Positions 1 through 57,302 of a stretch of DNA of 57,302 nt are shown here, one piece after another. Position numbers and translations under genes: made by a program. The notes under the pieces are model-generated. The model saw nothing but the letters and a program-made list of their open reading frames with translations. It did not search any database and was not told the origin of the DNA. Source of the DNA: Bdellovibrio sp. (GTDB lineage Bacteria; Bdellovibrionota; Bdellovibrionia; Bdellovibrionales; Bdellovibrionaceae); assembly GCA_014378765.1 (NCBI GenBank), contig JACMNA010000095.1:1-57302 (forward strand), written 5' to 3'. Numbering within the stretch: the first letter of the stretch is position 1; each line of letters begins with the position of its first letter.

Positions 1-250
1 GAACTAGAAATAAAATTTCAAATTCAGTTGAACTCAACATCGAATGCGCAAGGGCTTGTTCGGCGGGTGAAGTCGTTTCGGTCAATCCGCCTAAGTCGTA
101 AAGCAGGCAAGTTGTGGTATTTTGCCGCGCTTTACTAATGCGGCGGGCGTGCGCTAAAGAACTTAAATCAGCAACATGGTCCAATTTATAGCGATAAAAA
201 TAGTTTTGGCTGCGATGAGATTCTAAATTGTTAATGGACACATTTCGCAT
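1..250 (-). CDS. Partial hypothetical protein (N-terminal 83 residues)
   Basis: An open frame runs on the minus strand from an ATG at 248-250 to the window edge without a stop. The protein begins MRNVSINNLESHRSQNYFYR and continues with a hydrophilic stretch and a segment TTCLLYDLGGL. I do not recognise the family. It is divergent from the glycosyltransferase that starts at 272, with only 21 bases between the two starts, so they would share a very compact promoter region. The rest of the gene lies outside the window, so its function and even its reality rest on an 83-codon open frame. Confidence 0.55.
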   Translation of the reverse strand, partial: MRNVSINNLESHRSQNYFYRYKLDHVADLSSLAHARRISKARQNTTTCLLYDLGGLTETTSPAEQALAHSMLSSTEFEILFLV

Positions 251-271
251 TTGCTTCTATTCTAAGGTTTC

Positions 272-988
272 ATGCTTAAAAAATCCAGTTTTGCTTTGGT
301 CATACCGTGCTATAACGAAGAAAAGGTGATCCCTTTTTTTGCGCACGAATTATCAAGTTTTAAGACGGCATTTTCAGCTGCGTTTCCATCGACAGACGTC
401 GTGGTCGTTATTGTCGACAACAATTCAAATGACCAATCTACGCAGCTTTTGCAGCAGTTTTTTTCTGGGGTTGATTACGTGAAGCTGGCGGCTTGTGCTA
501 AGCAAGGGTACGGGGCGGCCTTGAAATTTGGTTTTGGGGCAGTCACGGCTGATTATTATGCATTTGCCGACTTAGATAATACTTATCCGTTGTCTGATTT
601 AATTCCGATGTATGATATCGCGATCAAAAAAAATATCGAAATTATATCTGGCGGTCGATTAAATAGCCTGTCAAGAATTCCGTGGACGCGAAAAATCGGA
701 AATTTATTTTACTCTAAAACCACTAGATTGATTTTTAAGTCGGTGATTGAAGACACCTGTTCGGGTATGCGCATTTTTAATCATCACGTGCTAAAAGAAA
801 TACTAAGTTTAAAACAAAATGATCTTTCTTTTTCAATTGAATTGACGGCGCACGCACTTTGCAAAAAGTGGTCAATGTACGAATACCCCATTACCTACCG
901 AGATCGAATGGGTTCATCAAAACTATTAGTTTACAAAGATGGTTTTAAGTTTTTATATATCTTAGTAATGAAGCGGCTTTTCTCGTGA
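272..988 (+). CDS. Glycosyltransferase family 2 (dolichol-phosphate mannose synthase-like)
   Basis: A 238-residue GT-A fold enzyme expected to move a sugar from a nucleotide sugar to a lipid or glycan acceptor on the cytoplasmic face. The N-terminus has the GT2 pattern IPCYNEE (11-17) and a nucleotide-binding segment IVDNNSND around D49. The DxD-type metal site is DLD at 100-102, in the context FADLDNTYP. No clear membrane span follows the catalytic domain, so it resembles the short DPM1/polyprenyl-phosphate transferases rather than polytopic ones. It overlaps the next gene by 4 bases (GTGA), and that neighbour is also glycosyltransferase-like, which suggests they act on the same glycan. Acceptor and donor cannot be read from the sequence. 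Confidence 0.88.
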   Translation: MLKKSSFALVIPCYNEEKVIPFFAHELSSFKTAFSAAFPSTDVVVVIVDNNSNDQSTQLLQQFFSGVDYVKLAACAKQGYGAALKFGFGAVTADYYAFADLDNTYPLSDLIPMYDIAIKKNIEIISGGRLNSLSRIPWTRKIGNLFYSKTTRLIFKSVIEDTCSGMRIFNHHVLKEILSLKQNDLSFSIELTAHALCKKWSMYEYPITYRDRMGSSKLLVYKDGFKFLYILVMKRLFS

Positions 989-1761
989 AAGCGCTTGCGT
1001 ATGAAATAATGATTTACGCCCATGATGAGGCAAGCTTTTTATCTCGACAAAAATTAATATTAAAACTGGCGCCACAGGCGTCTATTCACTGGGGTTGCTC
1101 GGCCGAAAAGACTCGACTGGAAGTATTGCTAAGATTACCAGATCGATGGATTTTAGCGCTCGATTGTGACTGTCAACCAACGGTCGAGGTTCTTTGCATG
1201 ATTTCAACCTTGGCTAACAAACTCGACCAACAAAAAAGGCTTATCGTCGGCGGAGTTTACCTAAACCCTTCGCGTGCACGCTATTTACAAAAAGTTCATA
1301 ATTTAATTGCGAACCTATGGGTACAACAATCTTACATTGGGCCCAACCGGCGGCCCTATTTTTTGGGCGGCGTATTTTTAATAAATACTTCGGGCCTTCA
1401 GTCTAATGAAAATTTGCAATTATTTTGGGGCGCCGAAGATCAACAACTGGCGCAAGATCTAAAAATGCAGGGCTACCATATTACAATTAATGCAGATCTT
1501 ACAGTCGTTCATCATACGGCTTCGTCACTGCAGCATTTTTTTCGGCGTGCTTGGTTACACGGGATTCATCAGCCGACTTTTACGAAGCATCCGGCTCAGG
1601 CAATTTGGCCGCAATATTCTTTTTGGATAAAACGGGTGCTACGAGCAAATTTGACTTTGCTGCCGGCGGTATTAATGCATTTTGCAATTCAAAAAGGGGC
1701 AAGGCTAACTCAAAAAGTTCTCCGGCTGCATAAACCAACGCCGTCATTAGAACGCCAATAA
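985..1761 (+). CDS. Glycosyltransferase-like protein (GT-A fold)
   Basis: A 258-residue protein starting at a GTG that overlaps the previous stop by 4 bases. It has the look of a GT-A glycosyltransferase: ALDCDCQP around D60/D62 matches a DxD metal site, GGVFLINTSGL matches the mid-domain acceptor region, and WGAEDQQL matches the ED motif used as catalytic base in GT2 enzymes. The N-terminal nucleotide-binding half is short and divergent. The C-terminal 60 codons lie antisense to the end of another glycosyltransferase gene (1580-2623, minus). It is probably co-translated with the gene at 272 and acts in the same surface polysaccharide or lipid glycosylation path. Donor and acceptor are unknown. 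Confidence 0.72.
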   Translation: MKALAYEIMIYAHDEASFLSRQKLILKLAPQASIHWGCSAEKTRLEVLLRLPDRWILALDCDCQPTVEVLCMISTLANKLDQQKRLIVGGVYLNPSRARYLQKVHNLIANLWVQQSYIGPNRRPYFLGGVFLINTSGLQSNENLQLFWGAEDQQLAQDLKMQGYHITINADLTVVHHTASSLQHFFRRAWLHGIHQPTFTKHPAQAIWPQYSFWIKRVLRANLTLLPAVLMHFAIQKGARLTQKVLRLHKPTPSLERQ

Positions 1762-2623
1762 ATCCCCGCACAATAAGCGAGACGAAAGCCAATAAAGCCA
1801 GCACGCATAAGCCTAGCGTAGGAAAAGCTAATATGAATACAAATCCTAAAATTAATATTCCGGCGGGCAGTAGACGGTACCATCTGAAGGCCAATTTTAA
1901 ATAAAATCTCTGTGTATAAATTTGCACGCGGCCAAAACTAAACATTTTTTTCAACCACTGAGCGAAGGTGACGTGTTGATGGTGATACACGGGCGCATCT
2001 ACATAAAATAAAAACGGAAGTCCAGATACGCAGGCCCGATGTGAAAAATCAAGATCTTCGCCATACTTAGCGAACAAAATTGAAAATCCACCCAAGGCTA
2101 ACGCTTTTTTTCGGTGAAGTAAAAGATGACAGGTCGGAATGTGATCAACACTTTTATTAGTCGTATGCGCTTGCATCTGAAAAGAAAAAGGAAATAATTT
2201 AGACAAAGAATGACAGCAATCAAAAGTCTTTTGTAACATGACATTTTTTGATTGATGCAAAACGGGCCCACCGGCACCTAACACTTCGGGTTTGTTATTT
2301 AAGCTGCTAATTAATAATTGTACGGACTTTGGAATCAATTCAATATCTGGATCAGTGAAATAAATATATTTATTTTGAGCCGTCGTTAGAATCAGTTGCC
2401 GGGCCTGGCCTAAATTATTAGTTGGATTTTCTAAAATAACTTGATTTGTAAATTGGGTTTGTAGCCACCGTTTTACAATGTCTCTAGTGGCGGATGATTT
2501 GTGATTTAATACAAAAATCCACTCGACGTTTATGTTCTGCAATTCAGCTTGTAAATTCGGAATAAATGCTTGTAAGAGTGCTAACTCATCATAAATGACT
2601 ACACCGCAGGTCAAACTTTTCAT
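1580..2623 (-). CDS. Glycosyltransferase family 2 with C-terminal membrane segments
   Basis: A 347-residue GT2-type enzyme. The N-terminal half holds the GT-A domain, with a substrate site YFTDPDIELIP near residue 110 and the acceptor/base motif KYGEDLDFSHRA near residue 185. Two or three strongly hydrophobic stretches follow between about residues 245 and 300, as in membrane-anchored surface-glycan transferases. Its start codon overlaps the stop of rny by one base (TAATG), so it is probably translated by re-initiation after rny. Its last 60 codons overlap the convergent gene at 985-1761. The sugar and acceptor are unknown; a role in envelope polysaccharide is inferred from the family. Confidence 0.85.
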   Translation of the reverse strand: MKSLTCGVVIYDELALLQAFIPNLQAELQNINVEWIFVLNHKSSATRDIVKRWLQTQFTNQVILENPTNNLGQARQLILTTAQNKYIYFTDPDIELIPKSVQLLISSLNNKPEVLGAGGPVLHQSKNVMLQKTFDCCHSLSKLFPFSFQMQAHTTNKSVDHIPTCHLLLHRKKALALGGFSILFAKYGEDLDFSHRACVSGLPFLFYVDAPVYHHQHVTFAQWLKKMFSFGRVQIYTQRFYLKLAFRWYRLLPAGILILGFVFILAFPTLGLCVLALLAFVSLIVRGFIGVLMTALVYAAGELFELALPLFELQNALIPPAAKSNLLVAPVLSKKNIAAKLPEPDAS

Positions 2624-4248
2624 TAGCGGTCGAACTTGCCTTTAGCCATCGTGCTTTCTGAGACCACGGTTTCACGAACAACAACCACTTTAATTTGCCC
2701 GGGATATTGCATTTCATCTTCAATAGTTTTTGCAATAAGCTGCGAAATTTTAAGCGCGCCCATATCATCAACAACTTTTGAATTAACCAGTACGCGGCAT
2801 TCACGACCGCCATTTAAAACGAAAACATCGGTAACGCCGTTATGACGTTTAGAAATTTCTTGCAGGCCCGAAACTTTTTGGTTGTAGGTTTCCATTGTAC
2901 TTCGTCTTGCGCCGGGGCGTCCGCCCGAAATGGCATCGGCTGCAATCACTAAAAAATCCATGTCATGTTCTGGTTGCACGTCATAATGATGGGCGCGAAC
3001 GGCGTGAATGATATCTTCGCTTTCATTTCGGGGCGTAATGAAATCGGCGCCAATGACCGCATGACTGCCATCTAATTCATGATCAAGTGCTTTACCTAAA
3101 TCGTGTAGCATACCAGAACGTCTCGCTTTTTTAGCGTCGATTCCCAGCTCATGTGCCAACAAGCCCGCAAACCAACCTACTTCGCCGCAATGAAAGTACT
3201 GGTTTTGCGTATAAGAATAACGGTAACGAAGCGAGCCCATCACTTGACGAATTTCAGGGTGCACGTTTTGCATCTGTAACTCTTTACAGATGGCATCGCC
3301 GTCACGCTTTATTTGATTAAGCAATTCAACTTTTAAATTATCACATGTGCGCTGCAGTTCTGCTGGCGTGATTACTTTTCTTGAACGCTCAAGATCGCGA
3401 AACAAACGGTCAAAAATACGCCGAGTCAGTTCGCGGCGAACGGGATCATAGCCCACAATTTGAATGTGATGCCAACGCTCAGGTTCAGGGTTTTCATCGA
3501 TATAAATATCGCAGCCACTAACCCCTTGAATCACGTCGACGTAGGCCTTTTGTTGGTCGCAAAATATTTTACGTATTTCAGGGGTCGGAAAATGACTGGC
3601 TAAAATACCGCGTTCAACGCTCATCTCGCGGTGAAAGCGATCAATACATAGGCTTAGTAATTTCTTGGCTTTTTGCTCGGCAAACTCTTTCGTTTCAGCC
3701 TCAAGCGACTCGGCGATTTGGCTGTAATCAGTATTAGCTTGATCGATCATTTGCTGGGTAATTTGTGTAACGACTTCCGTTTCAATTAAATTAGTTTTAA
3801 CCACCAGATTTTTTTTATAAGTGTCTTCAGTTTCTTGGCGCCTTTCGACTAAAAGCTTAATTACATTTTGGCGATCCGCTAATTTGAGCGAGTAATCTCG
3901 AAGTGAATTTTCCTTTTGTAATAATAGCGAACGGGCATTTTTAATTTTTTCTTCAAAACCAATTTTGCGTTGCTGAATCAAAGCTTCAATGTCTTCACAT
4001 TTTTGCTCGATCAATAAGTGATTTTCTTCAACGACGGCCCAAGCTTCAAGTTCAATTTCTTGAATGCGCTCTTTACGCTCTTGCTCTTCTTCTTTAAACT
4101 GCTCTTTTGCTTCATGAAGAATTTCTTTGGCTTCTTCTTGCGCATCTAGAATAATTTGCCGGCGAATCAACCAAAAAAGCGCCGCGACCACCACGGCCCC
4201 CGTTAAAATTCCAATTAATAAATAGCTAACTAGTTGCATCCAATTCAT
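2623..4248 (-). CDS. rny: Ribonuclease Y
   Basis: RNase Y is a membrane-anchored endoribonuclease that starts mRNA decay. This 541-residue protein has the full architecture: one N-terminal membrane span (about 6-28), a long charged coiled coil (about 32-200), a KH-like region (about 215-285), an HD hydrolase domain and the conserved C-terminal tail with YPGQIKVVVVRET (505-517). HD metal ligands are visible as H353, H382-D383 (LHDLGKALDHE), H420/H421 and D438 (AADAISGGRPGAR). The GREGRNIR loop, which gives the family KH its GxxG, is replaced by unrelated residues near 229-237, although the following IYIDENPE and GYDPVRRE segments are kept. It is followed directly by a glycosyltransferase gene (TAATG). 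Confidence 0.95.
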   Translation of the reverse strand: MNWMQLVSYLLIGILTGAVVVAALFWLIRRQIILDAQEEAKEILHEAKEQFKEEEQERKERIQEIELEAWAVVEENHLLIEQKCEDIEALIQQRKIGFEEKIKNARSLLLQKENSLRDYSLKLADRQNVIKLLVERRQETEDTYKKNLVVKTNLIETEVVTQITQQMIDQANTDYSQIAESLEAETKEFAEQKAKKLLSLCIDRFHREMSVERGILASHFPTPEIRKIFCDQQKAYVDVIQGVSGCDIYIDENPEPERWHHIQIVGYDPVRRELTRRIFDRLFRDLERSRKVITPAELQRTCDNLKVELLNQIKRDGDAICKELQMQNVHPEIRQVMGSLRYRYSYTQNQYFHCGEVGWFAGLLAHELGIDAKKARRSGMLHDLGKALDHELDGSHAVIGADFITPRNESEDIIHAVRAHHYDVQPEHDMDFLVIAADAISGGRPGARRSTMETYNQKVSGLQEISKRHNGVTDVFVLNGGRECRVLVNSKVVDDMGALKISQLIAKTIEDEMQYPGQIKVVVVRETVVSESTMAKGKFDR

Positions 4249-4365
4249 AGAGTCATTAGGTTATAGTCAGATACCGCCCGCGACAACAACCGTCTGTTAG
4301 ATAAGCCGCGTTATGATTGTTGATTAGGGCGTGATTTTAAACCGTACCTCGGAGATAAAACAGCT

Positions 4366-4809
4366 ATGAATAATATTATGCCGCTTGCAAAAAAATCTTT
4401 AATCATCATGGTTTGTTTAGCTCTTTTCTTTTGGATTTTTATCTTTAACTGGTCTTTTGTTTTTAAAAAGAAAGTTGTGGGCGAAGTGGTCGCGGCCGAA
4501 CGTGTGGGTGCGCTAACCATCGTCACGAATTCGGGGCCCATCAATCCGCAGGCATTTTCTTTTTCCGTGGCCATAAAGGATCGAAAAACGGGCGAAATCT
4601 ATATGGCATCAAGTGAAGACCGCCAGTGGGCTGCGGTCCAAAAAGGAAATTGCGTTATTGCCGCATACTTTCCATATCCGCCCTGGAATATGTCGAAGGG
4701 TTCCACCGATCATAATGCCAGGCTCTTACGAAACTTTACGACCTGTAACGAGTTACCGCCAACCGATTCGTTTTTTGACTCGCTTCGATTTTTCTTTTTA
4801 TGGATTTAG
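4366..4809 (+). CDS. Hypothetical membrane-anchored protein
   Basis: A 147-residue protein with a single strong N-terminal hydrophobic segment (about 10-32), followed by a soluble domain with GEVVAAERVGALTIV, FSVAIKDRKTGEIYMASSEDRQWA and a conserved-looking cysteine pair region (GNCVIAAYFPYPPW, NFTTCNELPP). The layout suggests a periplasmic or surface-facing domain tethered to the inner membrane. I do not recognise the family. It is transcribed divergently from rny, with 117 bases between starts. The stop codon TAG is the first three bases of a perfect 30-base palindrome that separates it from the convergent small gene at 4858-5064. Confidence 0.7.
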   Translation: MNNIMPLAKKSLIIMVCLALFFWIFIFNWSFVFKKKVVGEVVAAERVGALTIVTNSGPINPQAFSFSVAIKDRKTGEIYMASSEDRQWAAVQKGNCVIAAYFPYPPWNMSKGSTDHNARLLRNFTTCNELPPTDSFFDSLRFFFLWI

Positions 4810-4836
4810 CTATATTCATAGCTATGAATATAGCTA
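4807..4836. repeat. Perfect 30-base palindrome between convergent genes
   Basis: The two 15-base halves (tagctatattcatag and its exact reverse complement) meet without a spacer. The first three bases are the stop codon of the gene at 4366. It lies between two convergent genes and has no T-run on either side, so it is not a standard intrinsic terminator. It could act as a bidirectional hairpin, a cruciform or a protein binding site. Confidence 0.85.
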
Positions 4837-4857
4837 TGGGCTGCTAACGCGGCAGAA

Positions 4858-5064
4858 CTAGTTCGCCATGAGCTGGCTTGTCACGTACCAAGGAATGATT
4901 AAATAAATCAGACAATCACGCATTAAATAGTAAATAAAAAAGGCAACGAAAAGCTTAATGCCGTAAAGCCGATAAAGGCCCTTAAAGCCTGATTTTCGCC
5001 ACGTCATTTTCATTTCCGAAAAAAGCATTTTAATTTGCGTAAAGCCCCTGCGAATAAGCACCAT
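4858..5064 (-). CDS. Small membrane protein (68 aa)
   Basis: A 68-residue basic protein. The first 35 residues are rich in K and R (RRGFTQIK, KMTWRKSGFKG) and the second half is hydrophobic (LFVAFFIYYLMRDCLIYLIIPWYV), which suggests one or two membrane segments with the N-terminus in the cytoplasm. I do not recognise the family. The ribosome binding site is weak. A second tiny membrane-protein ORF (5081-5221) ends 16 bases upstream on the same strand, so the two may form a small operon that converges on the gene at 4366. Confidence 0.55.
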   Translation of the reverse strand: MVLIRRGFTQIKMLFSEMKMTWRKSGFKGLYRLYGIKLFVAFFIYYLMRDCLIYLIIPWYVTSQLMAN

Positions 5065-5080
5065 AAAAAAAGTATAAACC

Positions 5081-5221
5081 TTATCGTACCAGCGAGATAG
5101 GTGAAAGTGGCGCTCGGAAAGCTAATTTAGAACCTTGAACCGATCGCTGTTGAATTAAATAAATCATAGTCAGCATCAAGAAAATTAAAAACCAGTTTTT
5201 CATCTGCATATAAAATAACAT
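5081..5221 (-). CDS. Putative 46-residue membrane miniprotein
   Basis: A short ORF starts at an ATG preceded by an AGAGG ribosome-binding sequence at usable spacing and ends 16 bases before the 68-residue ORF. The peptide has one hydrophobic segment (NWFLIFLMLTMIYLI) followed by a basic tail (RSVQGSKLAFR). It has the layout of a single-span membrane miniprotein. No family is recognised. The case rests on the good ribosome binding site, the hydrophobic pattern and the fit into an otherwise empty 200-base gap. Confidence 0.42.
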   Translation of the reverse strand: MLFYMQMKNWFLIFLMLTMIYLIQQRSVQGSKLAFRAPLSPISLVR

Positions 5222-5266
5222 AAACGCCTCTAGTTAATTAAGTTTTTGGCTTTCGTCGCTAATCAT

Positions 5267-5815
5267 CTAACTAAACAAACCTTTTTTGGCTTGATGATAA
5301 CTTGCGCAATAATCAAAGCCACTTTTCAAACTGAGTAATACACTGAGCCAAAGAAGTCCATACCCGAATTTGTTCAGCGGCAGATTGGGGTGCAAATCAT
5401 TCACGATCAACATTGGAATAGCAATCATTTGCAACGCTGCTTTCCACTTGCCGGTGGTTTGTGCAGATAATACAACTCCGTCGGCGGCAGCTGCGGCTCG
5501 GACTCCGCCCACAATGGTGTCTCGTGCTACAAATAAAATCACCATCCAAGGATCAATTTCTGCTTTTTGTAATAAGATAATCAAAACACTTGATACCAAA
5601 ATTTTATCGGCCACCGGATCTAAAAATTTACCCAAATTAGAAACCGCATTGAGCTTACGCGCGTAGTATCCATCGTAATAATCAGTGATCGAAGCCACGA
5701 TGAAACAAAATGCGGCAGCCCATCGTCCCCACGGAGACTGTACATAAAGAAAAGCGGCAGTGGGTAACACTAGTAAAATTCGTGAGGTTGTTAAGTACAA
5801 AGGTATTCGGCTCAT
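5267..5815 (-). CDS. pgsA: CDP-diacylglycerol--glycerol-3-phosphate 3-phosphatidyltransferase
   Basis: This enzyme makes phosphatidylglycerol phosphate from CDP-diacylglycerol and glycerol 3-phosphate, the committed step to phosphatidylglycerol and cardiolipin, in the inner membrane. The 182-residue length is normal for PgsA. The CDP-alcohol phosphotransferase signature DG-AR-G-D-D is complete: D45, D48-G49, A52-R53, G62, D66 and D70. Four to five hydrophobic segments surround it. Substrate choice between PgsA and PssA cannot be fully proven by motif, but the N-terminal IPLYLTTSRILLVLP and the overall length favour PgsA. It is divergent from the thioesterase gene at 5873, with 57 bases between starts. 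Confidence 0.92.
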   Translation of the reverse strand: MSRIPLYLTTSRILLVLPTAAFLYVQSPWGRWAAAFCFIVASITDYYDGYYARKLNAVSNLGKFLDPVADKILVSSVLIILLQKAEIDPWMVILFVARDTIVGGVRAAAAADGVVLSAQTTGKWKAALQMIAIPMLIVNDLHPNLPLNKFGYGLLWLSVLLSLKSGFDYCASYHQAKKGLFS

Positions 5816-5872
5816 GCGTCAGGTCAAAGTGTTGTTTGAGTGACCTAGCTCTGTCAAGATATCAAAAGTTAC

Positions 5873-6262
5873 ATGTTTACATACAAAAGAAAAATACACG
5901 TTTATGAAACTGATTTAATGGGCATTGTTCACCATTCAAATTACTTGCGACTTTGTGAAGAAGCCCGCGTCGAATGGTGTCTGCAAAGTGGAGTGATTGA
6001 TACCTCAACGGAGTCAGTTTTTTCTTTAACCGTCGTCGAAACTCATGTGCAACACGTAAAACCCGCGCGCTACGGCGACGAAGTTGTGATATCACTAGTG
6101 GTGCGGACTCAAGGCGCAAGGTTAATTTTTAATTACGTCATTCGCGCGCAAGATATTATTCTTTGCAGGGCTGAGACGGTGCACTGCAGTTTAGATTTGA
6201 ATATGAACGTAAAACGGCTGGATCATAAAATTATTAAAATACTGGAGAACGAAAATGGATAG
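5873..6262 (+). CDS. Acyl-CoA thioesterase, 4HBT/YbgC type
   Basis: A 129-residue hotdog-fold thioesterase that would hydrolyse acyl-CoA or acyl-ACP thioesters in the cytoplasm. The family motif is at the N-terminus: VYETDLMGIVHHSNYL, with the likely catalytic D14 and the HHxxYL helix start. The length matches YbgC/FcbC proteins. Its end overlaps the start of glpX by 8 bases, so the two are co-translated. YbgC relatives often act near phospholipid synthesis, which fits the divergent pgsA next door, but the true acyl substrate cannot be read from the sequence. Confidence 0.87.
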   Translation: MFTYKRKIHVYETDLMGIVHHSNYLRLCEEARVEWCLQSGVIDTSTESVFSLTVVETHVQHVKPARYGDEVVISLVVRTQGARLIFNYVIRAQDIILCRAETVHCSLDLNMNVKRLDHKIIKILENENG

Positions 6263-7220
6263 AAATCTAGCCTTAGAATTTGTACGCGTAACGGAAGCCG
6301 CCGCTTTATCATCCGCAAAATGGATGGGTCGAGGCGATGAAACAGCGGCCGATCAAGCGGCCGTTGATGCCATGAGAAAAGCTTTTGATTCTTTACGGAT
6401 CAACGGAACGGTCGTCATTGGTGAAGGCGAGCGTGATGAAGCCCCCATGCTTTTTATTGGCGAAAAAGTAGGTTTAAATTTAGAAGACAGTCCCGCAATT
6501 GATATCGCGTTAGATCCGCTTGAAGGCACAACGATTTGCGCTAAGGGCGGAGTGGGGGCTATTTCGGTAATTGCCTGCGCCGAAAAAGGCGGATTCTTAC
6601 ATGCGCCCGATACTTACATGGATAAAATTGCTACCGGTCCCGCGGCCAAAGGTCTTATTGATTTAGATTTGTCGGCGACTGAAAATATTCACCGGGTGGC
6701 TGAAGCCAATCGAAAGTCAGTGGGGGATGTAACAGTCGTGATATTAGATCGTGATCGTCACTCTGATTTAATTGCGGAGGTTAGAAAAACGGGCGCGCGC
6801 ATTCAACTGATTGGCGACGGGGATGTATCGGCCGCGGTTGCAGCCGCGTGGATGGATTCGGGTATTGATTTATTGATGGGCGTAGGCGGCGCTCCGGAGG
6901 GGGTCATTTCGGCGGCGGCTATGCGTTGTTTGGGCGGTGATTTTCAAGGACGACTTAAGTTTAGAAATGAAAATGAAAAAGAACGCGCCCGCAAAATGGG
7001 AGTTACTGATCTTACGAAAAAATTCAAATTAGAAGATTTAGCCAAAGGCCCCGTGATGTTTTGCGCGACGGGAATCACCGACGGTCCGCTATTAAGTGGC
7101 GTTAAACTTTATGCGGGGGGCAAGGCGAAAACGCAATCGATCGTGATGCGTTCAAGCACAGGCACCATTCGCCAAGTTGAAACGCATCATAATTTTTCGC
7201 TCAAAAAGGGATTGATGTAA
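6255..7220 (+). CDS. glpX: Fructose-1,6-bisphosphatase class II
   Basis: GlpX removes the 1-phosphate of fructose 1,6-bisphosphate in gluconeogenesis. The 321-residue length is typical. Visible motifs are GEGERDEAPML (56-65), metal and phosphate site DIALDPLEGTT (83-93), VVILDRDRH, and the substrate site GVGGAPEGVISAAAM. The class II signature separates it from the unrelated Fbp class I enzymes. In organisms that live on amino acids this enzyme is the gateway to sugar phosphates for cell wall and nucleotide synthesis, and glmM and the pur genes are in the same window. It overlaps the thioesterase upstream and is followed after 3 bases by a cysteine-rich protein. Confidence 0.96.
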   Translation: MDRNLALEFVRVTEAAALSSAKWMGRGDETAADQAAVDAMRKAFDSLRINGTVVIGEGERDEAPMLFIGEKVGLNLEDSPAIDIALDPLEGTTICAKGGVGAISVIACAEKGGFLHAPDTYMDKIATGPAAKGLIDLDLSATENIHRVAEANRKSVGDVTVVILDRDRHSDLIAEVRKTGARIQLIGDGDVSAAVAAAWMDSGIDLLMGVGGAPEGVISAAAMRCLGGDFQGRLKFRNENEKERARKMGVTDLTKKFKLEDLAKGPVMFCATGITDGPLLSGVKLYAGGKAKTQSIVMRSSTGTIRQVETHHNFSLKKGLM

Positions 7221-7223
7221 AGA

Positions 7224-7514
7224 ATGGCTTTTCATTGTTTTCACTGCAAGAAAGAACATAGTTTTAAAGACCGCATAGGCTTTCGCGATGAATGCGAGCA
7301 CTGCCGCACCGATTTACACGCCTGTAAAAACTGTGAATTTCATGATGCTAAAGTTTATAATGAATGCCGCGAAAGCTCGGCCGATGTCGTTCGCGAAAAA
7401 GATCGGGCAAACTTCTGCGATCACTTTACGCCCCGAATGGGTCTTGGTTCGGCTGAAGCTGAAAAAGCAAAGCTTAAGGCTGTGGCCGATGCATTATTTA
7501 AAAAGAAAGATTAA
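7224..7514 (+). CDS. Small cysteine-rich, probable zinc-binding protein
   Basis: A 96-residue protein whose first 65 residues carry eight cysteines: C5-x2-C8, C24-x2-C27, C34-x2-C37, then C48 and C65, with several histidines nearby. This is the pattern of one or two structural zinc sites (zinc ribbon-like). The last 25 residues are a charged helix. I do not know its function; small proteins of this kind are found as conserved hypotheticals in several deltaproteobacterial-type genomes. It sits 3 bases after glpX and 10 bases before the START-like gene, so it is part of the same transcript. Confidence 0.8.
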   Translation: MAFHCFHCKKEHSFKDRIGFRDECEHCRTDLHACKNCEFHDAKVYNECRESSADVVREKDRANFCDHFTPRMGLGSAEAEKAKLKAVADALFKKKD

Positions 7515-7530
7515 TTAAAGGAGAATGACC

Positions 7531-7962
7531 ATGGCTAGTGCTCACGCAACCGAAGTTTTTAATTGCAGCCGAGAAGATTTTTTTAAAATTGTTTCCGATT
7601 ACGAAAAGTACTCTGAATTTTTACCCGAAGTTAAATCGGTTAAAGTCACAAAAAAAAGCGGAAACACGAAAGAGATGGAATACAGTGTTTCGTTAATTAA
7701 AACTTTTAAATACAAATTGAAGGTTACCGAAAAATTGAACGAAAGCGTTGATTTTGTTTTTACCGAAGGCGACGTGTTTAAAACTATGAAGGGTGGCTGG
7801 AAATTAAAAGATAAAAATGGCAAGTGCCAAGTCGAATACGACGTGGATGCTACGTTTGGTCTTTTTGTGCCGGGAGTCATGGCCAAAACCTTAGTGAGCG
7901 TGAATTTACCTTTAATGATGGCGAACTTTAAAAAACGTGTGAAAGAAGTTTATGGCAAATAA
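7531..7962 (+). CDS. START/SRPBCC-fold protein (RatA/Coq10 type)
   Basis: A 143-residue member of the polyketide cyclase/Coq10-RatA group, a hydrophobic-ligand binding fold. The typical features are the start ATEVFNCSREDFFKIVSDYEKYSEFLPEV (family pattern V-x-Y-P-x-F-L), the central strand-rich region and the C-terminal helix FVPGVMAKTLVSVNLPLMMANFKKRVKEVYG. I placed the start at 7531: the strong AAAGGAG (7517-7523) is 7 bases from this ATG but only 1 base from an in-frame ATG at 7525. Family members bind lipids, quinones or ribosomes; which applies here is unknown. It overlaps the next gene by 11 bases. Confidence 0.85.
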   Translation: MASAHATEVFNCSREDFFKIVSDYEKYSEFLPEVKSVKVTKKSGNTKEMEYSVSLIKTFKYKLKVTEKLNESVDFVFTEGDVFKTMKGGWKLKDKNGKCQVEYDVDATFGLFVPGVMAKTLVSVNLPLMMANFKKRVKEVYGK

Positions 7963-8266
7963 TGACAAAAAAGATTCGAAAGATCATTCACGTCTCAGTG
8001 ATGCGACCTCGGCCATTTCGGATACGCTTAAAAAAATAATTTCTTCGGGCTCTCCCACGGAAATTTCGAAAGAGATAATCAATACCGTCATTAGCCAAGC
8101 GTTGAAAGCTAAGGATGACGTCGCGGTGAAAGTTTCATCGGAAATGATCGCGCTGGTTAAAAAAATTGATTTCGTCAAAGAATTTGCAAAATTTGCCGAA
8201 AACCATAAGTTTAAAATCACGGCCGAAATTGAAGTTTCAAAAAAAAATAAAGATGAAAAGGACTAA
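7952..8266 (+). CDS. Hypothetical helical protein (104 aa)
   Basis: A 104-residue, lysine-rich, mostly helical soluble protein with no cysteines. The central part (SPTEISKEIINTVISQALKAKDDVAVKVSSEMIALVKKIDFVKEFAKFAE) has the amphipathic heptad-like pattern of short phasin-like or coiled-coil proteins. I do not recognise a family and give no function. It overlaps the START-like gene by 11 bases and ends 2 bases before the aldehyde dehydrogenase, so it is translated within the same operon. Confidence 0.75.
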   Translation: MANNDKKDSKDHSRLSDATSAISDTLKKIISSGSPTEISKEIINTVISQALKAKDDVAVKVSSEMIALVKKIDFVKEFAKFAENHKFKITAEIEVSKKNKDEKD

Positions 8267-8268
8267 CC

Positions 8269-9639
8269 ATGCCGTTTGAGCGAGTGAATCCAACTACGGG
8301 CGCGGTGATCGGGACCGGCGAATACAATTCGACTGAAGATGCCGATAAGGCATTGGCCGCACTTGATCAGACTTTTAAGGCCTGGCGAAATCTCAGTTAT
8401 CTTCAGCGGCAGGCCACTATAATGAAACTCGCTACGGCGCTCGAGTCGAAAAAAGACTTTTTTGCTAAGCTTATGACCCAAGAAATAGGTAAACCCCTTA
8501 AGGAAGCTCAGCTTGAAGTTAAAAAATGCTACGAGGCTATTAAGGCCTTATGCGAAAAAGATTTAGCCGCACTTGAATCAAAAACAATTCACACGACTTA
8601 CAAAAGCAGTGAAATTATCTACGAACCTTTAGGTGTTATTTATTCGATTATGCCTTGGAATTATCCGCTTTGGCAGGTGACGCGCATGGTGATTCCGGCG
8701 CTTTTAACCGGAAATACAATTTTATTAAAGCACGCCGAAATATGTGCTCAAACCGGTTTTGAGTTTGCTAAATTATTTAAAGATATTTATCCCGAACCTT
8801 TACTCATGCACTTATTGCTTCCGCACGAAATGACTGAAGTGGTCTTATCCAACCCGCGCGTTCAGGGTGTTAGCTTAACCGGTTCAACCAACGCCGGAGT
8901 CAGCGTAGCCAAAGCCGCCGCGGGGGCGCTGAAGAAGTACGTGCTAGAACTTGGTGGCAGCGATCCTTATTTAGTATTAGCCGATGCCGATTTAGATTTG
9001 GCCGCGAAAATTATTAGTCAAAGCCGATTGATGAATGCAGGACAAAGCTGCATTAGCGCTAAACGCTGTTTATTTCACGAGAGTTTACGACAGCCTTTAA
9101 TTGAAAAATTCAAAACGCAATTTGATGACCATGTTATTGGACTGCCGCTTGAGTTGAAGACCGATGTAGGCCCCCTAGCGCATCCCCGGTTTAAAACGGC
9201 ATTAAAAAAACAAATTGCCGAGCTCAAGAAAAATACGAGCGCTGAATGCGTCTATCAAAAACCGCACGGGCACCCGGCCGAATCAGCTTTTGTTGATTTA
9301 GAAATTTATTTGCTAAAAGAAAATTCAGAGTGGCTTAAAGACCAAGAATTCTTTGCGCCGGTTTTATTGATGATTCCATTCAAAACCGAAGCCGAGGCAA
9401 TTGCCATTGCTAATTCAACGGTTTTTGGTCTGGGCGGCGGAGTCTTTAGTAAAGATCTAGCGCGCGCCAAGAATGTAGCTAAGCAAATGATTGCCGGGCA
9501 AGTTGCCATTAATGATTTTATTCGGTCCGATTTTAGTCTACCCTTCGGTGGATTTAAAAAATCAGGAGTAGGGCGCGAACTGGGTGAGGCCGGTTTTTTC
9601 GAATTTGTCCAAACCAAAGTAATCTCTAGTTCAAAATGA
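8269..9639 (+). CDS. Aldehyde dehydrogenase, succinate-semialdehyde dehydrogenase type
   Basis: A 456-residue NAD(P)-dependent aldehyde dehydrogenase. Catalytic residues are visible: N131 (MPWNYP), the general base E227 (VLELGGSDPYLVL) and the nucleophile C261 (NAGQSCISAKR). The C-terminal AINDFIRSDFSLPFGGFKKSGVGRELG is typical. The short length and the missing N-terminal extension match the YneI/Sad-like branch of succinate-semialdehyde dehydrogenases, but the aldehyde used cannot be proven from motifs. It overlaps tilS by 4 bases (ATGA) and follows the 104-residue hypothetical by 2 bases. Confidence 0.9.
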   Translation: MPFERVNPTTGAVIGTGEYNSTEDADKALAALDQTFKAWRNLSYLQRQATIMKLATALESKKDFFAKLMTQEIGKPLKEAQLEVKKCYEAIKALCEKDLAALESKTIHTTYKSSEIIYEPLGVIYSIMPWNYPLWQVTRMVIPALLTGNTILLKHAEICAQTGFEFAKLFKDIYPEPLLMHLLLPHEMTEVVLSNPRVQGVSLTGSTNAGVSVAKAAAGALKKYVLELGGSDPYLVLADADLDLAAKIISQSRLMNAGQSCISAKRCLFHESLRQPLIEKFKTQFDDHVIGLPLELKTDVGPLAHPRFKTALKKQIAELKKNTSAECVYQKPHGHPAESAFVDLEIYLLKENSEWLKDQEFFAPVLLMIPFKTEAEAIAIANSTVFGLGGGVFSKDLARAKNVAKQMIAGQVAINDFIRSDFSLPFGGFKKSGVGRELGEAGFFEFVQTKVISSSK

Positions 9640-10565
9640 AATTAGCTTACGATCTTGAACATCAATTCTGGAAAACTTTAAAAGATAACCAACTAGACCA
9701 ATGCGAAAGTTATTTGGTAGCGACTTCGGGCGGACTTGACTCAATGGTGTTACTACAACTCTTGTCTCGCACGCGACCCGAGGTAACGATTCGCGTTGCG
9801 CATTATCATCATGGCCCTTGTGATTCACCCTACCGTGATGAAACCCTGGCTTGGCTAAAACACGAGACGCTCAAGTACGCTAAGGCCGAATTTGTCTTTG
9901 AACAAAGTACGGTAAGTTTGAAATCCGAAGATGAATTTCGGACCGCACGCTGGGCTTTTTTGAGACGTGTACGCCGAACGAATGAGGCGATCGTGACCGC
10001 CCACCAGCAAGACGATTGGGTCGAAACATCGACCCTGAAGCTAATTCGTGGAACTTCGGGCAAGGGACTTTCACAATTTCAAGTCTGGAATCAAGAAATT
10101 TTTCGGCCTTTATTAAAGCATTCAAAGAGCGAACTCAAACAATATGCTGAGGTGCGAAAACTGAATTGGAAAGAAGATCCCACTAATTCTTCGACAGATT
10201 TTTTACGAAACTGGTTAAGAGAAAATTGGTTTAAAGCATTAGAAGAAAAAGTGCCGGGTGGTTATTTAAGCTTCTCGCGATCGCTCCAGCAAATTGCTAC
10301 CGAGTTTTCCGACGATTCCAGCTTTCAGATCGCTTATTACCAGCAAAACCAAGCCCAAGGTCTGGACCGAGGTTGGTATATGACGCTCTCATCCACTGAT
10401 CAGCTGAAGGCGCTGGCCCATTATTTAAGGTCTAATAAAATATTTTCTTTTACCCGTGGGCAGTTAGAAGAAATTCAAAAACGAATGGAAAAAAATCAAA
10501 AAAATATTTCGTTCGAAATAGTTAGAAAATGGGTTATTAACGCAACGCAAATTATGTTAACCTGA
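9636..10565 (+). CDS. tilS: tRNA(Ile)-lysidine synthase
   Basis: TilS attaches lysine to C34 of the CAU-anticodon tRNA(Ile), which changes it to read AUA; it is normally essential. The PP-loop ATP site SGGLDS is at 31-36 and is followed by AHYHHG and TAHQQDDWVET, the family metal/substrate segment. At 309 residues it is the short form, lacking most of the C-terminal domain found in E. coli TilS (about 430 residues), similar in size to the minimal versions. The start overlaps the aldehyde dehydrogenase stop by 4 bases. The ftsH gene follows after 71 bases; a tilS-ftsH order is common in bacteria. Confidence 0.93.
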   Translation: MKLAYDLEHQFWKTLKDNQLDQCESYLVATSGGLDSMVLLQLLSRTRPEVTIRVAHYHHGPCDSPYRDETLAWLKHETLKYAKAEFVFEQSTVSLKSEDEFRTARWAFLRRVRRTNEAIVTAHQQDDWVETSTLKLIRGTSGKGLSQFQVWNQEIFRPLLKHSKSELKQYAEVRKLNWKEDPTNSSTDFLRNWLRENWFKALEEKVPGGYLSFSRSLQQIATEFSDDSSFQIAYYQQNQAQGLDRGWYMTLSSTDQLKALAHYLRSNKIFSFTRGQLEEIQKRMEKNQKNISFEIVRKWVINATQIMLT

Positions 10566-10636
10566 TCATGGAATAACCGACAGCTGTAAAACTTAAGAAA
10601 AACAGCTAATACAGTCCTATGAAAGGGGCTTAAAAT

Positions 10637-12595
10637 ATGAAGGCCAATCAAAAAACATTCGCACTCTGGTTCTTTTTATTTATCATGGCGATATTTATGT
10701 TTCGCGCGTGGGATATGAAGCATCAAAAATCGATAAGTGATTTTACTTATTCGAAATTGCTTCGCGCCGCTGAGCTTAAAGAACTGCAAGAAGATAAAGT
10801 GACATTCGTTCAAGATCGTAACGAAATTAAAGGTCAAATAAAATCTGAGTTTGAAAAAAAATATGGTGGCACTCAATTTCAAGTCGCGGGAAATACCTCT
10901 AGTGATGGCGAAAAAACTTTTAAAGCGCTGGGCATAAATACAGATTACGAAAATTCGCAATCTGACGGAATGCTGTCGTCGCTGTTAATTAATTGGTTAC
11001 CGCTGATTTTGATCGTAGGCATGTTCGTCTTTATTATGCGCCAAATTCAATCGGGCGGTGGTAAAGCCATGTCGTTCGGAAAATCGCGGGCGCGATTAGT
11101 AGAAAATAAAAACCGCGTGGTTTTTAAAGATGTAGCGGGCGTCGATGAAGCCAAAGAAGAATTAGTTGAAATTGTTCAATTCTTAAAAGATCCCAAAAAG
11201 TTTACTAAATTAGGAGGCCGCATTCCTAAGGGCGTCTTGTTAGTGGGCCCTCCGGGAACGGGTAAAACATTATTAGCGCGAGCGGTCGCCGGTGAAGCAG
11301 GTGTTCCGTTCTTTACAATCTCTGGCTCTGATTTCGTCGAAATGTTTGTCGGCGTGGGCGCAAGCCGCGTGCGAGATTTATTCGAACAAGGAAAGAAAAG
11401 CGCGCCTTGCTTAATCTTTATTGACGAGATCGATGCGGTTGGACGTCATCGTGGTGCCGGCATGGGCGGCGGTCACGATGAGCGCGAGCAAACGCTGAAT
11501 CAATTATTAGTTGAGATGGATGGTTTTGAATCAAGTGAAGGCGTTATTTTAATCGCCGCCACGAACCGTCCGGACGTATTAGATCCGGCTTTATTAAGAC
11601 CGGGTCGTTTCGATCGTCGCGTTGTGGTTGGAAAACCAGACGTTAAAGGTCGCGAACAAATTTTAGATGTGCATATGAAGAAAACTCCGCTGGGCCCTGA
11701 CGTTGAAGCTTCAAAAATTGCGCGCGGTACGCCCGGATTTACGGGCGCGGATTTAGCGAATTTAGTGAATGAAGCCGCACTTGTGGCCGCTCGTTCAGAT
11801 AAACGTTATTTAGAGATGGATGACTTTGAAAAAGCCAAAGACAAAGTCACAATGGGTAGCGAGCGCCGTTCAATGGTGATCAGCGATGAAGATAAACGCA
11901 TCACTGCGTATCATGAGGCTGGTCATACCTTGGTCGGAAAAAAATTAGCCGGATTAGATCCGATTCATAAGGTGACAATTATTCCTCGTGGTATGGCATT
12001 AGGGGTGACGATGACGTTACCTGAAAAAGACATGCTGAATTTATCAAAATCTAAAGCCGAAAATATGATCGCCTTTTTATTCGGAGGACGTGCGGCCGAA
12101 GAAGTCGTCTTTAAAGAGTACACAACGGGCGCCGGAAACGATATCGAACGCGCCACCCAAATTGCCCGCAGTATGGTGACTGAGTGGGGCATGAGCCCGA
12201 AATTAGGACCGCAAGCTTACGAAAAAAGTGAGAGCCCGGTCTTTCAGGGCATGAGCCAAGGCGGAAAATCTAGAGATTATTCTGATGCGAAAGCGCAAGA
12301 AATTGATAATGAAGTTTCAATGATTATTGCTGAAGGTTACAAAAAAGCCGTTGATATTTTAACCACGCATAAAGATGCGCTCGAGCGCTTAACGGCAGCG
12401 TTGTTAGAGTTTGAAACGATTGATAGCAATGAAGTTGAGATGCTAGTGAACGGCGCAGGCTTAAGCGAAATCACTAAGATCAGAAATAATAAAATTAATT
12501 CAAATTCAAGTAATGGTAATATAGGCGCCACCACGGCGACCGATGCAGATAGTAAAATCGCGCCGGCTGGTGGTAAAACCGCAAACGCTACATGA
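10637..12595 (+). CDS. ftsH: ATP-dependent zinc metalloprotease FtsH
   Basis: FtsH is a membrane-anchored hexameric AAA+ protease that removes misfolded membrane proteins and regulators. The 652 residues show two membrane spans (8-24 and about 117-134) around a small periplasmic domain, the AAA+ module with Walker A GPPGTGKT (204-211), Walker B FIDE (261-264) and second region of homology RPGRFDRR, and the zinc protease site HEAGH (426-430). The low-complexity C-terminus (about 620-652) is Asn/Ser/Ala-rich. A good ribosome binding site AAAGGGG precedes the start. The stop overlaps the cdaA start by 4 bases. Confidence 0.98.
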
Positions 12596-13410
12596 GTGTT
12601 GTTTCCAATTTTTTCGAAAATATCCTCTTTATCTTGTCCCATTTACGGTGGCAGGATTTGGTGGATATTTTTTTAGTTTGGCTAGTCGTTTACCGCATTC
12701 TTAATCTGATTCGTCGTACCGGCACCATTCAAATGCTGTCGGGCCTTGGCATTTTAGCCATCGCTTACGTGGGCAGTCAGTGGTTTGAGCTCTACACGTT
12801 AAATTGGCTGTTAGAGAAATTCTTTTCTAATTTATTTGTAATTGTCGTCGTCTTATTTCAGGGCGAGATTCGTCGCGCGCTGGCGCACATTGGCAGTCAT
12901 CCTCTTTTTACGGATGTGTCATCGGCCATGGAAACTCATATCGTTGAAGAAATCGCTAAAGGGGTTATTTCGGCCGCGCAAAAAGGTTACGGCGCACTTA
13001 TCGTCATCGAAAAAGATATTCTGGTCGATTACCATTTAGAGATGGGAACCGTGCTGGAATCAAAAATTTCTTCGGAAGTTATTGAATCCATTTTTCATCC
13101 GCAGGCCCCAATGCATGATGGAGCCTTGTTAATCCGTGGTGGAAAAATTGTTTCGGCCGGATGTTTTTTACCGCTTAGTAAAAATCCAGCGTTAGATAAA
13201 AATTTAGGAACACGCCATCGGGCGGCCATCGGCCTGACCGAAGAAACCGACGCGTTGGTTTTAGTAGTGTCTGAAGAAACGCGCTCGATTAGTTTAGTAA
13301 GCTCAGGCCACATGCACCCGAACGTTGAGCTTTCGGAAGTTCGGCAAGCGCTGTATGATGTTTATGGTTTTAAATATAAAGCCTACGCGGCCGAAGCAGG
13401 AGGCGTATGA
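12592..13410 (+). CDS. cdaA: Diadenylate cyclase CdaA (c-di-AMP synthase)
   Basis: CdaA condenses two ATP to cyclic di-AMP, a second messenger best known for potassium and osmotic control and cell-wall balance. The 272-residue protein has three N-terminal membrane segments (about 25-40, 46-62 and 70-90) and the DAC domain with D176-G177-A178 ([13 protein letters not shown]) and GTRHRAAIG (206-214), both required for catalysis. The start overlaps ftsH by 4 bases and the end overlaps the YbbR-domain gene by 4 bases; glmM follows. This cdaA-cdaR-glmM order is the classic Gram-positive arrangement, seen here in a probable Gram-negative. Confidence 0.95.
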
Positions 13411-13823
13411 AGGCCTTATCCGGATCTAATGAAAAAGTTCGCGTTTTAAAAGAAAGTTTGTTAGATAATGCCTCTTACAAATTAGTCGCGTTTTTTATTT
13501 CCCTCATTCTATGGCTTTCTATTTTGGGGCGCCGAGATTTTGTGGTGACCAAAGATGTTGAAGTTGATTTTAACGTGGCCAGTGGTTACTCGTTGGCCGG
13601 GCAATCGACCGATAAAATTAGAATTAAAGTTTCGGGACCTCAGCCGATGCTTAAGAAATTTAAAGAAACTAATCAGGTCTTGTCGTTTGATTTAGCTGAT
13701 AAATCAGGCGGAATGTTTGAAGTTGAGATGACGCCCTCAAAAATCGAAGTGCCAAAAGGAATTAAAATCCTCGGAATTCGTCCCAACACGGTTCGAGTTG
13801 AAATTGTTGAACAAACTAAATAA
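13407..13823 (+). CDS. YbbR-domain membrane protein (CdaR-like, single domain)
   Basis: A 138-residue protein with one membrane segment (about 26-42, ASYKLVAFFISLILWLSILG) and one YbbR-like domain outside the membrane (about 48-135: TKDVEVDFNVASGYSLAGQSTDKIRIKVSGPQPML ... GIKILGIRPNTVRVEI). In Gram-positive bacteria CdaR carries several YbbR repeats and modulates the adjacent diadenylate cyclase; here there is only one. The 4-base overlap with cdaA supports a complex with CdaA at the membrane. Regulation of CdaA is inferred from context, not shown. Confidence 0.85.
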   Translation: MKALSGSNEKVRVLKESLLDNASYKLVAFFISLILWLSILGRRDFVVTKDVEVDFNVASGYSLAGQSTDKIRIKVSGPQPMLKKFKETNQVLSFDLADKSGGMFEVEMTPSKIEVPKGIKILGIRPNTVRVEIVEQTK

Positions 13824-13883
13824 TCTACCTACAAGTAAAAAAAGCATTCTAGCATTAAGTGAACCAACCAAAGAAAGTTCAAC

Positions 13884-15254
13884 ATGAACAGCACAAAACT
13901 TTTTGGCACCGACGGCATTCGCGGAACATCTAACCAATATCCCATGACGCCAGAAGTGGTGGTAAAAATCGGGCAAGCCATTGGATATTTAATTAGAAAA
14001 AAAGTAATTTCTTCTCCGTCGCAGGCTAATAAAGTAGTTATTGGTAAAGATACGCGCCTTTCGGGTTACATGATTGAGCAAGCTCTTTCAAGCGGACTTA
14101 ATTCAATGGGCATTTATGTGCAACTTGTGGGGCCACTTCCTACCCCCGGGATTGGGTACCTAACCAGAACCATGCGGGCGGCTGCGGGTATCGTAATTTC
14201 AGCTTCGCATAACGCCTACCAAGATAACGGAATTAAAATTTTCGGTCCCGATGGTTTTAAACTCGATGACAAATTAGAAAAAGAAATTGAAACGCTGGTG
14301 GCCGATGGCAATTTATCAAAGTTCCTACCGCCCTCGAAAGAAGTCGGTCGAACCAAACGAATTGAAGATGCGCAAGGTCGCTATATCGTTTACGCGAAAA
14401 GTGCATTTCCGTTAGAATATACCCTGGACGGGCTAAGAATCGTTTTAGATACTGCCCACGGGGCCGCCTACAAAGTGGCACCCGCAATTTTTGAAGAGCT
14501 GGGCGCCGAAGTGATTCACGTCGGTAATCAACCGAACGGTACCAATATTAACGACAAAGTGGGCGCCCTGCATCCGAGCCTGATTTCGCAGGCGGTGGTG
14601 CAGTACCGCGCCGATGTGGGCATCGGGCTTGATGGCGACGCCGACCGCGTCGTCATGATTGATGAAAAAGGTAAGCTCGTGAACGGCGATCATATTTTAG
14701 CAATCTGTGCGCTCCACATGAAAAAGAAAAAACAGTTAAATCATAACACATTGGTTGTTACCGAGATGAGTAATTTCGGTCTCGGAAAAAAGATGAGTGA
14801 GCACGGGATCACGGTCATTAAAACCAGCGTGGGTGATAAACACGTCGTAGAAGAAATGCGGCGCGGGGGCTTTAACCTAGGCGGCGAGCAGTCGGGGCAT
14901 ATTATTTTCTTAGATCATTCCACGACCGGCGATGGCACGGTCGCAGCGCTAAATGTTCTATCGGTGATAAAAGAAACGGGCCAGCCGATGAGTGAGTTAT
15001 CGAACGTATTTGAAGATGTGCCACAAGTCTTAATTAACTGCCGGGTGCGCAGTCGCGTCGAGCTTGATCAGATAAAAGGTTACGCCGACATTTTAAAATC
15101 AAAAGAAAAAGAACTCGCCGGGGAAGGTCGTATTTTTATTCGCTACTCGGGCACGGAGCCTCTAATTCGAATATTAGTGGAAGGTCCCGACAAGAAAAAG
15201 ATCACCGCGATTGCGGAAAATCTAGCGACATTTTTAGAGAAAGAGATTTCGTGA
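13884..15254 (+). CDS. glmM: Phosphoglucosamine mutase
   Basis: GlmM converts glucosamine 6-phosphate to glucosamine 1-phosphate on the way to UDP-GlcNAc for peptidoglycan and lipopolysaccharide. The 456 residues show N-terminal LFGTDGIRG (6-14), the phosphoserine loop SASHN with S108 as the phosphorylated residue, the metal loop GLDGDADRV, the sugar loop GEQSGH and the phosphate-binding RYSGTEPLIRI. In bacteria with CdaA, GlmM binds the cyclase and inhibits it, so the gene order may reflect a working complex. It lies 60 bases after the YbbR-domain gene and overlaps pdxJ by 4 bases. Confidence 0.97.
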   Translation: MNSTKLFGTDGIRGTSNQYPMTPEVVVKIGQAIGYLIRKKVISSPSQANKVVIGKDTRLSGYMIEQALSSGLNSMGIYVQLVGPLPTPGIGYLTRTMRAAAGIVISASHNAYQDNGIKIFGPDGFKLDDKLEKEIETLVADGNLSKFLPPSKEVGRTKRIEDAQGRYIVYAKSAFPLEYTLDGLRIVLDTAHGAAYKVAPAIFEELGAEVIHVGNQPNGTNINDKVGALHPSLISQAVVQYRADVGIGLDGDADRVVMIDEKGKLVNGDHILAICALHMKKKKQLNHNTLVVTEMSNFGLGKKMSEHGITVIKTSVGDKHVVEEMRRGGFNLGGEQSGHIIFLDHSTTGDGTVAALNVLSVIKETGQPMSELSNVFEDVPQVLINCRVRSRVELDQIKGYADILKSKEKELAGEGRIFIRYSGTEPLIRILVEGPDKKKITAIAENLATFLEKEIS

Positions 15255-15988
15255 TGAAATCAAAAAAAATTATTTTAGGCGTTAATATCGACCACGCCGC
15301 AACTTTAAGACAAGTGCGCGGAGGTACGACTACGTACCCGCATCTAAGCCATTTAGTTAAGTTAGTTAAGGCTGGTGGTGGTAAGCAAATTACAATTCAC
15401 TTACGCGAAGACCGTCGACATATTCAAGATCACGACGTGAAAATTCTCTGCAAAAAATCTGTTCTTCCGATCAATTTAGAAATGGCCGTCAGCGAAGAAA
15501 TGCTTCGAATTGCTTTAATGAATAAGCCGGCATGGGTGTGTTTCGTACCAGAAAAGCGCGCCGAGCTTACGACCGAGGGGGGATTAAATATCACAAAAGT
15601 CTTAACCGAGATTGAAAAGATGACCCAAGTTTTGCGTAGCCAAAAAATAAAAGTTTCTTATTTTATTGAACCCAGTATCGAGCAGGTGAAGGCATCAGCC
15701 CAAGCCAATGCGAATGCCATTGAATTTCACACCGGTAAATGGGTGTTAAGCAAGGGCGTACCAAAACAAAAAGAATGGGGCCGGCTAAAGGCGGCGGCAC
15801 AGCTTGCGCATGAATTAGGTTTACGCGTGCATGCGGGTCACGGGCTTGATTTTGAACATGCAGAAAAAATTAGAAAACTTCCACATTTGCATGAAGTCAA
15901 TATTGGGCACTCCCTCATTTGTTATTCGCTTGAAATGGGACTTAAAAAAGCAACGCAAAAAATGCGGGCTTGCCTACAACATAAATGA
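15251..15988 (+). CDS. pdxJ: Pyridoxine 5'-phosphate synthase
   Basis: PdxJ joins 1-deoxyxylulose 5-phosphate with aminoacetone 3-phosphate to form pyridoxine 5'-phosphate, the last ring-closing step of DXP-dependent vitamin B6 synthesis. The 245-residue TIM barrel begins with the family start LGVNIDHAATLRQVRGG, then shows ITIHLREDRRHIQDHDV, the central NLEMAVSEEML, VCFVPEKR-ELTTEGGL and the C-terminal phosphate site HAGHGLDF ... LHEVNIGHSLI. All the sequence blocks expected are present. It overlaps glmM (4 bases) and tsaE (4 bases). Confidence 0.97.
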   Translation: MMKSKKIILGVNIDHAATLRQVRGGTTTYPHLSHLVKLVKAGGGKQITIHLREDRRHIQDHDVKILCKKSVLPINLEMAVSEEMLRIALMNKPAWVCFVPEKRAELTTEGGLNITKVLTEIEKMTQVLRSQKIKVSYFIEPSIEQVKASAQANANAIEFHTGKWVLSKGVPKQKEWGRLKAAAQLAHELGLRVHAGHGLDFEHAEKIRKLPHLHEVNIGHSLICYSLEMGLKKATQKMRACLQHK

Positions 15989-16434
15989 AACTGCAAAACC
16001 TCAATTTCGAAATAGAAACCGACACAGAGTTAGCGCTTGAAAACGTGGTCGGAAGGTTAAAAACCCTTTTGAAAGCTCCTGATATTTTATTTTTAAATGG
16101 CGAAATGGCTTCCGGTAAAACCACTTTAGTACGAAACTTGAGTGAAAGTTTTGGATTACAAATGGTGCAGTCACCAACGTACGCTATTCACCAAAGATAT
16201 CAAAACCAAGATATAAAAATTGATCACCTTGATTTGTACCGGATTGAAAACGAAGAGCAACTTGAAACCGTCGGGCTTTGGGATTTGTTTCAAGAAAAAG
16301 ATAATTTAATATTAATTGAGTGGGCTGATCGTCTTGATGAAAAAAGTTATCCACTTGATCGAAGAATATTTCAGCTTCAAATTAATGTGCTTGAGAGCTC
16401 GAAACGATTATACCAGCTATTTCAATTGACCTAG
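15985..16434 (+). CDS. tsaE: tRNA threonylcarbamoyladenosine biosynthesis ATPase TsaE
   Basis: TsaE is the ATPase that works with TsaD and TsaB to put threonylcarbamoyl on A37 of ANN-decoding tRNAs. The 149-residue protein has the P-loop GEMASGKTT (39-47), the SPTYAIHQRY segment with the switch-like Thr, the HLDLYRI block and LILIEWADRL, all typical. It is the last gene of the forward run that starts at 5873 and converges on the minus-strand gene at 16453 with 18 bases between stops. mtaB, which acts on the same A37 base after t6A formation, is 4 kb downstream. Confidence 0.95.
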   Translation: MKLQNLNFEIETDTELALENVVGRLKTLLKAPDILFLNGEMASGKTTLVRNLSESFGLQMVQSPTYAIHQRYQNQDIKIDHLDLYRIENEEQLETVGLWDLFQEKDNLILIEWADRLDEKSYPLDRRIFQLQINVLESSKRLYQLFQLT

Positions 16435-16452
16435 TTTAGATCAACCAATTCA

Positions 16453-17418
16453 CTAAGCCGATTCTTTGGCGAGCTCTTCCAGTAAAGTTTGGTCACGTTC
16501 TGATAAATTTTTCTCTTTAAAGCCAATGAGAAAACCTAACACCGTATTGCCCCGGCGAAGCGCGGTGATACAAGCATAGCGGTAAGATTTTATTGTAATA
16601 CCAAGTTGGCTTAAAGAAAAAGATTCGGACTGGCCCGACAAGAAAACTTTATTAAACGGATTTTCTTGCTTAAGGCTGTACTCGAAAATTTTTCCGCTGA
16701 CACCATCTTTTTCAAGATCGGCATCCATTTTAAACACTTGTGTCCGTTGATTCACGATCTTTAAAACAATGTAAGCGTTAAAATGTTTTTTTGCTTCAAA
16801 GCTGTATTCATCATGTCGCTCGTCAATGAAGTCCCAAATGGGAGGCGCTAGTTTTTCATTATTGTTTGCAGTTGGCGCAAAGCTAATGAGTGGGGCGGCA
16901 ATATCTAAATCAATACCGTCCAGCATCGAACCCGTCATCTCGAAAGCTTCGTCACTTGATGCCTCACGTGTGTTCGTTTCAGCGCTAAATAATTTTTCGG
17001 CTAGGTAAGCTAGCACATGGGGCGGAGTTAAAATAAATACATGATTTTCAACTGATTGTAATTGAGCCGGGTAGTGCAAACCCATGACATAAACTTTGTT
17101 ATCCCAAACACATAGTGGAAAAAGTTGTGCATCCCAAATTTCGTGATTAGAATAAATCTCTAGCGCTGTTTTGGCGGGCGTCGTCAGATGATCAAGGCTT
17201 TCAAGTTCAACTTCAGATTTGAAACTGCTGCAGCCGGTCTCATGACAAAACCACTGCTCATACTGCGACCATTCCAAAATATTATTTTCGAACGCGATCA
17301 GTAACTTTGATTTATTCAAAGACTCTTGATCAAAATGTTTCATCTTTTCTTCAAGCTCGAGGGCCTCTTGAATGAAAAACTCTTCCCAGTTTACGCTCGT
17401 ATTTAAATAGTTCATCAC
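16453..17418 (-). CDS. Uncharacterised cytoplasmic protein, possible GspE-N-like plus GAF-like
   Basis: A 321-residue acidic soluble protein. The N-terminal half (about 70-150) contains DAQLFPLCVWDNKVYVMGLHYP and HVFILTPPHVLAYLAEKLFS, which has the feel of the N-terminal domain of type II secretion ATPases. A linker at 150-200 is rich in acidic and small residues. The C-terminal part (about 205-315) shows the strand/helix pattern of a GAF-like sensor domain (FNAYIVLKIVNQRTQVFKMDADL ... YACITALRRGNTVLGFLIGFKEKNLSERDQTLLEELA). No catalytic motif is seen. A regulatory or sensory role is only inferred. It is a single gene with a good GAGGTG ribosome binding site and starts with two consecutive ATG codons. 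Confidence 0.7.
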   Translation of the reverse strand: MMNYLNTSVNWEEFFIQEALELEEKMKHFDQESLNKSKLLIAFENNILEWSQYEQWFCHETGCSSFKSEVELESLDHLTTPAKTALEIYSNHEIWDAQLFPLCVWDNKVYVMGLHYPAQLQSVENHVFILTPPHVLAYLAEKLFSAETNTREASSDEAFEMTGSMLDGIDLDIAAPLISFAPTANNNEKLAPPIWDFIDERHDEYSFEAKKHFNAYIVLKIVNQRTQVFKMDADLEKDGVSGKIFEYSLKQENPFNKVFLSGQSESFSLSQLGITIKSYRYACITALRRGNTVLGFLIGFKEKNLSERDQTLLEELAKESA

Positions 17419-17527
17419 CTCATTAATCGGAATTTTTAGTCTCGATCTTGAAAAATCTGCATGCTTTTTTCAATTCTTTATTAACCGTAAAAGTTTTTGT
17501 CGCACTCTCATAGCTAGGAGGTCCGGC

Positions 17528-17590
17528 GTGGTTTCAAAAGGTTTGCGTTTTGTAGCTAAGTTCTTGATATTACAAGCCTTTACTTTTTAG
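17528..17590 (+). CDS. Possible 20-residue leader or mini-peptide
   Basis: A GTG start at 17528 is preceded at 6 bases by a perfect AGGAGG (17516-17521), the strongest ribosome binding site in the region. The frame runs 20 codons to TAG at 17588-17590. The peptide is basic then hydrophobic (SKGLRFVAKFLILQAF), with four phenylalanines. The bases ctacctc just after the stop could pair with the ribosome binding site. It could be a leader peptide for iscS-mnmA, a small membrane-active peptide, or chance. Confidence 0.4.
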   Translation: MVSKGLRFVAKFLILQAFTF

Positions 17591-17667
17591 CTACCTCACT
17601 TAACATTAACCGCCCAACTAACTTCAGAATCTTCAGTGCCGTTAGATTCACTTAAGCCACGGGCTAG

Positions 17668-17696
17668 GGGTCCGGTGTTGCACCCGTTACGGGCCC
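17668..17696. other. GC-rich block with two competing hairpins
   Basis: In a locally AT-rich region this block can fold as GGGTCC (17668-17673) with GGGCCC (17691-17696), enclosing a small GGTG/CACC hairpin (17674-17677 with 17681-17684). Alternatively CCCG (17683-17686) can pair with CGGG (17690-17693). The two folds exclude each other. No T-run follows, so it is not a standard terminator. It lies about 85 bases upstream of the iscS start. Confidence 0.4.
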
Positions 17697-17781
17697 GGCC
17701 TTATGCAAAGCGAACGTTCTTAGTTTAAGCTAACTAGTTAAAACTTTTCAAATATTTCAAATTCGTGTACATAAAGACTCC

Positions 17782-19008
17782 ATGAATGATCCCTTGCAAA
17801 ATCAGTCTTTAACATCAAGAAATGTTCGCATTTATTTGGATCATAATGCGACAACTCCGCCGGCACCGGTCTTGGCCGCGCGTTGGAGTGAGCTCTTGTT
17901 TGTAACGGGCAATCCTTCGTCAATTCATAATGAAAGTCGTATGCCAAAAGCTTGGCTACGTGAAACTAGACAAAAGTTTGCAAATTATTTGAATTGCTCA
18001 CCGTTAGAAATTATTTTTAATTCGGGCGCAAGTGAAGGCAATAGTTCTATTTTAAAATCTGCTTGGCAATTGCGCAATCAAAACCGCAACGAAATCATTG
18101 TCAGCCAAGTTGAGCATCCGAGCGTAATTAAAACGGCTGAACATTTACAAGCTCAAGGTGCGATTGTGCATTGGGTTCCCGTCGACCGAGCTGGCCTTAT
18201 TGATTTAGATTTTATTAAAAATAAATTATCAGAAAAAACTCTACTGGTATCGGTCATGTTTGCAAATAACGAGACGGGTTCTATATTTCCAATTAAAGAA
18301 ATCGCGGCATTGGCCCACCAAGCGGGCGCACTGATGCACGCCGACTGCGTACAACTACTTGGAAAATATAATCTTGAACAACACCCTGAGAAATTAAAAA
18401 TTTTTGATTTAGATTACGCCACCTTTTCGGCGCACAAGTTTTACGCCTTGGCGGGCACCGGAGTTGTTTTCATTAAAAAAAATTCACCTTGGGTTCCACT
18501 CGTGCACGGGGGCGGACAAGAACGCGGTCGGCGCGGAGGAACTGAAAATGTTTTAGGAATTGCCAGTTTGGGAATTGTACTTGATGAATTAAAAGCGGCC
18601 AAAGTTCACGTCGATGAAATGCTGAGACTAAGAAATTTACTTGAAAGTTCGATATTAGCCCGCATCGACGGCTGCACGATCACCGCGGCCGAAGGCGCAA
18701 GGTTGGCGAATACTTCAAGTCTAGTCATGACCAATGTTGATGGTGAAACGTTACTAATGAGTTTAGATTTAAAAGGATTTTCGGTTAGCACCGGAGCCGC
18801 GTGCAGCAGCGGTAACCCTGAACCAAGCCCAGTCTTACTTGCGATGGGCTTATCGCGCATTGAGGCGCAAAGCTCGCTGCGCATTAGCTTAGGATGGCAA
18901 ACAACCGAAGAACAAATTATTCTTTTTGTTAATACCTTAGTTGAAGTTGTAGCTAAACTTCGTGAAATAAATCTTACCGGCAAGGATTTGACCCATGCCG
19001 TCTCTTAA
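17782..19008 (+). CDS. iscS: Cysteine desulfurase (IscS/NifS family)
   Basis: This PLP enzyme takes sulfur from cysteine and holds it as a persulfide for delivery to acceptor proteins. The 408 residues show IYLDHNATTPP at the N-terminus, the PLP lysine K219 (TFSAHKFYALAGTG), GGGQERGRRGGTEN, and the active loop cysteine C341 (STGAACSSGNPEPS). The usual SGATESNN is SGASEGN here. It overlaps mnmA by 14 bases, so the obvious acceptor is MnmA for 2-thiouridine in tRNA; supply to iron-sulfur clusters, for example of MtaB, is also possible. No iscU or sufS is seen in the window, though sufE is at 44.7 kb. Confidence 0.93.
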   Translation: MNDPLQNQSLTSRNVRIYLDHNATTPPAPVLAARWSELLFVTGNPSSIHNESRMPKAWLRETRQKFANYLNCSPLEIIFNSGASEGNSSILKSAWQLRNQNRNEIIVSQVEHPSVIKTAEHLQAQGAIVHWVPVDRAGLIDLDFIKNKLSEKTLLVSVMFANNETGSIFPIKEIAALAHQAGALMHADCVQLLGKYNLEQHPEKLKIFDLDYATFSAHKFYALAGTGVVFIKKNSPWVPLVHGGGQERGRRGGTENVLGIASLGIVLDELKAAKVHVDEMLRLRNLLESSILARIDGCTITAAEGARLANTSSLVMTNVDGETLLMSLDLKGFSVSTGAACSSGNPEPSPVLLAMGLSRIEAQSSLRISLGWQTTEEQIILFVNTLVEVVAKLREINLTGKDLTHAVS

Positions 19009-20104
19009 CGAAAAAAAGAATTCAAAAGGCCGAGTGCTAGTAGCCATGAGTGGCGGCGTTGACAGTTCGGTTGCGGCCGCGCTGTTAGTTGAGCAAGGCT
19101 ACGAAGTAATCGGCGCTACGATGCAGGTATGGGATTACACCAGTTGCGATATAACCGAAGGCAGTGGCACGTGCTGTTCAAGTCTTGACGTCGATGATGC
19201 CCGTAGCGTTGCGGATAAATTAAATATTCCGTTCTACGTACTTAACTGCGAAGCAAAATTCAAAGCTTCAGTAATTGATCCTTTCATTAAAGCTTATTTG
19301 AATGCGCAGACGCCTTTACCGTGCGTCAATTGCAATACGTATTTAAAATTCGATCACCTCATTAAAAAAATGAAAGAGCTCGATTGTGATTATTTATCAA
19401 CTGGTCACTACGCTCAGATTGTGACTAACGAAAAAGGCCAAGCTCAAATAAAAACGTCGACCGATGATTGGAAAGATCAAACTTATTTTTTGTTCACAAT
19501 TGATCCCGAAATTGTTCCAAAATTATTATTTCCGATTGGTCATTTGAAAAAACCTCAGGTGCGCGAGATTGCCGAAGCCAAAGGTCTTGTGGTCGCCAAG
19601 AAAAAAGATTCGACCGGAATTTGCTTTGTGGGCGCAAAGGGCTACGAGCAGTTTATTAAAGAAAATGTCGCGGCCGATATACTAGCTTCTAAAAAAGGCC
19701 AGATTAAAAGATTTCCTTCGGGCGAAGTCATGGGTGCGCACGAGGGCATTCACCTTTACACGATTGGTCAAGGTAAGGGTTTAGGAATGACTTACCACGA
19801 AAAACTTTTCGTAATTTCAATCAAGGCTGAAGACAATAGCGTTTGGGTCGGCGAAGAAAAATATTTACTAAAAGATGAAGTTAATATTATTGAGCCGCAG
19901 TGGTTGACCGAAATTGAAGAGGGCGCTGAGTACCAGGTAAAAATTCGGTACCAGCATCAAGGGTCGGCCGCCGTCATATCTAAAACTGAAAACGGCTACA
20001 AATTAAAATTTAAAGAGGCCCAGCGGGCGGTGACTCCGGGCCAAGCGGCCGTACTTTATAAAAATCAACAATTGGTAGGGGGCGGATGGATTACCCTGAA
20101 CTAA
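18995..20104 (+). CDS. mnmA: tRNA-specific 2-thiouridylase MnmA
   Basis: MnmA activates U34 of Lys, Glu and Gln tRNAs with ATP and exchanges oxygen for sulfur. The 369 residues show the PP-loop SGGVDSS (19-25), the substrate segment GTCCSSLDVDDAR, the first catalytic cysteine in PCVNCN (C113) and the second in DSTGICFVG (C210), then the central and C-terminal barrel domains ending with the family phrase PGQAAVLYKNQQLVGGGWI. All key parts are present. The start overlaps iscS by 14 bases and the end overlaps mtaB by 19 bases, which links sulfur donor, thiolation enzyme and a methylthiolation enzyme in one operon. Confidence 0.97.
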   Translation: MPSLNEKKNSKGRVLVAMSGGVDSSVAAALLVEQGYEVIGATMQVWDYTSCDITEGSGTCCSSLDVDDARSVADKLNIPFYVLNCEAKFKASVIDPFIKAYLNAQTPLPCVNCNTYLKFDHLIKKMKELDCDYLSTGHYAQIVTNEKGQAQIKTSTDDWKDQTYFLFTIDPEIVPKLLFPIGHLKKPQVREIAEAKGLVVAKKKDSTGICFVGAKGYEQFIKENVAADILASKKGQIKRFPSGEVMGAHEGIHLYTIGQGKGLGMTYHEKLFVISIKAEDNSVWVGEEKYLLKDEVNIIEPQWLTEIEEGAEYQVKIRYQHQGSAAVISKTENGYKLKFKEAQRAVTPGQAAVLYKNQQLVGGGWITLN

Positions 20105-21486
20105 GTGCGCCCACGGCATCTGCGCCCACGTCATTAATTCCGAATGCAAAGCCTAACGCGCGCTATGAGTTCGTGGTGCATACTTTCGGTTGCAAAGTAA
20201 ATACTTACGACACCGGCCTTATTCAAAAAAATTTAACTTCGCACGGTAACATTGGAATTTCGGATCGAAGTTTAACAACGGCCGTGCATGTACTTAACAC
20301 TTGCGCCGTAACGGCCGAAGCCACTCAGCAGGCCGTGCGCCTGATTCGTAAAATTAAGTCGAAGCAACCGCTAGCGACGGTTGTGGTCACCGGTTGCGCC
20401 GCGCAAGTTGATACGGGCGCATTTGAAAATTTGCCGGGCGCAAATTTAATTGTAGCCAACTCGCATAAGGGCTTACTTCCGCAATTACTAGATCAGTATT
20501 TTAAGGGCGAGTTGAAAGATAAAGTTTTTAAATCCAACATATTTAAGAAAGAAGATCTTGAAATTGGCGGTGGCGAAGAGCTTCAACACACCCGCAGCTT
20601 TTTAAAAATTCAAGACGGCTGTAATAGTTTTTGCACATTCTGCATTATTCCGTACGCGCGCGGACAAAGCCGGTCTATTCCGATTGAACAATTGCTTATG
20701 AAAATTAATTCACTCCACCGCGAAGGCGTACAAGAAGTGGTCTTAACCGGCGTGCATATCGGCGACTACGAAGACGCTAGTTACTCTTCTTGCCAAGGAC
20801 TTGAATCCCTCATTGAACACGTGCTAGCGAAAACGAATATTCCCAGAATCAGACTTTCATCGCTTGAGCCGATTGAGCTCACCGATAGGCTATTAGCGCT
20901 GTATCAAAATCCAAGATTATGTCCGCATTTTCATATGAGCATTCAAAGTGGCGATACCAATGTACTTCAGCAAATGAAAAGAAAATATACCGAGCAAAAT
21001 GTGCGAAGCGCGCTACAGGCCATTCAGTCCTACGTGCCGGGCGCACATGTCGGCATGGATGTCATCGCCGGGTTTCCATCTGAAACCGATGAGCAATTTG
21101 AGAATACCTATAAAATTTTAGCCGAAACACCGTGGACGCGGCTGCACGTTTTTCCTTATAGCGAAAGGCAAGGCACGCGCGCGGCCCTACTGCCGCAACT
21201 GAATATGGCAAAGCGTAAAGAGCGTGCGGCGAGACTCCGCGAGCTAAGTTTACACCGGCACCAAGCTGAAGCGCTTAAGCAAGTTGGTACAACTAAAAAA
21301 GCGCTGGTTCTAAATAAACTTTCTAACACGACTCAAGCTTTATCGCGAGACTACTGGGCGCTTGATTTGGGTTTAAACGAAACCCAGCATAGCCATTTAA
21401 AAAATACTGAAATTGAAGTCGTCATTGAATCCGTTGAGCTTAAGCAAATGGATGTAATTTTAAAAGCCCGTGGATTTTCATCATGA
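20086..21486 (+). CDS. mtaB: tRNA t6A37 methylthiotransferase MtaB
   Basis: MtaB is a radical-SAM enzyme with two iron-sulfur clusters that turns t6A at position 37 into ms2t6A. The N-terminal MTTase domain shows the cluster cysteines C36 (HTFGCKVNTYDT), C73 (LNTCAVT) and C104 (TGCAAQ); the radical-SAM cysteines are C179, C183 and C186 (CNSFCTFC). FGCKVNTYD is typical of the MtaB/YqeV branch rather than MiaB or RimO. The C-terminal region is TRAM-like (about 395-466). It overlaps mnmA by 19 bases and rnc by 4. TsaE, which helps make its t6A substrate, is encoded 4 kb upstream. Confidence 0.93.
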   Translation: MDYPELSAPTASAPTSLIPNAKPNARYEFVVHTFGCKVNTYDTGLIQKNLTSHGNIGISDRSLTTAVHVLNTCAVTAEATQQAVRLIRKIKSKQPLATVVVTGCAAQVDTGAFENLPGANLIVANSHKGLLPQLLDQYFKGELKDKVFKSNIFKKEDLEIGGGEELQHTRSFLKIQDGCNSFCTFCIIPYARGQSRSIPIEQLLMKINSLHREGVQEVVLTGVHIGDYEDASYSSCQGLESLIEHVLAKTNIPRIRLSSLEPIELTDRLLALYQNPRLCPHFHMSIQSGDTNVLQQMKRKYTEQNVRSALQAIQSYVPGAHVGMDVIAGFPSETDEQFENTYKILAETPWTRLHVFPYSERQGTRAALLPQLNMAKRKERAARLRELSLHRHQAEALKQVGTTKKALVLNKLSNTTQALSRDYWALDLGLNETQHSHLKNTEIEVVIESVELKQMDVILKARGFSS

Positions 21487-22214
21487 TGAAAATTGATTAC
21501 GCTGAATTTCAAAATAGGGTCGATTATTCTTTTAAAAAAGAAATTCTCTTAATCGAAGCTTTAACGCACAAAAGTTTTTCAATTGAAGAAAACAAAAACC
21601 AACGCCATAACGAACGCCTCGAGTTTTTAGGGGATTCAGTATTAAATTTTGTCATTGCGGCCGATTTAGTGAAGCAATTCCCAGCCGATGCCGAAGGCTT
21701 ACTTTCCAAAAAGCGCGCTAGCCTGGTGAACCAGACGACACTTGCGGAAATTTCTAAAAAACTGAACTTAACCAAGTTTATTAAATTTGGCCCGGGTGAA
21801 GTGAAACAAGGCAGTCCTTCAAATCCGCGTATTTTGGCTTCGGCGGTCGAAGCGCTTATCGGCGCAATCTTTTTAGATTCAGATTATCCGACGGTTGAGC
21901 ATTGGGTTTTAAAATTATTTAAAGACATTTCTAGCGAACAAAGTGAAGGCATTAGTAATGCTTTTGATTTTAAAACGCGGTTACAAGAACTAACTCAGAA
22001 ACACAAATTAGGAACGCCCACGTACGAAGTTTTAATAACTACGGGACCCTCGCATAAGCCGCACTTTTTGGTATCGCTTCAGCTCAACCAAATTGAAAAA
22101 TCACGCGCCGAGGGTGCAAGCAAAAAGGCCGCCGAGCAATTAGCGGCCGAAATCTATTTAAAAGAATTAATAAGCAGTCGTCCACAGGTAAAGGGAGAAA
22201 AGCATGGCATTTAA
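21483..22214 (+). CDS. rnc: Ribonuclease III
   Basis: RNase III cuts double-stranded RNA, including the rRNA precursor. The 243 residues include the signature HNERLEFLGDSVLNFVIA with the catalytic Glu and Asp, the second acidic site ASAVEALIGAIFLDSD, and a C-terminal double-stranded RNA binding domain (about 160-232: FDFKTRLQELTQKHKLGTPTYEV ... GASKKAAEQLAAEIYL). The order rnc-era is widely conserved, and der follows here as well. It overlaps mtaB by 4 bases and era by 11. Confidence 0.97.
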   Translation: MMKIDYAEFQNRVDYSFKKEILLIEALTHKSFSIEENKNQRHNERLEFLGDSVLNFVIAADLVKQFPADAEGLLSKKRASLVNQTTLAEISKKLNLTKFIKFGPGEVKQGSPSNPRILASAVEALIGAIFLDSDYPTVEHWVLKLFKDISSEQSEGISNAFDFKTRLQELTQKHKLGTPTYEVLITTGPSHKPHFLVSLQLNQIEKSRAEGASKKAAEQLAAEIYLKELISSRPQVKGEKHGI

Positions 22215-23106
22215 AGCAGGGTTTCTAGGTCTAATTGGTCAGCCGAACGCTGGTAAAAGTTCACTAATGAACTATTTAATTGATCAAAAAGTTTCAATTG
22301 TAACCGCAAAGCCCCAAACGACACGAAGACGTATCTTAGGCATTCACACTGATAAAGCCGCACAGATTATTTTTATCGATGCGCCCGGCATCGTAAAAGC
22401 CGAAAAAGGACTTAACGCATTTCTAGAACGAGAAGCCTTAGATGTTATTAGCGAAAGTGATGTGTTGCTGGCGGTTTTAAGCATCGACGAAAAAGATGCA
22501 GACTCTACGCTACGTATCATTGAACTTGTGAAAAATTCTAAAAAGCCTTGGATGGCCGTCATTACCAAAACTGACGTTAGCGAAAAAGCACACCGAATCA
22601 TGATCATTAAAAATATGGTCGAGTCTTTAGGGATTCAGTGTTTGCAGGTTTCAATTTTGAAAGACGGTAAGGCCGGGCGAAATAATATTTTAGATAATTT
22701 AAAAACGCTTTTACCAGATTCACCAGCGCCGCTTTACGATTCAGAATTATACACCACTGAAAATGTGAAAGATTTAGTGGCCGAAATTGTCCGTGAAAAA
22801 TGTTTTCTCCATTTATCACAAGAGCTTCCTTACCAAATGGCGGTGCAAGTGCGTCAGTTTAATGAGGACACTAAACCCTGCCCTAAGATCTACGTCGACG
22901 TAATTGTCGGTAAAGAAAGTCATAAACCCATCGTGATTGGTCAAGGCGCGCAGATTATAAAAAAAATTAGTCAAGAAGCCAGAGAAGAAGTTGAAAAATT
23001 AATGGATCAAAAAGTTTTCCTCGAATTGAACGTGATCGTTCGAGAAAATTGGTATGACCACAATCAAACTATGAAAGAATTGGGTTATGTCATTGAACGC
23101 AAGTAA
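22204..23106 (+). CDS. era: GTPase Era
   Basis: Era binds the 3' end of 16S rRNA and helps assemble the 30S subunit. The 300-residue protein has G1 GQPNAGKSS, the Thr pair of G2 (KPQTTRRR), G3 DAPG, and G4 TKTD in place of the usual NKxD, then a C-terminal KH domain (about 200-290: EIVREKCFLHLSQELPYQMAV ... GQGAQIIKKISQEAREEVEKLM). The asparagine-to-threonine change at G4 is seen in some Era-type proteins and keeps the Asp that reads guanine. It is preceded by GGGAGAAAGC and overlaps rnc and der. Confidence 0.96.
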   Translation: MAFKAGFLGLIGQPNAGKSSLMNYLIDQKVSIVTAKPQTTRRRILGIHTDKAAQIIFIDAPGIVKAEKGLNAFLEREALDVISESDVLLAVLSIDEKDADSTLRIIELVKNSKKPWMAVITKTDVSEKAHRIMIIKNMVESLGIQCLQVSILKDGKAGRNNILDNLKTLLPDSPAPLYDSELYTTENVKDLVAEIVREKCFLHLSQELPYQMAVQVRQFNEDTKPCPKIYVDVIVGKESHKPIVIGQGAQIIKKISQEAREEVEKLMDQKVFLELNVIVRENWYDHNQTMKELGYVIERK

Positions 23107-24445
23107 TGAAATCAGTCTATTAGCATCAAAGGTGGCCATCATTGGCCGGCCAAACGTTGGCAAATCAACGTTGTTTAACATTTTGACCGACTCTAGAAAA
23201 TCAGTCGTCAAAGATCGTGCCGGCGTTACCCGTGATATCATTATCGAGCCGGCCGATATCTGGGGTAAAAAAATTGACCTTATCGACACCGGCGGTGTAA
23301 CCGAGTCGCAAGATTTATTTTCGAAATTGATTAAAGAGCAAGTTTCTGACTTTTTGCATTCGGTTGATTTCATTATCGCCGTGATGGATGGTCGCATTGG
23401 CCTTGTGCCCGAAGATCGCGACATCATTAAAATTGCAAAGCAAACGGGGCGCCCGATGCTTTTAGTGATTAATAAAGTTGATCAGCACCATGAAGACGAT
23501 ATTGCAAAAGCCGACTTTCATGAGTTTGGTCTAGACGTCGTTGCGGCCTCGTTCGAACAACGGCGCGGTGTAGCCGAAGTGATGGAGTGGATTCAAAAAG
23601 TCGTTCCCGATAATAAAGAGACCATTAAAGAAGGCGAACGCATTGCCATGGTCGGAAAGCCTAACGTAGGTAAAAGTTCGCTCTGCAATCAATTATTAGG
23701 CGCACACCGCATGCTGGTATCGGAAGTTGCGGGCACCACGGTCGATTCGGTCGATTCGCCTTTTATCTACAACGAGAAAAAATATATTATCGTGGATACC
23801 GCGGGCCTACGTCGTCAATCACGACGTGAAGACGATATCGAAATTATTTCGGCCTTTAAGTCGAAAGAGTCAATCCGTCGTTGTGATATCGTACTTCTAG
23901 TGGTGGATGGCCTTGAAGGCCCCACTGAGCAAGACGCCAAAATTATGCAACAAATTTTAGAAGATCATAAGGGTGTGATCGTCGTTGCCAATAAATCTGA
24001 TTTGGCTTCACAAGAAGTTCCGCAGTACCGCGAAAAATTTAAAGAGCAAGTTAAACAGAACTTTCACTTCTTTATCGACGTGCCGGTGGTATTTACCTCG
24101 GCCATGACGGGGGCGGGGCTTGATGATTTATTTAAGGCGATTGAAGAAGTCAGTAATAAATTAAGCACTAAAATTTCAACCGGCGATCTTAACAATTTTT
24201 TCTTTGAGACAATTCGTAAAGCGCCGGCACCGGTTTGGGGAATTAAAAACGTTAAATTTTACTACTTAACGCAAACAAATCAAGTGCCACCGGCCTTCAT
24301 CGCATTTGCCAATTATCCGGATGGGGTTACGCCTTCGTACCGCCGATTTTTAATTAAACACATTAAAGAAGAATTTAACCTACACGGAATTCCGATTCGG
24401 ATTTTTTGTATGAAATCACGACGGGGTGGCGAGAAAGATGCCTAA
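23087..24445 (+). CDS. der: GTPase Der (EngA), double G domain
   Basis: Der is needed for 50S ribosome assembly and is unusual in having two G domains in a row. Here G1 motifs are GRPNVGKST in the first domain and GKPNVGKSS in the second; the other motifs DTGG, NKVD and DTAG, NKSD are also present. The C-terminal KH-like domain ends with HGIPIRIFCMKSRR. The 452-residue length is normal. The start overlaps era by 20 bases, with the era stop inside its first codons, and the end overlaps the sodium symporter gene. Together with rnc and era it forms a ribosome-assembly block. Confidence 0.97.
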   Translation: MSLNASNEISLLASKVAIIGRPNVGKSTLFNILTDSRKSVVKDRAGVTRDIIIEPADIWGKKIDLIDTGGVTESQDLFSKLIKEQVSDFLHSVDFIIAVMDGRIGLVPEDRDIIKIAKQTGRPMLLVINKVDQHHEDDIAKADFHEFGLDVVAASFEQRRGVAEVMEWIQKVVPDNKETIKEGERIAMVGKPNVGKSSLCNQLLGAHRMLVSEVAGTTVDSVDSPFIYNEKKYIIVDTAGLRRQSRREDDIEIISAFKSKESIRRCDIVLLVVDGLEGPTEQDAKIMQQILEDHKGVIVVANKSDLASQEVPQYREKFKEQVKQNFHFFIDVPVVFTSAMTGAGLDDLFKAIEEVSNKLSTKISTGDLNNFFFETIRKAPAPVWGIKNVKFYYLTQTNQVPPAFIAFANYPDGVTPSYRRFLIKHIKEEFNLHGIPIRIFCMKSRRGGEKDA

Positions 24446-25808
24446 ACGATCTTCTTTTAGAAATCGTTTTTCGTTTTACTTGCTGGCCATCGGTAGCGCC
24501 TGCGGGCTGGGTAACCTTTGGCGTTTCCCTTACATCGTCGGCGAAAATGGGGGCGGCGCTTTTTTATTACTTTACGTTTTTTTAGCGTTAACCGTTGGAA
24601 TGACTTTATTAATCGCTGAACTAATGTTGGGTCACTTTACCGGCGTCAGCGTTTTAGCTGCTTCCAGAAAAGTTTCGATTCAATCGAAAAAACCCATCGC
24701 GGCCTTCGGCTGGCTCAGCGTTATTATTAGTGCGGTTACCTTAGCGTATTACTCTGTAATCTGTGGTTGGGTTTTACATTACCTCACTCAATTTATAATG
24801 AGCCTTTTTCAAAGCGATTCAAGCGCATATTTAAGTCATATGTCCGTCACGATGCTGCAACAAAATGGTTGGTTGCAATTTATGCTAGCCAGCGTGCATT
24901 TACTTATTTCAGTGGTGATTATTGTGAAAGGACTAGGCGATGGGGTCGAGCGCTGGATTACTTCGCTATTACCGGTATTTGGATTGCTGGTCGTGGTTTT
25001 ACTAATTGGCTCACTATCACTCGATTCAACACCTGATGTTTTACGATTTTTGTTTTACCCAGATTTTTCAAAATTAAATTGGAATTCACTCGGCCACGCC
25101 GTGGGTCACGTGTTCTTTACGCTCTCTTTAGGTTTTGGTACGATGGTCACCTTCGGCAGTTATTTTCGTAAAGATGAAGAGCATTTACCCACGTTGGGCT
25201 TACGGGTAACGCTGATTGATACTTTAATTTCAATCGTGGCCGTGCTGCTAATTTTTCCGATTGCGTTTTCGACAACGAAGCAGCCACTGACTGACCCAAG
25301 CCTTTTATTTGAAGTTTTACCGCGTTTCTTATCAACCTATAAGGGCGGTGTAATATTCGGGCTTACATTTTTTTTATGCCTATGGCTTGCCGCTTTGAAT
25401 GCAAGTTTAGGCTTACTAGAGACCATCACCGCGAACTTAGTCGAAAAAAGACCGCATCTTAAACGTTCGGTCGCGGCTTCGATTTCGGGTTTGGCGATTT
25501 TATTTGTGACCGTGTTTCCGGCGTTTTCTGGATCATTATTTAAAAGTTTTAAATTACGGGGTCACGGACTGATTGAAATTTTTGATTCGTTTTTAATTAA
25601 CGGACTTTTACCCATAGCCGGCCTTGGCATGGTGATTATCGTCACCCTAGGACTAACCGAAAATGATCGTAAGGAATTATTCTTGCACGAAAAAAGTATA
25701 ACCAGCCAAACGATGTACCCACACTGGCGAAGTGCTTTGAAATGGGTTGTGCCGGCCGTAATTGTACTAGGATTGCTGTTGCAAGTTTTAGGTCTTTTTT
25801 TCGCATAA
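24438..25808 (+). CDS. Sodium-dependent transporter, neurotransmitter:sodium symporter family
   Basis: A polytopic inner-membrane transporter of the SNF/NSS family (LeuT-like), probably importing an amino acid with sodium. The first span has the family hallmark GSACGLGNLWRFPYIVGENGGGAFLLLY, which contains the substrate and Na1/Na2 sites. Eleven to twelve hydrophobic segments follow in about 456 residues. I place the start at the ATG at 24438 (overlap of 8 bases with der); an in-frame GTG at 24426 is the alternative and would add four residues. The substrate cannot be inferred. It is the last gene of the iscS-to-der run, and a hairpin follows at 25821. Confidence 0.92.
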   Translation: MPKRSSFRNRFSFYLLAIGSACGLGNLWRFPYIVGENGGGAFLLLYVFLALTVGMTLLIAELMLGHFTGVSVLAASRKVSIQSKKPIAAFGWLSVIISAVTLAYYSVICGWVLHYLTQFIMSLFQSDSSAYLSHMSVTMLQQNGWLQFMLASVHLLISVVIIVKGLGDGVERWITSLLPVFGLLVVVLLIGSLSLDSTPDVLRFLFYPDFSKLNWNSLGHAVGHVFFTLSLGFGTMVTFGSYFRKDEEHLPTLGLRVTLIDTLISIVAVLLIFPIAFSTTKQPLTDPSLLFEVLPRFLSTYKGGVIFGLTFFLCLWLAALNASLGLLETITANLVEKRPHLKRSVAASISGLAILFVTVFPAFSGSLFKSFKLRGHGLIEIFDSFLINGLLPIAGLGMVIIVTLGLTENDRKELFLHEKSITSQTMYPHWRSALKWVVPAVIVLGLLLQVLGLFFA

Positions 25809-25820
25809 TTATTGGAAATA

Positions 25821-25837
25821 CGTCTTACAATAAGACG
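25821..25837 (+). terminator. Short hairpin after the symporter gene
   Basis: Seven-base perfect arms (cgtctta and taagacg) with a three-base loop start 13 bases after the stop codon. No clean T-run follows, so as an intrinsic terminator it would be weak; it may mark the 3' end of the iscS-to-symporter transcript. Confidence 0.45.
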
Positions 25838-25896
25838 CTTCGTTGCCAAAAATATTTCATTATACCTTTTGTTTTATTTTAAATCTCCGAAAAGGT

Positions 25897-25913
25897 CTTA
25901 TCAGTCGGATAAG
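25897..25913 (+). promoter_or_regulatory. Hairpin covering the ribosome binding site of the gene at 25924
   Basis: Six-base arms cttatc (25897-25902) and gataag (25908-25913) flank a five-base loop. The second arm overlaps the start of the AAGGGG ribosome binding site (25911-25916), so folding would hide it. This could set a low or conditional translation rate. Confidence 0.35.
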
Positions 25914-25923
25914 GGGATTTTAG

Positions 25924-26304
25924 ATGAGTAAAAATCAGCAGGTCGTGCCTAAAAAGCCAAACGCGCCGGTCATAAGCGAAGTTCTTAACAAACAGCCGAC
26001 CAAAGCCCCGGCCATTCGAGACGTTCAAGCGATTACCGCCTACAAAGATTTAACCGTGCGTGAAAAGCCGTTACCCCCCAATACACATTTAGTGGTGGCC
26101 TTCAGCTTATTTGCAATTTTAGGTTTGGGCATGTTTCTAGGCTCAAATTTATCAAAACCACGCGGCGTAGCCTCAACGATGGGGGGCTTAGTTGCCATTG
26201 GCGAACCGACTCAAGTTGAACATTATCACTACGACAAAACATGTTACAAGGGTGAAGACGGCGAGCAAATTTGCACGACGCGAACAAGTAAGAAATCAAA
26301 TTAG
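25924..26304 (+). CDS. Hypothetical single-span membrane protein
   Basis: A 126-residue protein with a proline- and lysine-rich cytoplasmic N-terminal half (1-58), one membrane segment (about 59-78, LVVAFSLFAILGLGMFLGSNL) and a small outer domain holding two cysteines (YDKTCYKGEDGEQICTTR) that could form a disulfide. The N-terminal tail has repeated short proline motifs (PKKPNAPVI, KQPTKAPAI). No family is recognised. It has a good ribosome binding site, AAGGGG, inside a small hairpin. It converges on the outer membrane protein gene with only 9 bases between stops. Confidence 0.7.
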   Translation: MSKNQQVVPKKPNAPVISEVLNKQPTKAPAIRDVQAITAYKDLTVREKPLPPNTHLVVAFSLFAILGLGMFLGSNLSKPRGVASTMGGLVAIGEPTQVEHYHYDKTCYKGEDGEQICTTRTSKKSN

Positions 26305-26313
26305 ATTTTTTAG

Positions 26314-27087
26314 TTAAAAATTGAAACCTAAAATAGTGACGATGTCATAAATATCTCCGTCTAAACCTGGATTGATGGGATTAATATTATTTCCTTCGGC
26401 GCCAGTTTTAGGTTCAGGAATGCCATCTCGGTTTTCATCAGGAAATTGCACGTAGTGATACGTGGCTTGAATTCCTAAATAAGCTCGCCTGCGCATCAGT
26501 GGAATTTCAATTCCCGCCCCAGCTTTAAAGCCGATGACTTGGTCAGGGGGTACTTCTAGCGAATTGTTGATATTATAAGTTCGAACGTACTGTCCCGCGC
26601 CCGCAAAAAGATACGGATTAAGATCAGCTAAACCTCGAGTAACATTTTCGGTATTGAAATAATATTTTAAGCTTAAGTCAATATTTTGAATGTTCACGGA
26701 ACCCGTATAAGAATTTGAAAAGGTTCGATCACTTTTGTAACTTGAAAAAGCGACATTGTTATCACTGACGCTGTAGCCAAGAGCCGCCGCAATTTGTAAA
26801 TCAAAGAAGTAACTAAATTGCACCCCATAAGTGGCCGTCGGCGAATAGCTTTGTGAAAAACCATTCGTGTAACCGCGGTAACCCAATAAAAAACCAAGCG
26901 TTAAGTAGCGGCCATTTTTAAAAAAATTAATGTCAGCTTCTTCTTCGGCGTCTTGTTCAAACTCGTTGTAATCTGAAAATGGATCAAACGCCTCATCGAC
27001 ATCTTCCTGTGCGCGAGCGTGCTGATGAAATAAGCTCGTCATCAGAACCAAAAGAATTAGAATTTTTTTTAATGATAAAACCTGCAC
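26314..27087 (-). CDS. Outer membrane beta-barrel protein
   Basis: A 257-residue secreted protein. Residues 1-26 form a signal peptide (basic KK, hydrophobic ILILLVLMTSLF, likely cleavage after ARA). An acidic linker follows (EDVDEAFDPFSDYNEFEQDAEEEAD), then alternating hydrophobic/aromatic strands typical of an 8-strand OmpA/OmpW-like barrel: TLGFLLGYRGY, TYGVQFSYFFDLQIAAALGYSV, NIDLSLKYYF, PYLFAGAGQYVRTY, VIGFKAGAGIEI, YLGIQATYHYVQF. It ends with an aromatic residue (ILGFNF), the usual recognition signal for barrel assembly. The function is unknown; it may be structural or a small porin. It is a lone gene divergent from the purine operon. Confidence 0.82.
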   Translation of the reverse strand: MQVLSLKKILILLVLMTSLFHQHARAQEDVDEAFDPFSDYNEFEQDAEEEADINFFKNGRYLTLGFLLGYRGYTNGFSQSYSPTATYGVQFSYFFDLQIAAALGYSVSDNNVAFSSYKSDRTFSNSYTGSVNIQNIDLSLKYYFNTENVTRGLADLNPYLFAGAGQYVRTYNINNSLEVPPDQVIGFKAGAGIEIPLMRRRAYLGIQATYHYVQFPDENRDGIPEPKTGAEGNNINPINPGLDGDIYDIVTILGFNF

Positions 27088-27102
27088 AAATTTTATTGTG
27101 AA

Positions 27103-27130
27103 TTGATCTGACCTTGAGTTGTATTAAAAT
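27103..27130 (+). promoter_or_regulatory. Possible sigma-70 promoter of the purine operon
   Basis: TTGATC at 27103-27108 and TAAAAT at 27125-27130 are 16 bases apart and match the -35 and -10 consensus at 4 and 5 of 6 positions. They lie about 100 bases before the purM start. I see no familiar purine riboswitch or PurR box in the leader, so regulation is not evident. Confidence 0.4.
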
Positions 27131-27230
27131 CATAAAAAAATCACTGTTTTAGTCTTGAAGCGTTAATGAAAAATTATCTGTTCGGGACCACACCAAGCTG
27201 GTAATTTTGTAAGAACTCTGGGGGATACGG

Positions 27231-28295
27231 TTGATCGACTACAAAAAAAGTGGTGTCGACATTCAAGCTGGTGATGATTTGGTTTCATGGCTGCAGCAAC
27301 CAGCAGAAAAACCTCATCCGGGCGCCCATTCAAAATCTACAACTAGCGTTACACCTTCAATACTTAAAGTAAAATCTGATGTTCCCGATATAAAGTCGCG
27401 CGTGGTGTCTGGAATCGGTGGATTTGCCGCCTTATTCGATGGACGTTTTCAAAATATGCAAAAACCCCTTCTTATTTCGTGTACAGACGGAGTGGGAACA
27501 AAAGTAAAAGTGGCCAGCCACTTCGGTGATTTTTCTACCGTCGGCCAAGATTTAGTCGGAATGTGTGCTAACGACCTCATTTGCACGGGCGGAACTCCGC
27601 TTTTCTTCTTAGATTACTACGCCGTTGAAAAATTAAATTTAGAACACGCCCAAAGTTTTTTAACTAGCATTCGTAACGCCTGCGAACGATCGCACATGGT
27701 ATTGATCGGCGGCGAAACGGCGGAAATGCCAGGAGTTTATCAACCGGGTGATTTTGATTGCGCGGGTTTTTCAGTGGGCGTTGTCGATCAAGAAAAAATG
27801 TGGGGAGCCCACCGCGTACAAGCTAATGATGTGGTGATCGGTTTAGAAAGCTCGGGCTTTCACAGCAATGGTTTCTCTTTAATAAGAAAAGTATTTGCCG
27901 GTGAATTTGATAAATACCGTCAGTGGTTATTAGAGCCCACGCGGCTTTACGTTGAAGCTGCTTTGCATTTAAAAAATGATTTCGAAATTCATGCGGCCGC
28001 GCATATGACCGGCGGCGGAATCGATAATTTACCGCGCGTCTTGCCAGAACATTTGAAGGCCGTCTTAAACAAATGGGAATTGCCAGAGTGTTTTAGGGAA
28101 GTGCAGAAACGTTCGGGCCTGAGCGATCAAGCCATGCGTGAAACTTTCAATTGTGGCATTGGCCTTACGCTGATTGTGCCGGCGGGTAGTGAACTTAAAA
28201 TTATTGAAAAATTGCGTAGTTTAAATTATCCCGCGCAAGTCTTAGGAAAAATTACGTCGCGAATGCCAGAGGAGGCGCATGTCAGTTGGGTTTAG
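27231..28295 (+). CDS. purM: Phosphoribosylformylglycinamidine cyclo-ligase (AIR synthetase)
   Basis: PurM closes the imidazole ring to give aminoimidazole ribotide in purine synthesis. The 354-residue protein begins with the family start YKKSGVDIQAGDDLV and shows GIGGFAALFDG, SCTDGVGTKVKVA, GEMPG-type GGETAEMPGVYQ, SGFHSNGFSL and MTGGGIDNLPRVLP, all standard. The start codon is TTG at 27231, the only suitable one, preceded by GGGGGAT. It overlaps purN by 17 bases and opens a nine-gene purine run with almost no gaps. Confidence 0.97.
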   Translation: MIDYKKSGVDIQAGDDLVSWLQQPAEKPHPGAHSKSTTSVTPSILKVKSDVPDIKSRVVSGIGGFAALFDGRFQNMQKPLLISCTDGVGTKVKVASHFGDFSTVGQDLVGMCANDLICTGGTPLFFLDYYAVEKLNLEHAQSFLTSIRNACERSHMVLIGGETAEMPGVYQPGDFDCAGFSVGVVDQEKMWGAHRVQANDVVIGLESSGFHSNGFSLIRKVFAGEFDKYRQWLLEPTRLYVEAALHLKNDFEIHAAAHMTGGGIDNLPRVLPEHLKAVLNKWELPECFREVQKRSGLSDQAMRETFNCGIGLTLIVPAGSELKIIEKLRSLNYPAQVLGKITSRMPEEAHVSWV

Positions 28296-28833
28296 AAAAC
28301 CAGTTCGTGTTGCGGTTTTCATTTCGGGCGGCGGCTCGACCCTTCAGGCTTTATTAGAGATGCACCATCAGTTTGAAATCGCGCTTGTCGTCAGTAATCG
28401 AAAAAATGCGCCGGGCCTATTGAAGGCTCGCCGCTTTGGAAAACCGATATTTGTTCAAGCAAAAGATTTTAGTTTCGATGAGCTTACTAAAAAATTAAAA
28501 TCTTTTGGCATTGAGCGCATAATTTTAGCCGGTTACATGAAAATTGTGCCGGCGAATTTTGTTGAACAGTGGAAATTTAAAATTTTAAATATTCATCCTA
28601 GTTTGCTTCCGAATTTACCCGGATTGAATGCGGCCGAGCGTAGTTATGCAGCGGGCGGTCCAATGGGCGTTTCAATTCACTTTGTTACGGCCGAAATGGA
28701 TGCCGGGCCGTTGTTTCTACAACAAACCAGTTTAGCTGATGCGCGCTCACTCTCAATCGGTGAAGCTGAGATTTTTTTACGCCGGACCGAACAGCACTTG
28801 CTACGCGAAATGGTATTGAGGTCAGTCGCATGA
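28279..28833 (+). CDS. purN: Phosphoribosylglycinamide formyltransferase
   Basis: PurN transfers a formyl group from 10-formyltetrahydrofolate to GAR. The protein starts with VRVAVFISGGGSTLQALLE (phosphate-binding loop), and carries the catalytic cluster as N-x-H in LNIHPSLLPNLPG and the Asp in TAEMDAGPLFLQQ, together with the HFVT segment. At 184 residues it is shorter than the common 200-215 because the C-terminal helix region is reduced. It overlaps purM by 17 bases and the next, unknown gene by 4. Confidence 0.95.
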   Translation: MSVGFRKPVRVAVFISGGGSTLQALLEMHHQFEIALVVSNRKNAPGLLKARRFGKPIFVQAKDFSFDELTKKLKSFGIERIILAGYMKIVPANFVEQWKFKILNIHPSLLPNLPGLNAAERSYAAGGPMGVSIHFVTAEMDAGPLFLQQTSLADARSLSIGEAEIFLRRTEQHLLREMVLRSVA

Positions 28834-29816
28834 AATTAGCTTATGTTGGCTACGACCAAAATGTTTTACGATCGAGTGCGGTGCTTGCTGATATCTTTGC
28901 TGAAATTGAATTCTTTTTAATTGAGCCTGATCGTGCCCCCCTTCAGCAAGTTTTTGACGAGTTACCAATACTAACTCATCCGCACTGCATTCCGGCCGAA
29001 AAAGAATATCAAACTGAACATCACGCTTACGCTTTGCAAGAAATTAAGAAGCAGTATGGGCATTTTAAATGGCACTTGCTTAATGAGATGAAAAAGCTGA
29101 AGGAAATGAAAACAAAAAAAGGCGAACTTGCGAAGCCTGCACGCGCCGTTAATTCGGCCAGTACTTTTAAGGTCAGTGCCTTTAAAGAGGTGCGGGATAT
29201 ATTTTTTGATTCTAGAAAGCAAAAGGCCGTATTCGAAAAAGTATCGCAAGGGATTAACGAATATGATTACGTGATTTTTGAAAATCACCAATTGGTGGCG
29301 AGCGTGCTAAAGCAATCGGGAATAAAAGTATTTAGCTCGGCACCCCTGCATTCACACCTTTGGTATTCGATTGAATTTACCTATCAAAAAAATACGCCGC
29401 ATATTGGACTTTTACCCGAGCGTAGCTTTCTACTGGTCAAAGACCGCCAATATGAAACGCTAGTCGACAATTGGTATGGCTGCCACGCACGGCAAGATAC
29501 TTTTACCGTGCAACAGTGGGTTCCGATAAATCAATATCAAAACTTAGACTATATGAAATTTATGTTAGAGCGTACGCGCGACGAGCTTTCAAGAAAATTA
29601 GACTTTATTGAATTACTAGAATTTAAAAAGTCTTACGTGCAGACTTCGGCCGGCTATCGCCAACAATTGGGAACCCTAAAAAATAATAAGTTGTCGGCCG
29701 TACTTCCTTCATTTGCATTTTGGTCGCAAGCGCAAATTGATCAAACCATCACTTACTTAATGGAGCCTAAAATTAAAAAATTAGATAAAATTCAATTGCA
29801 GCGGGGCTTAGCGTGA
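28830..29816 (+). CDS. Unknown protein embedded in the purine operon
   Basis: A 328-residue soluble protein I cannot assign. It starts MKLAYVGYDQNVLRSSAVLADIF, a strand-helix pattern that could open a Rossmann-like domain but lacks a clear glycine-rich loop. A lysine-rich helix follows at about 90-120 (KKLKEMKTKKGELAKPARAV), then IFENHQLVASVLKQSGIKVFSSAPLHSHLWY, GLLPERSFLLVKDRQY, and a C-terminal helical region. There is no signal peptide or membrane span. The start overlaps purN by 4 bases (ATGA) and the end overlaps purB by 4 (GTGA), so its production is tied to the pathway. It does not look like PurD, PurH, PurE or PurK, the purine enzymes missing from this run. Confidence 0.85.
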   Translation: MKLAYVGYDQNVLRSSAVLADIFAEIEFFLIEPDRAPLQQVFDELPILTHPHCIPAEKEYQTEHHAYALQEIKKQYGHFKWHLLNEMKKLKEMKTKKGELAKPARAVNSASTFKVSAFKEVRDIFFDSRKQKAVFEKVSQGINEYDYVIFENHQLVASVLKQSGIKVFSSAPLHSHLWYSIEFTYQKNTPHIGLLPERSFLLVKDRQYETLVDNWYGCHARQDTFTVQQWVPINQYQNLDYMKFMLERTRDELSRKLDFIELLEFKKSYVQTSAGYRQQLGTLKNNKLSAVLPSFAFWSQAQIDQTITYLMEPKIKKLDKIQLQRGLA

Positions 29817-31105
29817 TTGCGCGTTATTCGACTGAAAAAATGTCGGCCCTGTTTGCCCTCGAAAGCCGTTTTGAATTTATGAAACAAGTTGAAATTGAGT
29901 GTGCCCTCGTGCAAGCCGATATGGGTCTTATTCCCAAAAAAGCAGCGCTTGATATAAAAAAGAAATCAAAATTTCAACTGGCTCGTATCTTAGAAATTGA
30001 AAAGACGACCAAACATGATGTGATCGCGTTTGTTTCTAACTTGGCCGAAAATGTCGGACCTAGCGGAAGATATATTCATTACGGACTGACTAGCTCTGAC
30101 GTTTTAGATACCGCTTTAAGTTTACAGATTAATGAGGGCCTTGAAGTTTTAAAAGTCAGCGTTGTTCAATTGCAAAAAACTTTAATCAAAAAAATTAATG
30201 AACACAAAGGAACGATTTGCGCGGGCCGGACCCACGGAATCTACGCGGAGATCACCACTTTTGGTTTTAAATTGGCCGGCTACTTAGAAGAATTGAAAAG
30301 AAATACTATACGTGTTGAACGGGCTCAGGCTGGCATCCAAATTTGTAAGCTGAGTGGCGCGGTGGGAACATCGTCAGCTTTGCCAATAGACTTCGAAGCG
30401 AAAGTCGCGAAAAATTTAAAATTAAAAGTTGAGCCCTTTGCCACGCAAGTCATTCCGCGTGATCGACACGCCGAGGTTCTTTTAAGTTTGGCTTTATTAA
30501 CAACTGGCTACGAAAGGTTGGCGGTTGAACTTCGTCACCTGCAACGCAGCGAAGTTTCGGAAGTAATCGAGGGCTTTACGCCCGGCCAAAAAGGCTCATC
30601 GGCTATGCCTCATAAGAAAAACCCCATCAGCGCCGAAAATATAACGGGCCTAGCGCGCCTCATGCGCAGTTACTCGCAAGCAGCTTTAGAAAATATAAGC
30701 TTGTGGCATGAGCGCGATATTAGTCATTCATCGGTCGAGCGCGTGATTTTGCCCGATGCCTTTCAGCTGGCGCATTATATGACTTTACGACTTAATGATT
30801 TGATCGCGGGATTATTTGTCGACAAAGAAAAAATGCTAGCGAATACGCAGTTATTGGGCGGCGTATTGTATTCTTCTCATTTACTGCTTCATTTAGTCGA
30901 AAAGAAAAATAAAACGCGCGAAGACGCTTACATGTTGGTACAAAGACTTTCGCATGGACTTAAAGGTAACGAACATTTAAGTCAGGCCATTCAAAAAGAT
31001 AGCGAAGCTAAAAAATTATTTAGTCAGAAAGAATTAGACGAAATATTTTCAGGGCAAAAGCATCTGAAATCAATTCAAGGTCGGCTTGCAAAATACTTAA
31101 GTTAG
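29813..31105 (+). CDS. purB: Adenylosuccinate lyase
   Basis: PurB removes fumarate from SAICAR and from adenylosuccinate. The 430-residue protein carries the fumarase/aspartase superfamily signature GSSAMPHKKNP (261-271) with the catalytic serine, a conserved histidine at RTHG (H141) and the SSDVLDTA segment near 94-101. The start is a GTG overlapping the preceding stop. The C-terminal part (LKGNEHLSQAI, SGQKHLKSIQGRLAKYL) resembles the short PurB branch of Bacillus and Thermotoga. It is followed by purC after 7 bases. Confidence 0.97.
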   Translation: MIARYSTEKMSALFALESRFEFMKQVEIECALVQADMGLIPKKAALDIKKKSKFQLARILEIEKTTKHDVIAFVSNLAENVGPSGRYIHYGLTSSDVLDTALSLQINEGLEVLKVSVVQLQKTLIKKINEHKGTICAGRTHGIYAEITTFGFKLAGYLEELKRNTIRVERAQAGIQICKLSGAVGTSSALPIDFEAKVAKNLKLKVEPFATQVIPRDRHAEVLLSLALLTTGYERLAVELRHLQRSEVSEVIEGFTPGQKGSSAMPHKKNPISAENITGLARLMRSYSQAALENISLWHERDISHSSVERVILPDAFQLAHYMTLRLNDLIAGLFVDKEKMLANTQLLGGVLYSSHLLLHLVEKKNKTREDAYMLVQRLSHGLKGNEHLSQAIQKDSEAKKLFSQKELDEIFSGQKHLKSIQGRLAKYLS

Positions 31106-31112
31106 GAGTGGT

Positions 31113-31832
31113 ATGTTAAAAAAAGAATTACTTTATGAAGGTAAAGCAAAAAAAATCTTCAAGACCGAAAACGATTTAGAATTGTTGATGGAGTATAAAG
31201 ATAGCTTAACGGCCTTTAACGCATTAAAAAAGGGTGAATTCGCCGGTAAAGGCGCGCTGAATTGTAAGATTTCAACTTTGATTTTTGAGACGCTTTCTAA
31301 AAACCAAGTGAAGCATCACTGGCTTAAAACTTTAGAAGGTAATCAGATGTTGGTGCAGAAAACCACAATCATTCCTTTGGAAGTTGTCGTTCGAAATGTG
31401 ATTGCGGGCTCGCTTGCTAAAAAGCTTGGGCGCAAAGAAGGTGAAACTTTAGTTCAGCCGCTAGTTGAATTTTATTATAAAGATGATGCCTTAGCTGACC
31501 CGTTTGTTAGTGACGATCAAATTGTCGCAATGGGCTGGGCTGATTTAGCCACCCTTGAACACTTAAAAAAAGAAGCTGGAAAAATCAATCAAGTTTTAAA
31601 ATCGATGTTTGAAAAAATTGGCCTAAAACTTGTTGATTTCAAAACTGAGTTCGGTCGCAATGCCAAGCAAGAAATTATTTTGGCCGATGAAATTAGTCCC
31701 GATTGCATGCGCCTATGGGATTTAGAAACCAATAAAAAAATGGATAAAGATCGGTTTCGCCAAGACCTGGGTGAAGTGGAAGAGTCTTACCAAGAAGTCT
31801 ATCAACGATTACAAAAAGGAACGCAAATATGA
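31113..31832 (+). CDS. purC: SAICAR synthetase
   Basis: PurC ligates aspartate to CAIR using ATP. The 239 residues show the start LLYEGKAKKIFKT, the DSLTAFNALKKGEFAGKGALN substrate region, EVVVRNVIAGSLAKK, and the metal/ATP block LILADEIS-type sequence EIILADEISPDCMRLWD. The length matches the bacterial single-domain form. A GGAG ribosome binding site precedes the start, and the stop overlaps purS by 4 bases. Confidence 0.97.
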   Translation: MLKKELLYEGKAKKIFKTENDLELLMEYKDSLTAFNALKKGEFAGKGALNCKISTLIFETLSKNQVKHHWLKTLEGNQMLVQKTTIIPLEVVVRNVIAGSLAKKLGRKEGETLVQPLVEFYYKDDALADPFVSDDQIVAMGWADLATLEHLKKEAGKINQVLKSMFEKIGLKLVDFKTEFGRNAKQEIILADEISPDCMRLWDLETNKKMDKDRFRQDLGEVEESYQEVYQRLQKGTQI

Positions 31833-32068
31833 AGGTCGGAATTAAAATCATGCCCCGTGATGTGATCTTAGATACGCAAGGACGAGCGGTCGAAAGCTCG
31901 ATGAAATCAAATGGCTTTGAGCTGCTTTCATGCCGCGTTGGAAAATACGTTGAAGTCACGGTGGCCAGTGAAAATAAGGCTGAGGCGCAAAGCCAAGTTG
32001 AAAAAATGCTAAAAGAGGGCGGGCTGTATAATCCCCTGATCGAGAAGTTTGAAATTCAGATAAACTAG
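31829..32068 (+). CDS. purS: Phosphoribosylformylglycinamidine synthase subunit PurS
   Basis: PurS is the small bridging subunit that holds PurL and PurQ together in the three-part FGAM synthetase. The 79-residue protein has the family features VGIKIMPRDVILDTQGRAVESSMKSNGF and the closing YNPLIEKFEIQI. Its presence fits the split PurQ and short PurL next door. It overlaps purC by 4 bases and is followed by purQ after 9 bases with an AGGAG ribosome binding site. Confidence 0.95.
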   Translation: MKVGIKIMPRDVILDTQGRAVESSMKSNGFELLSCRVGKYVEVTVASENKAEAQSQVEKMLKEGGLYNPLIEKFEIQIN

Positions 32069-32077
32069 GAGTTTTTA

Positions 32078-32737
32078 ATGAGTTTAGGTACGAAATTAAA
32101 AATCGGCATTACGCGATTCTTAGGTACGAACTGCGACGAAGACGTTCGCAAGTGGTTGCAATCGTTATCGGCGGATACGACCTATCTTTGGTTTGAAGAT
32201 CAATTTGATGTTAACCATTACGATATGATTGTTTTGCCGGGTGGATTTAGTCACGGCGATTACTTGCGCTGTGGGGCTATGGCCGCACAAACGCCGGTCA
32301 TGAAATCGGTAAAAGAATTTGCAAAAAAAGACAAACCGATTTTAGGCATTTGTAATGGATTTCAAATTTTATGCGAAGCCGGGCTTTTGCCCGGAGCGCT
32401 GCTAAGAAATAAAGAATTACGCTTTAAAGACCAGTGGGTGCAATTACAAGTTAATAATAATCAAAATCCCTTCGCCAAAAAGACTGAAGTGGGTCAAACC
32501 TTAAAACTTCCCATCGCACACGGTGATGGAAACTATTACGCCGATAGCGAAACATTAAAAAAATTAAAAGATAACAATCAAATTTGGCTGACCTATAAAG
32601 ATAATAATCCGAATGGAGCCTTAATGGATATTGCGGGAATTACAAATGAGAAACATAATATTTGTGCCTTGATGCCTCACCCAGAACGAGCCCTCTACGA
32701 GTGGATGGGTTCTTGCGATGGAGCTTTTTTACTATGA
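32078..32737 (+). CDS. purQ: Phosphoribosylformylglycinamidine synthase subunit PurQ
   Basis: PurQ is the class I glutaminase that gives ammonia to PurL. The 219 residues show IGITRFLGTNCDED, the oxyanion region LPGGFSHGDYLRCGAMAA, the nucleophile elbow LGICNGFQILCEAG with C92, and the His-Glu pair in MPHPERAL near the C-terminus. The length is typical of the stand-alone subunit. The stop overlaps the purL start by 4 bases (ATGA). Confidence 0.97.
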   Translation: MSLGTKLKIGITRFLGTNCDEDVRKWLQSLSADTTYLWFEDQFDVNHYDMIVLPGGFSHGDYLRCGAMAAQTPVMKSVKEFAKKDKPILGICNGFQILCEAGLLPGALLRNKELRFKDQWVQLQVNNNQNPFAKKTEVGQTLKLPIAHGDGNYYADSETLKKLKDNNQIWLTYKDNNPNGALMDIAGITNEKHNICALMPHPERALYEWMGSCDGAFLL

Positions 32738-34935
32738 GTAATAAAACTTTAGCAAACGAACACGAACACGAACAGAAGTTAAAAACTTATCGGCTTAGTT
32801 CCGACGAATATCAAATGATGACAACCCTTTTAAAGCGAGAACCTCATGCAATTGAGTGGGCTTTGTTTTCGGCCTTGTGGAGTGAACACTGCAGCTACAA
32901 ATCTTCAAAAATGCATTTGCGAAAATTTTCCTTTAGAAATGAAAGTACGCCCGAGATGGACGGTGAGAATGCGGGAGTGGTTGATTTAGGCTTCGGCGAA
33001 AAAATTGCGTTCAAAATGGAAAGCCATAATCACCCTAGTTTCATTGAACCCGTTCAAGGTGCCGCTACGGGCGTGGGTGGAATTTTGCGCGATATCTTTA
33101 CCATGGGTGCACGTCCCATCATGACGGCTGATTATCTTTGTTTCGGTGAAGTCGATGCGCCTCGAATGAAAGATTTAATGAAAGGCGTCGTTCGCGGAAT
33201 TTCAATGTACGGAAATTGCGTGGGTGTGCCGACGGTGACCGGCCAAACCAACTTTCACGCGCGCTACAATAAAAATATTTTAGTCAATGCCCTCAATGTT
33301 GGGTACTTTGCTCCGGGTCAAAAAATGGCTTTATCGGGCGCCAGTGGGCCCGGTAATTTAGTCGTCTACGTCGGCGCTAAAACCGGACGCGACGGCGTAC
33401 ACGGCGCTTCCATGGCGTCGGCTTCGTTTGATGACGACTCCGAATCAAAACGACCGAATGTGCAAATCGGTGATCCTTTCTACGAAAAGTTATTAATCGA
33501 AGCGTGCCTACAGATTTTAGATCAAGAACTTGTGGTCGCGATGCAAGATATGGGCGCTGCGGGTTTAACCAGCTCAAGTTTTGAAATGGCCGCGAAAGGG
33601 CAAGTAGGTCTTGTCATCGATCTCAAAAAAGTTCCACTGCGCGATTCTTCAATGACGGCTGAAGATATTTTATTGTCTGAAAGCCAAGAGCGGATGCTAC
33701 TGATCTGCGAACCTAAAAACTTTGAAAGTATCAAAAATACCTTTAAAAAATGGAACTTAGACGCCGTTATTTTGGGTGAAGTTCAGAAAGAGCGAAAAGT
33801 AAAACTCCAGTGGGGTGTAGAAACACTCACTGATATTGACCCAGACCTCATTATTGAAAAAGCCCCTCGGTATGAGCGCCCTTACCAAAGGTGGGCGTCG
33901 CCTCGTAAAGTTGAGCAACTTGCAACTCCAACCTTTCGCCCAAGCGAACTGATTCAAAAATTAACGAAAAGTTTTAAACTGAATCAAGCGCACTGGATTC
34001 ACAATCAGTACGACCAGCGGGTCGGCGCCCGAACCGCGATGGCGTGTGAAAGTTCGGTAGCATTTGCGCGCCTTGATCATTCGGGCCGAGGCCTTGGTTT
34101 AGCCGTCGGTTGCCGACCCGAAGTGATGCAAATGGACGCCGAGGTCGGGGCGCTGGATGCTGTCTACTATCCAGCTTTTCAATTAGCGCTGAAAGGCGCA
34201 GAAACATTAGCAATTACCGATTGTCTGAACTTTGGAAATCCGCAAAAACCCGAAATCATGAGCGAGTTCGTCGCAAGCGTCGAAGCGATTGCCTTAGCCA
34301 GTCGCAAGCTCAATGCGCCCGTAATCAGTGGCAATGTAAGCTTTTACAACGAAACTTTAGAAGAAAATATTATTTCAACGCCTGCCACCGGTGTGGTGGC
34401 CATTCGAGATTCAGTAGAAAATTTAATTTCAGATCAATTTCAAGCGCCCTTTGAAAGTTTGATCGCAGTGCAAATGAAGTGGGTTGAATCGTGGACCGCG
34501 GTGATGGCCGCCGACAAAAAAGTTTCTTCATTTAAACAAAGCCCTGGTTGTGATGTTCCTGACTTTATTAAGCAATGCAGTCAGATGGATGCGGAATTTA
34601 AAAAATTAGATCTGCCCATCTCAAGTATTAAAGCCATTGGCCTGGGCGGAATTGCCACAACGTGTTTGAAAATGACAACGGATGCGATTGGCTTTGATTT
34701 AAGTTATGATTTGAATGGAAATCAAGAAGCAGATTTATTCAAAGATAGTTTTTATGGTTTCATCGTTTCCACCGGGGATAATGAAAAGACGGCAAGTTTT
34801 TTAAAATCTCACTTTAAGAATTTAAACGTCGAGATAAAAAAGATTGGCGAAACGACAAATCAGAAAATAACTTTAAGTACTTCGACGCAGATTGAACCAA
34901 ATCAATTTCGAACCGACTACCTGAAGGGACTCTAA
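32734..34935 (+). CDS. purL: Phosphoribosylformylglycinamidine synthase subunit PurL (small form)
   Basis: PurL carries out the ATP-dependent amidation of FGAR. I start it at the ATG at 32734, which forms ATGA with the purQ stop and gives 733 residues; an in-frame ATG at 32662 would add 24 residues that merely read through the end of purQ. Family blocks are LWSEHCSYKSSKMHLR, ESHNHPSFIEPVQGAATGVGGILRDIFTMGARPI, GASMASASF, QDMGAAGLTSSSFEMA and the second ATP-fold repeat after about residue 420 (VGCRPEVMQMDAEVGA, NFGNPQKPEIM, GNVSFYNET). It is the small PurL that needs PurS and PurQ, both encoded just upstream. It overlaps purF by 1 base. Confidence 0.97.
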   Translation: MSNKTLANEHEHEQKLKTYRLSSDEYQMMTTLLKREPHAIEWALFSALWSEHCSYKSSKMHLRKFSFRNESTPEMDGENAGVVDLGFGEKIAFKMESHNHPSFIEPVQGAATGVGGILRDIFTMGARPIMTADYLCFGEVDAPRMKDLMKGVVRGISMYGNCVGVPTVTGQTNFHARYNKNILVNALNVGYFAPGQKMALSGASGPGNLVVYVGAKTGRDGVHGASMASASFDDDSESKRPNVQIGDPFYEKLLIEACLQILDQELVVAMQDMGAAGLTSSSFEMAAKGQVGLVIDLKKVPLRDSSMTAEDILLSESQERMLLICEPKNFESIKNTFKKWNLDAVILGEVQKERKVKLQWGVETLTDIDPDLIIEKAPRYERPYQRWASPRKVEQLATPTFRPSELIQKLTKSFKLNQAHWIHNQYDQRVGARTAMACESSVAFARLDHSGRGLGLAVGCRPEVMQMDAEVGALDAVYYPAFQLALKGAETLAITDCLNFGNPQKPEIMSEFVASVEAIALASRKLNAPVISGNVSFYNETLEENIISTPATGVVAIRDSVENLISDQFQAPFESLIAVQMKWVESWTAVMAADKKVSSFKQSPGCDVPDFIKQCSQMDAEFKKLDLPISSIKAIGLGGIATTCLKMTTDAIGFDLSYDLNGNQEADLFKDSFYGFIVSTGDNEKTASFLKSHFKNLNVEIKKIGETTNQKITLSTSTQIEPNQFRTDYLKGL

Positions 34936-36389
34936 TGAGTTTTAAAAATTCCTGGAAAGATGAGTGCGGCGTTTTTGGAATTTGGAATCACCCCGAAGCC
35001 GCGCAATTAACTTATCTGGGCCTCTATGCCATTCAACATCGCGGGCAAGAATCAGCCGGCATTGTTTCATTAGACACTTCAGCTTCAAAACAATTGCAAA
35101 AAATATATAAAGGTCTGGGTTTAGTGCCCGATGTTTTTAACGAAACTATTCTAAAAAATTTAACGGGCAGTGCCGCCATCGGCCACGTGCGCTACGCCAC
35201 GACCGGTGATAACTTAATTGCAAATGCTCAGCCCTTAAGTTCAAATTTACTGAGTGGCCCCGTGGCCTTAGCGCATAATGGTAATATTGTGAATGCATCT
35301 ATCTTGCGGGAAGCTCTTCAGCGTGAAGGCGCCATTTTTCAAGGTACAAATGACACTGAAATATTACTTCATCTATTAGCTAGAAACCCTTCAAAACACT
35401 TAATGACGGCGCTAAAAGAAAGTCTGCAAGATTTAACGGGCGCCTACAGTTTAGTTATTTTAGCGCATGATCGATTGATTGCCGCGCGTGATCCATTGGG
35501 ATTTAGACCCCTCGTCTTAGGTCAGATTAAAAAATCAATGAGCATTAGTTACGTGGTTACCAGTGAAACGTGCGCGCTTGATTTAATTGGGGCCACGTAC
35601 GTACGCGAAATTGAGCCCGGTGAGATTTTAGAAATTTCTTCGGAAGGTCTAATTAGTACAAAGTTACCAACAGCTATTACCGTTAGCCCAAGAAAATCAG
35701 CCCAGTGCGTATTCGAACATGTCTATTTCTCGCGGCCCGATTCAGTGGTTTTCGGAAAATCCGTTTACAATTCTAGAAAAATGTTTGGCGAGCAGTTAGC
35801 GCTTGAATCACCGGTCGACGCTGACATAGTTATTCCGGTGCCCGATAGCGGCGTGCCTTCGGCGATTGGGTATTCGCAAAAAAGTGGAATTCCTTTCGAG
35901 TTCGGAATTATTCGCAACCACTATATTGGACGTACGTTTATTCAACCAGGTCAAAGTGTACGCGACATCGGCGTTAAAATTAAATTGAACCCGCAGCCCG
36001 AGGTTTTAAAAGGCAAACGCGTGATCGTAATCGACGATTCTCTGGTGCGCGGAACCACCAGCCAAAACATTATTCGCCTCATCAGACAAGCGGGCGCAAG
36101 TGAAGTGCATTTAAGAATTGCTTCACCGCCGACCACAGGTCCTTGTTACTACGGCGTGGATACGCCCCAGAAAAGCCAATTGATCGCCTCGCATCAAAGT
36201 TTAGAAGATATTCGTCAGTTTATTGGGGCAGATACGCTTGCTTATTTAAGTGATGCCGGAATGTGGAAGGCGCTTAAGAGTGGTCCTGAAACTTTTTGCG
36301 CAGCTTGTTTTAACGGTGATTATCCGACAAGCTTAAAGGGTGTCGAAATTAAAAAAACCCAAGAATTCAGCCCGACCAAAGCTTACTAA
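34935..36389 (+). CDS. purF: Amidophosphoribosyltransferase
   Basis: PurF makes phosphoribosylamine from PRPP and glutamine, the committed step of the pathway. The protein has a short N-terminal propeptide (10 residues) before the catalytic Cys11 (DECGVFGI), as in the Bacillus-type enzyme. Other blocks are HRGQESAGIV, HVRYATTG, NAQPL, AHNGNIVNA, ARDPLGFRPL and the PRPP-binding VIVIDDSLVRGTT. Cysteines near the C-terminus (CAACF) and within CYYGVDTP are consistent with the iron-sulfur form. It ends the purine run; the first enzyme of the pathway is thus encoded last. Confidence 0.96.
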   Translation: MSFKNSWKDECGVFGIWNHPEAAQLTYLGLYAIQHRGQESAGIVSLDTSASKQLQKIYKGLGLVPDVFNETILKNLTGSAAIGHVRYATTGDNLIANAQPLSSNLLSGPVALAHNGNIVNASILREALQREGAIFQGTNDTEILLHLLARNPSKHLMTALKESLQDLTGAYSLVILAHDRLIAARDPLGFRPLVLGQIKKSMSISYVVTSETCALDLIGATYVREIEPGEILEISSEGLISTKLPTAITVSPRKSAQCVFEHVYFSRPDSVVFGKSVYNSRKMFGEQLALESPVDADIVIPVPDSGVPSAIGYSQKSGIPFEFGIIRNHYIGRTFIQPGQSVRDIGVKIKLNPQPEVLKGKRVIVIDDSLVRGTTSQNIIRLIRQAGASEVHLRIASPPTTGPCYYGVDTPQKSQLIASHQSLEDIRQFIGADTLAYLSDAGMWKALKSGPETFCAACFNGDYPTSLKGVEIKKTQEFSPTKAY

Positions 36390-37341
36390 TTCAAATAGAA
36401 GATCTTTTATAAGTCCGTTACAAAAAGGTGATATCATTGAAATCATTGCGCCCGGATCGGGTGCTCCGTTAGAAAATTTAGAAGCTGGGGCTAAGACCCT
36501 GCGCAATTGGGGTTACCAGGTTATTTATGATCCGCAAATTTTAAAGCCAAACATATACCTTTCTAATTCAGACGATTACCGCTTTCAGGCTTTTAAGAAG
36601 GCCATGACGAATGAAGAATCTAAAGCCGTATGGTGTCTGCGCGGCGGGTATGGTTCTATTCGTCTATTGCCTGCCGTTCAAAAAATGGCCATACCAAAAA
36701 CAAAAAAATTATTAATTGGATTTAGTGATATTTGTTCATTGCACGCGGTGATCAATCAAAAATGGAAGTGGCCAAGCCTGCATGCATCGCTGATTGATCG
36801 ATTGGCCTTTGATAAACTGTCAGTCGAAAATCAAAAGGAACTTAAGCAAAGTCTGACCCAGTTTGATTTTAAAAATGAATTTAATCAATTGGTTCCGATG
36901 AACGCGGCAGCAAAAAAAAATAAAAAAATTACTTCCAGCATCGTCGGTGGAAATTTAGTTGTAGTGGTTTCTACTTTAGGAACGCCCTCGCAATTGGTGA
37001 CCAAAAATAAAATAATCTTATTAGAAGAAATCGGTGAACGCGGTTACCGGGTCGATCGGTGTTTGCAACAAATGAAACAAGCTGGCCTTTTTGACCAAGC
37101 GGCCGCCGTGGTCCTTGGTGATTTTTTAACGGGGCACGAGGCTGACGGCAAAAATCACGTGAAATACACCGTCGATGAATTTTTTAAAAATTTAAAAATT
37201 CCGGCCTTTACTGGGCTAGAGACCGGCCACGGTGAAATTCAACGACCCTTGTTTTTTGGTACGCGCGCAGTGCTAACTTGCGGTGTGAAACCCCAGATGG
37301 TAGTCTATTCAGAATATGAAATACACAAGCCAAGAAAATAA
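36340..37341 (+). CDS. ldcA: LD-carboxypeptidase (muramoyltetrapeptide carboxypeptidase)
   Basis: This serine peptidase of family S66 removes the terminal D-alanine from muropeptide tetrapeptides in the cytoplasm so they can be reused. The 333 residues show GDIIEIIAPGSG, WCLRGGYGSIRLLP, the nucleophile S129 (LLIGFSD), the Glu near 229 (LLEEIGERGYRVDR) and the His H297 (ETGHGEIQRPLFFG), which form the known Ser-Glu-His triad. The only in-frame start upstream of the conserved region is the GTG at 36340, inside the purF 3' end (50-base overlap), so the first 25 residues are uncertain. It heads a likely peptidoglycan recycling cassette. Confidence 0.92.
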   Translation: MSKLKKPKNSARPKLTNSNRRSFISPLQKGDIIEIIAPGSGAPLENLEAGAKTLRNWGYQVIYDPQILKPNIYLSNSDDYRFQAFKKAMTNEESKAVWCLRGGYGSIRLLPAVQKMAIPKTKKLLIGFSDICSLHAVINQKWKWPSLHASLIDRLAFDKLSVENQKELKQSLTQFDFKNEFNQLVPMNAAAKKNKKITSSIVGGNLVVVVSTLGTPSQLVTKNKIILLEEIGERGYRVDRCLQQMKQAGLFDQAAAVVLGDFLTGHEADGKNHVKYTVDEFFKNLKIPAFTGLETGHGEIQRPLFFGTRAVLTCGVKPQMVVYSEYEIHKPRK

Positions 37342-38374
37342 ACTGATCGAAAAAATTAAGGCCGCCATTCCGGATGTAACTCCGGGCGTGACGGCGCGAG
37401 CCTATTATATGGGTCGCCTAGTTTGTGATATTAGCGTTGGTCAAACTTATCCCTATTACGATTTAGCTTCGATGACTAAAATAATTTTTACTCAGCAAGC
37501 AATGATGGAAGCTTTTGATCAAGGTCGCTGGCAATTAAATACTAAAGTAAAAGATGTCTTACCGGATTTTAAACACGACGATATTTTAATTACCGAATTA
37601 TTAACTCACACCTCGGGCCTTGAATGGTGGCTGCCATTTTACCAATCTATTGATTTAGATAAAAATTGGGAAAAGAAACGTCCTTGGATTTTTCAGCAAA
37701 TTAATAACTCTAAGATTAATAAAACCGGAAAATCCGTTTATTCGGATTTAGGATTTATTTTATTGGGATTTATTTTAGAAAAACTCAGCGATAAAAATTT
37801 ACATGAAGTTTGGCTGGGTATCAAAGAACGTTACTATCCAACGACGACGTTGGGCTTTCACTTAGAAAATAAAACTGATCTTCCCTTGAATCAATTTGCA
37901 CCGACCGAAGATTGCACATGGCGAAAAAAAATTCTGCGCGGACAAGTGCACGATGAAAATACTTATAGCTTTGGCGGAATCGCAACTCATTCAGGGCTTT
38001 TTGGAAGTATTGAAGACGTGTCGGCGTTTGGGTTAAATGTTCGGTCACAACTACAAGGTATTGCCCGCTATTCGGTTCGACAAAAAACCGCGCAATTATT
38101 TGCACAAAGAGCGGTACCAAGCGAAATAGGCGATTGGGCCTTGGGTTACATGATGCCATCAATTGAAAACCCTAGTTGCGGGCCGCATTTTTCAGTTTTA
38201 TCGATTGGGCATACGGGTTTTACCGGAACTTCTTTTTGGTATGATCCGCGCAATGACTTGCTAGTTTTGATCTTAAGTAATCGCGTACATTATGGCCGCG
38301 ATAATAAAGGATTCATTGCGCTAAGACCGAAAATCCATACGTGGATCTTTGAAACATTGAAAAGGACGGTCTAA
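37316..38374 (+). CDS. Serine hydrolase of the beta-lactamase/PBP4-type fold
   Basis: A 352-residue class C beta-lactamase/esterase family protein. The SxxK motif is S52-M-T-K55 (YYDLASMTK), the second motif is the Tyr in VYSDLGF, and the third is GHTGFTGTSFWYDP near residue 300. There is no signal peptide, so it would work in the cytoplasm. It lies between ldcA (26-base overlap) and mpl (1-base overlap). Given those partners, a muropeptide amidase, esterase or D-aminopeptidase activity on recycled wall fragments is plausible; antibiotic hydrolysis is not implied by the motifs. Confidence 0.88.
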   Translation: MKYTSQENKLIEKIKAAIPDVTPGVTARAYYMGRLVCDISVGQTYPYYDLASMTKIIFTQQAMMEAFDQGRWQLNTKVKDVLPDFKHDDILITELLTHTSGLEWWLPFYQSIDLDKNWEKKRPWIFQQINNSKINKTGKSVYSDLGFILLGFILEKLSDKNLHEVWLGIKERYYPTTTLGFHLENKTDLPLNQFAPTEDCTWRKKILRGQVHDENTYSFGGIATHSGLFGSIEDVSAFGLNVRSQLQGIARYSVRQKTAQLFAQRAVPSEIGDWALGYMMPSIENPSCGPHFSVLSIGHTGFTGTSFWYDPRNDLLVLILSNRVHYGRDNKGFIALRPKIHTWIFETLKRTV

Positions 38375-39810
38375 TGCCGCAAGCGTCGCTTAAAAATTTG
38401 AAATCGGGCAGTCACATTCATTTGATGGGCATTTGCGGAACCGCTATGGCCTCACTGGCCGGACTACTTAAAGATCGTGGTTACAAAGTGACGGGCAGTG
38501 ATTCAAATCCGTATCCGCCGATGTCGACGCAGCTTGAAAGCTTAGGCATTCAAATTCAAAAACCTTACCGCAAAGAAAATTTAGACTCTAAACCTGATTT
38601 TGTAATTGTCGGAAATGTTATTTCTGCCAGTAACGAAGAAGCGCAAGCGATGGTCAATTTAAATTTACCATTTTGTTCACTGCCGCAAGCTATGGGCGAA
38701 GTCATCATCGCCCAGCGCGATTCGTTCGTTATCGCCGGTACGCACGGAAAAACCACGACGACCTCACTATTAAGTTGGGTGGCAGAAAATTGTGGGTTGC
38801 AGCCAGGATTTCTAATTGGGGGCATTCCAAAAAATTTCTCGCAAAGTTTTAAAAATCCAAATGCAAATACTTTTGTGATCGAAGGCGATGAATACGATAC
38901 CGCTTATTTCGATAAGGTTCCAAAATTTATTCATTATAAGCCAAAAAATGTTGTCTTAACGTCAGTCGAATTTGACCACGCCGATATTTACAAAGATTTT
39001 GCCGCGGTCAAGGCCGCCTTTTACATGCTGATGAAATTAATTCCGGCCGCTGGCTCGCTGGTCTATTGGGGTGATGATGTCAACGTAAGTGAAATTGCAA
39101 GTACGGCAAAAATTAAAAATAAATTTTCATACGGCCTTAAAGAAACAAATGATTTTTATGCGCAAATTGAACCTTCGCAAGGCACTAAAAGTGTTTTCAC
39201 CGTATACTTTAAAAAAGAAAAAGTATCTCAATTCAAAACCGAAATGACGGGTTCATTCAATATACTTAATGCGACGGCGGTGGTCGCTCAGGCCGTCATT
39301 CAAAAGTGGAATTTAGAATCGGTCAAAAAAGCACTGGAGTCTTTTTCAGGAGTTAAGCGGCGGCAAGAAATTTTAGGCGAGCCGGGTGGCGTTTTACTCA
39401 TCGAAGATTTCGCGCATCATCCAACGGCGGTTAAAGAAACTATTAAGGCGATTCAAGCTAAGTACAAAGATAAAAAAGTTTTTTCCGTTTTTGAACCTAG
39501 ATCGGCTACTTCGCGCCGGAAGGTTTTTCAAAAAGATTACGTCGAAGCTTTTAAAGACGCGCACGAAATTTTAATTGCGCAAGCTTTCGATCAAGGAAAA
39601 ATAACCGAAGACGATCGCTTTTCGTCAGATGAATTAATTGCTGACCTGGTTAATTTAGGAAAATCAGCGAAGCTGTATAAAAGTGCCGACGAGATCGTCA
39701 GTGATCTAAATGCTAAGACAAAAAAGGGCGATTTAATTTTAATCATGAGTAACGGCGGCTTCGATGGAATTTACCAAAAACTGATTAAAACCCTCGAACA
39801 GCGTGGCTAA
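38374..39810 (+). CDS. mpl: Murein peptide ligase Mpl
   Basis: Mpl ligates the recycled tripeptide L-Ala-gamma-D-Glu-meso-Dap onto UDP-MurNAc, bypassing MurC, MurD and MurE. The 478-residue Mur-ligase fold shows the UDP-sugar domain HLMGICGTAMASLAGLLKDRGYKVTGSD, the P-loop IAGTHGKTTTTSLL, GDEYDTAYFDK and VEFDHADIY in the central domain, and FEPRSATSRRKVFQ in the C-terminal domain. The N-terminal GTAMASLAG and YPPMSTQL are typical of Mpl rather than MurC. Its operon partner LdcA makes exactly the tripeptide that Mpl uses. Confidence 0.94.
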   Translation: MPQASLKNLKSGSHIHLMGICGTAMASLAGLLKDRGYKVTGSDSNPYPPMSTQLESLGIQIQKPYRKENLDSKPDFVIVGNVISASNEEAQAMVNLNLPFCSLPQAMGEVIIAQRDSFVIAGTHGKTTTTSLLSWVAENCGLQPGFLIGGIPKNFSQSFKNPNANTFVIEGDEYDTAYFDKVPKFIHYKPKNVVLTSVEFDHADIYKDFAAVKAAFYMLMKLIPAAGSLVYWGDDVNVSEIASTAKIKNKFSYGLKETNDFYAQIEPSQGTKSVFTVYFKKEKVSQFKTEMTGSFNILNATAVVAQAVIQKWNLESVKKALESFSGVKRRQEILGEPGGVLLIEDFAHHPTAVKETIKAIQAKYKDKKVFSVFEPRSATSRRKVFQKDYVEAFKDAHEILIAQAFDQGKITEDDRFSSDELIADLVNLGKSAKLYKSADEIVSDLNAKTKKGDLILIMSNGGFDGIYQKLIKTLEQRG

Positions 39811-39921
39811 ATAAGTCTTTTGCCTTTTTTATGCCCAATTACGCCTCAGAGCATTGTGTTATAACCGATGCTTCCGCACTAAATATTTGAAACCCGTGAA
39901 GTCTATAAATACAAGTAGTCT

Positions 39922-42411
39922 ATGGCGAAAAAGACCGGCGAACTGACCCCGCTGATGAAGCAATACTGGGATATTAAAACTCTGCACCAAGATAAAATTC
40001 TATTATTTCGGATGGGCGATTTTTACGAATTGTTCTACGATGATGCCGTGAAAGCTTCGCCGCTTTTAGGAATTACATTAACCCAAAGAAATAAAAAATC
40101 CGATGATCAAACCCCGATGTGCGGTTTCCCGCACCATGCGGTGGCGGGGCCCATTAATAAGTTATTGGCGGCCGGGCTAAAAGTCGCGCTTTGCGATCAG
40201 ATCGAAGACCCCGCCTTAGCGAAGGGCCTAGTTAAACGCGCCGTTACGCGCATTCTTACGCCAGGTATGGTTTACGATAGCGCGACACTTGATCAAACGA
40301 AGGCGCATTACTTATGTAGCCTTGACGCTGAAACAATTAGTTTTATTGATACGACCACCGGGGAATGTTTTTACTTTAAAACATCTAAGCTAGATGAAAA
40401 AATAAAATTGCTAGACGTTTTGCCGGTTGTTGAGATTGTGGTCGCCGACAAGACCTTCGCTTGGGTGCAAGCATTAGCAGAACGCTTCGTCATTTCTGAA
40501 TTTAAAACTCAGAAAAATAACTCGCAAGATTTATTAAAAACATATGTGACCGAACTATCTAATCAAGAGTTGCTACAAATTTTGCGCCCCTTTGAAGAGC
40601 GCGAATTTGAGCATCGTTTACACTTATCGCAAACAACATTGCGCCACCTTGAAGTGTTTGCAAATAACCGCGGTGAGGCGAATGGCTCGCTTTACCAAGC
40701 CATCAATCGCACGAAAACTTCTTCGGGCGCGCGCTTACTACGGGCCTGGATGAGTTTTCCGCTCAGAAATAAAAAGCAAATCGAAAATCGCTATGATCAA
40801 ATTCACCAATTTCGTGAGCATATGCTTGAACTAAAAAAAGTTCGTGAAACTTTAGCCATTATGGGCGATATCGAAAGACGCCTGGGTAAAATTTCGCAGC
40901 CGCCGTGCCACGGCCGCGACTTAATCGCCTTATCCGACGCGGTCGAAGCCGGTTTGCAGTCACTTCATTTTTGCGAGCGGTTTTTTAATATCTCTTCACC
41001 AGAAGCCCTCAAACGGTCTAGCCTGCTCGCGCAAAAAATTAAAGCGCGTATCAATGAAGATGCGCCCCTAAGTGTAAAGCAAGGCCACGTAATTAAAAAA
41101 GGTTTTTCCGCTGAACTTGATGAATTAATTGAAATTTCAACCAATGCGCACTCACTAGTGGCAAGGTTAGAGCAGCGTGAAAAAGATAGTACCGGAATTA
41201 CTTCCTTAAAAATCCGCTATAATAATGTTTTCGGATATTACATTGAAATTACTAATTCACATAAAGCTAAAGCACCAGCGCACTACCAGCGTAAACAAAC
41301 TTTAGCGAACGCCGAACGCTTTTGCACGGACGAATTAATTGAGCTCGAAAAGAAAGTTTTATCGGCGCAAGTGAAACGTTTTGATTTAGAATTTTCGCTA
41401 TTTGACGAGCTTAGAAAAGAAATTCTTAGCGAAGCAACTTGTTTATTAACGCTCGCTTCAATTTGCAGCGAGCTCGATGTGATTTCATCATTAGCGTGGT
41501 TAAGTTTAGAAGAAAGTTACTGCCGCCCAGAATTAACTGAAACCAGACATCTAGAATTAGTCAGCTCAAGGCATCCCGTCGTTGAACAGTTCAGCCGCGG
41601 AAAATTTATTGCCAATACCATTTCGCTGAAAGCGCAAGAGTGCTTGCTGATTACGGGGCCAAACATGGCCGGCAAGTCGACGTTGATGCGACAAGCTGCG
41701 CTGATCGCCATGCTTGCGCAAATGGGAAGTTTTGTTCCAGCTGAAAAAGCAAAGTTGCCAATCTACGACGCCATTTTCACGCGCATCGGGGCTAGCGATC
41801 AACTGTCTGAGGGCTTGTCTACATTTATGGTAGAAATGACCGAGACCGCGCAGATGCTTCAGGCCGCAACGCAAGACAGTCTTTTAATTCTAGATGAAGT
41901 TGGGCGCGGCACTGCGACGTTCGACGGAATGTGTTTAGCGCAATCAATTTTAGAGTATATTTTAAATACTTTAGGAAATCATGTTTTTTTCGCCACTCAC
42001 TATCACGAGCTAACTGATTTAGAAAAAACTTTTGCGCAGATTAAAAACGCGCACATGAAGGTTATCGATCATAAAAATGCCACGATTGAATTTTTACATA
42101 TTTTGACGGAAGGGTCAGCTGGTCAAAGTTACGGAATTAAAGTTGCTGAATTGGCGGGTTTACCGACGGCCGTCACCGTACGCGCCGAAAGCTTGCTGCA
42201 GAAATTAGAAACCGCAAACAGCGAAGCCAAGAAAAAATCAGAGGCCGTACTAAGAATCTCAAATACGCATAAGCAAATGTCTTTATTTGATCAGGCCGAA
42301 GAGCAAAGAAAGAACGCGCTGGTAGAAGATCTAAGGAATTTCTGTATTCAAAAATCTTCGCCGCTGCAGGCGCTTAATTTAATTGCCACTTGGAAAGTGA
42401 AGTTAAATTAA
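39922..42411 (+). CDS. mutS: DNA mismatch repair protein MutS
   Basis: MutS recognises mismatches and starts repair. The 829 residues show the mismatch-reading FRMGDFYELFYDDA (Phe-x-Glu motif), MCGFPHHAV and CDQIEDP in domain I, the core and clamp domains, and the ATPase with Walker A GPNMAGKST, GASDQLSEGLSTFMVEM, Walker B LLILDEVGRGT and FATHYHEL. The length is that of the MutS1 family. It is preceded by 111 bases with no clear promoter. Its stop is 1 base from the end of the convergent small gene at 42413. Confidence 0.97.
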   Translation: MAKKTGELTPLMKQYWDIKTLHQDKILLFRMGDFYELFYDDAVKASPLLGITLTQRNKKSDDQTPMCGFPHHAVAGPINKLLAAGLKVALCDQIEDPALAKGLVKRAVTRILTPGMVYDSATLDQTKAHYLCSLDAETISFIDTTTGECFYFKTSKLDEKIKLLDVLPVVEIVVADKTFAWVQALAERFVISEFKTQKNNSQDLLKTYVTELSNQELLQILRPFEEREFEHRLHLSQTTLRHLEVFANNRGEANGSLYQAINRTKTSSGARLLRAWMSFPLRNKKQIENRYDQIHQFREHMLELKKVRETLAIMGDIERRLGKISQPPCHGRDLIALSDAVEAGLQSLHFCERFFNISSPEALKRSSLLAQKIKARINEDAPLSVKQGHVIKKGFSAELDELIEISTNAHSLVARLEQREKDSTGITSLKIRYNNVFGYYIEITNSHKAKAPAHYQRKQTLANAERFCTDELIELEKKVLSAQVKRFDLEFSLFDELRKEILSEATCLLTLASICSELDVISSLAWLSLEESYCRPELTETRHLELVSSRHPVVEQFSRGKFIANTISLKAQECLLITGPNMAGKSTLMRQAALIAMLAQMGSFVPAEKAKLPIYDAIFTRIGASDQLSEGLSTFMVEMTETAQMLQAATQDSLLILDEVGRGTATFDGMCLAQSILEYILNTLGNHVFFATHYHELTDLEKTFAQIKNAHMKVIDHKNATIEFLHILTEGSAGQSYGIKVAELAGLPTAVTVRAESLLQKLETANSEAKKKSEAVLRISNTHKQMSLFDQAEEQRKNALVEDLRNFCIQKSSPLQALNLIATWKVKLN

Positions 42412-42412
42412 T

Positions 42413-42625
42413 TTATTTTTTAGAATGGGTTGGGCTTTTAGGATCTAATGAGCCCGCCTGGTTCCCTGTATGCTCACGCCAGTTATATTCAGCACCTTTG
42501 ATGATGCGGTTATTCCAGTCGTCCCATTTGCGCTTGGGAAGCTTGTGCAAAACGCCACCCTTGTCGTCGAAAATATCTGGGTCTTTACCGAACATGAATT
42601 CACCGAGTCGTTTTAATAAGCTCAT
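42413..42625 (-). CDS. Small hydrophilic protein (70 aa)
   Basis: A 70-residue protein, MSLLKRLGEFMFGKDPDIFDD then KLPKRKWDDWNNRIIKGAEYNWREHTG, with many aromatic and charged residues and no signal peptide or membrane span. I chose the ATG at 42623-42625 because the longer frame from 42667 would overlap the 3' end of the secreted-protein gene at 42639 and begins with an unlikely cysteine-rich leader. The family is not recognised and no function is offered. It follows the secreted-protein gene by 13 bases on the same strand, so the two may be co-transcribed. Confidence 0.65.
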   Translation of the reverse strand: MSLLKRLGEFMFGKDPDIFDDKGGVLHKLPKRKWDDWNNRIIKGAEYNWREHTGNQAGSLDPKSPTHSKK

Positions 42626-42638
42626 ACGTCTACAATAA

Positions 42639-42881
42639 CTACATTTTTGGATTAGCGCAAATATCAATAATATCTAAGCCTTTTTCTTCGCCCGGATAAG
42701 TTCCGCCGGTTAACTGCTGATAGCACTCTTTAGCGGCTAATTTAAACGCATCTTCTTTAGTGGTAGCGGATTTTTGAATCGGAGTTTTTATCGACTTAAA
42801 CGTAAAGTTAAACGATTTCGCCGGTACTGCCGCCCAAGCTTGAGTCGTTACCAAAAGTGCTAAGATTAATGTTGTTTTCAT
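42639..42881 (-). CDS. Small secreted protein (80 aa)
   Basis: An 80-residue protein with a clear signal peptide (MKTTLILALLVTTQAWA, cleavage after AWA) and a mature part of about 63 residues with a cysteine pair (AKECYQQLTGG and DICANP) that could form one disulfide in the periplasm. The lysine-rich stretch KSIKTPIQKSATTKEDAFKLA lies before the first cysteine. No family is recognised. An AGGCTTT-type ribosome binding sequence precedes the start. Confidence 0.75.
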   Translation of the reverse strand: MKTTLILALLVTTQAWAAVPAKSFNFTFKSIKTPIQKSATTKEDAFKLAAKECYQQLTGGTYPGEEKGLDIIDICANPKM

Positions 42882-43123
42882 AAAGCCTCCGTTTGTTACT
42901 ACTATCTATTGCAAACAGAAAGGCTAGTTATGCCAGCTATCTCTGAATAAGACATGGTAACCAATTGAAATAACTGCTTAAAAGTTGTCTCATTTCGAGG
43001 GGGTGAAACCTTTTTAAAAGTGACTATTAATGTTAGTCGGCCGTGTCAACTTGATCCGTCGTGTTGTAGCCAAAGCTCGGGTTTTTTTACTAGTCTTGTG
43101 CCTCAACAACCGGGGAGGGGCTG

Positions 43124-43951
43124 ATGAGACAAGTAGTAGCTTTAATGGCAGTGTTTTTAGCGGTGCAATTAGCGAGTTCTTTGGCAAGTTCTAAGGTGCT
43201 GTTAATCAGCGATGTCGATGACACTTTAAAAGTTTCGCACGTATTATACACCACCGATATGCTAGCGCGCGCGACTGACTTTAAAACACCATTTGCCGGA
43301 ATGTCGCAGTTATATCAGTTAATTATTAATTCTGACCCCGCTAACGTTGTGGTTTATATTTCGAATGCCCAAGAATCAATTTTAGGCTCACCCATCATGC
43401 GGCAATCGCACGAGCGTTTTCTAGCTTACAATCAATTTCCAAAAGGAGAATTAATTTTAAAGCAAAATGCGTCTATCGCAGAGAATAAATTAACAAAAAT
43501 TCGTCAGCAGTTAATCAAAGAAAAGCCTGATCAAGTTATATTTGTGGGCGACAACGGCGAAAGCGATGCTGAAATTTACCATCAAATTACCCTTGAAAAT
43601 AAGAATTCAAATATTTATTTTACCACTTTCATTCATCAGCTTTATTCAGCGAAGAGTTCAAAACTTTTCGGCGAACAAGGAAAGCGCCTGGCGCCAGAGC
43701 AGATTGGCTTTGTGACCCCGGTTGAAGTGGCGCTTGAATTACAGCGTGAAAATATACTCAGCCAACAAAGTGTAGCGTGGATGATTCAAAATATCGCGGG
43801 CCTGATCGCTAGCGAACCGCGCTTCAAAACCGACTCGGGCCGGCCGCTGACTTTTCCGACCTATGTTAATTGCCGAGATTTCACCTGGCGGTGGGATGTA
43901 ACGACCGAACTGCAACCCTTGGTGCAAAAACTAAAACAACGATGCAACTAA
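43124..43951 (+). CDS. Secreted APP1-type phosphatase domain protein (DUF2183)
   Basis: A 275-residue exported protein. Residues 1-23 are a signal peptide (VVALMAVFLAVQLASSLASS). The mature part opens with the HAD-like motif LISDVDDTLK (D30, D32, D33, T34), followed by FAGMSQLYQLI, VYISNAQESIL, NQFPKGELILK, and VIFVGDNGESDAEIYHQI, the acidic motif IV. This is the layout of the conserved domain in APP1 phosphatidate phosphatases. Phosphatase activity on a lipid is a family-based guess. Location outside the cytoplasm, if correct, would allow action on envelope or host phospholipids. It overlaps the next gene by 10 bases. Confidence 0.8.
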   Translation: MRQVVALMAVFLAVQLASSLASSKVLLISDVDDTLKVSHVLYTTDMLARATDFKTPFAGMSQLYQLIINSDPANVVVYISNAQESILGSPIMRQSHERFLAYNQFPKGELILKQNASIAENKLTKIRQQLIKEKPDQVIFVGDNGESDAEIYHQITLENKNSNIYFTTFIHQLYSAKSSKLFGEQGKRLAPEQIGFVTPVEVALELQRENILSQQSVAWMIQNIAGLIASEPRFKTDSGRPLTFPTYVNCRDFTWRWDVTTELQPLVQKLKQRCN

Positions 43952-44739
43952 ATGTTATTTTACCGGGTATTTATAAAAACTTTTTAAATGCTTCGGTTTT
44001 AAAATTAAGCGTCGTGGAAACTAAAGCAACGTGTGATAATTGCTTGCGGTCACGTGACAAACGTTTTTCATACACTTACCAGTCACATTTAAAGTGCTGC
44101 ACGTTTCATCCCTACATTCCTAATTTTGCGGTCGGGGCCTTATTAACTGAAAATTTAGCTAGCCCCGGCTTAGAAAAATTAAAACAAAAAATTAATTCCC
44201 GCGAGTTTGCTTTTCCGGTTGGAGTCATAGCGCCCTTTGAATACCAGTTTAAATTTCTGGCCAAAGAAGAAAGTGATTTTGGCAATGACGCTGATCTCTT
44301 GTGCCCCTACTACGACATCGATAAAAACAAGTGCTCGGTCTGGCAATATCGTGGGGTCGTGTGCACTTCGTTCTACTGCCGCAGTGATTACGGTCAAGAT
44401 GGCCTTAAATTTTGGGCGGTGCTAAGTGATTACTTAAGTTACGTCGAAATGGCGCTGGCGGAAGAGTGTTTGGTACAACTTGATTTTTCTCCGCGAGATT
44501 TATCTGATCAATTGCTCTATTTAAATAAACTTGATTTCGAATCGAGCGAGGCCGTACAAAAAACGCTGGCGGTTGAAGTGGATAAAAAGCTTTGGAATGG
44601 ATACGAAAACAAAATTGAGTTCTACCAGAAATGTTTTGCAATTATTCAAAAACTAGATAGAAATCAATTTAAAGAGATTATTGGCTCGCAAGGAATTGAG
44701 CTAGAAAAAGAAGTCATCGATTATGCCAAACGACGCTAG
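43942..44739 (+). CDS. Cysteine-cluster protein (YkgJ-like), putative metal or Fe-S binding
   Basis: A 265-residue cytoplasmic protein beginning MQLNVILPGIYKNF; I prefer this ATG at 43942 (10-base overlap with the upstream gene) to the longer in-frame start at 43870, which only reads through the upstream gene. Cysteines are grouped as C-x2-C (CDNC), CC (LKCCTFHP), then LLCPYYDIDKNKCSVWQYRGVVCTSFYC. This resembles the YkgJ pattern CC-x(n)-C-x(n)-C-x(n)-RP-x-C-x-F-x-C, thought to bind zinc or an iron-sulfur cluster. It overlaps sufE by 17 bases, so a link to iron-sulfur assembly is likely but not shown. Confidence 0.72.
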   Translation: MQLNVILPGIYKNFLNASVLKLSVVETKATCDNCLRSRDKRFSYTYQSHLKCCTFHPYIPNFAVGALLTENLASPGLEKLKQKINSREFAFPVGVIAPFEYQFKFLAKEESDFGNDADLLCPYYDIDKNKCSVWQYRGVVCTSFYCRSDYGQDGLKFWAVLSDYLSYVEMALAEECLVQLDFSPRDLSDQLLYLNKLDFESSEAVQKTLAVEVDKKLWNGYENKIEFYQKCFAIIQKLDRNQFKEIIGSQGIELEKEVIDYAKRR

Positions 44740-45163
44740 TATCTTAAGTAAAATTGAATCCCTAAAAAAACAATTTGCGGCGTGCACCACTTGGGAAAAG
44801 AAATACGAAAAAATAATTGAACTCGGAAAACATTGGCCGGGGCTTACTGATGACCTTAAAGTTGAAGACTTAAAAGTAAAAGGCTGCCAGTCTCAAGTTT
44901 GGATCAAGGCCGAGATGACACCCGAAAAAAAAGTAGTGTTTAAAGGCGACAGTGATGCATTACTTGTTAAGGGCTTAGTCGCTTTGGTCTTAACGGTCTA
45001 TTCAAATGAAGCGCCAGACACTATTTTAAAAACCGAACCCAATTTTTTAAAAGACATCGGTTTTGACTCGGGGCTTAGCCCCAGCCGGTCTAATGGTCTT
45101 TATTCTATGATTAAACAAATAAAATACTATGCAACTGCATTTCAGTATTTACTTTCTAAATAA
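44723..45163 (+). CDS. sufE: Sulfur acceptor protein SufE
   Basis: SufE accepts persulfide sulfur from the cysteine desulfurase SufS and passes it to the SufB scaffold. The 146-residue protein shows EKKYEKIIELGKHWPGLTDDLK and the active loop VKGCQSQVWIKAE with the conserved acceptor cysteine (C54 or close), then DSDALLVKGLVALVLTVYSN. No SufS, SufB, SufC or SufD gene is in the window, so it is away from the main suf operon. It overlaps the cysteine-cluster gene by 17 bases. Confidence 0.94.
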   Translation: MPNDASILSKIESLKKQFAACTTWEKKYEKIIELGKHWPGLTDDLKVEDLKVKGCQSQVWIKAEMTPEKKVVFKGDSDALLVKGLVALVLTVYSNEAPDTILKTEPNFLKDIGFDSGLSPSRSNGLYSMIKQIKYYATAFQYLLSK

Positions 45164-45175
45164 ATTCTTTGTATC

Positions 45176-45688
45176 ATGAACTCTATGACGCAACTTAAAA
45201 ATGCTTATGTAAAATTGGGGTTCATTATTTTAATTTTAAGCGCAAGCATTTCGGCGTCGGCAAAGATTCGAATGCGTAAGGTGAAAGAGGCTCCAAAGGT
45301 TTGTGGATTTATGACCGAAGATAAGTTACTAAGCCGGCCCGACAAAATTGTTTATTCGACGGAACGCTACAGCTTAATAATCGAAGAATCGGTTACGCTA
45401 GTTAAAGACAAGGGCGAAAAAATATGCGAATGGCCTTTAGAAGAATGGAAACTGTCGGCGCCTCTTAAAAACTTTCAGTTTTATATTGATGAGTATAAAG
45501 AAATTCTCTACCCATTCGCTAAAAAAGACGATGGGCTTACTTTCACGATGCAGGTTAGGCTAACCGATTGTCGTTTAACCGACAAAAATACCAAAGACAG
45601 CTTTGAAAAGCCTGCTTGCGATAGGCCTAAAAAAGTGTCTCGAAATAAGAAAAAGAAGGCCGCCACAAAGCCCGTCAAAAAGCCCTAA
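45176..45688 (+). CDS. Hypothetical secreted protein with basic tail
   Basis: A 170-residue protein with a signal peptide (about 1-30, LGFIILILSASISASA, cleavage before K-I-R-M-R-K). The mature domain has three cysteines in VCGFMTEDKLL, EKICEWPLEEW and LTDCRLTDK, plus a fourth in PACDRPKK, so two disulfides are possible. The C-terminus from about residue 148 is almost pure Lys/Arg/Pro/Ala (RNKKKKAATKPVKKP) and could bind nucleic acid, LPS or wall polymers. No family is recognised. It follows sufE by 12 bases. Confidence 0.72.
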   Translation: MNSMTQLKNAYVKLGFIILILSASISASAKIRMRKVKEAPKVCGFMTEDKLLSRPDKIVYSTERYSLIIEESVTLVKDKGEKICEWPLEEWKLSAPLKNFQFYIDEYKEILYPFAKKDDGLTFTMQVRLTDCRLTDKNTKDSFEKPACDRPKKVSRNKKKKAATKPVKKP

Positions 45689-45717
45689 AATAATTCTTGT
45701 AAGCTTTCAGAATTATT
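45689..45717 (+). terminator. Hairpin directly after the secreted-protein gene
   Basis: Nine-base perfect arms (aataattct and agaattatt) flank an 11-base loop beginning one base after the stop codon. The following sequence gtcgtttta has only a short T-run. It is AT-rich and so only a moderate terminator, probably closing the transcript that begins at the APP1-type gene. Confidence 0.5.
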
Positions 45718-45774
45718 GTCGTTTTAAGGCCCCGACCAGTTAAAGGTTTAGTGAGCGTCTAACGATAAGTCGGT

Positions 45775-46179
45775 ATGGGAACAAAGCTTAATACAAAGAA
45801 AATAGTCTTAATCAGCATCGTTTTAAGTGGCTTCATGATTTTAGGTTTATTTCAAAATTGCAGCTCGACCGGGCCTAAAAAATTCACCATTAAAAAAGTT
45901 CCATCCCAGTTAACGGTGCCGGCCCCTTCAGAACAAGGTCCCGCAGACCGCGCTCCGGCTAATACAAATTTCAATGATATGATTCAAGCTAACGAGCGCG
46001 AAATCGCCCGAACTCGGCGATCAATTGATGCCGACCTTAATAAAGCGGGCGGCGGATCACGTGGCTTGGCGACAAAAGAGGAAGCCGAAAGTGAGGCCGC
46101 CGAGACGGTCATGATTGAAACTAATGACAAGATAAAACTAAAACTTCGAGCAAAGCGAGTGCGTCCAAAAAAGAAGTAA
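45775..46179 (+). CDS. Hypothetical lipoprotein with unusual lipobox
   Basis: A 134-residue protein with a basic N-terminus, a hydrophobic core (IVLISIVLSGFMILGLF) and a cysteine at 29 in the context LFQNCSS. A lipobox normally has Gly, Ala or Ser just before the cysteine, so Asn here is atypical, but the position and the serine-rich follow-up fit a lipoprotein. The mature part is proline-rich then forms an acidic/basic helix (EREIARTRRSIDADLNKA, ATKEEAESEAAETVMIE) and ends in RAKRVRPKKK. No function is known. It converges on the YebC-family gene with 24 bases between stops. Confidence 0.7.
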   Translation: MGTKLNTKKIVLISIVLSGFMILGLFQNCSSTGPKKFTIKKVPSQLTVPAPSEQGPADRAPANTNFNDMIQANEREIARTRRSIDADLNKAGGGSRGLATKEEAESEAAETVMIETNDKIKLKLRAKRVRPKKK

Positions 46180-46203
46180 TCGCAAGAAGTAAACACGATA
46201 ATA

Positions 46204-46905
46204 TTAGATCGTTGCAAAAACTTTCGAAGTATCGTCCAGGTCATCAAGTGCATTTAAAAATTCTTCAACTTCTTTTGTCTGCGCTTCATTAATATCTGTA
46301 ATATTTGTGGCCTTGAATGATGGTGATGAACCGGTAATTTTCCAGCCCCGTCCCACTAGAGCTTTACCAACTGAATCTAAATTTTCTACCGCACAAAAAA
46401 ATTGGCAACTGCCGTCGTCATTTTTAAGAACGTCATCAGCCCCAGCTTCGATCGCCTCTTCATCAAGATCAAATGCGCCGGCCTTAGTGGCTTCAATCTC
46501 GCCAACGCGTGCAAACATCCATGCGACGCTGTTAGTTTCTCCTAGAGTACCGCCGTGTTTTTTAAAAGCGCTTCGCATTTCGGGCGCGGTTCGGTGCTTG
46601 TTGTCGGTTTGGCACTCGACGATCACGCCTACGCCGTGGGGTCCGTAGCCTTCGTAAGTTAACTCTTCAATAATTTTACCATCATCTAATAAACCGGCAC
46701 CCTTCTTAATGGCCCGATCAATCGTATCGTTCGGGCAAGAAACCTTCTTCGCGGCCTCAACGGCCATTCGCAGGCGCGCATTTAATGAGGGGTCAGGTCC
46801 ACCCATTTTGGCCGAGACCGAGATCTCGCGGGCTAGTTTTGTAAAGAGCATTCCTTTTTTTTGAGCGTTTTCGGTTTTACCGGCCGCTTTCCATGATTTT
46901 CCCAT
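46204..46905 (-). CDS. yebC: YebC/PmpR family protein
   Basis: YebC/TACO1 proteins were first called transcription regulators and are now linked to translation through difficult peptide stretches. The 233 residues have the family blocks LFTKLAREI, PDPSLNARLRMAVEAAKKVSCPNDTIDRAIKKG, YEGYGPHGVGVIVECQTDNKHRT, EMRSAFKKHGGTLGETNSVAWMF and the C-terminal domain with FNALDDLDDTSKV. The N-terminus is MGKSWKAAGKTENAQKKGM instead of the usual AGHSKWANIKHRK, which marks the shorter YebC subfamily. It is a single gene convergent to the lipoprotein and divergent from the DUF455 gene. Confidence 0.94.
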   Translation of the reverse strand: MGKSWKAAGKTENAQKKGMLFTKLAREISVSAKMGGPDPSLNARLRMAVEAAKKVSCPNDTIDRAIKKGAGLLDDGKIIEELTYEGYGPHGVGVIVECQTDNKHRTAPEMRSAFKKHGGTLGETNSVAWMFARVGEIEATKAGAFDLDEEAIEAGADDVLKNDDGSCQFFCAVENLDSVGKALVGRGWKITGSSPSFKATNITDINEAQTKEVEEFLNALDDLDDTSKVFATI

Positions 46906-46970
46906 TTAAATAAACTAGCGATTTAAGGTTTATTTGTCTAGCCCCACTCAATTGTGCTAAAAGTAATCTC

Positions 46971-47762
46971 ATGTGGGCCTTTGAGATTGAAAATATTTTT
47001 GAAAAATTAAAAACGATTCGTCACTGTGGTAACGAGGTTTTTAATTTGAAACATAAAGTGCATGTGCCCGATCTGCCCGCGCGCGATGCGCTCGTACTAG
47101 AATTTAAAGCTCATCCCGTGAAAAAGGGCTTTTCGTCGCTTGAGGGGCAAGCTCGTATGCTACATGACTTAGCAAGTATTGAGCTGCAAGCCATGGAGTT
47201 GGGGTTACGCACATTGGTGGAATTTCCAGAAGCACCCGAGGCTTTTAGGCACCAACTTTGGGCGGTGACCTTATCTGAATCAGAGCATTTAGAAATGTGC
47301 CTGACTGAAATTGAAAATTTAGGCTTTAAGTGGGGTGACTGGCCGATTAACTGCGGGCTGTGGCAAACAGTCAGTCAAAATGATTCACTTCTTGATCGAG
47401 TGCTGATCGTGCACCGTTACTTAGAGGGCAGCGGGCTTGACGCCGGTGACACGTTGATTCGCCGGCTTGCGGGCGTAAATGCCGGCGCGGTCCGCAATGC
47501 CGTGCAAATTATTAACGATGAAGAAATTGGCCACGTGCTTTTTGGTTCGAAGTGGTTTGAGAAACTTTGTCTCGCGCAAAATTTAGATCCCGTCGATGAT
47601 TTCGAATCGCGCATGAATCGCTTACGCGTAATTTTACCTAAACGGGTAGCCCCGGTGAACCAAGCGCTGCGGCTTAAAGCCGGTTTTACAATCAAAGAAA
47701 TTTCGTACTTAGAAAAACTGCGCGAATCATTTTTAGAAAAAGAAAGCGTTTGGCTAAAGTAA
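46971..47762 (+). CDS. DUF455 family ferritin-like protein
   Basis: A 263-residue soluble all-helical protein matching the DUF455 group of ferritin-like proteins. Glutamate and histidine pairs repeat with helix spacing: H65 and E71 (LHDLASIELQAMELGLR), E103-x-E105-H106 (SESEHLEMC), E152 (YLEGSGLDAGDTLIRRL) and E184-E185-x2-H188 (INDEEIGHVLFG). These would form a di-iron or di-manganese centre. The oxidation substrate is unknown; relation to tRNA hydroxylase MiaE or to oxygen protection is only a family-level idea. It is convergent with the histidine kinase gene, with 14 bases between stops. Confidence 0.85.
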   Translation: MWAFEIENIFEKLKTIRHCGNEVFNLKHKVHVPDLPARDALVLEFKAHPVKKGFSSLEGQARMLHDLASIELQAMELGLRTLVEFPEAPEAFRHQLWAVTLSESEHLEMCLTEIENLGFKWGDWPINCGLWQTVSQNDSLLDRVLIVHRYLEGSGLDAGDTLIRRLAGVNAGAVRNAVQIINDEEIGHVLFGSKWFEKLCLAQNLDPVDDFESRMNRLRVILPKRVAPVNQALRLKAGFTIKEISYLEKLRESFLEKESVWLK

Positions 47763-47776
47763 AAAAACTGCCGCTG

Positions 47777-49357
47777 CTAAATTGGTAAACGAACTAAAAA
47801 TGTAGATCCTTCTGCAAGCTTACTGGTTACTAATATGGAGCCGCCGTGGGCTTCAATTATATTTTTGGAAATAAATAAACCGAGGCCTAAGCCAGAAATC
47901 TCATTCGCCGAAATAGCTCGTTCGAAACGATTGAAAATTCGTAATTGATCTTCTGTCTTTATTCCTAAGCCCTGATCAGACACTCGAATCTCGGCAAATC
48001 GAGGCGCAGCCTTGACGCTGACCTCGACCGGTTTATTGCGGCCATACTTAAACGCATTGTTAATAAGGTGACCCGTCACTTTTGCAACTAAGCGCTGATC
48101 ACAGTTAACCGAAATATCTTCTTTTAAATAATTTAGTTTAACCCCGGCACTGGCAAAAGTTGTGGTCTCCTCGTCGACGACCTGTTTAACAAGCTCGCCC
48201 AAATTAACCGTTTGGATTTTTAAAATTCGCGCATTTGAATTTATTTGTGAAACGTCGATCATGTCTTCAATCAGTCGCAGCAGCCCGCGAACCTGGCGTT
48301 CGGTCATTTCAAAAATGGTTTTTAAGCGCTCAATCGAAAATAGTTTTTGGTGGGCGGCATCTTCAAGCTGCATATTTATTAATTGGCTTTGCAAACTCAG
48401 GGACGTTACCGGCGTTTTTAATTCGTGCGAAGCAATTGATAAAAATTGGTCGCGCGCACGCACGGCTTCTTCGGCCAATAATCTGGCCTGCATCTCTTGC
48501 TTAAGTGATTGATCAACTTTTTGTTCAAAAATATAAAGAGCTTTTGCTGACGATAACACAACGAAGGCCACAAGTACGGTACTACCCATTAGCTGTAATA
48601 GGGTCGAAAAATCTTTATCATACAGCTGGTACTGCCAGCCCAGCTGAACGATCCATCTTACTAGGGGAGGAACCAAAATCACCGCCAGTAAAAGTTTTCG
48701 GGCAATAACGGCCGTCGTTGAAGCCGAAGTGAAGGCTTTGGCAAATCCTCGGTTCGACCGCGAAAAAATTGTGCCTACGGTTAGAAATATAAATCCCACC
48801 GCCGTGTGCAATGCCATTTGGGTGTAAAAGGCCGCGCCAAATACGTAAGTTGAACCGGTGATGTAACCAATCAGGGCTTGAAAAGCCGAAAAGAAAACTA
48901 AAATAATTAAAAACTGCGAACCATATTCAAAACGCCGTCGCGGTAAATTTCCTAATACGAAAGCCAAAGTTAGAAATATAAAGCTTAAGGCCGTAATCGG
49001 AGCTAATCGACCCGGAGGAAAGCGACCATGCGTACCGTCTAAATCATTAAATAAAAATTCATCGATTGAAAAATTAACTGAAAATAAATATTCACTTAAC
49101 GTTAATAGTGAAATCACGGCCGTAAAGGCGCACAGAAAAAAACCTAAGATGCGAATAGCTTGAGTTTGGGTTTCATTACGAAACAAAATTAAAACGGTGG
49201 CCATCGTGATTAATAGCATCGCCGTATTGGCTTTCATGGTAATCGATCCCGGAACGACTGATTTTAAAGTGACAATATCGAAGGACCAGCCTAATAAAAC
49301 GATACTGCCGATCATAATCACGGCCCCAGCAAAGCCAACGGTCCACCTAGTTGACAT
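47777..49357 (-). CDS. Membrane sensor histidine kinase
   Basis: A 526-residue kinase of a two-component pair. The N-terminal 275 residues contain seven to eight hydrophobic segments with a PGSITMKANTAMLL motif near 36-50, a membrane input domain also seen in other signalling proteins. Then come a coiled linker, the HisKA site with H311 (IASHELKTPVTSL), and an HATPase domain with N-box HLINNAFKYG, G1 DQGLGIKTED and G2 GLGLGLFISKNIIEAHGG. No PAS domain is obvious. The start overlaps the receiver gene by one base (TAATG). The stimulus is unknown; an internal membrane cue is likely given the lack of a large periplasmic domain. Confidence 0.93.
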   Translation of the reverse strand: MSTRWTVGFAGAVIMIGSIVLLGWSFDIVTLKSVVPGSITMKANTAMLLITMATVLILFRNETQTQAIRILGFFLCAFTAVISLLTLSEYLFSVNFSIDEFLFNDLDGTHGRFPPGRLAPITALSFIFLTLAFVLGNLPRRRFEYGSQFLIILVFFSAFQALIGYITGSTYVFGAAFYTQMALHTAVGFIFLTVGTIFSRSNRGFAKAFTSASTTAVIARKLLLAVILVPPLVRWIVQLGWQYQLYDKDFSTLLQLMGSTVLVAFVVLSSAKALYIFEQKVDQSLKQEMQARLLAEEAVRARDQFLSIASHELKTPVTSLSLQSQLINMQLEDAAHQKLFSIERLKTIFEMTERQVRGLLRLIEDMIDVSQINSNARILKIQTVNLGELVKQVVDEETTTFASAGVKLNYLKEDISVNCDQRLVAKVTGHLINNAFKYGRNKPVEVSVKAAPRFAEIRVSDQGLGIKTEDQLRIFNRFERAISANEISGLGLGLFISKNIIEAHGGSILVTSKLAEGSTFLVRLPI

Positions 49358-49731
49358 TAATATCTCGCAGCCTTGCAGAATTCCGCCGCGGTTTTGATCA
49401 AAGTTTTTTGACTAACTGGTTTTCCTAAAATTGGTCGATCAACGGGTAAGTCGTGGATTGCGGCTGAACAAATAATAACGGGAATATTGACTAACTTAGG
49501 ATCTTTCGACAATTCTTTAAGACACTGCCACCCATCCATAACGGGCATCATAAGATCTAACAAAATTAAATTGGGCAGCGTTTTCATACTGCGTAAAAGA
49601 TCTAACGCCTCTTGACCGTTTCCGGCTAATTCCACCGTGAAGCCTGCGTAATTCAGGCACTGCTTATATACACTTCGAAGATCGCTGTTATCTTCGACAA
49701 TTAATATATAGGATTCAACGGTTGGATCGAT
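49357..49731 (-). CDS. Single-domain response regulator (receiver), probable ATC start
   Basis: A CheY-like receiver partner of the histidine kinase it overlaps. From the ATC at 49729-49731 the protein is 124 residues and complete: acidic pocket VEDNSD, phospho-acceptor LLDLMMP, IICSAA switch residue and LGKPVS lysine. The first ATG/GTG-type start in frame is GTG at 49633-49635, which would remove beta-1 and the acidic pocket and leave a 92-residue non-functional fragment. A perfect GGAGG (49738-49742) is 6 bases upstream of the ATC, and an in-frame stop lies a few codons before, so ATC is the only well-placed start. No output domain is present. Confidence 0.75.
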   Translation of the reverse strand: MDPTVESYILIVEDNSDLRSVYKQCLNYAGFTVELAGNGQEALDLLRSMKTLPNLILLDLMMPVMDGWQCLKELSKDPKLVNIPVIICSAAIHDLPVDRPILGKPVSQKTLIKTAAEFCKAARY

Positions 49732-49769
49732 CTTAAACCTCCGGTTAAATTTAAATCAAAAAAAGAGCT

Positions 49770-49799
49770 ATTCTATAATTGAACCACAAATTTTGGTAA
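49770..49799 (-). promoter_or_regulatory. Possible promoter of the response regulator-kinase pair
   Basis: On the minus strand TTACCA (49799-49794) and TAGAAT (49775-49770) are 18 bases apart, matching -35 and -10 at 4 and 5 of 6 positions. This puts the transcript start about 20 bases before the GGAGG that serves the ATC start. Confidence 0.4.
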
Positions 49800-49812
49800 T
49801 TTCTAGTAAAAT

Positions 49813-50541
49813 CTATATTTCTTCATTTGCATTTAAAAATCGCCAGCGCCCTTCGGGTAGCTCACCCAAAGCCAGTTTTCCAACGCGAACGCGTTTGAGC
49901 CCCCGCACGGTCAGGCCCACCAATTCGCACATGCGGCGAATTTGGCGTTTTTTTCCTTCACGTAAAACAAAACGCAATTGATCATCATTAATCCATTCGA
50001 CATGTGCGGAGCGTAATTTTTCTCCGTCCAATTCTAAGCCGTGATTGAGTAACTTTAAATTTTGCTCAGATAACTTTCCCTCAACGCGCACTAAATACTC
50101 TTTTTCAATATCTGAATTTTCACCAATAATTTTTTTTGCCAATCGACCGTCTTGTGAAAAAATAAGTAAGCCCTGTGAATCGATATCAAGACGACCAATG
50201 ACCGCAATACCGACCAAGTCTCCGCGCTGTAAAACGCGTTGTTGACCATACTGATTGCGGTCATTCACTAGGCGTATAGCCGGATCATAGCCAGGTTCAG
50301 GCTGGCCCGAGACGTAGCCAATTGGTTTATTCAAAATAATTGTAACTAAACTTTTTTGATTTCGCATGGCTTCGGCTTCTAAAGTAATACTGACATCCGG
50401 TAAAACTTTGGTACCGAGCTCGTTCACAATAACGCCATTCACCCGCACGAGGCCTTGCGCAATGTATTCATCGGCTTCGCGGCGTGAACAAATTCCGCGT
50501 TCTGACATTAATTTTGAAAGTCTTAAGGGTTGGTCGCTCAT
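49813..50541 (-). CDS. 23S rRNA/tRNA pseudouridine synthase, RsuA/RluF family
   Basis: This enzyme isomerises uridine to pseudouridine in rRNA. The 242 residues show an S4 RNA-binding domain ([31 protein letters not shown], 6-36) and the catalytic domain with NKPIGYVSG, the catalytic D119 ([14 protein letters not shown]), and [57 protein letters not shown]-like and DSQGL features favour the RluF branch (E. coli RluF acts on 23S U2604 and tRNA-Tyr), but it lacks RluF's long basic tail. It overlaps the SDR gene by 4 bases. Confidence 0.9.
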
Positions 50542-51293
50542 TTTATATTTATCCCACCATCAATGTGAAGAATTGAACCTGTGGTCCAACGTGAAAAAGC
50601 CGATCCAAGAAAGTAGGCCGCTTCAGATATGTCCTCGGGCGTGCCCAAAGATTTTAGCAATTGCAGATCAAGCAGACCGGCCGTTGCTTTCACTTTCTCT
50701 TCCTTACCTAACCGATAAAAATCATGAATGGGAGTATCAACGATGCCTGGGCAAATGCAATTGGCGCGAATGTTATTGCCTCCGCCTTCTTGCGCAAGGC
50801 TGAGCGTCCAATTAATGAGCGCTGCCTTTATGGCGGAATATGCCGATGTTTGCGGCGCTGGCTTAATTCCTAAGGTCGAAGCAATGTTAATAATACTGCC
50901 AGATTTGTGTTTTAAAAAAAGCGGCCAAATAATTTGAGTTAACTGAACGGCTGACAAAAGATTGACTTGAAATTGTTCGGTCCAAATTTCAATTGAGGTC
51001 TCTATAAAGGCTTCACGATGAAAAACCCCGGCGTTATTAACTAAAACTGAAACGGGTGAAAGCTCTTTTAGACAATTTAATAAGGACGACGAATGTTCGC
51101 TGATTGTTTTTAAATCAAAAGCTAAATGCAAGGCCTTTGCGCCGATGCATTTAGCTTTCACCGCGCTTAGTTTATTTTCATCACGGCCCAACAGCAGAAT
51201 GTCATAGCCTTCGCGTGAAAATTTTTGGGCGATTGCGGCTCCGATTCCCGAGCTTGCGCCCGAAATCACGACCGTTTCGTTTTTTCTTATCAT
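50538..51293 (-). CDS. Short-chain dehydrogenase/reductase (SDR)
   Basis: A classical 251-residue SDR oxidoreductase. The cofactor site is SGASSGIG (11-18), NNAG is at 86-89, and the catalytic set is S139, Y152 and K156 (AYSAIK). The Arg near 37 (LLGRDEN) suggests NADP(H) preference. The C-terminal [21 protein letters not shown] is typical. The substrate is unknown. It is coupled with an acyl-CoA dehydrogenase upstream (TAATG) and the pseudouridine synthase downstream, so fatty acid or branched acid metabolism is a context guess. Confidence 0.92.
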
Positions 51294-52462
51294 TAACGAG
51301 CCTGGTCCATTTCTATTTTAGCAATTGTTTGCAATTGCATATTAGAAGTTCCCTCGTAAATTTGACCAATCTTAGCATCGCGCCAAAATTTTTCGACCGG
51401 ATATTCTTTCGTAAAGCCGTTGCCGCCAAATAAATCTATGGCCATTGAAGTGATTTTTTCGGCGACTTTAGATGAATAATATTTTGCCATGGCCGCGGAT
51501 TCAATAAAATCTTGACCGGCATCTTTCAAGCGGGCGGCATTGTAAACCATCAGGCGGGCGGCTTCGAGTTCAATGCGCATTTGTGCAATTTGAAACTGCA
51601 CCCCTTGAAATTGACCAATTGCCTTACCAAATTGTTCGCGGCTTTTTATATAGTTGAGCGAGGCCTCGTAAGCCCCTTGCGCGATACCCACCATCTGCGC
51701 CCCAATTCCGATACGACCTTCATTCAAAGTTTCAATGGCGATCTTATAGCCTTTACCGACTTCGCCTAAAACATTCATCTCGGGCACTTCGCAGTTTTCG
51801 AAAATTAATTCGCAGGTTGAGCTTGCGCGAATTCCTAATTTGTCTTCTTTTTTTCCGACGGTAAAACCTTTAAATTCTTTTTCGACGATAAAGGCCGTGA
51901 TCCCCTTATAACCTTTTGAGATATCCATATTCGCAAATACAATAAAGAAACTAGCCTCTTTACCGTTGGTGATCCAAAGCTTATTGCCGTTCAAAATCCA
52001 TTTGCCATCTTTTTTTTCGGCCCGGCATTTCAAAGCAAAGGCGTCGGAGCCCGATGATGATTCAGATAAACAGTAAGCACCCACCCATTCGCGCGCTAAA
52101 CGGGGTAAGTATTTTTCTTTTAGCCCAGCGCTGCCGTAACGAATGATTGCGTTCGTGACAAGCGTGTTCTGCACGTCACACAAAACCGAAACCGAACCAT
52201 CGACGCGACCCAATTCTTCAATCGCAATGCAGGCCATGGTAAACGTCGTACCCGCACCACCGAACTGCTCGGGCGATTCAATTCCCATGAGGCCCATCTC
52301 GAAAAGTTTGGTGACGATCTCGGGCCGCATCTGGGCTTTTTCATCCATCTCGGTCACGTGCGGTTTAATTTCGGCTTCGGCAAACGCGCGAACGGCATCA
52401 CGAAAGGCAATCTCATCATCTGACCACATTGTTAAAGCGGGACGGGCATTTTCAACACTCAT
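51293..52462 (-). CDS. Acyl-CoA dehydrogenase
   Basis: A 389-residue FAD enzyme that introduces an alpha,beta double bond into acyl-CoA. Family blocks are YCLSESSSGSDAFAL (FAD/substrate region), WITNGKEASFFIVFANMD, NEGRIGIGAQMVGIAQGAYEASLNYIKSREQFGKAIGQFQGVQFQIAQM and the C-terminal AKIGQIYEGTSNMQLQTIAK, where the Glu of YEGTS is the likely catalytic base of the short-chain type. Length and motif order are those of butyryl-CoA dehydrogenase relatives, though chain-length preference is not proven. It opens the minus-strand trio and has a good GGAGAT ribosome binding site. Confidence 0.95.
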   Translation of the reverse strand: MSVENARPALTMWSDDEIAFRDAVRAFAEAEIKPHVTEMDEKAQMRPEIVTKLFEMGLMGIESPEQFGGAGTTFTMACIAIEELGRVDGSVSVLCDVQNTLVTNAIIRYGSAGLKEKYLPRLAREWVGAYCLSESSSGSDAFALKCRAEKKDGKWILNGNKLWITNGKEASFFIVFANMDISKGYKGITAFIVEKEFKGFTVGKKEDKLGIRASSTCELIFENCEVPEMNVLGEVGKGYKIAIETLNEGRIGIGAQMVGIAQGAYEASLNYIKSREQFGKAIGQFQGVQFQIAQMRIELEAARLMVYNAARLKDAGQDFIESAAMAKYYSSKVAEKITSMAIDLFGGNGFTKEYPVEKFWRDAKIGQIYEGTSNMQLQTIAKIEMDQAR

Positions 52463-52629
52463 CGAAGATCTCCTTTTAGACTAAATATTCAGATTAAATT
52501 ACCGTCTTAAAGTAAGCGCTTAGCTATTTTTATTCAAGTGACCTTTTGCGTTAGCTTCAATGGTAATATGACTAGACCACAGGCAAAGTTCTGCTCGACA
52601 GGGGTCGGGAATTTGGTAAATTAAGAGCT

Positions 52630-53289
52630 ATGGATATAGTTGAAATTGGCGGCAAGTTGGCTTTATTTTTTGTACCGTTTTTATTTGCCCTTTGCTTTCA
52701 CGAGTACGCGCACGGTTTGGTGGCCAAGTGGCGAGGTGACAGCACCGCCGAGCGCTTAGGCCGGCTTACTTTAAATCCGCTGGCGCACGCCGATTTAGTG
52801 GGAACTTTTATTTTGCCGATTAGTGCCATCGTTTTTGGAATTCCCATTTTTTTTGGCTGGGCCAAACCCGTACCCGTTGATCCGCGAAATTTAAAAAACG
52901 TTCGAACCGATATGTTTTGGATTGCCTTGGCGGGTCCACTCTCAAATATTTTTTTAGCCGTCGTCTCGACCCTTTTTATGTTTTTAGCTTACCGGTATGG
53001 GTTTTTAGGCGGCTACGCTCGTCCCGTTCATACTTTGCTTGAGATGTTTGTACTGACTAATTTATTCTTAGCGGTTTTTAATTTAATTCCGCTTCATCCC
53101 CTTGATGGCGGTAAGGTTTTGGCCCGATTTCTGCCGGCGCGGATTAATTATAAGCTCGAGCAGAACGAACAGATGACCGGCCTAATTTTACTGGGCTTAG
53201 TGATGACGGGCATGTTAAGCATTTTAAAAGTACCTGTGTTCTTCATGTTCAATTATTTAATGTCATTCTCAGGTGGCGGCGTACTTTAA
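52630..53289 (+). CDS. Site-2 protease-like metalloprotease (M50 family)
   Basis: A 219-residue polytopic protein with the zinc site HEYAH (H24, E25, H28) in the first membrane segment and the third ligand in NLIPLHPLDGGKVLARFLP (Asp of LDGG) near residue 155-165. The GWAKPVPVDPRNLKN segment and five to six hydrophobic stretches match the SpoIVFB/YwhC-like group of intramembrane proteases. Such enzymes cleave membrane anchors of regulators, but no anti-sigma factor or similar substrate is encoded beside it. It is followed by scpA after 76 bases; this order is common in bacteria. Confidence 0.92.
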   Translation: MDIVEIGGKLALFFVPFLFALCFHEYAHGLVAKWRGDSTAERLGRLTLNPLAHADLVGTFILPISAIVFGIPIFFGWAKPVPVDPRNLKNVRTDMFWIALAGPLSNIFLAVVSTLFMFLAYRYGFLGGYARPVHTLLEMFVLTNLFLAVFNLIPLHPLDGGKVLARFLPARINYKLEQNEQMTGLILLGLVMTGMLSILKVPVFFMFNYLMSFSGGGVL

Positions 53290-53365
53290 TTTAAACCCGC
53301 ACAAATAGTACGCAAGCCGTAAGAAAAGTGTTGAATAAGCCATTATCGCTTGTTTCAATCATTTT

Positions 53366-54367
53366 ATGAGTATTCGCGTTCAGCTCCAACAATTTGAAGG
53401 TCCCTTAGATCTTCTTCTTTACCTGATTCGTAAAGAAGAGATGGATATTTTTAACATCAATATCGTTGAAATCACGCAGCAGTATTTTGACTATATTAAA
53501 CTGATGAAAGAATTTGATCTTGAAGTCGCTGGTGATTTTATCGCCATGGCTTCAACGCTGATTCACATTAAGTCTAAAATGCTTTTACCCCAGTACAATG
53601 AAAACGGTGAAATCGTTGCTAACGAAGATCCACGTAAAGAGTTAGTACAAAAATTATTAGAATACGAAAAATATAAAGAAGCCGCAAAGGCACTTTACGA
53701 GCGACCGCTGCTGAATCGCGATGTTTGGGCACGGGGCCTGCGCGAAAAAATTGAAGTGATTGATGACGAAATTGAATTAGAAGACAATGCGCTTTTTTCA
53801 TTGATCGGTAGCTACCGTAAAGCGATGAAAATGTTAAATCGCAAAATTCATAAAGTTACGGTAAAGCTGCAATCGATTTCAAGCCGCATCATTGAAATGG
53901 GGGCTTTATTGCGCCCGGGCCATTCGATTCGCATGGTTGAACTTTTATCTACGACATTAGAGACGCAAATTGAAAAATCACGCCAGGCCCTGATTACTTT
54001 TTTATCTTTACTAGAATTAGGTAAGCTAGGGTTTGTGTCGCTTTATCAAACCGATCTTTACGGTGATATCCATATTCAAACTAATAAAGAGATCGACGGC
54101 GACGTACTTTCACGGGTTGAAGAGTACGGAAATATTAATGCCGATGAAGTCACGCAAAAGTTATTTGCCACTTCACAAACTGAATTCGTTGAAGATGACG
54201 CAGATGCCGATGTGTCGACAGAATTATTAAACGCCGGCTTAAATAATGAAAATATAACGACCGATGCCGAAGAATTTGTTGAAATCGCCAGTGATGAAGA
54301 AATATTAGCGGAAGAATTAAATTTAAATTTGAGCGAAGATGAAAATTTTCCAGAGGAGCAAGTATAA
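53366..54367 (+). CDS. scpA: Segregation and condensation protein ScpA
   Basis: ScpA is the kleisin that closes the SMC ring with ScpB for chromosome compaction and segregation. The N-terminal domain starts IRVQLQQFEGPLDLLLYLIRKEEMDIFNINIVEITQQY and continues DLEVAGDFIAMASTLIHIKSKMLLP, both hallmark. The C-terminal winged-helix part (about 195-260, ETQIEKSRQALITFLSLLELGKLGFVSLYQ) binds the SMC head. Unusually, the last 60 residues (about 272-333) form an acidic tail full of D and E. Total length 333 compared with about 250 for Bacillus. The stop overlaps scpB by 1 base. Confidence 0.95.
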   Translation: MSIRVQLQQFEGPLDLLLYLIRKEEMDIFNINIVEITQQYFDYIKLMKEFDLEVAGDFIAMASTLIHIKSKMLLPQYNENGEIVANEDPRKELVQKLLEYEKYKEAAKALYERPLLNRDVWARGLREKIEVIDDEIELEDNALFSLIGSYRKAMKMLNRKIHKVTVKLQSISSRIIEMGALLRPGHSIRMVELLSTTLETQIEKSRQALITFLSLLELGKLGFVSLYQTDLYGDIHIQTNKEIDGDVLSRVEEYGNINADEVTQKLFATSQTEFVEDDADADVSTELLNAGLNNENITTDAEEFVEIASDEEILAEELNLNLSEDENFPEEQV

Positions 54368-55632
54368 TGGCTAAGAATAAAAAAGTCAGCGAATTGATGA
54401 GCGCCGTTGAAGCTGAAGCGTCTTTATTTTTAACCGATGACTCTGAAAGTGACAGTTTTATTCCCGAAGTAATTGAAGACGAAACTTTAGAAGCCGCAAG
54501 CGAAAACGACGTCAGCGATGGCGAGTCAGATGTCGCGGAAGACGAAGTTATAATGGCTGCGGACGTTGAAGGCACCGAACTAGATGCTTTTGAATCCGCG
54601 CAGATTGAAGAACTTATTTTTATCGCCGACGAACATTTAGAAAGTATCGTCGAAAGTATTCTGTTCGCCTCGGATCGGCCGGTCTCTTTAGCATCCATCC
54701 AAATGGTCTTCAAAGGCACGAACATCAAGAAAGATAAAATCCGCCGCGCCATTGAAAACTTGGCCGTTGAGTACGCGGGCGGGCGGCGCGGGGTTGTGCT
54801 TGAAGAAGTCACCGGTGGCTACCAAGTTAGAACTAAAGTTGATAACATGAATTTCTTAAAGGGCACCGTTAAGACGCGCGCTTTCAAATTATCTGGCCCC
54901 GCGCTAGAAACTTTAGCCATCGTGGCTTACAAACAGCCAGTGATAAAATTAGAGATCGATCAAATTCGTGGAGTTGAGTCGGGTCACTTGTTACGCGCGT
55001 TGATGGAAAAAGGGTTAGTTAATTTCGAAGGTAAAGCCGAAACTTTACCGGGTAAGCCCATGCAGTACGGTACCACCCGAAGATTTTTAGAAATTTTTGG
55101 TTTAAGAAATTTAAAAGAACTTCCAACTTTGTCACAAATTGATGAACTTTTACCAGAGGGTATCGGCGAAGATGAAGAGGCCGATAAGCCCACTTTATCA
55201 ATGGTAACCGATTCAATGTCAGAAGATGTGCGCACCGTTAGCTATTCACAAGGTGAAGACGAACTTGGGCAAATTGAACAGCAGTTAACATCAATTTCAA
55301 CTTCATCAGAGTTTTTCGAGCAAGAAAAAAATCGCCAAAAACAAAAACGCGATGAAGAAAAAGCGCAAAATATTCGCGAAGCTCTCGCGGTGGGTGAAGC
55401 CGTCCCGAAGCGCGATCAGAATTGGCTTAAAAAGTTCGAAGAAGGATTAACGATGGCAAGTTTAACCATCGTCGAAAATAATGAAGATTCAATGCAAGCC
55501 TCGGCCGCCGTTTTAGAAAAACTAGACGATGCGACGGAAGAAGATTCAGACGATGAGGCTCCACATATCGAAGATGAAATTCCATTTTACGATGAAGAAG
55601 ACGAAGAAGAATCAACCGACGGGCAACTCTAA
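54367..55632 (+). CDS. scpB: Segregation and condensation protein ScpB with long acidic extensions
   Basis: ScpB dimerises on the kleisin ScpA in the SMC complex. The core two-winged-helix region is about 86-265 (LESIVESILFASDRPVSLASIQMVF, VVLEEVTGGYQVRTKVDN, FKLSGPALETLAIVAYKQPVIKLEIDQIRGVESGHLLRALMEKGLV, PMQYGTTRRFLEIFGLRNLKELPT). In contrast to the usual 180-200 residues, this protein has 421, with an acidic N-terminal 85 residues (DDSESDSF, EDETLEAASENDVSDGESDVAEDE) and a C-terminal 155 residues of acidic and coiled sequence ending EDEIPFYDEEDEEESTDGQL. Confidence 0.93.
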   Translation: MAKNKKVSELMSAVEAEASLFLTDDSESDSFIPEVIEDETLEAASENDVSDGESDVAEDEVIMAADVEGTELDAFESAQIEELIFIADEHLESIVESILFASDRPVSLASIQMVFKGTNIKKDKIRRAIENLAVEYAGGRRGVVLEEVTGGYQVRTKVDNMNFLKGTVKTRAFKLSGPALETLAIVAYKQPVIKLEIDQIRGVESGHLLRALMEKGLVNFEGKAETLPGKPMQYGTTRRFLEIFGLRNLKELPTLSQIDELLPEGIGEDEEADKPTLSMVTDSMSEDVRTVSYSQGEDELGQIEQQLTSISTSSEFFEQEKNRQKQKRDEEKAQNIREALAVGEAVPKRDQNWLKKFEEGLTMASLTIVENNEDSMQASAAVLEKLDDATEEDSDDEAPHIEDEIPFYDEEDEEESTDGQL

Positions 55633-55657
55633 AATCTGTCTTAATTTGAGACGGATT
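55633..55657 (+). terminator. Hairpin after scpB
   Basis: Nine-base arms (aatctgtct and agacggatt, with one G-T pair) around a seven-base loop begin immediately after the scpB stop. The downstream bases gatttaagatta contain only short T-runs, so termination may be partial. Confidence 0.42.
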
Positions 55658-55712
55658 GATTTAAGATTATTTAACTCACGACCTATATTAAACGAGTTTC
55701 TAGGCCGATAAC

Positions 55713-57206
55713 TTGAGAGTGAATCACTATCGAATTGTAGGCCTTATTTTAATTACATTTTTTATAGCCGCGTGCGGAAAACCCGTTGGCAAGTCGCTAC
55801 TTAGATCGGTCAGTGCGGGTTGCACCGGATTTGATTGCGATACCAATTCAGATTCAAACGGCGAGGCCGACGTATTAAAAATAAGCCCAGACAGTTCGGT
55901 CATGGGGTCGAATATCGATGATGGCGACGTAGTTGATATTCAAGGCCAGTGCGTCGATTTGAATAGAAAAAATAATCGCATATTAGTGGAAGTTTTTGCG
56001 GGTACAGATGAAACCGTCAATCCGTACATCAGTAATGATAATAACGTCGATTGTTTACAAACCAACAATGCAGTGACCAGCGGAACTGAACCAGTCACCG
56101 ACTTAAAAATAACTCCTAACTTTGTGACCTTAGCGCCTTCAACGTCCTATCCGTTAGTCGCTTCGGGCGGCGCGGGCGGATTTTTATTTTCTAAACATTC
56201 GGGCTTAACCGCCGGCACATCGGTTTTGGGTGCAACGCTTACGATCACGGCGCCCGCCACGCCAGGACTTTCCGTGTATAAAGTTTCTGACGGTACTAAT
56301 TTCGCTTATACGGTTATTTACACGGTAACCGGCACTTCGCCTGCGGCTCCAAGCCTATCGACGAACCAATGTTTTTGGGTGACAAAAGGCATCGGCCTCG
56401 TGGATACATCTTCGGGAACAAATCGAATTTATCCTCAATGTCACGGCGGACGTTTTGGTTTTAGCCTTAAGGTAGGTAAAGCCCAATCTTATACGGCCCG
56501 CATGAAATTAAGAACCTTCGACGGCACGGTGGCCGAATCAATTTGGTCATCAGTGCGAATTGATCGCGCGCTAAAAACTCCAATTATTCGTACGGTTTCG
56601 TATGATTCAACCAACGTTACAGCTAGCATCAAATCAGAAGCATCAAGATTTAATTTTAATATTCTACATTCTTTAACTAGAACGTTTACGGATACAGTCC
56701 AAACGTCAACCGTACCGGCCTCAATTTTTTCGAATGAAATCACGGCGTCAACTGCGCCCGGATCTTCTTTATTTGATTTTAAAGACAGCACGGTGGTTGA
56801 AGGTGTTACCTACAATTACACATTAAGTCGCGTTGATATAGCTACGGCTTCGCCGTCACTAGCTAGCTTTTCATCGGTGGTTTCTAGTATTGTGATGCCA
56901 CGACCCACAATCAGATTTACGTCAGCACCAACTTCCGGAACGTGCTATTTTGCCTTATCCTCATCAAGAAATGCAGCTGCTAGTTATGTTTGGGCCCTTT
57001 CTCGTAATTCCGGTTGGACGGGAAATAATAAAGATGCACCGCTGGCTACGGCTGGCGTTTTCGCTTCGTGCAGCGGACCTGGAGCGAGCGTGTGCATGCA
57101 AGCCGGGCTCGTTGCGACCGAAACTTATTACTTCGCCGTGCGAGCGCAGTCTGCCACCCCTGAAATCGGTAAGTGGTCGGACGAACTTTCCTGTTTAGTG
57201 CCCTAA
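55713..57206 (+). CDS. Hypothetical surface lipoprotein
   Basis: A 497-residue protein with a canonical lipoprotein signal (VGLILITFFIAACGK, lipidated C21). The mature part starts with a linker rich in D, N and S, followed by strand-rich Ig-like repeats (LKITPNFVTLAPSTSYPLVASGGAGGFLFSKHSGLTAGTSVLGATLTITAPATPG) and a C-terminal region with several cysteine-bearing repeats (CFWVTKG, RIYPQCHGG, GTCYFALSSS, CSGPGASVCMQAGL, ELSCLVP). I start at TTG 55713 (AGG at 55702-55704 as weak ribosome binding site); GTG at 55719 is an alternative. It probably sits on the outer membrane and binds a partner. Confidence 0.78.
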   Translation: MRVNHYRIVGLILITFFIAACGKPVGKSLLRSVSAGCTGFDCDTNSDSNGEADVLKISPDSSVMGSNIDDGDVVDIQGQCVDLNRKNNRILVEVFAGTDETVNPYISNDNNVDCLQTNNAVTSGTEPVTDLKITPNFVTLAPSTSYPLVASGGAGGFLFSKHSGLTAGTSVLGATLTITAPATPGLSVYKVSDGTNFAYTVIYTVTGTSPAAPSLSTNQCFWVTKGIGLVDTSSGTNRIYPQCHGGRFGFSLKVGKAQSYTARMKLRTFDGTVAESIWSSVRIDRALKTPIIRTVSYDSTNVTASIKSEASRFNFNILHSLTRTFTDTVQTSTVPASIFSNEITASTAPGSSLFDFKDSTVVEGVTYNYTLSRVDIATASPSLASFSSVVSSIVMPRPTIRFTSAPTSGTCYFALSSSRNAAASYVWALSRNSGWTGNNKDAPLATAGVFASCSGPGASVCMQAGLVATETYYFAVRAQSATPEIGKWSDELSCLVP

Positions 57207-57224
57207 TTTTTTTTGCTAAAATTA

Positions 57225-57302
57225 CTAAAAAGATTCGTCAAAACTAACTTGGCCCGAAATTCCGGTTTGATAAGCGGTTACGCGCTTTTCAAAAAAGTTG
57301 GC
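57225..57302 (-). CDS. Partial C-terminus, probably ribonucleotide reductase beta subunit
   Basis: The last 25 codons of a minus-strand gene run in from the window edge and end at TAG (57225-57227). The sequence NFFEKRVTAYQTG followed by a short tail ending SFDESF resembles the end of class I ribonucleotide reductase small subunits, whose final residues dock onto the large subunit. With only 25 residues, this assignment is a pattern recognition call. The gene converges on the lipoprotein gene with 18 bases between stops. Confidence 0.55.
   Translation of the reverse strand, partial: ANFFEKRVTAYQTGISGQVSFDESF

Follow-up and report, generated by a model that had tools for sequence, protein, structure and literature searches.

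The window, by which we mean the whole stretch of DNA analysed (57,302 nucleotides, contig JACMNA010000095.1 of assembly GCA_014378765.1), carries on its plus strand an unnamed gene at 28830-29816, an ORF of 328 aa with an ATG start. It is packed between two purine genes: purN lies upstream (28279-28833, +; PF00551, E 2e-34), and purB, which encodes adenylosuccinate lyase and is the conserved partner of the unnamed gene, follows downstream (29813-31105, +; PF00206, E 1e-45; PF10397, E 1e-10; TIGR00928 over cut-off). The ORF shares 4 bp with each neighbour, its start overlapping the purN stop as ATGA (28830-28833, +) and its stop overlapping the purB start as GTGA (29813-29816, +). Both overlaps had been given in a preliminary description of this DNA and are exact, and the identities it assigned to the flanking genes hold. 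Its statement that the product is no known purine enzyme also agrees with our searches: the protein has no sequence match in Pfam, NCBIfam or the PDB, and among the Pfam and NCBIfam models none of the purine-enzyme families, PurD, PurE, PurK and PurH included, matches it. In the window genome, purH is found at G000:C7.

Judged by its conservation, the unnamed gene is a real coding sequence, since 10 other genomes of the window genus carry orthologs and dN/dS is about 0.13 in one ortholog pair. That pair (L010/L011, both of the window genus; dN 0.21, dS 1.57) shows purifying selection at the codon level, and all of the genus orthologs found are open frames free of internal stops. The longest ORF on the opposite strand inside the gene has 106 aa. 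The gene has changed far more rapidly than the two beside it: identity with the nearest relative is 44%, against 61% for purN and 80% for purB. Literature searches, with supplementary tables outside their scope, found no description of this purB-upstream gene, and the curated protein-family libraries searched hold no model for what is a class-wide protein of predatory bacteria.

The window also contains a divergent outer-membrane-protein-like gene at 26314-27087 (-). It recurs beside the locus across the class (L091, L092, L095, L096, L104), and its motif resembles DPFxDYxEFE...DINFFRNGR.

An orthologous family upstream of purB

Single-sequence searches with the window protein gave matches at 18-44% identity in 10 of 13 further genomes of its genus, and nothing outside that genus or in the PDB. 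A profile of the window genus (A1) reached other genera of the same family at E about 1e-4, each of these matches being an ORF of 426-438 aa placed directly 5' of purB. When the window-genus alignment was compared with long-form alignments using hhalign (probability 95, E 4e-8), the segment alignable to the long orthologs was a core of codons 105-263 (29142-29618, +). A profile built only from the other genera recovered the short forms in return (E 9e-11 to 7e-7). From these profile, profile-profile and reciprocal matches it follows that the window protein is a shortened ortholog. The median length is 319 aa in the window genus and 433 aa elsewhere, the window genus being without the mid-protein region and shorter by about 100 residues.

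Profiles place the family in 130 of the 144 genomes of the class Bdellovibrionia, 119 of them detected with a 22-sequence profile (A3) and 11, all of the window genus, with A1. None of the 225 other genomes of the phylum matches the 22-sequence profile, and all of the named loci that carry the family belong to Bdellovibrionota. Two genomes, G023 and G028, are missed by A3, yet they carry diverged copies (L093, L094). These comparisons show that the window protein belongs to one orthologous family which, within the phylum, is found only in the class Bdellovibrionia. Its copy number is nearly always one per genome; in B. bacteriovorus strain kdesi, a second, C-terminal fragment was seen at L084 5010-5480, apart from the main copy.

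Several other matches were discarded. Distant ones in other classes (G317, G305) are not taken as orthologs, as they adjoin a KDO-transferase-like gene and not purB, and a match in G219 is a canonical-looking desaturase-like flavoprotein. Low-scoring Pfam matches (ANAPC9, CDC50, MCM6_C and others) are inconsistent between members and were set aside as chance. Separately, a related and diverged FAD-fold-like protein was seen after a KDO-transferase-like gene in another class (in its family f22), at L196 2278-3483 and L197 1514-2758.

The position of the gene is nearly constant. Within the window genus, purB lies directly 3' in nine of nine orthologs (from 10 further genomes) whose contig extends that far. 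Across the class, the gene shares contig and strand with purB in 121 of the 130 family-bearing genomes and ends no more than 500 bp upstream of it in 118 of those 121; the three exceptions are G129 and G130, where genes intervene, and G099, where the profile match is partial. In the named loci, the overlap between the gene and purB is mostly 4 bp. The preliminary description had proposed a neighbourhood survey of whether the gene always sits between purN and purB: the purB side stands, while on the other side the gene is directly 5' of purB in L003, L010 and L011 of the window genus though purM and purN are not upstream. We define the family as the purB-linked family of the class Bdellovibrionia, to which the window protein belongs both by adjacency upstream of purB and by profile homology.

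This linkage has its breaks. In G131 the gene follows purM, and purB is on another contig. At least three genomes (G007, G009, G048), whose loci L091, L092 and L095 were read directly, have no copy 5' of purB, and PurB must therefore work without the gene there. In the other classes sampled, the place before purB is taken by unrelated genes, some of which overlap it by 4 bp, so adjacency alone can lack functional meaning. As a side observation, four loci of other classes (L168, L169, L171, L172) have a glycosyltransferase-like ORF directly 5' of purB, for example 'LFHPCQLPPKDYGGVERVVLWL' in L169; in three of these loci it overlaps purB by 4 bp.

Predicted fold and fate of the FAD motifs

AlphaFold2 models were confident both for the window protein (pLDDT 82.8, pTM 0.83) and for the full-length ortholog of B. 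bacteriovorus strain kdesi (pLDDT 90.2). With the window model, Foldseek returned flavin halogenases, PPOX and renalase (probability 1.00, best E 4e-7), and with the B. bacteriovorus model it returned NicA2 and related amine oxidases (best E 1e-14). When aligned with VIA-align, the B. bacteriovorus ortholog gave Z 18.2 against 4rep (rmsd 4.2, 390 residues aligned), 18.1 against phytoene desaturase, about 17 against PPOX and 15 against Rab-GDI. For the window protein, Z was 11.1 against 4rep (rmsd 4.3, 285 aligned) and about 10 against sarcosine and glycine oxidases. The two models indicate that the window protein and its full-length ortholog share an FAD-oxidoreductase fold of amine oxidase / PPOX / phytoene desaturase type; the prediction thus places the family in the two-domain amine-oxidase/PPOX (GR2) type, the long form with Z 17-18 and the window form with Z 11. 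The unnamed gene is therefore a diverged, shortened member of a Bdellovibrionia purB-linked family with this predicted fold, and the protein is not truly an orphan.

The fold is predicted to match that of the flavin amine oxidase / PPOX / phytoene desaturase group (NicA2, 2ivd/3nks, 4rep, 5mog) over nearly the whole of the long form, but sequence identity between the solved structures and the purB-linked family is only about 5-14%. Searching the PDB with the profiles A1, A2, A3 and A5 yielded no match that could be used. For the window protein and the A2 members, no curated FAD family is reached at cut-off in Pfam or NCBIfam either, and the same holds in Pfam for the A1 and A3 members.

The family also departs from the group in its cofactor motifs. 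Among the 115 distinct sequences of the family, two retain a GxGxxG within the first 60 residues. Both come from f11, an outgroup family of the class, whose profile joins the rest of the family (hhalign, A3 vs A5, E 2.5e-26). One of these outgroup members, L101, keeps 'VICGSGFRGLWLASELVKIGWSVTWI' at its N-terminus and is the one member with a weak N-terminal match to an FAD family model, PF01266 DAO at E 7e-5, its 23.0 bits being below the cut-off of 27.9; the ancestral motif reads 'VICGSGFRGLWLASEL' in it. Outside f11 the GxGxxG is replaced, commonly by SAFGRGHWLA in the order and in some genera by GSFYNVGWVA; the window genus has neither. In the window protein, codons 1-35 (28830-28934, +; 'MKLAYVGYDQNVLRSSAVLADIFAEIEFFLIEPDR') are modelled as a beta-alpha-beta (Rossmann) unit, with a strand at residues 2-7, a helix at 10-20 and a strand at 25-30, and the GxGxxG is absent from this N-terminal stretch. 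The C-terminal FAD motif with its G-D/E is altered even in the outgroup, where GGP or AGP is found instead, and it has no equivalent in the window protein, whose model ends in a helix (codons 300-327, 29727-29810, +). From this pattern in the sequences, we infer that the ancestor probably bound FAD, and that most living members, the window protein included, no longer do so in the usual way. The graded series from the GxGxxG-bearing outgroup to motif-less, shortened forms lends itself to the study of cofactor loss in an enzyme fold.

The protein might nevertheless still be an enzyme, one that holds FAD or some other ligand in a non-canonical pocket and acts on a purine-related or unrelated metabolite. 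Members of the fold family are mostly enzymes, the GxGxxG is kept in the outgroup, and the long forms have strongly conserved EGPFGFF, PWTHEN, W-x-W-x-R and IPxxQRF motifs that could form a ligand site. We regard this reading as rather unlikely, given the loss of GxGxxG from nearly all members, the alteration of the C-terminal FAD motif even in the outgroup, and the loss of EGPFGFF and PWTHEN from the window genus. A single Asn of these two motifs is excepted: Asn214 of the window protein, in the DNW of codons 213-215 (29466-29474, +; invariant columns of A1 and A4), aligns with the Asn of the long-form PWTHEN, which alone is invariant when long and short forms are aligned together.

The link to PurB and possible roles

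The surroundings of the pair vary across the class. In the genus Bdellovibrio, the gene and purB come after era-der-nss with no purM/N/C/Q/L in the fetched neighbourhood, and purH is located elsewhere together with a purL of a different type (about 1013 aa). Two genomes of the window genus (G005, G013) have the same pattern, with purL and purH elsewhere. The occurrence of a different-type purL with purH away from purB suggests that the ancestral purine operon was replaced. The gene and purB are both present in G002 (a complete genome), G102 and G103, which have neither purL nor purH. In G007, purB is kept, and purL, purH and the unnamed gene are all without a match; in G048 purL and purH are present and the unnamed gene is absent. 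Because the pair persists where purL and purH are missing, or where purL is of a different type and lies elsewhere, purB is what the gene is linked to, not the whole pathway, and a tie to de novo purine synthesis is rejected.

These results bear on what the preliminary description had made of the gene. It had held that the synthesis of the protein is locked to the pathway; by the overlaps its synthesis does look coupled, but the tie is to purB. Nor does the lock make the gene indispensable, as the three genomes without a copy upstream of purB testify. Its argument that retention in the operon speaks for a real role has gained strength, with a position conserved far beyond the window genome and purifying selection in the pair compared. 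It had named clear homology to a known family unrelated to purines, with a scattered location in relatives, as grounds for doubt: a known fold was indeed found, and the location proved to be fixed.

Because the gene keeps a near-constant place before purB, also in genomes that have lost or exchanged most of the purine pathway, an accessory role tied to PurB is the reading we tentatively favour: it is quite possible, from sequence and gene order, that the product works without a cofactor, is co-translated with PurB and serves it as an accessory protein. A flavin-binding ancestor of the oxidase fold would have lost FAD binding in most family members, and translational coupling would make the cofactor-free protein together with PurB. 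It could then act on PurB itself (on its assembly, stability or activity), or bind the substrate or product of PurB. The working principle would be comparable to that of the Rab GDP-dissociation inhibitor (Rab-GDI), which has a like overall fold (the predicted long form matches it with Z 15) and works as a binding protein, not as an oxidase. Rab-GDI differs in being eukaryotic and in binding Rab GTPases, and its likeness to the purB-linked protein is one of fold alone. A regulatory or scaffold role of the window protein is possible. Against an accessory role stand the weak sequence constraint, unusual for a subunit on so conserved an enzyme, the genomes in which the gene is missing upstream of purB or removed from it (G129, G130, G131), and the unrelated genes that fill the slot in other classes.

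The gene may instead have no functional tie to PurB, an inherited operon order being kept since it supplies purB with a promoter or with translational coupling. The unrelated genes in the same slot elsewhere, some with the same overlap, are in its favour, as is G131, where the gene has remained after purM. The E. coli hflD-purB operon likewise has a gene of another family directly 5' of purB, a likeness of gene position alone, and in a fosfomycin study the phenotype of the hflD deletion arose through polarity on purB (PMC11963563), which counts against an accessory role as well. The precedents thus pull both ways, Rab-GDI showing the fold as a binding protein and hflD a phenotype that is only polar on purB. 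Since the pair has stayed where it was when the other genes of the purine operon left, we consider the absence of any tie unlikely. It is most improbable that in the window genus the gene is in decay and has little function left: its shortening by about 100 residues against the 433 aa median elsewhere, its very fast divergence and its absence from three purB loci would fit, but the frames found in the genus are intact, dN/dS is low in the pair compared and the model is confident.

If the accessory reading holds, the survival of the gene beside purB, once the other purine operon genes were lost or replaced, suggests a lineage-specific partner for the PurB step, the conversion of IMP to AMP that is needed also for salvage from prey. 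A bolder and doubtful version is that a retired flavoenzyme has become, class-wide, a dedicated partner of adenylosuccinate lyase: cofactor-free, GDI-like and translated in step with PurB, it would control how the lyase assembles or how active it is between salvage and de novo use; even lineages that take their purines from prey would keep it.

The different type of purL (about 1000 aa), lying near purH and apart from purB, was also observed in G018, G036, G060-G063, G066, G070, G071, G073, G077, G079 (genus Bdellovibrio), G005, G009, G013 and G025.
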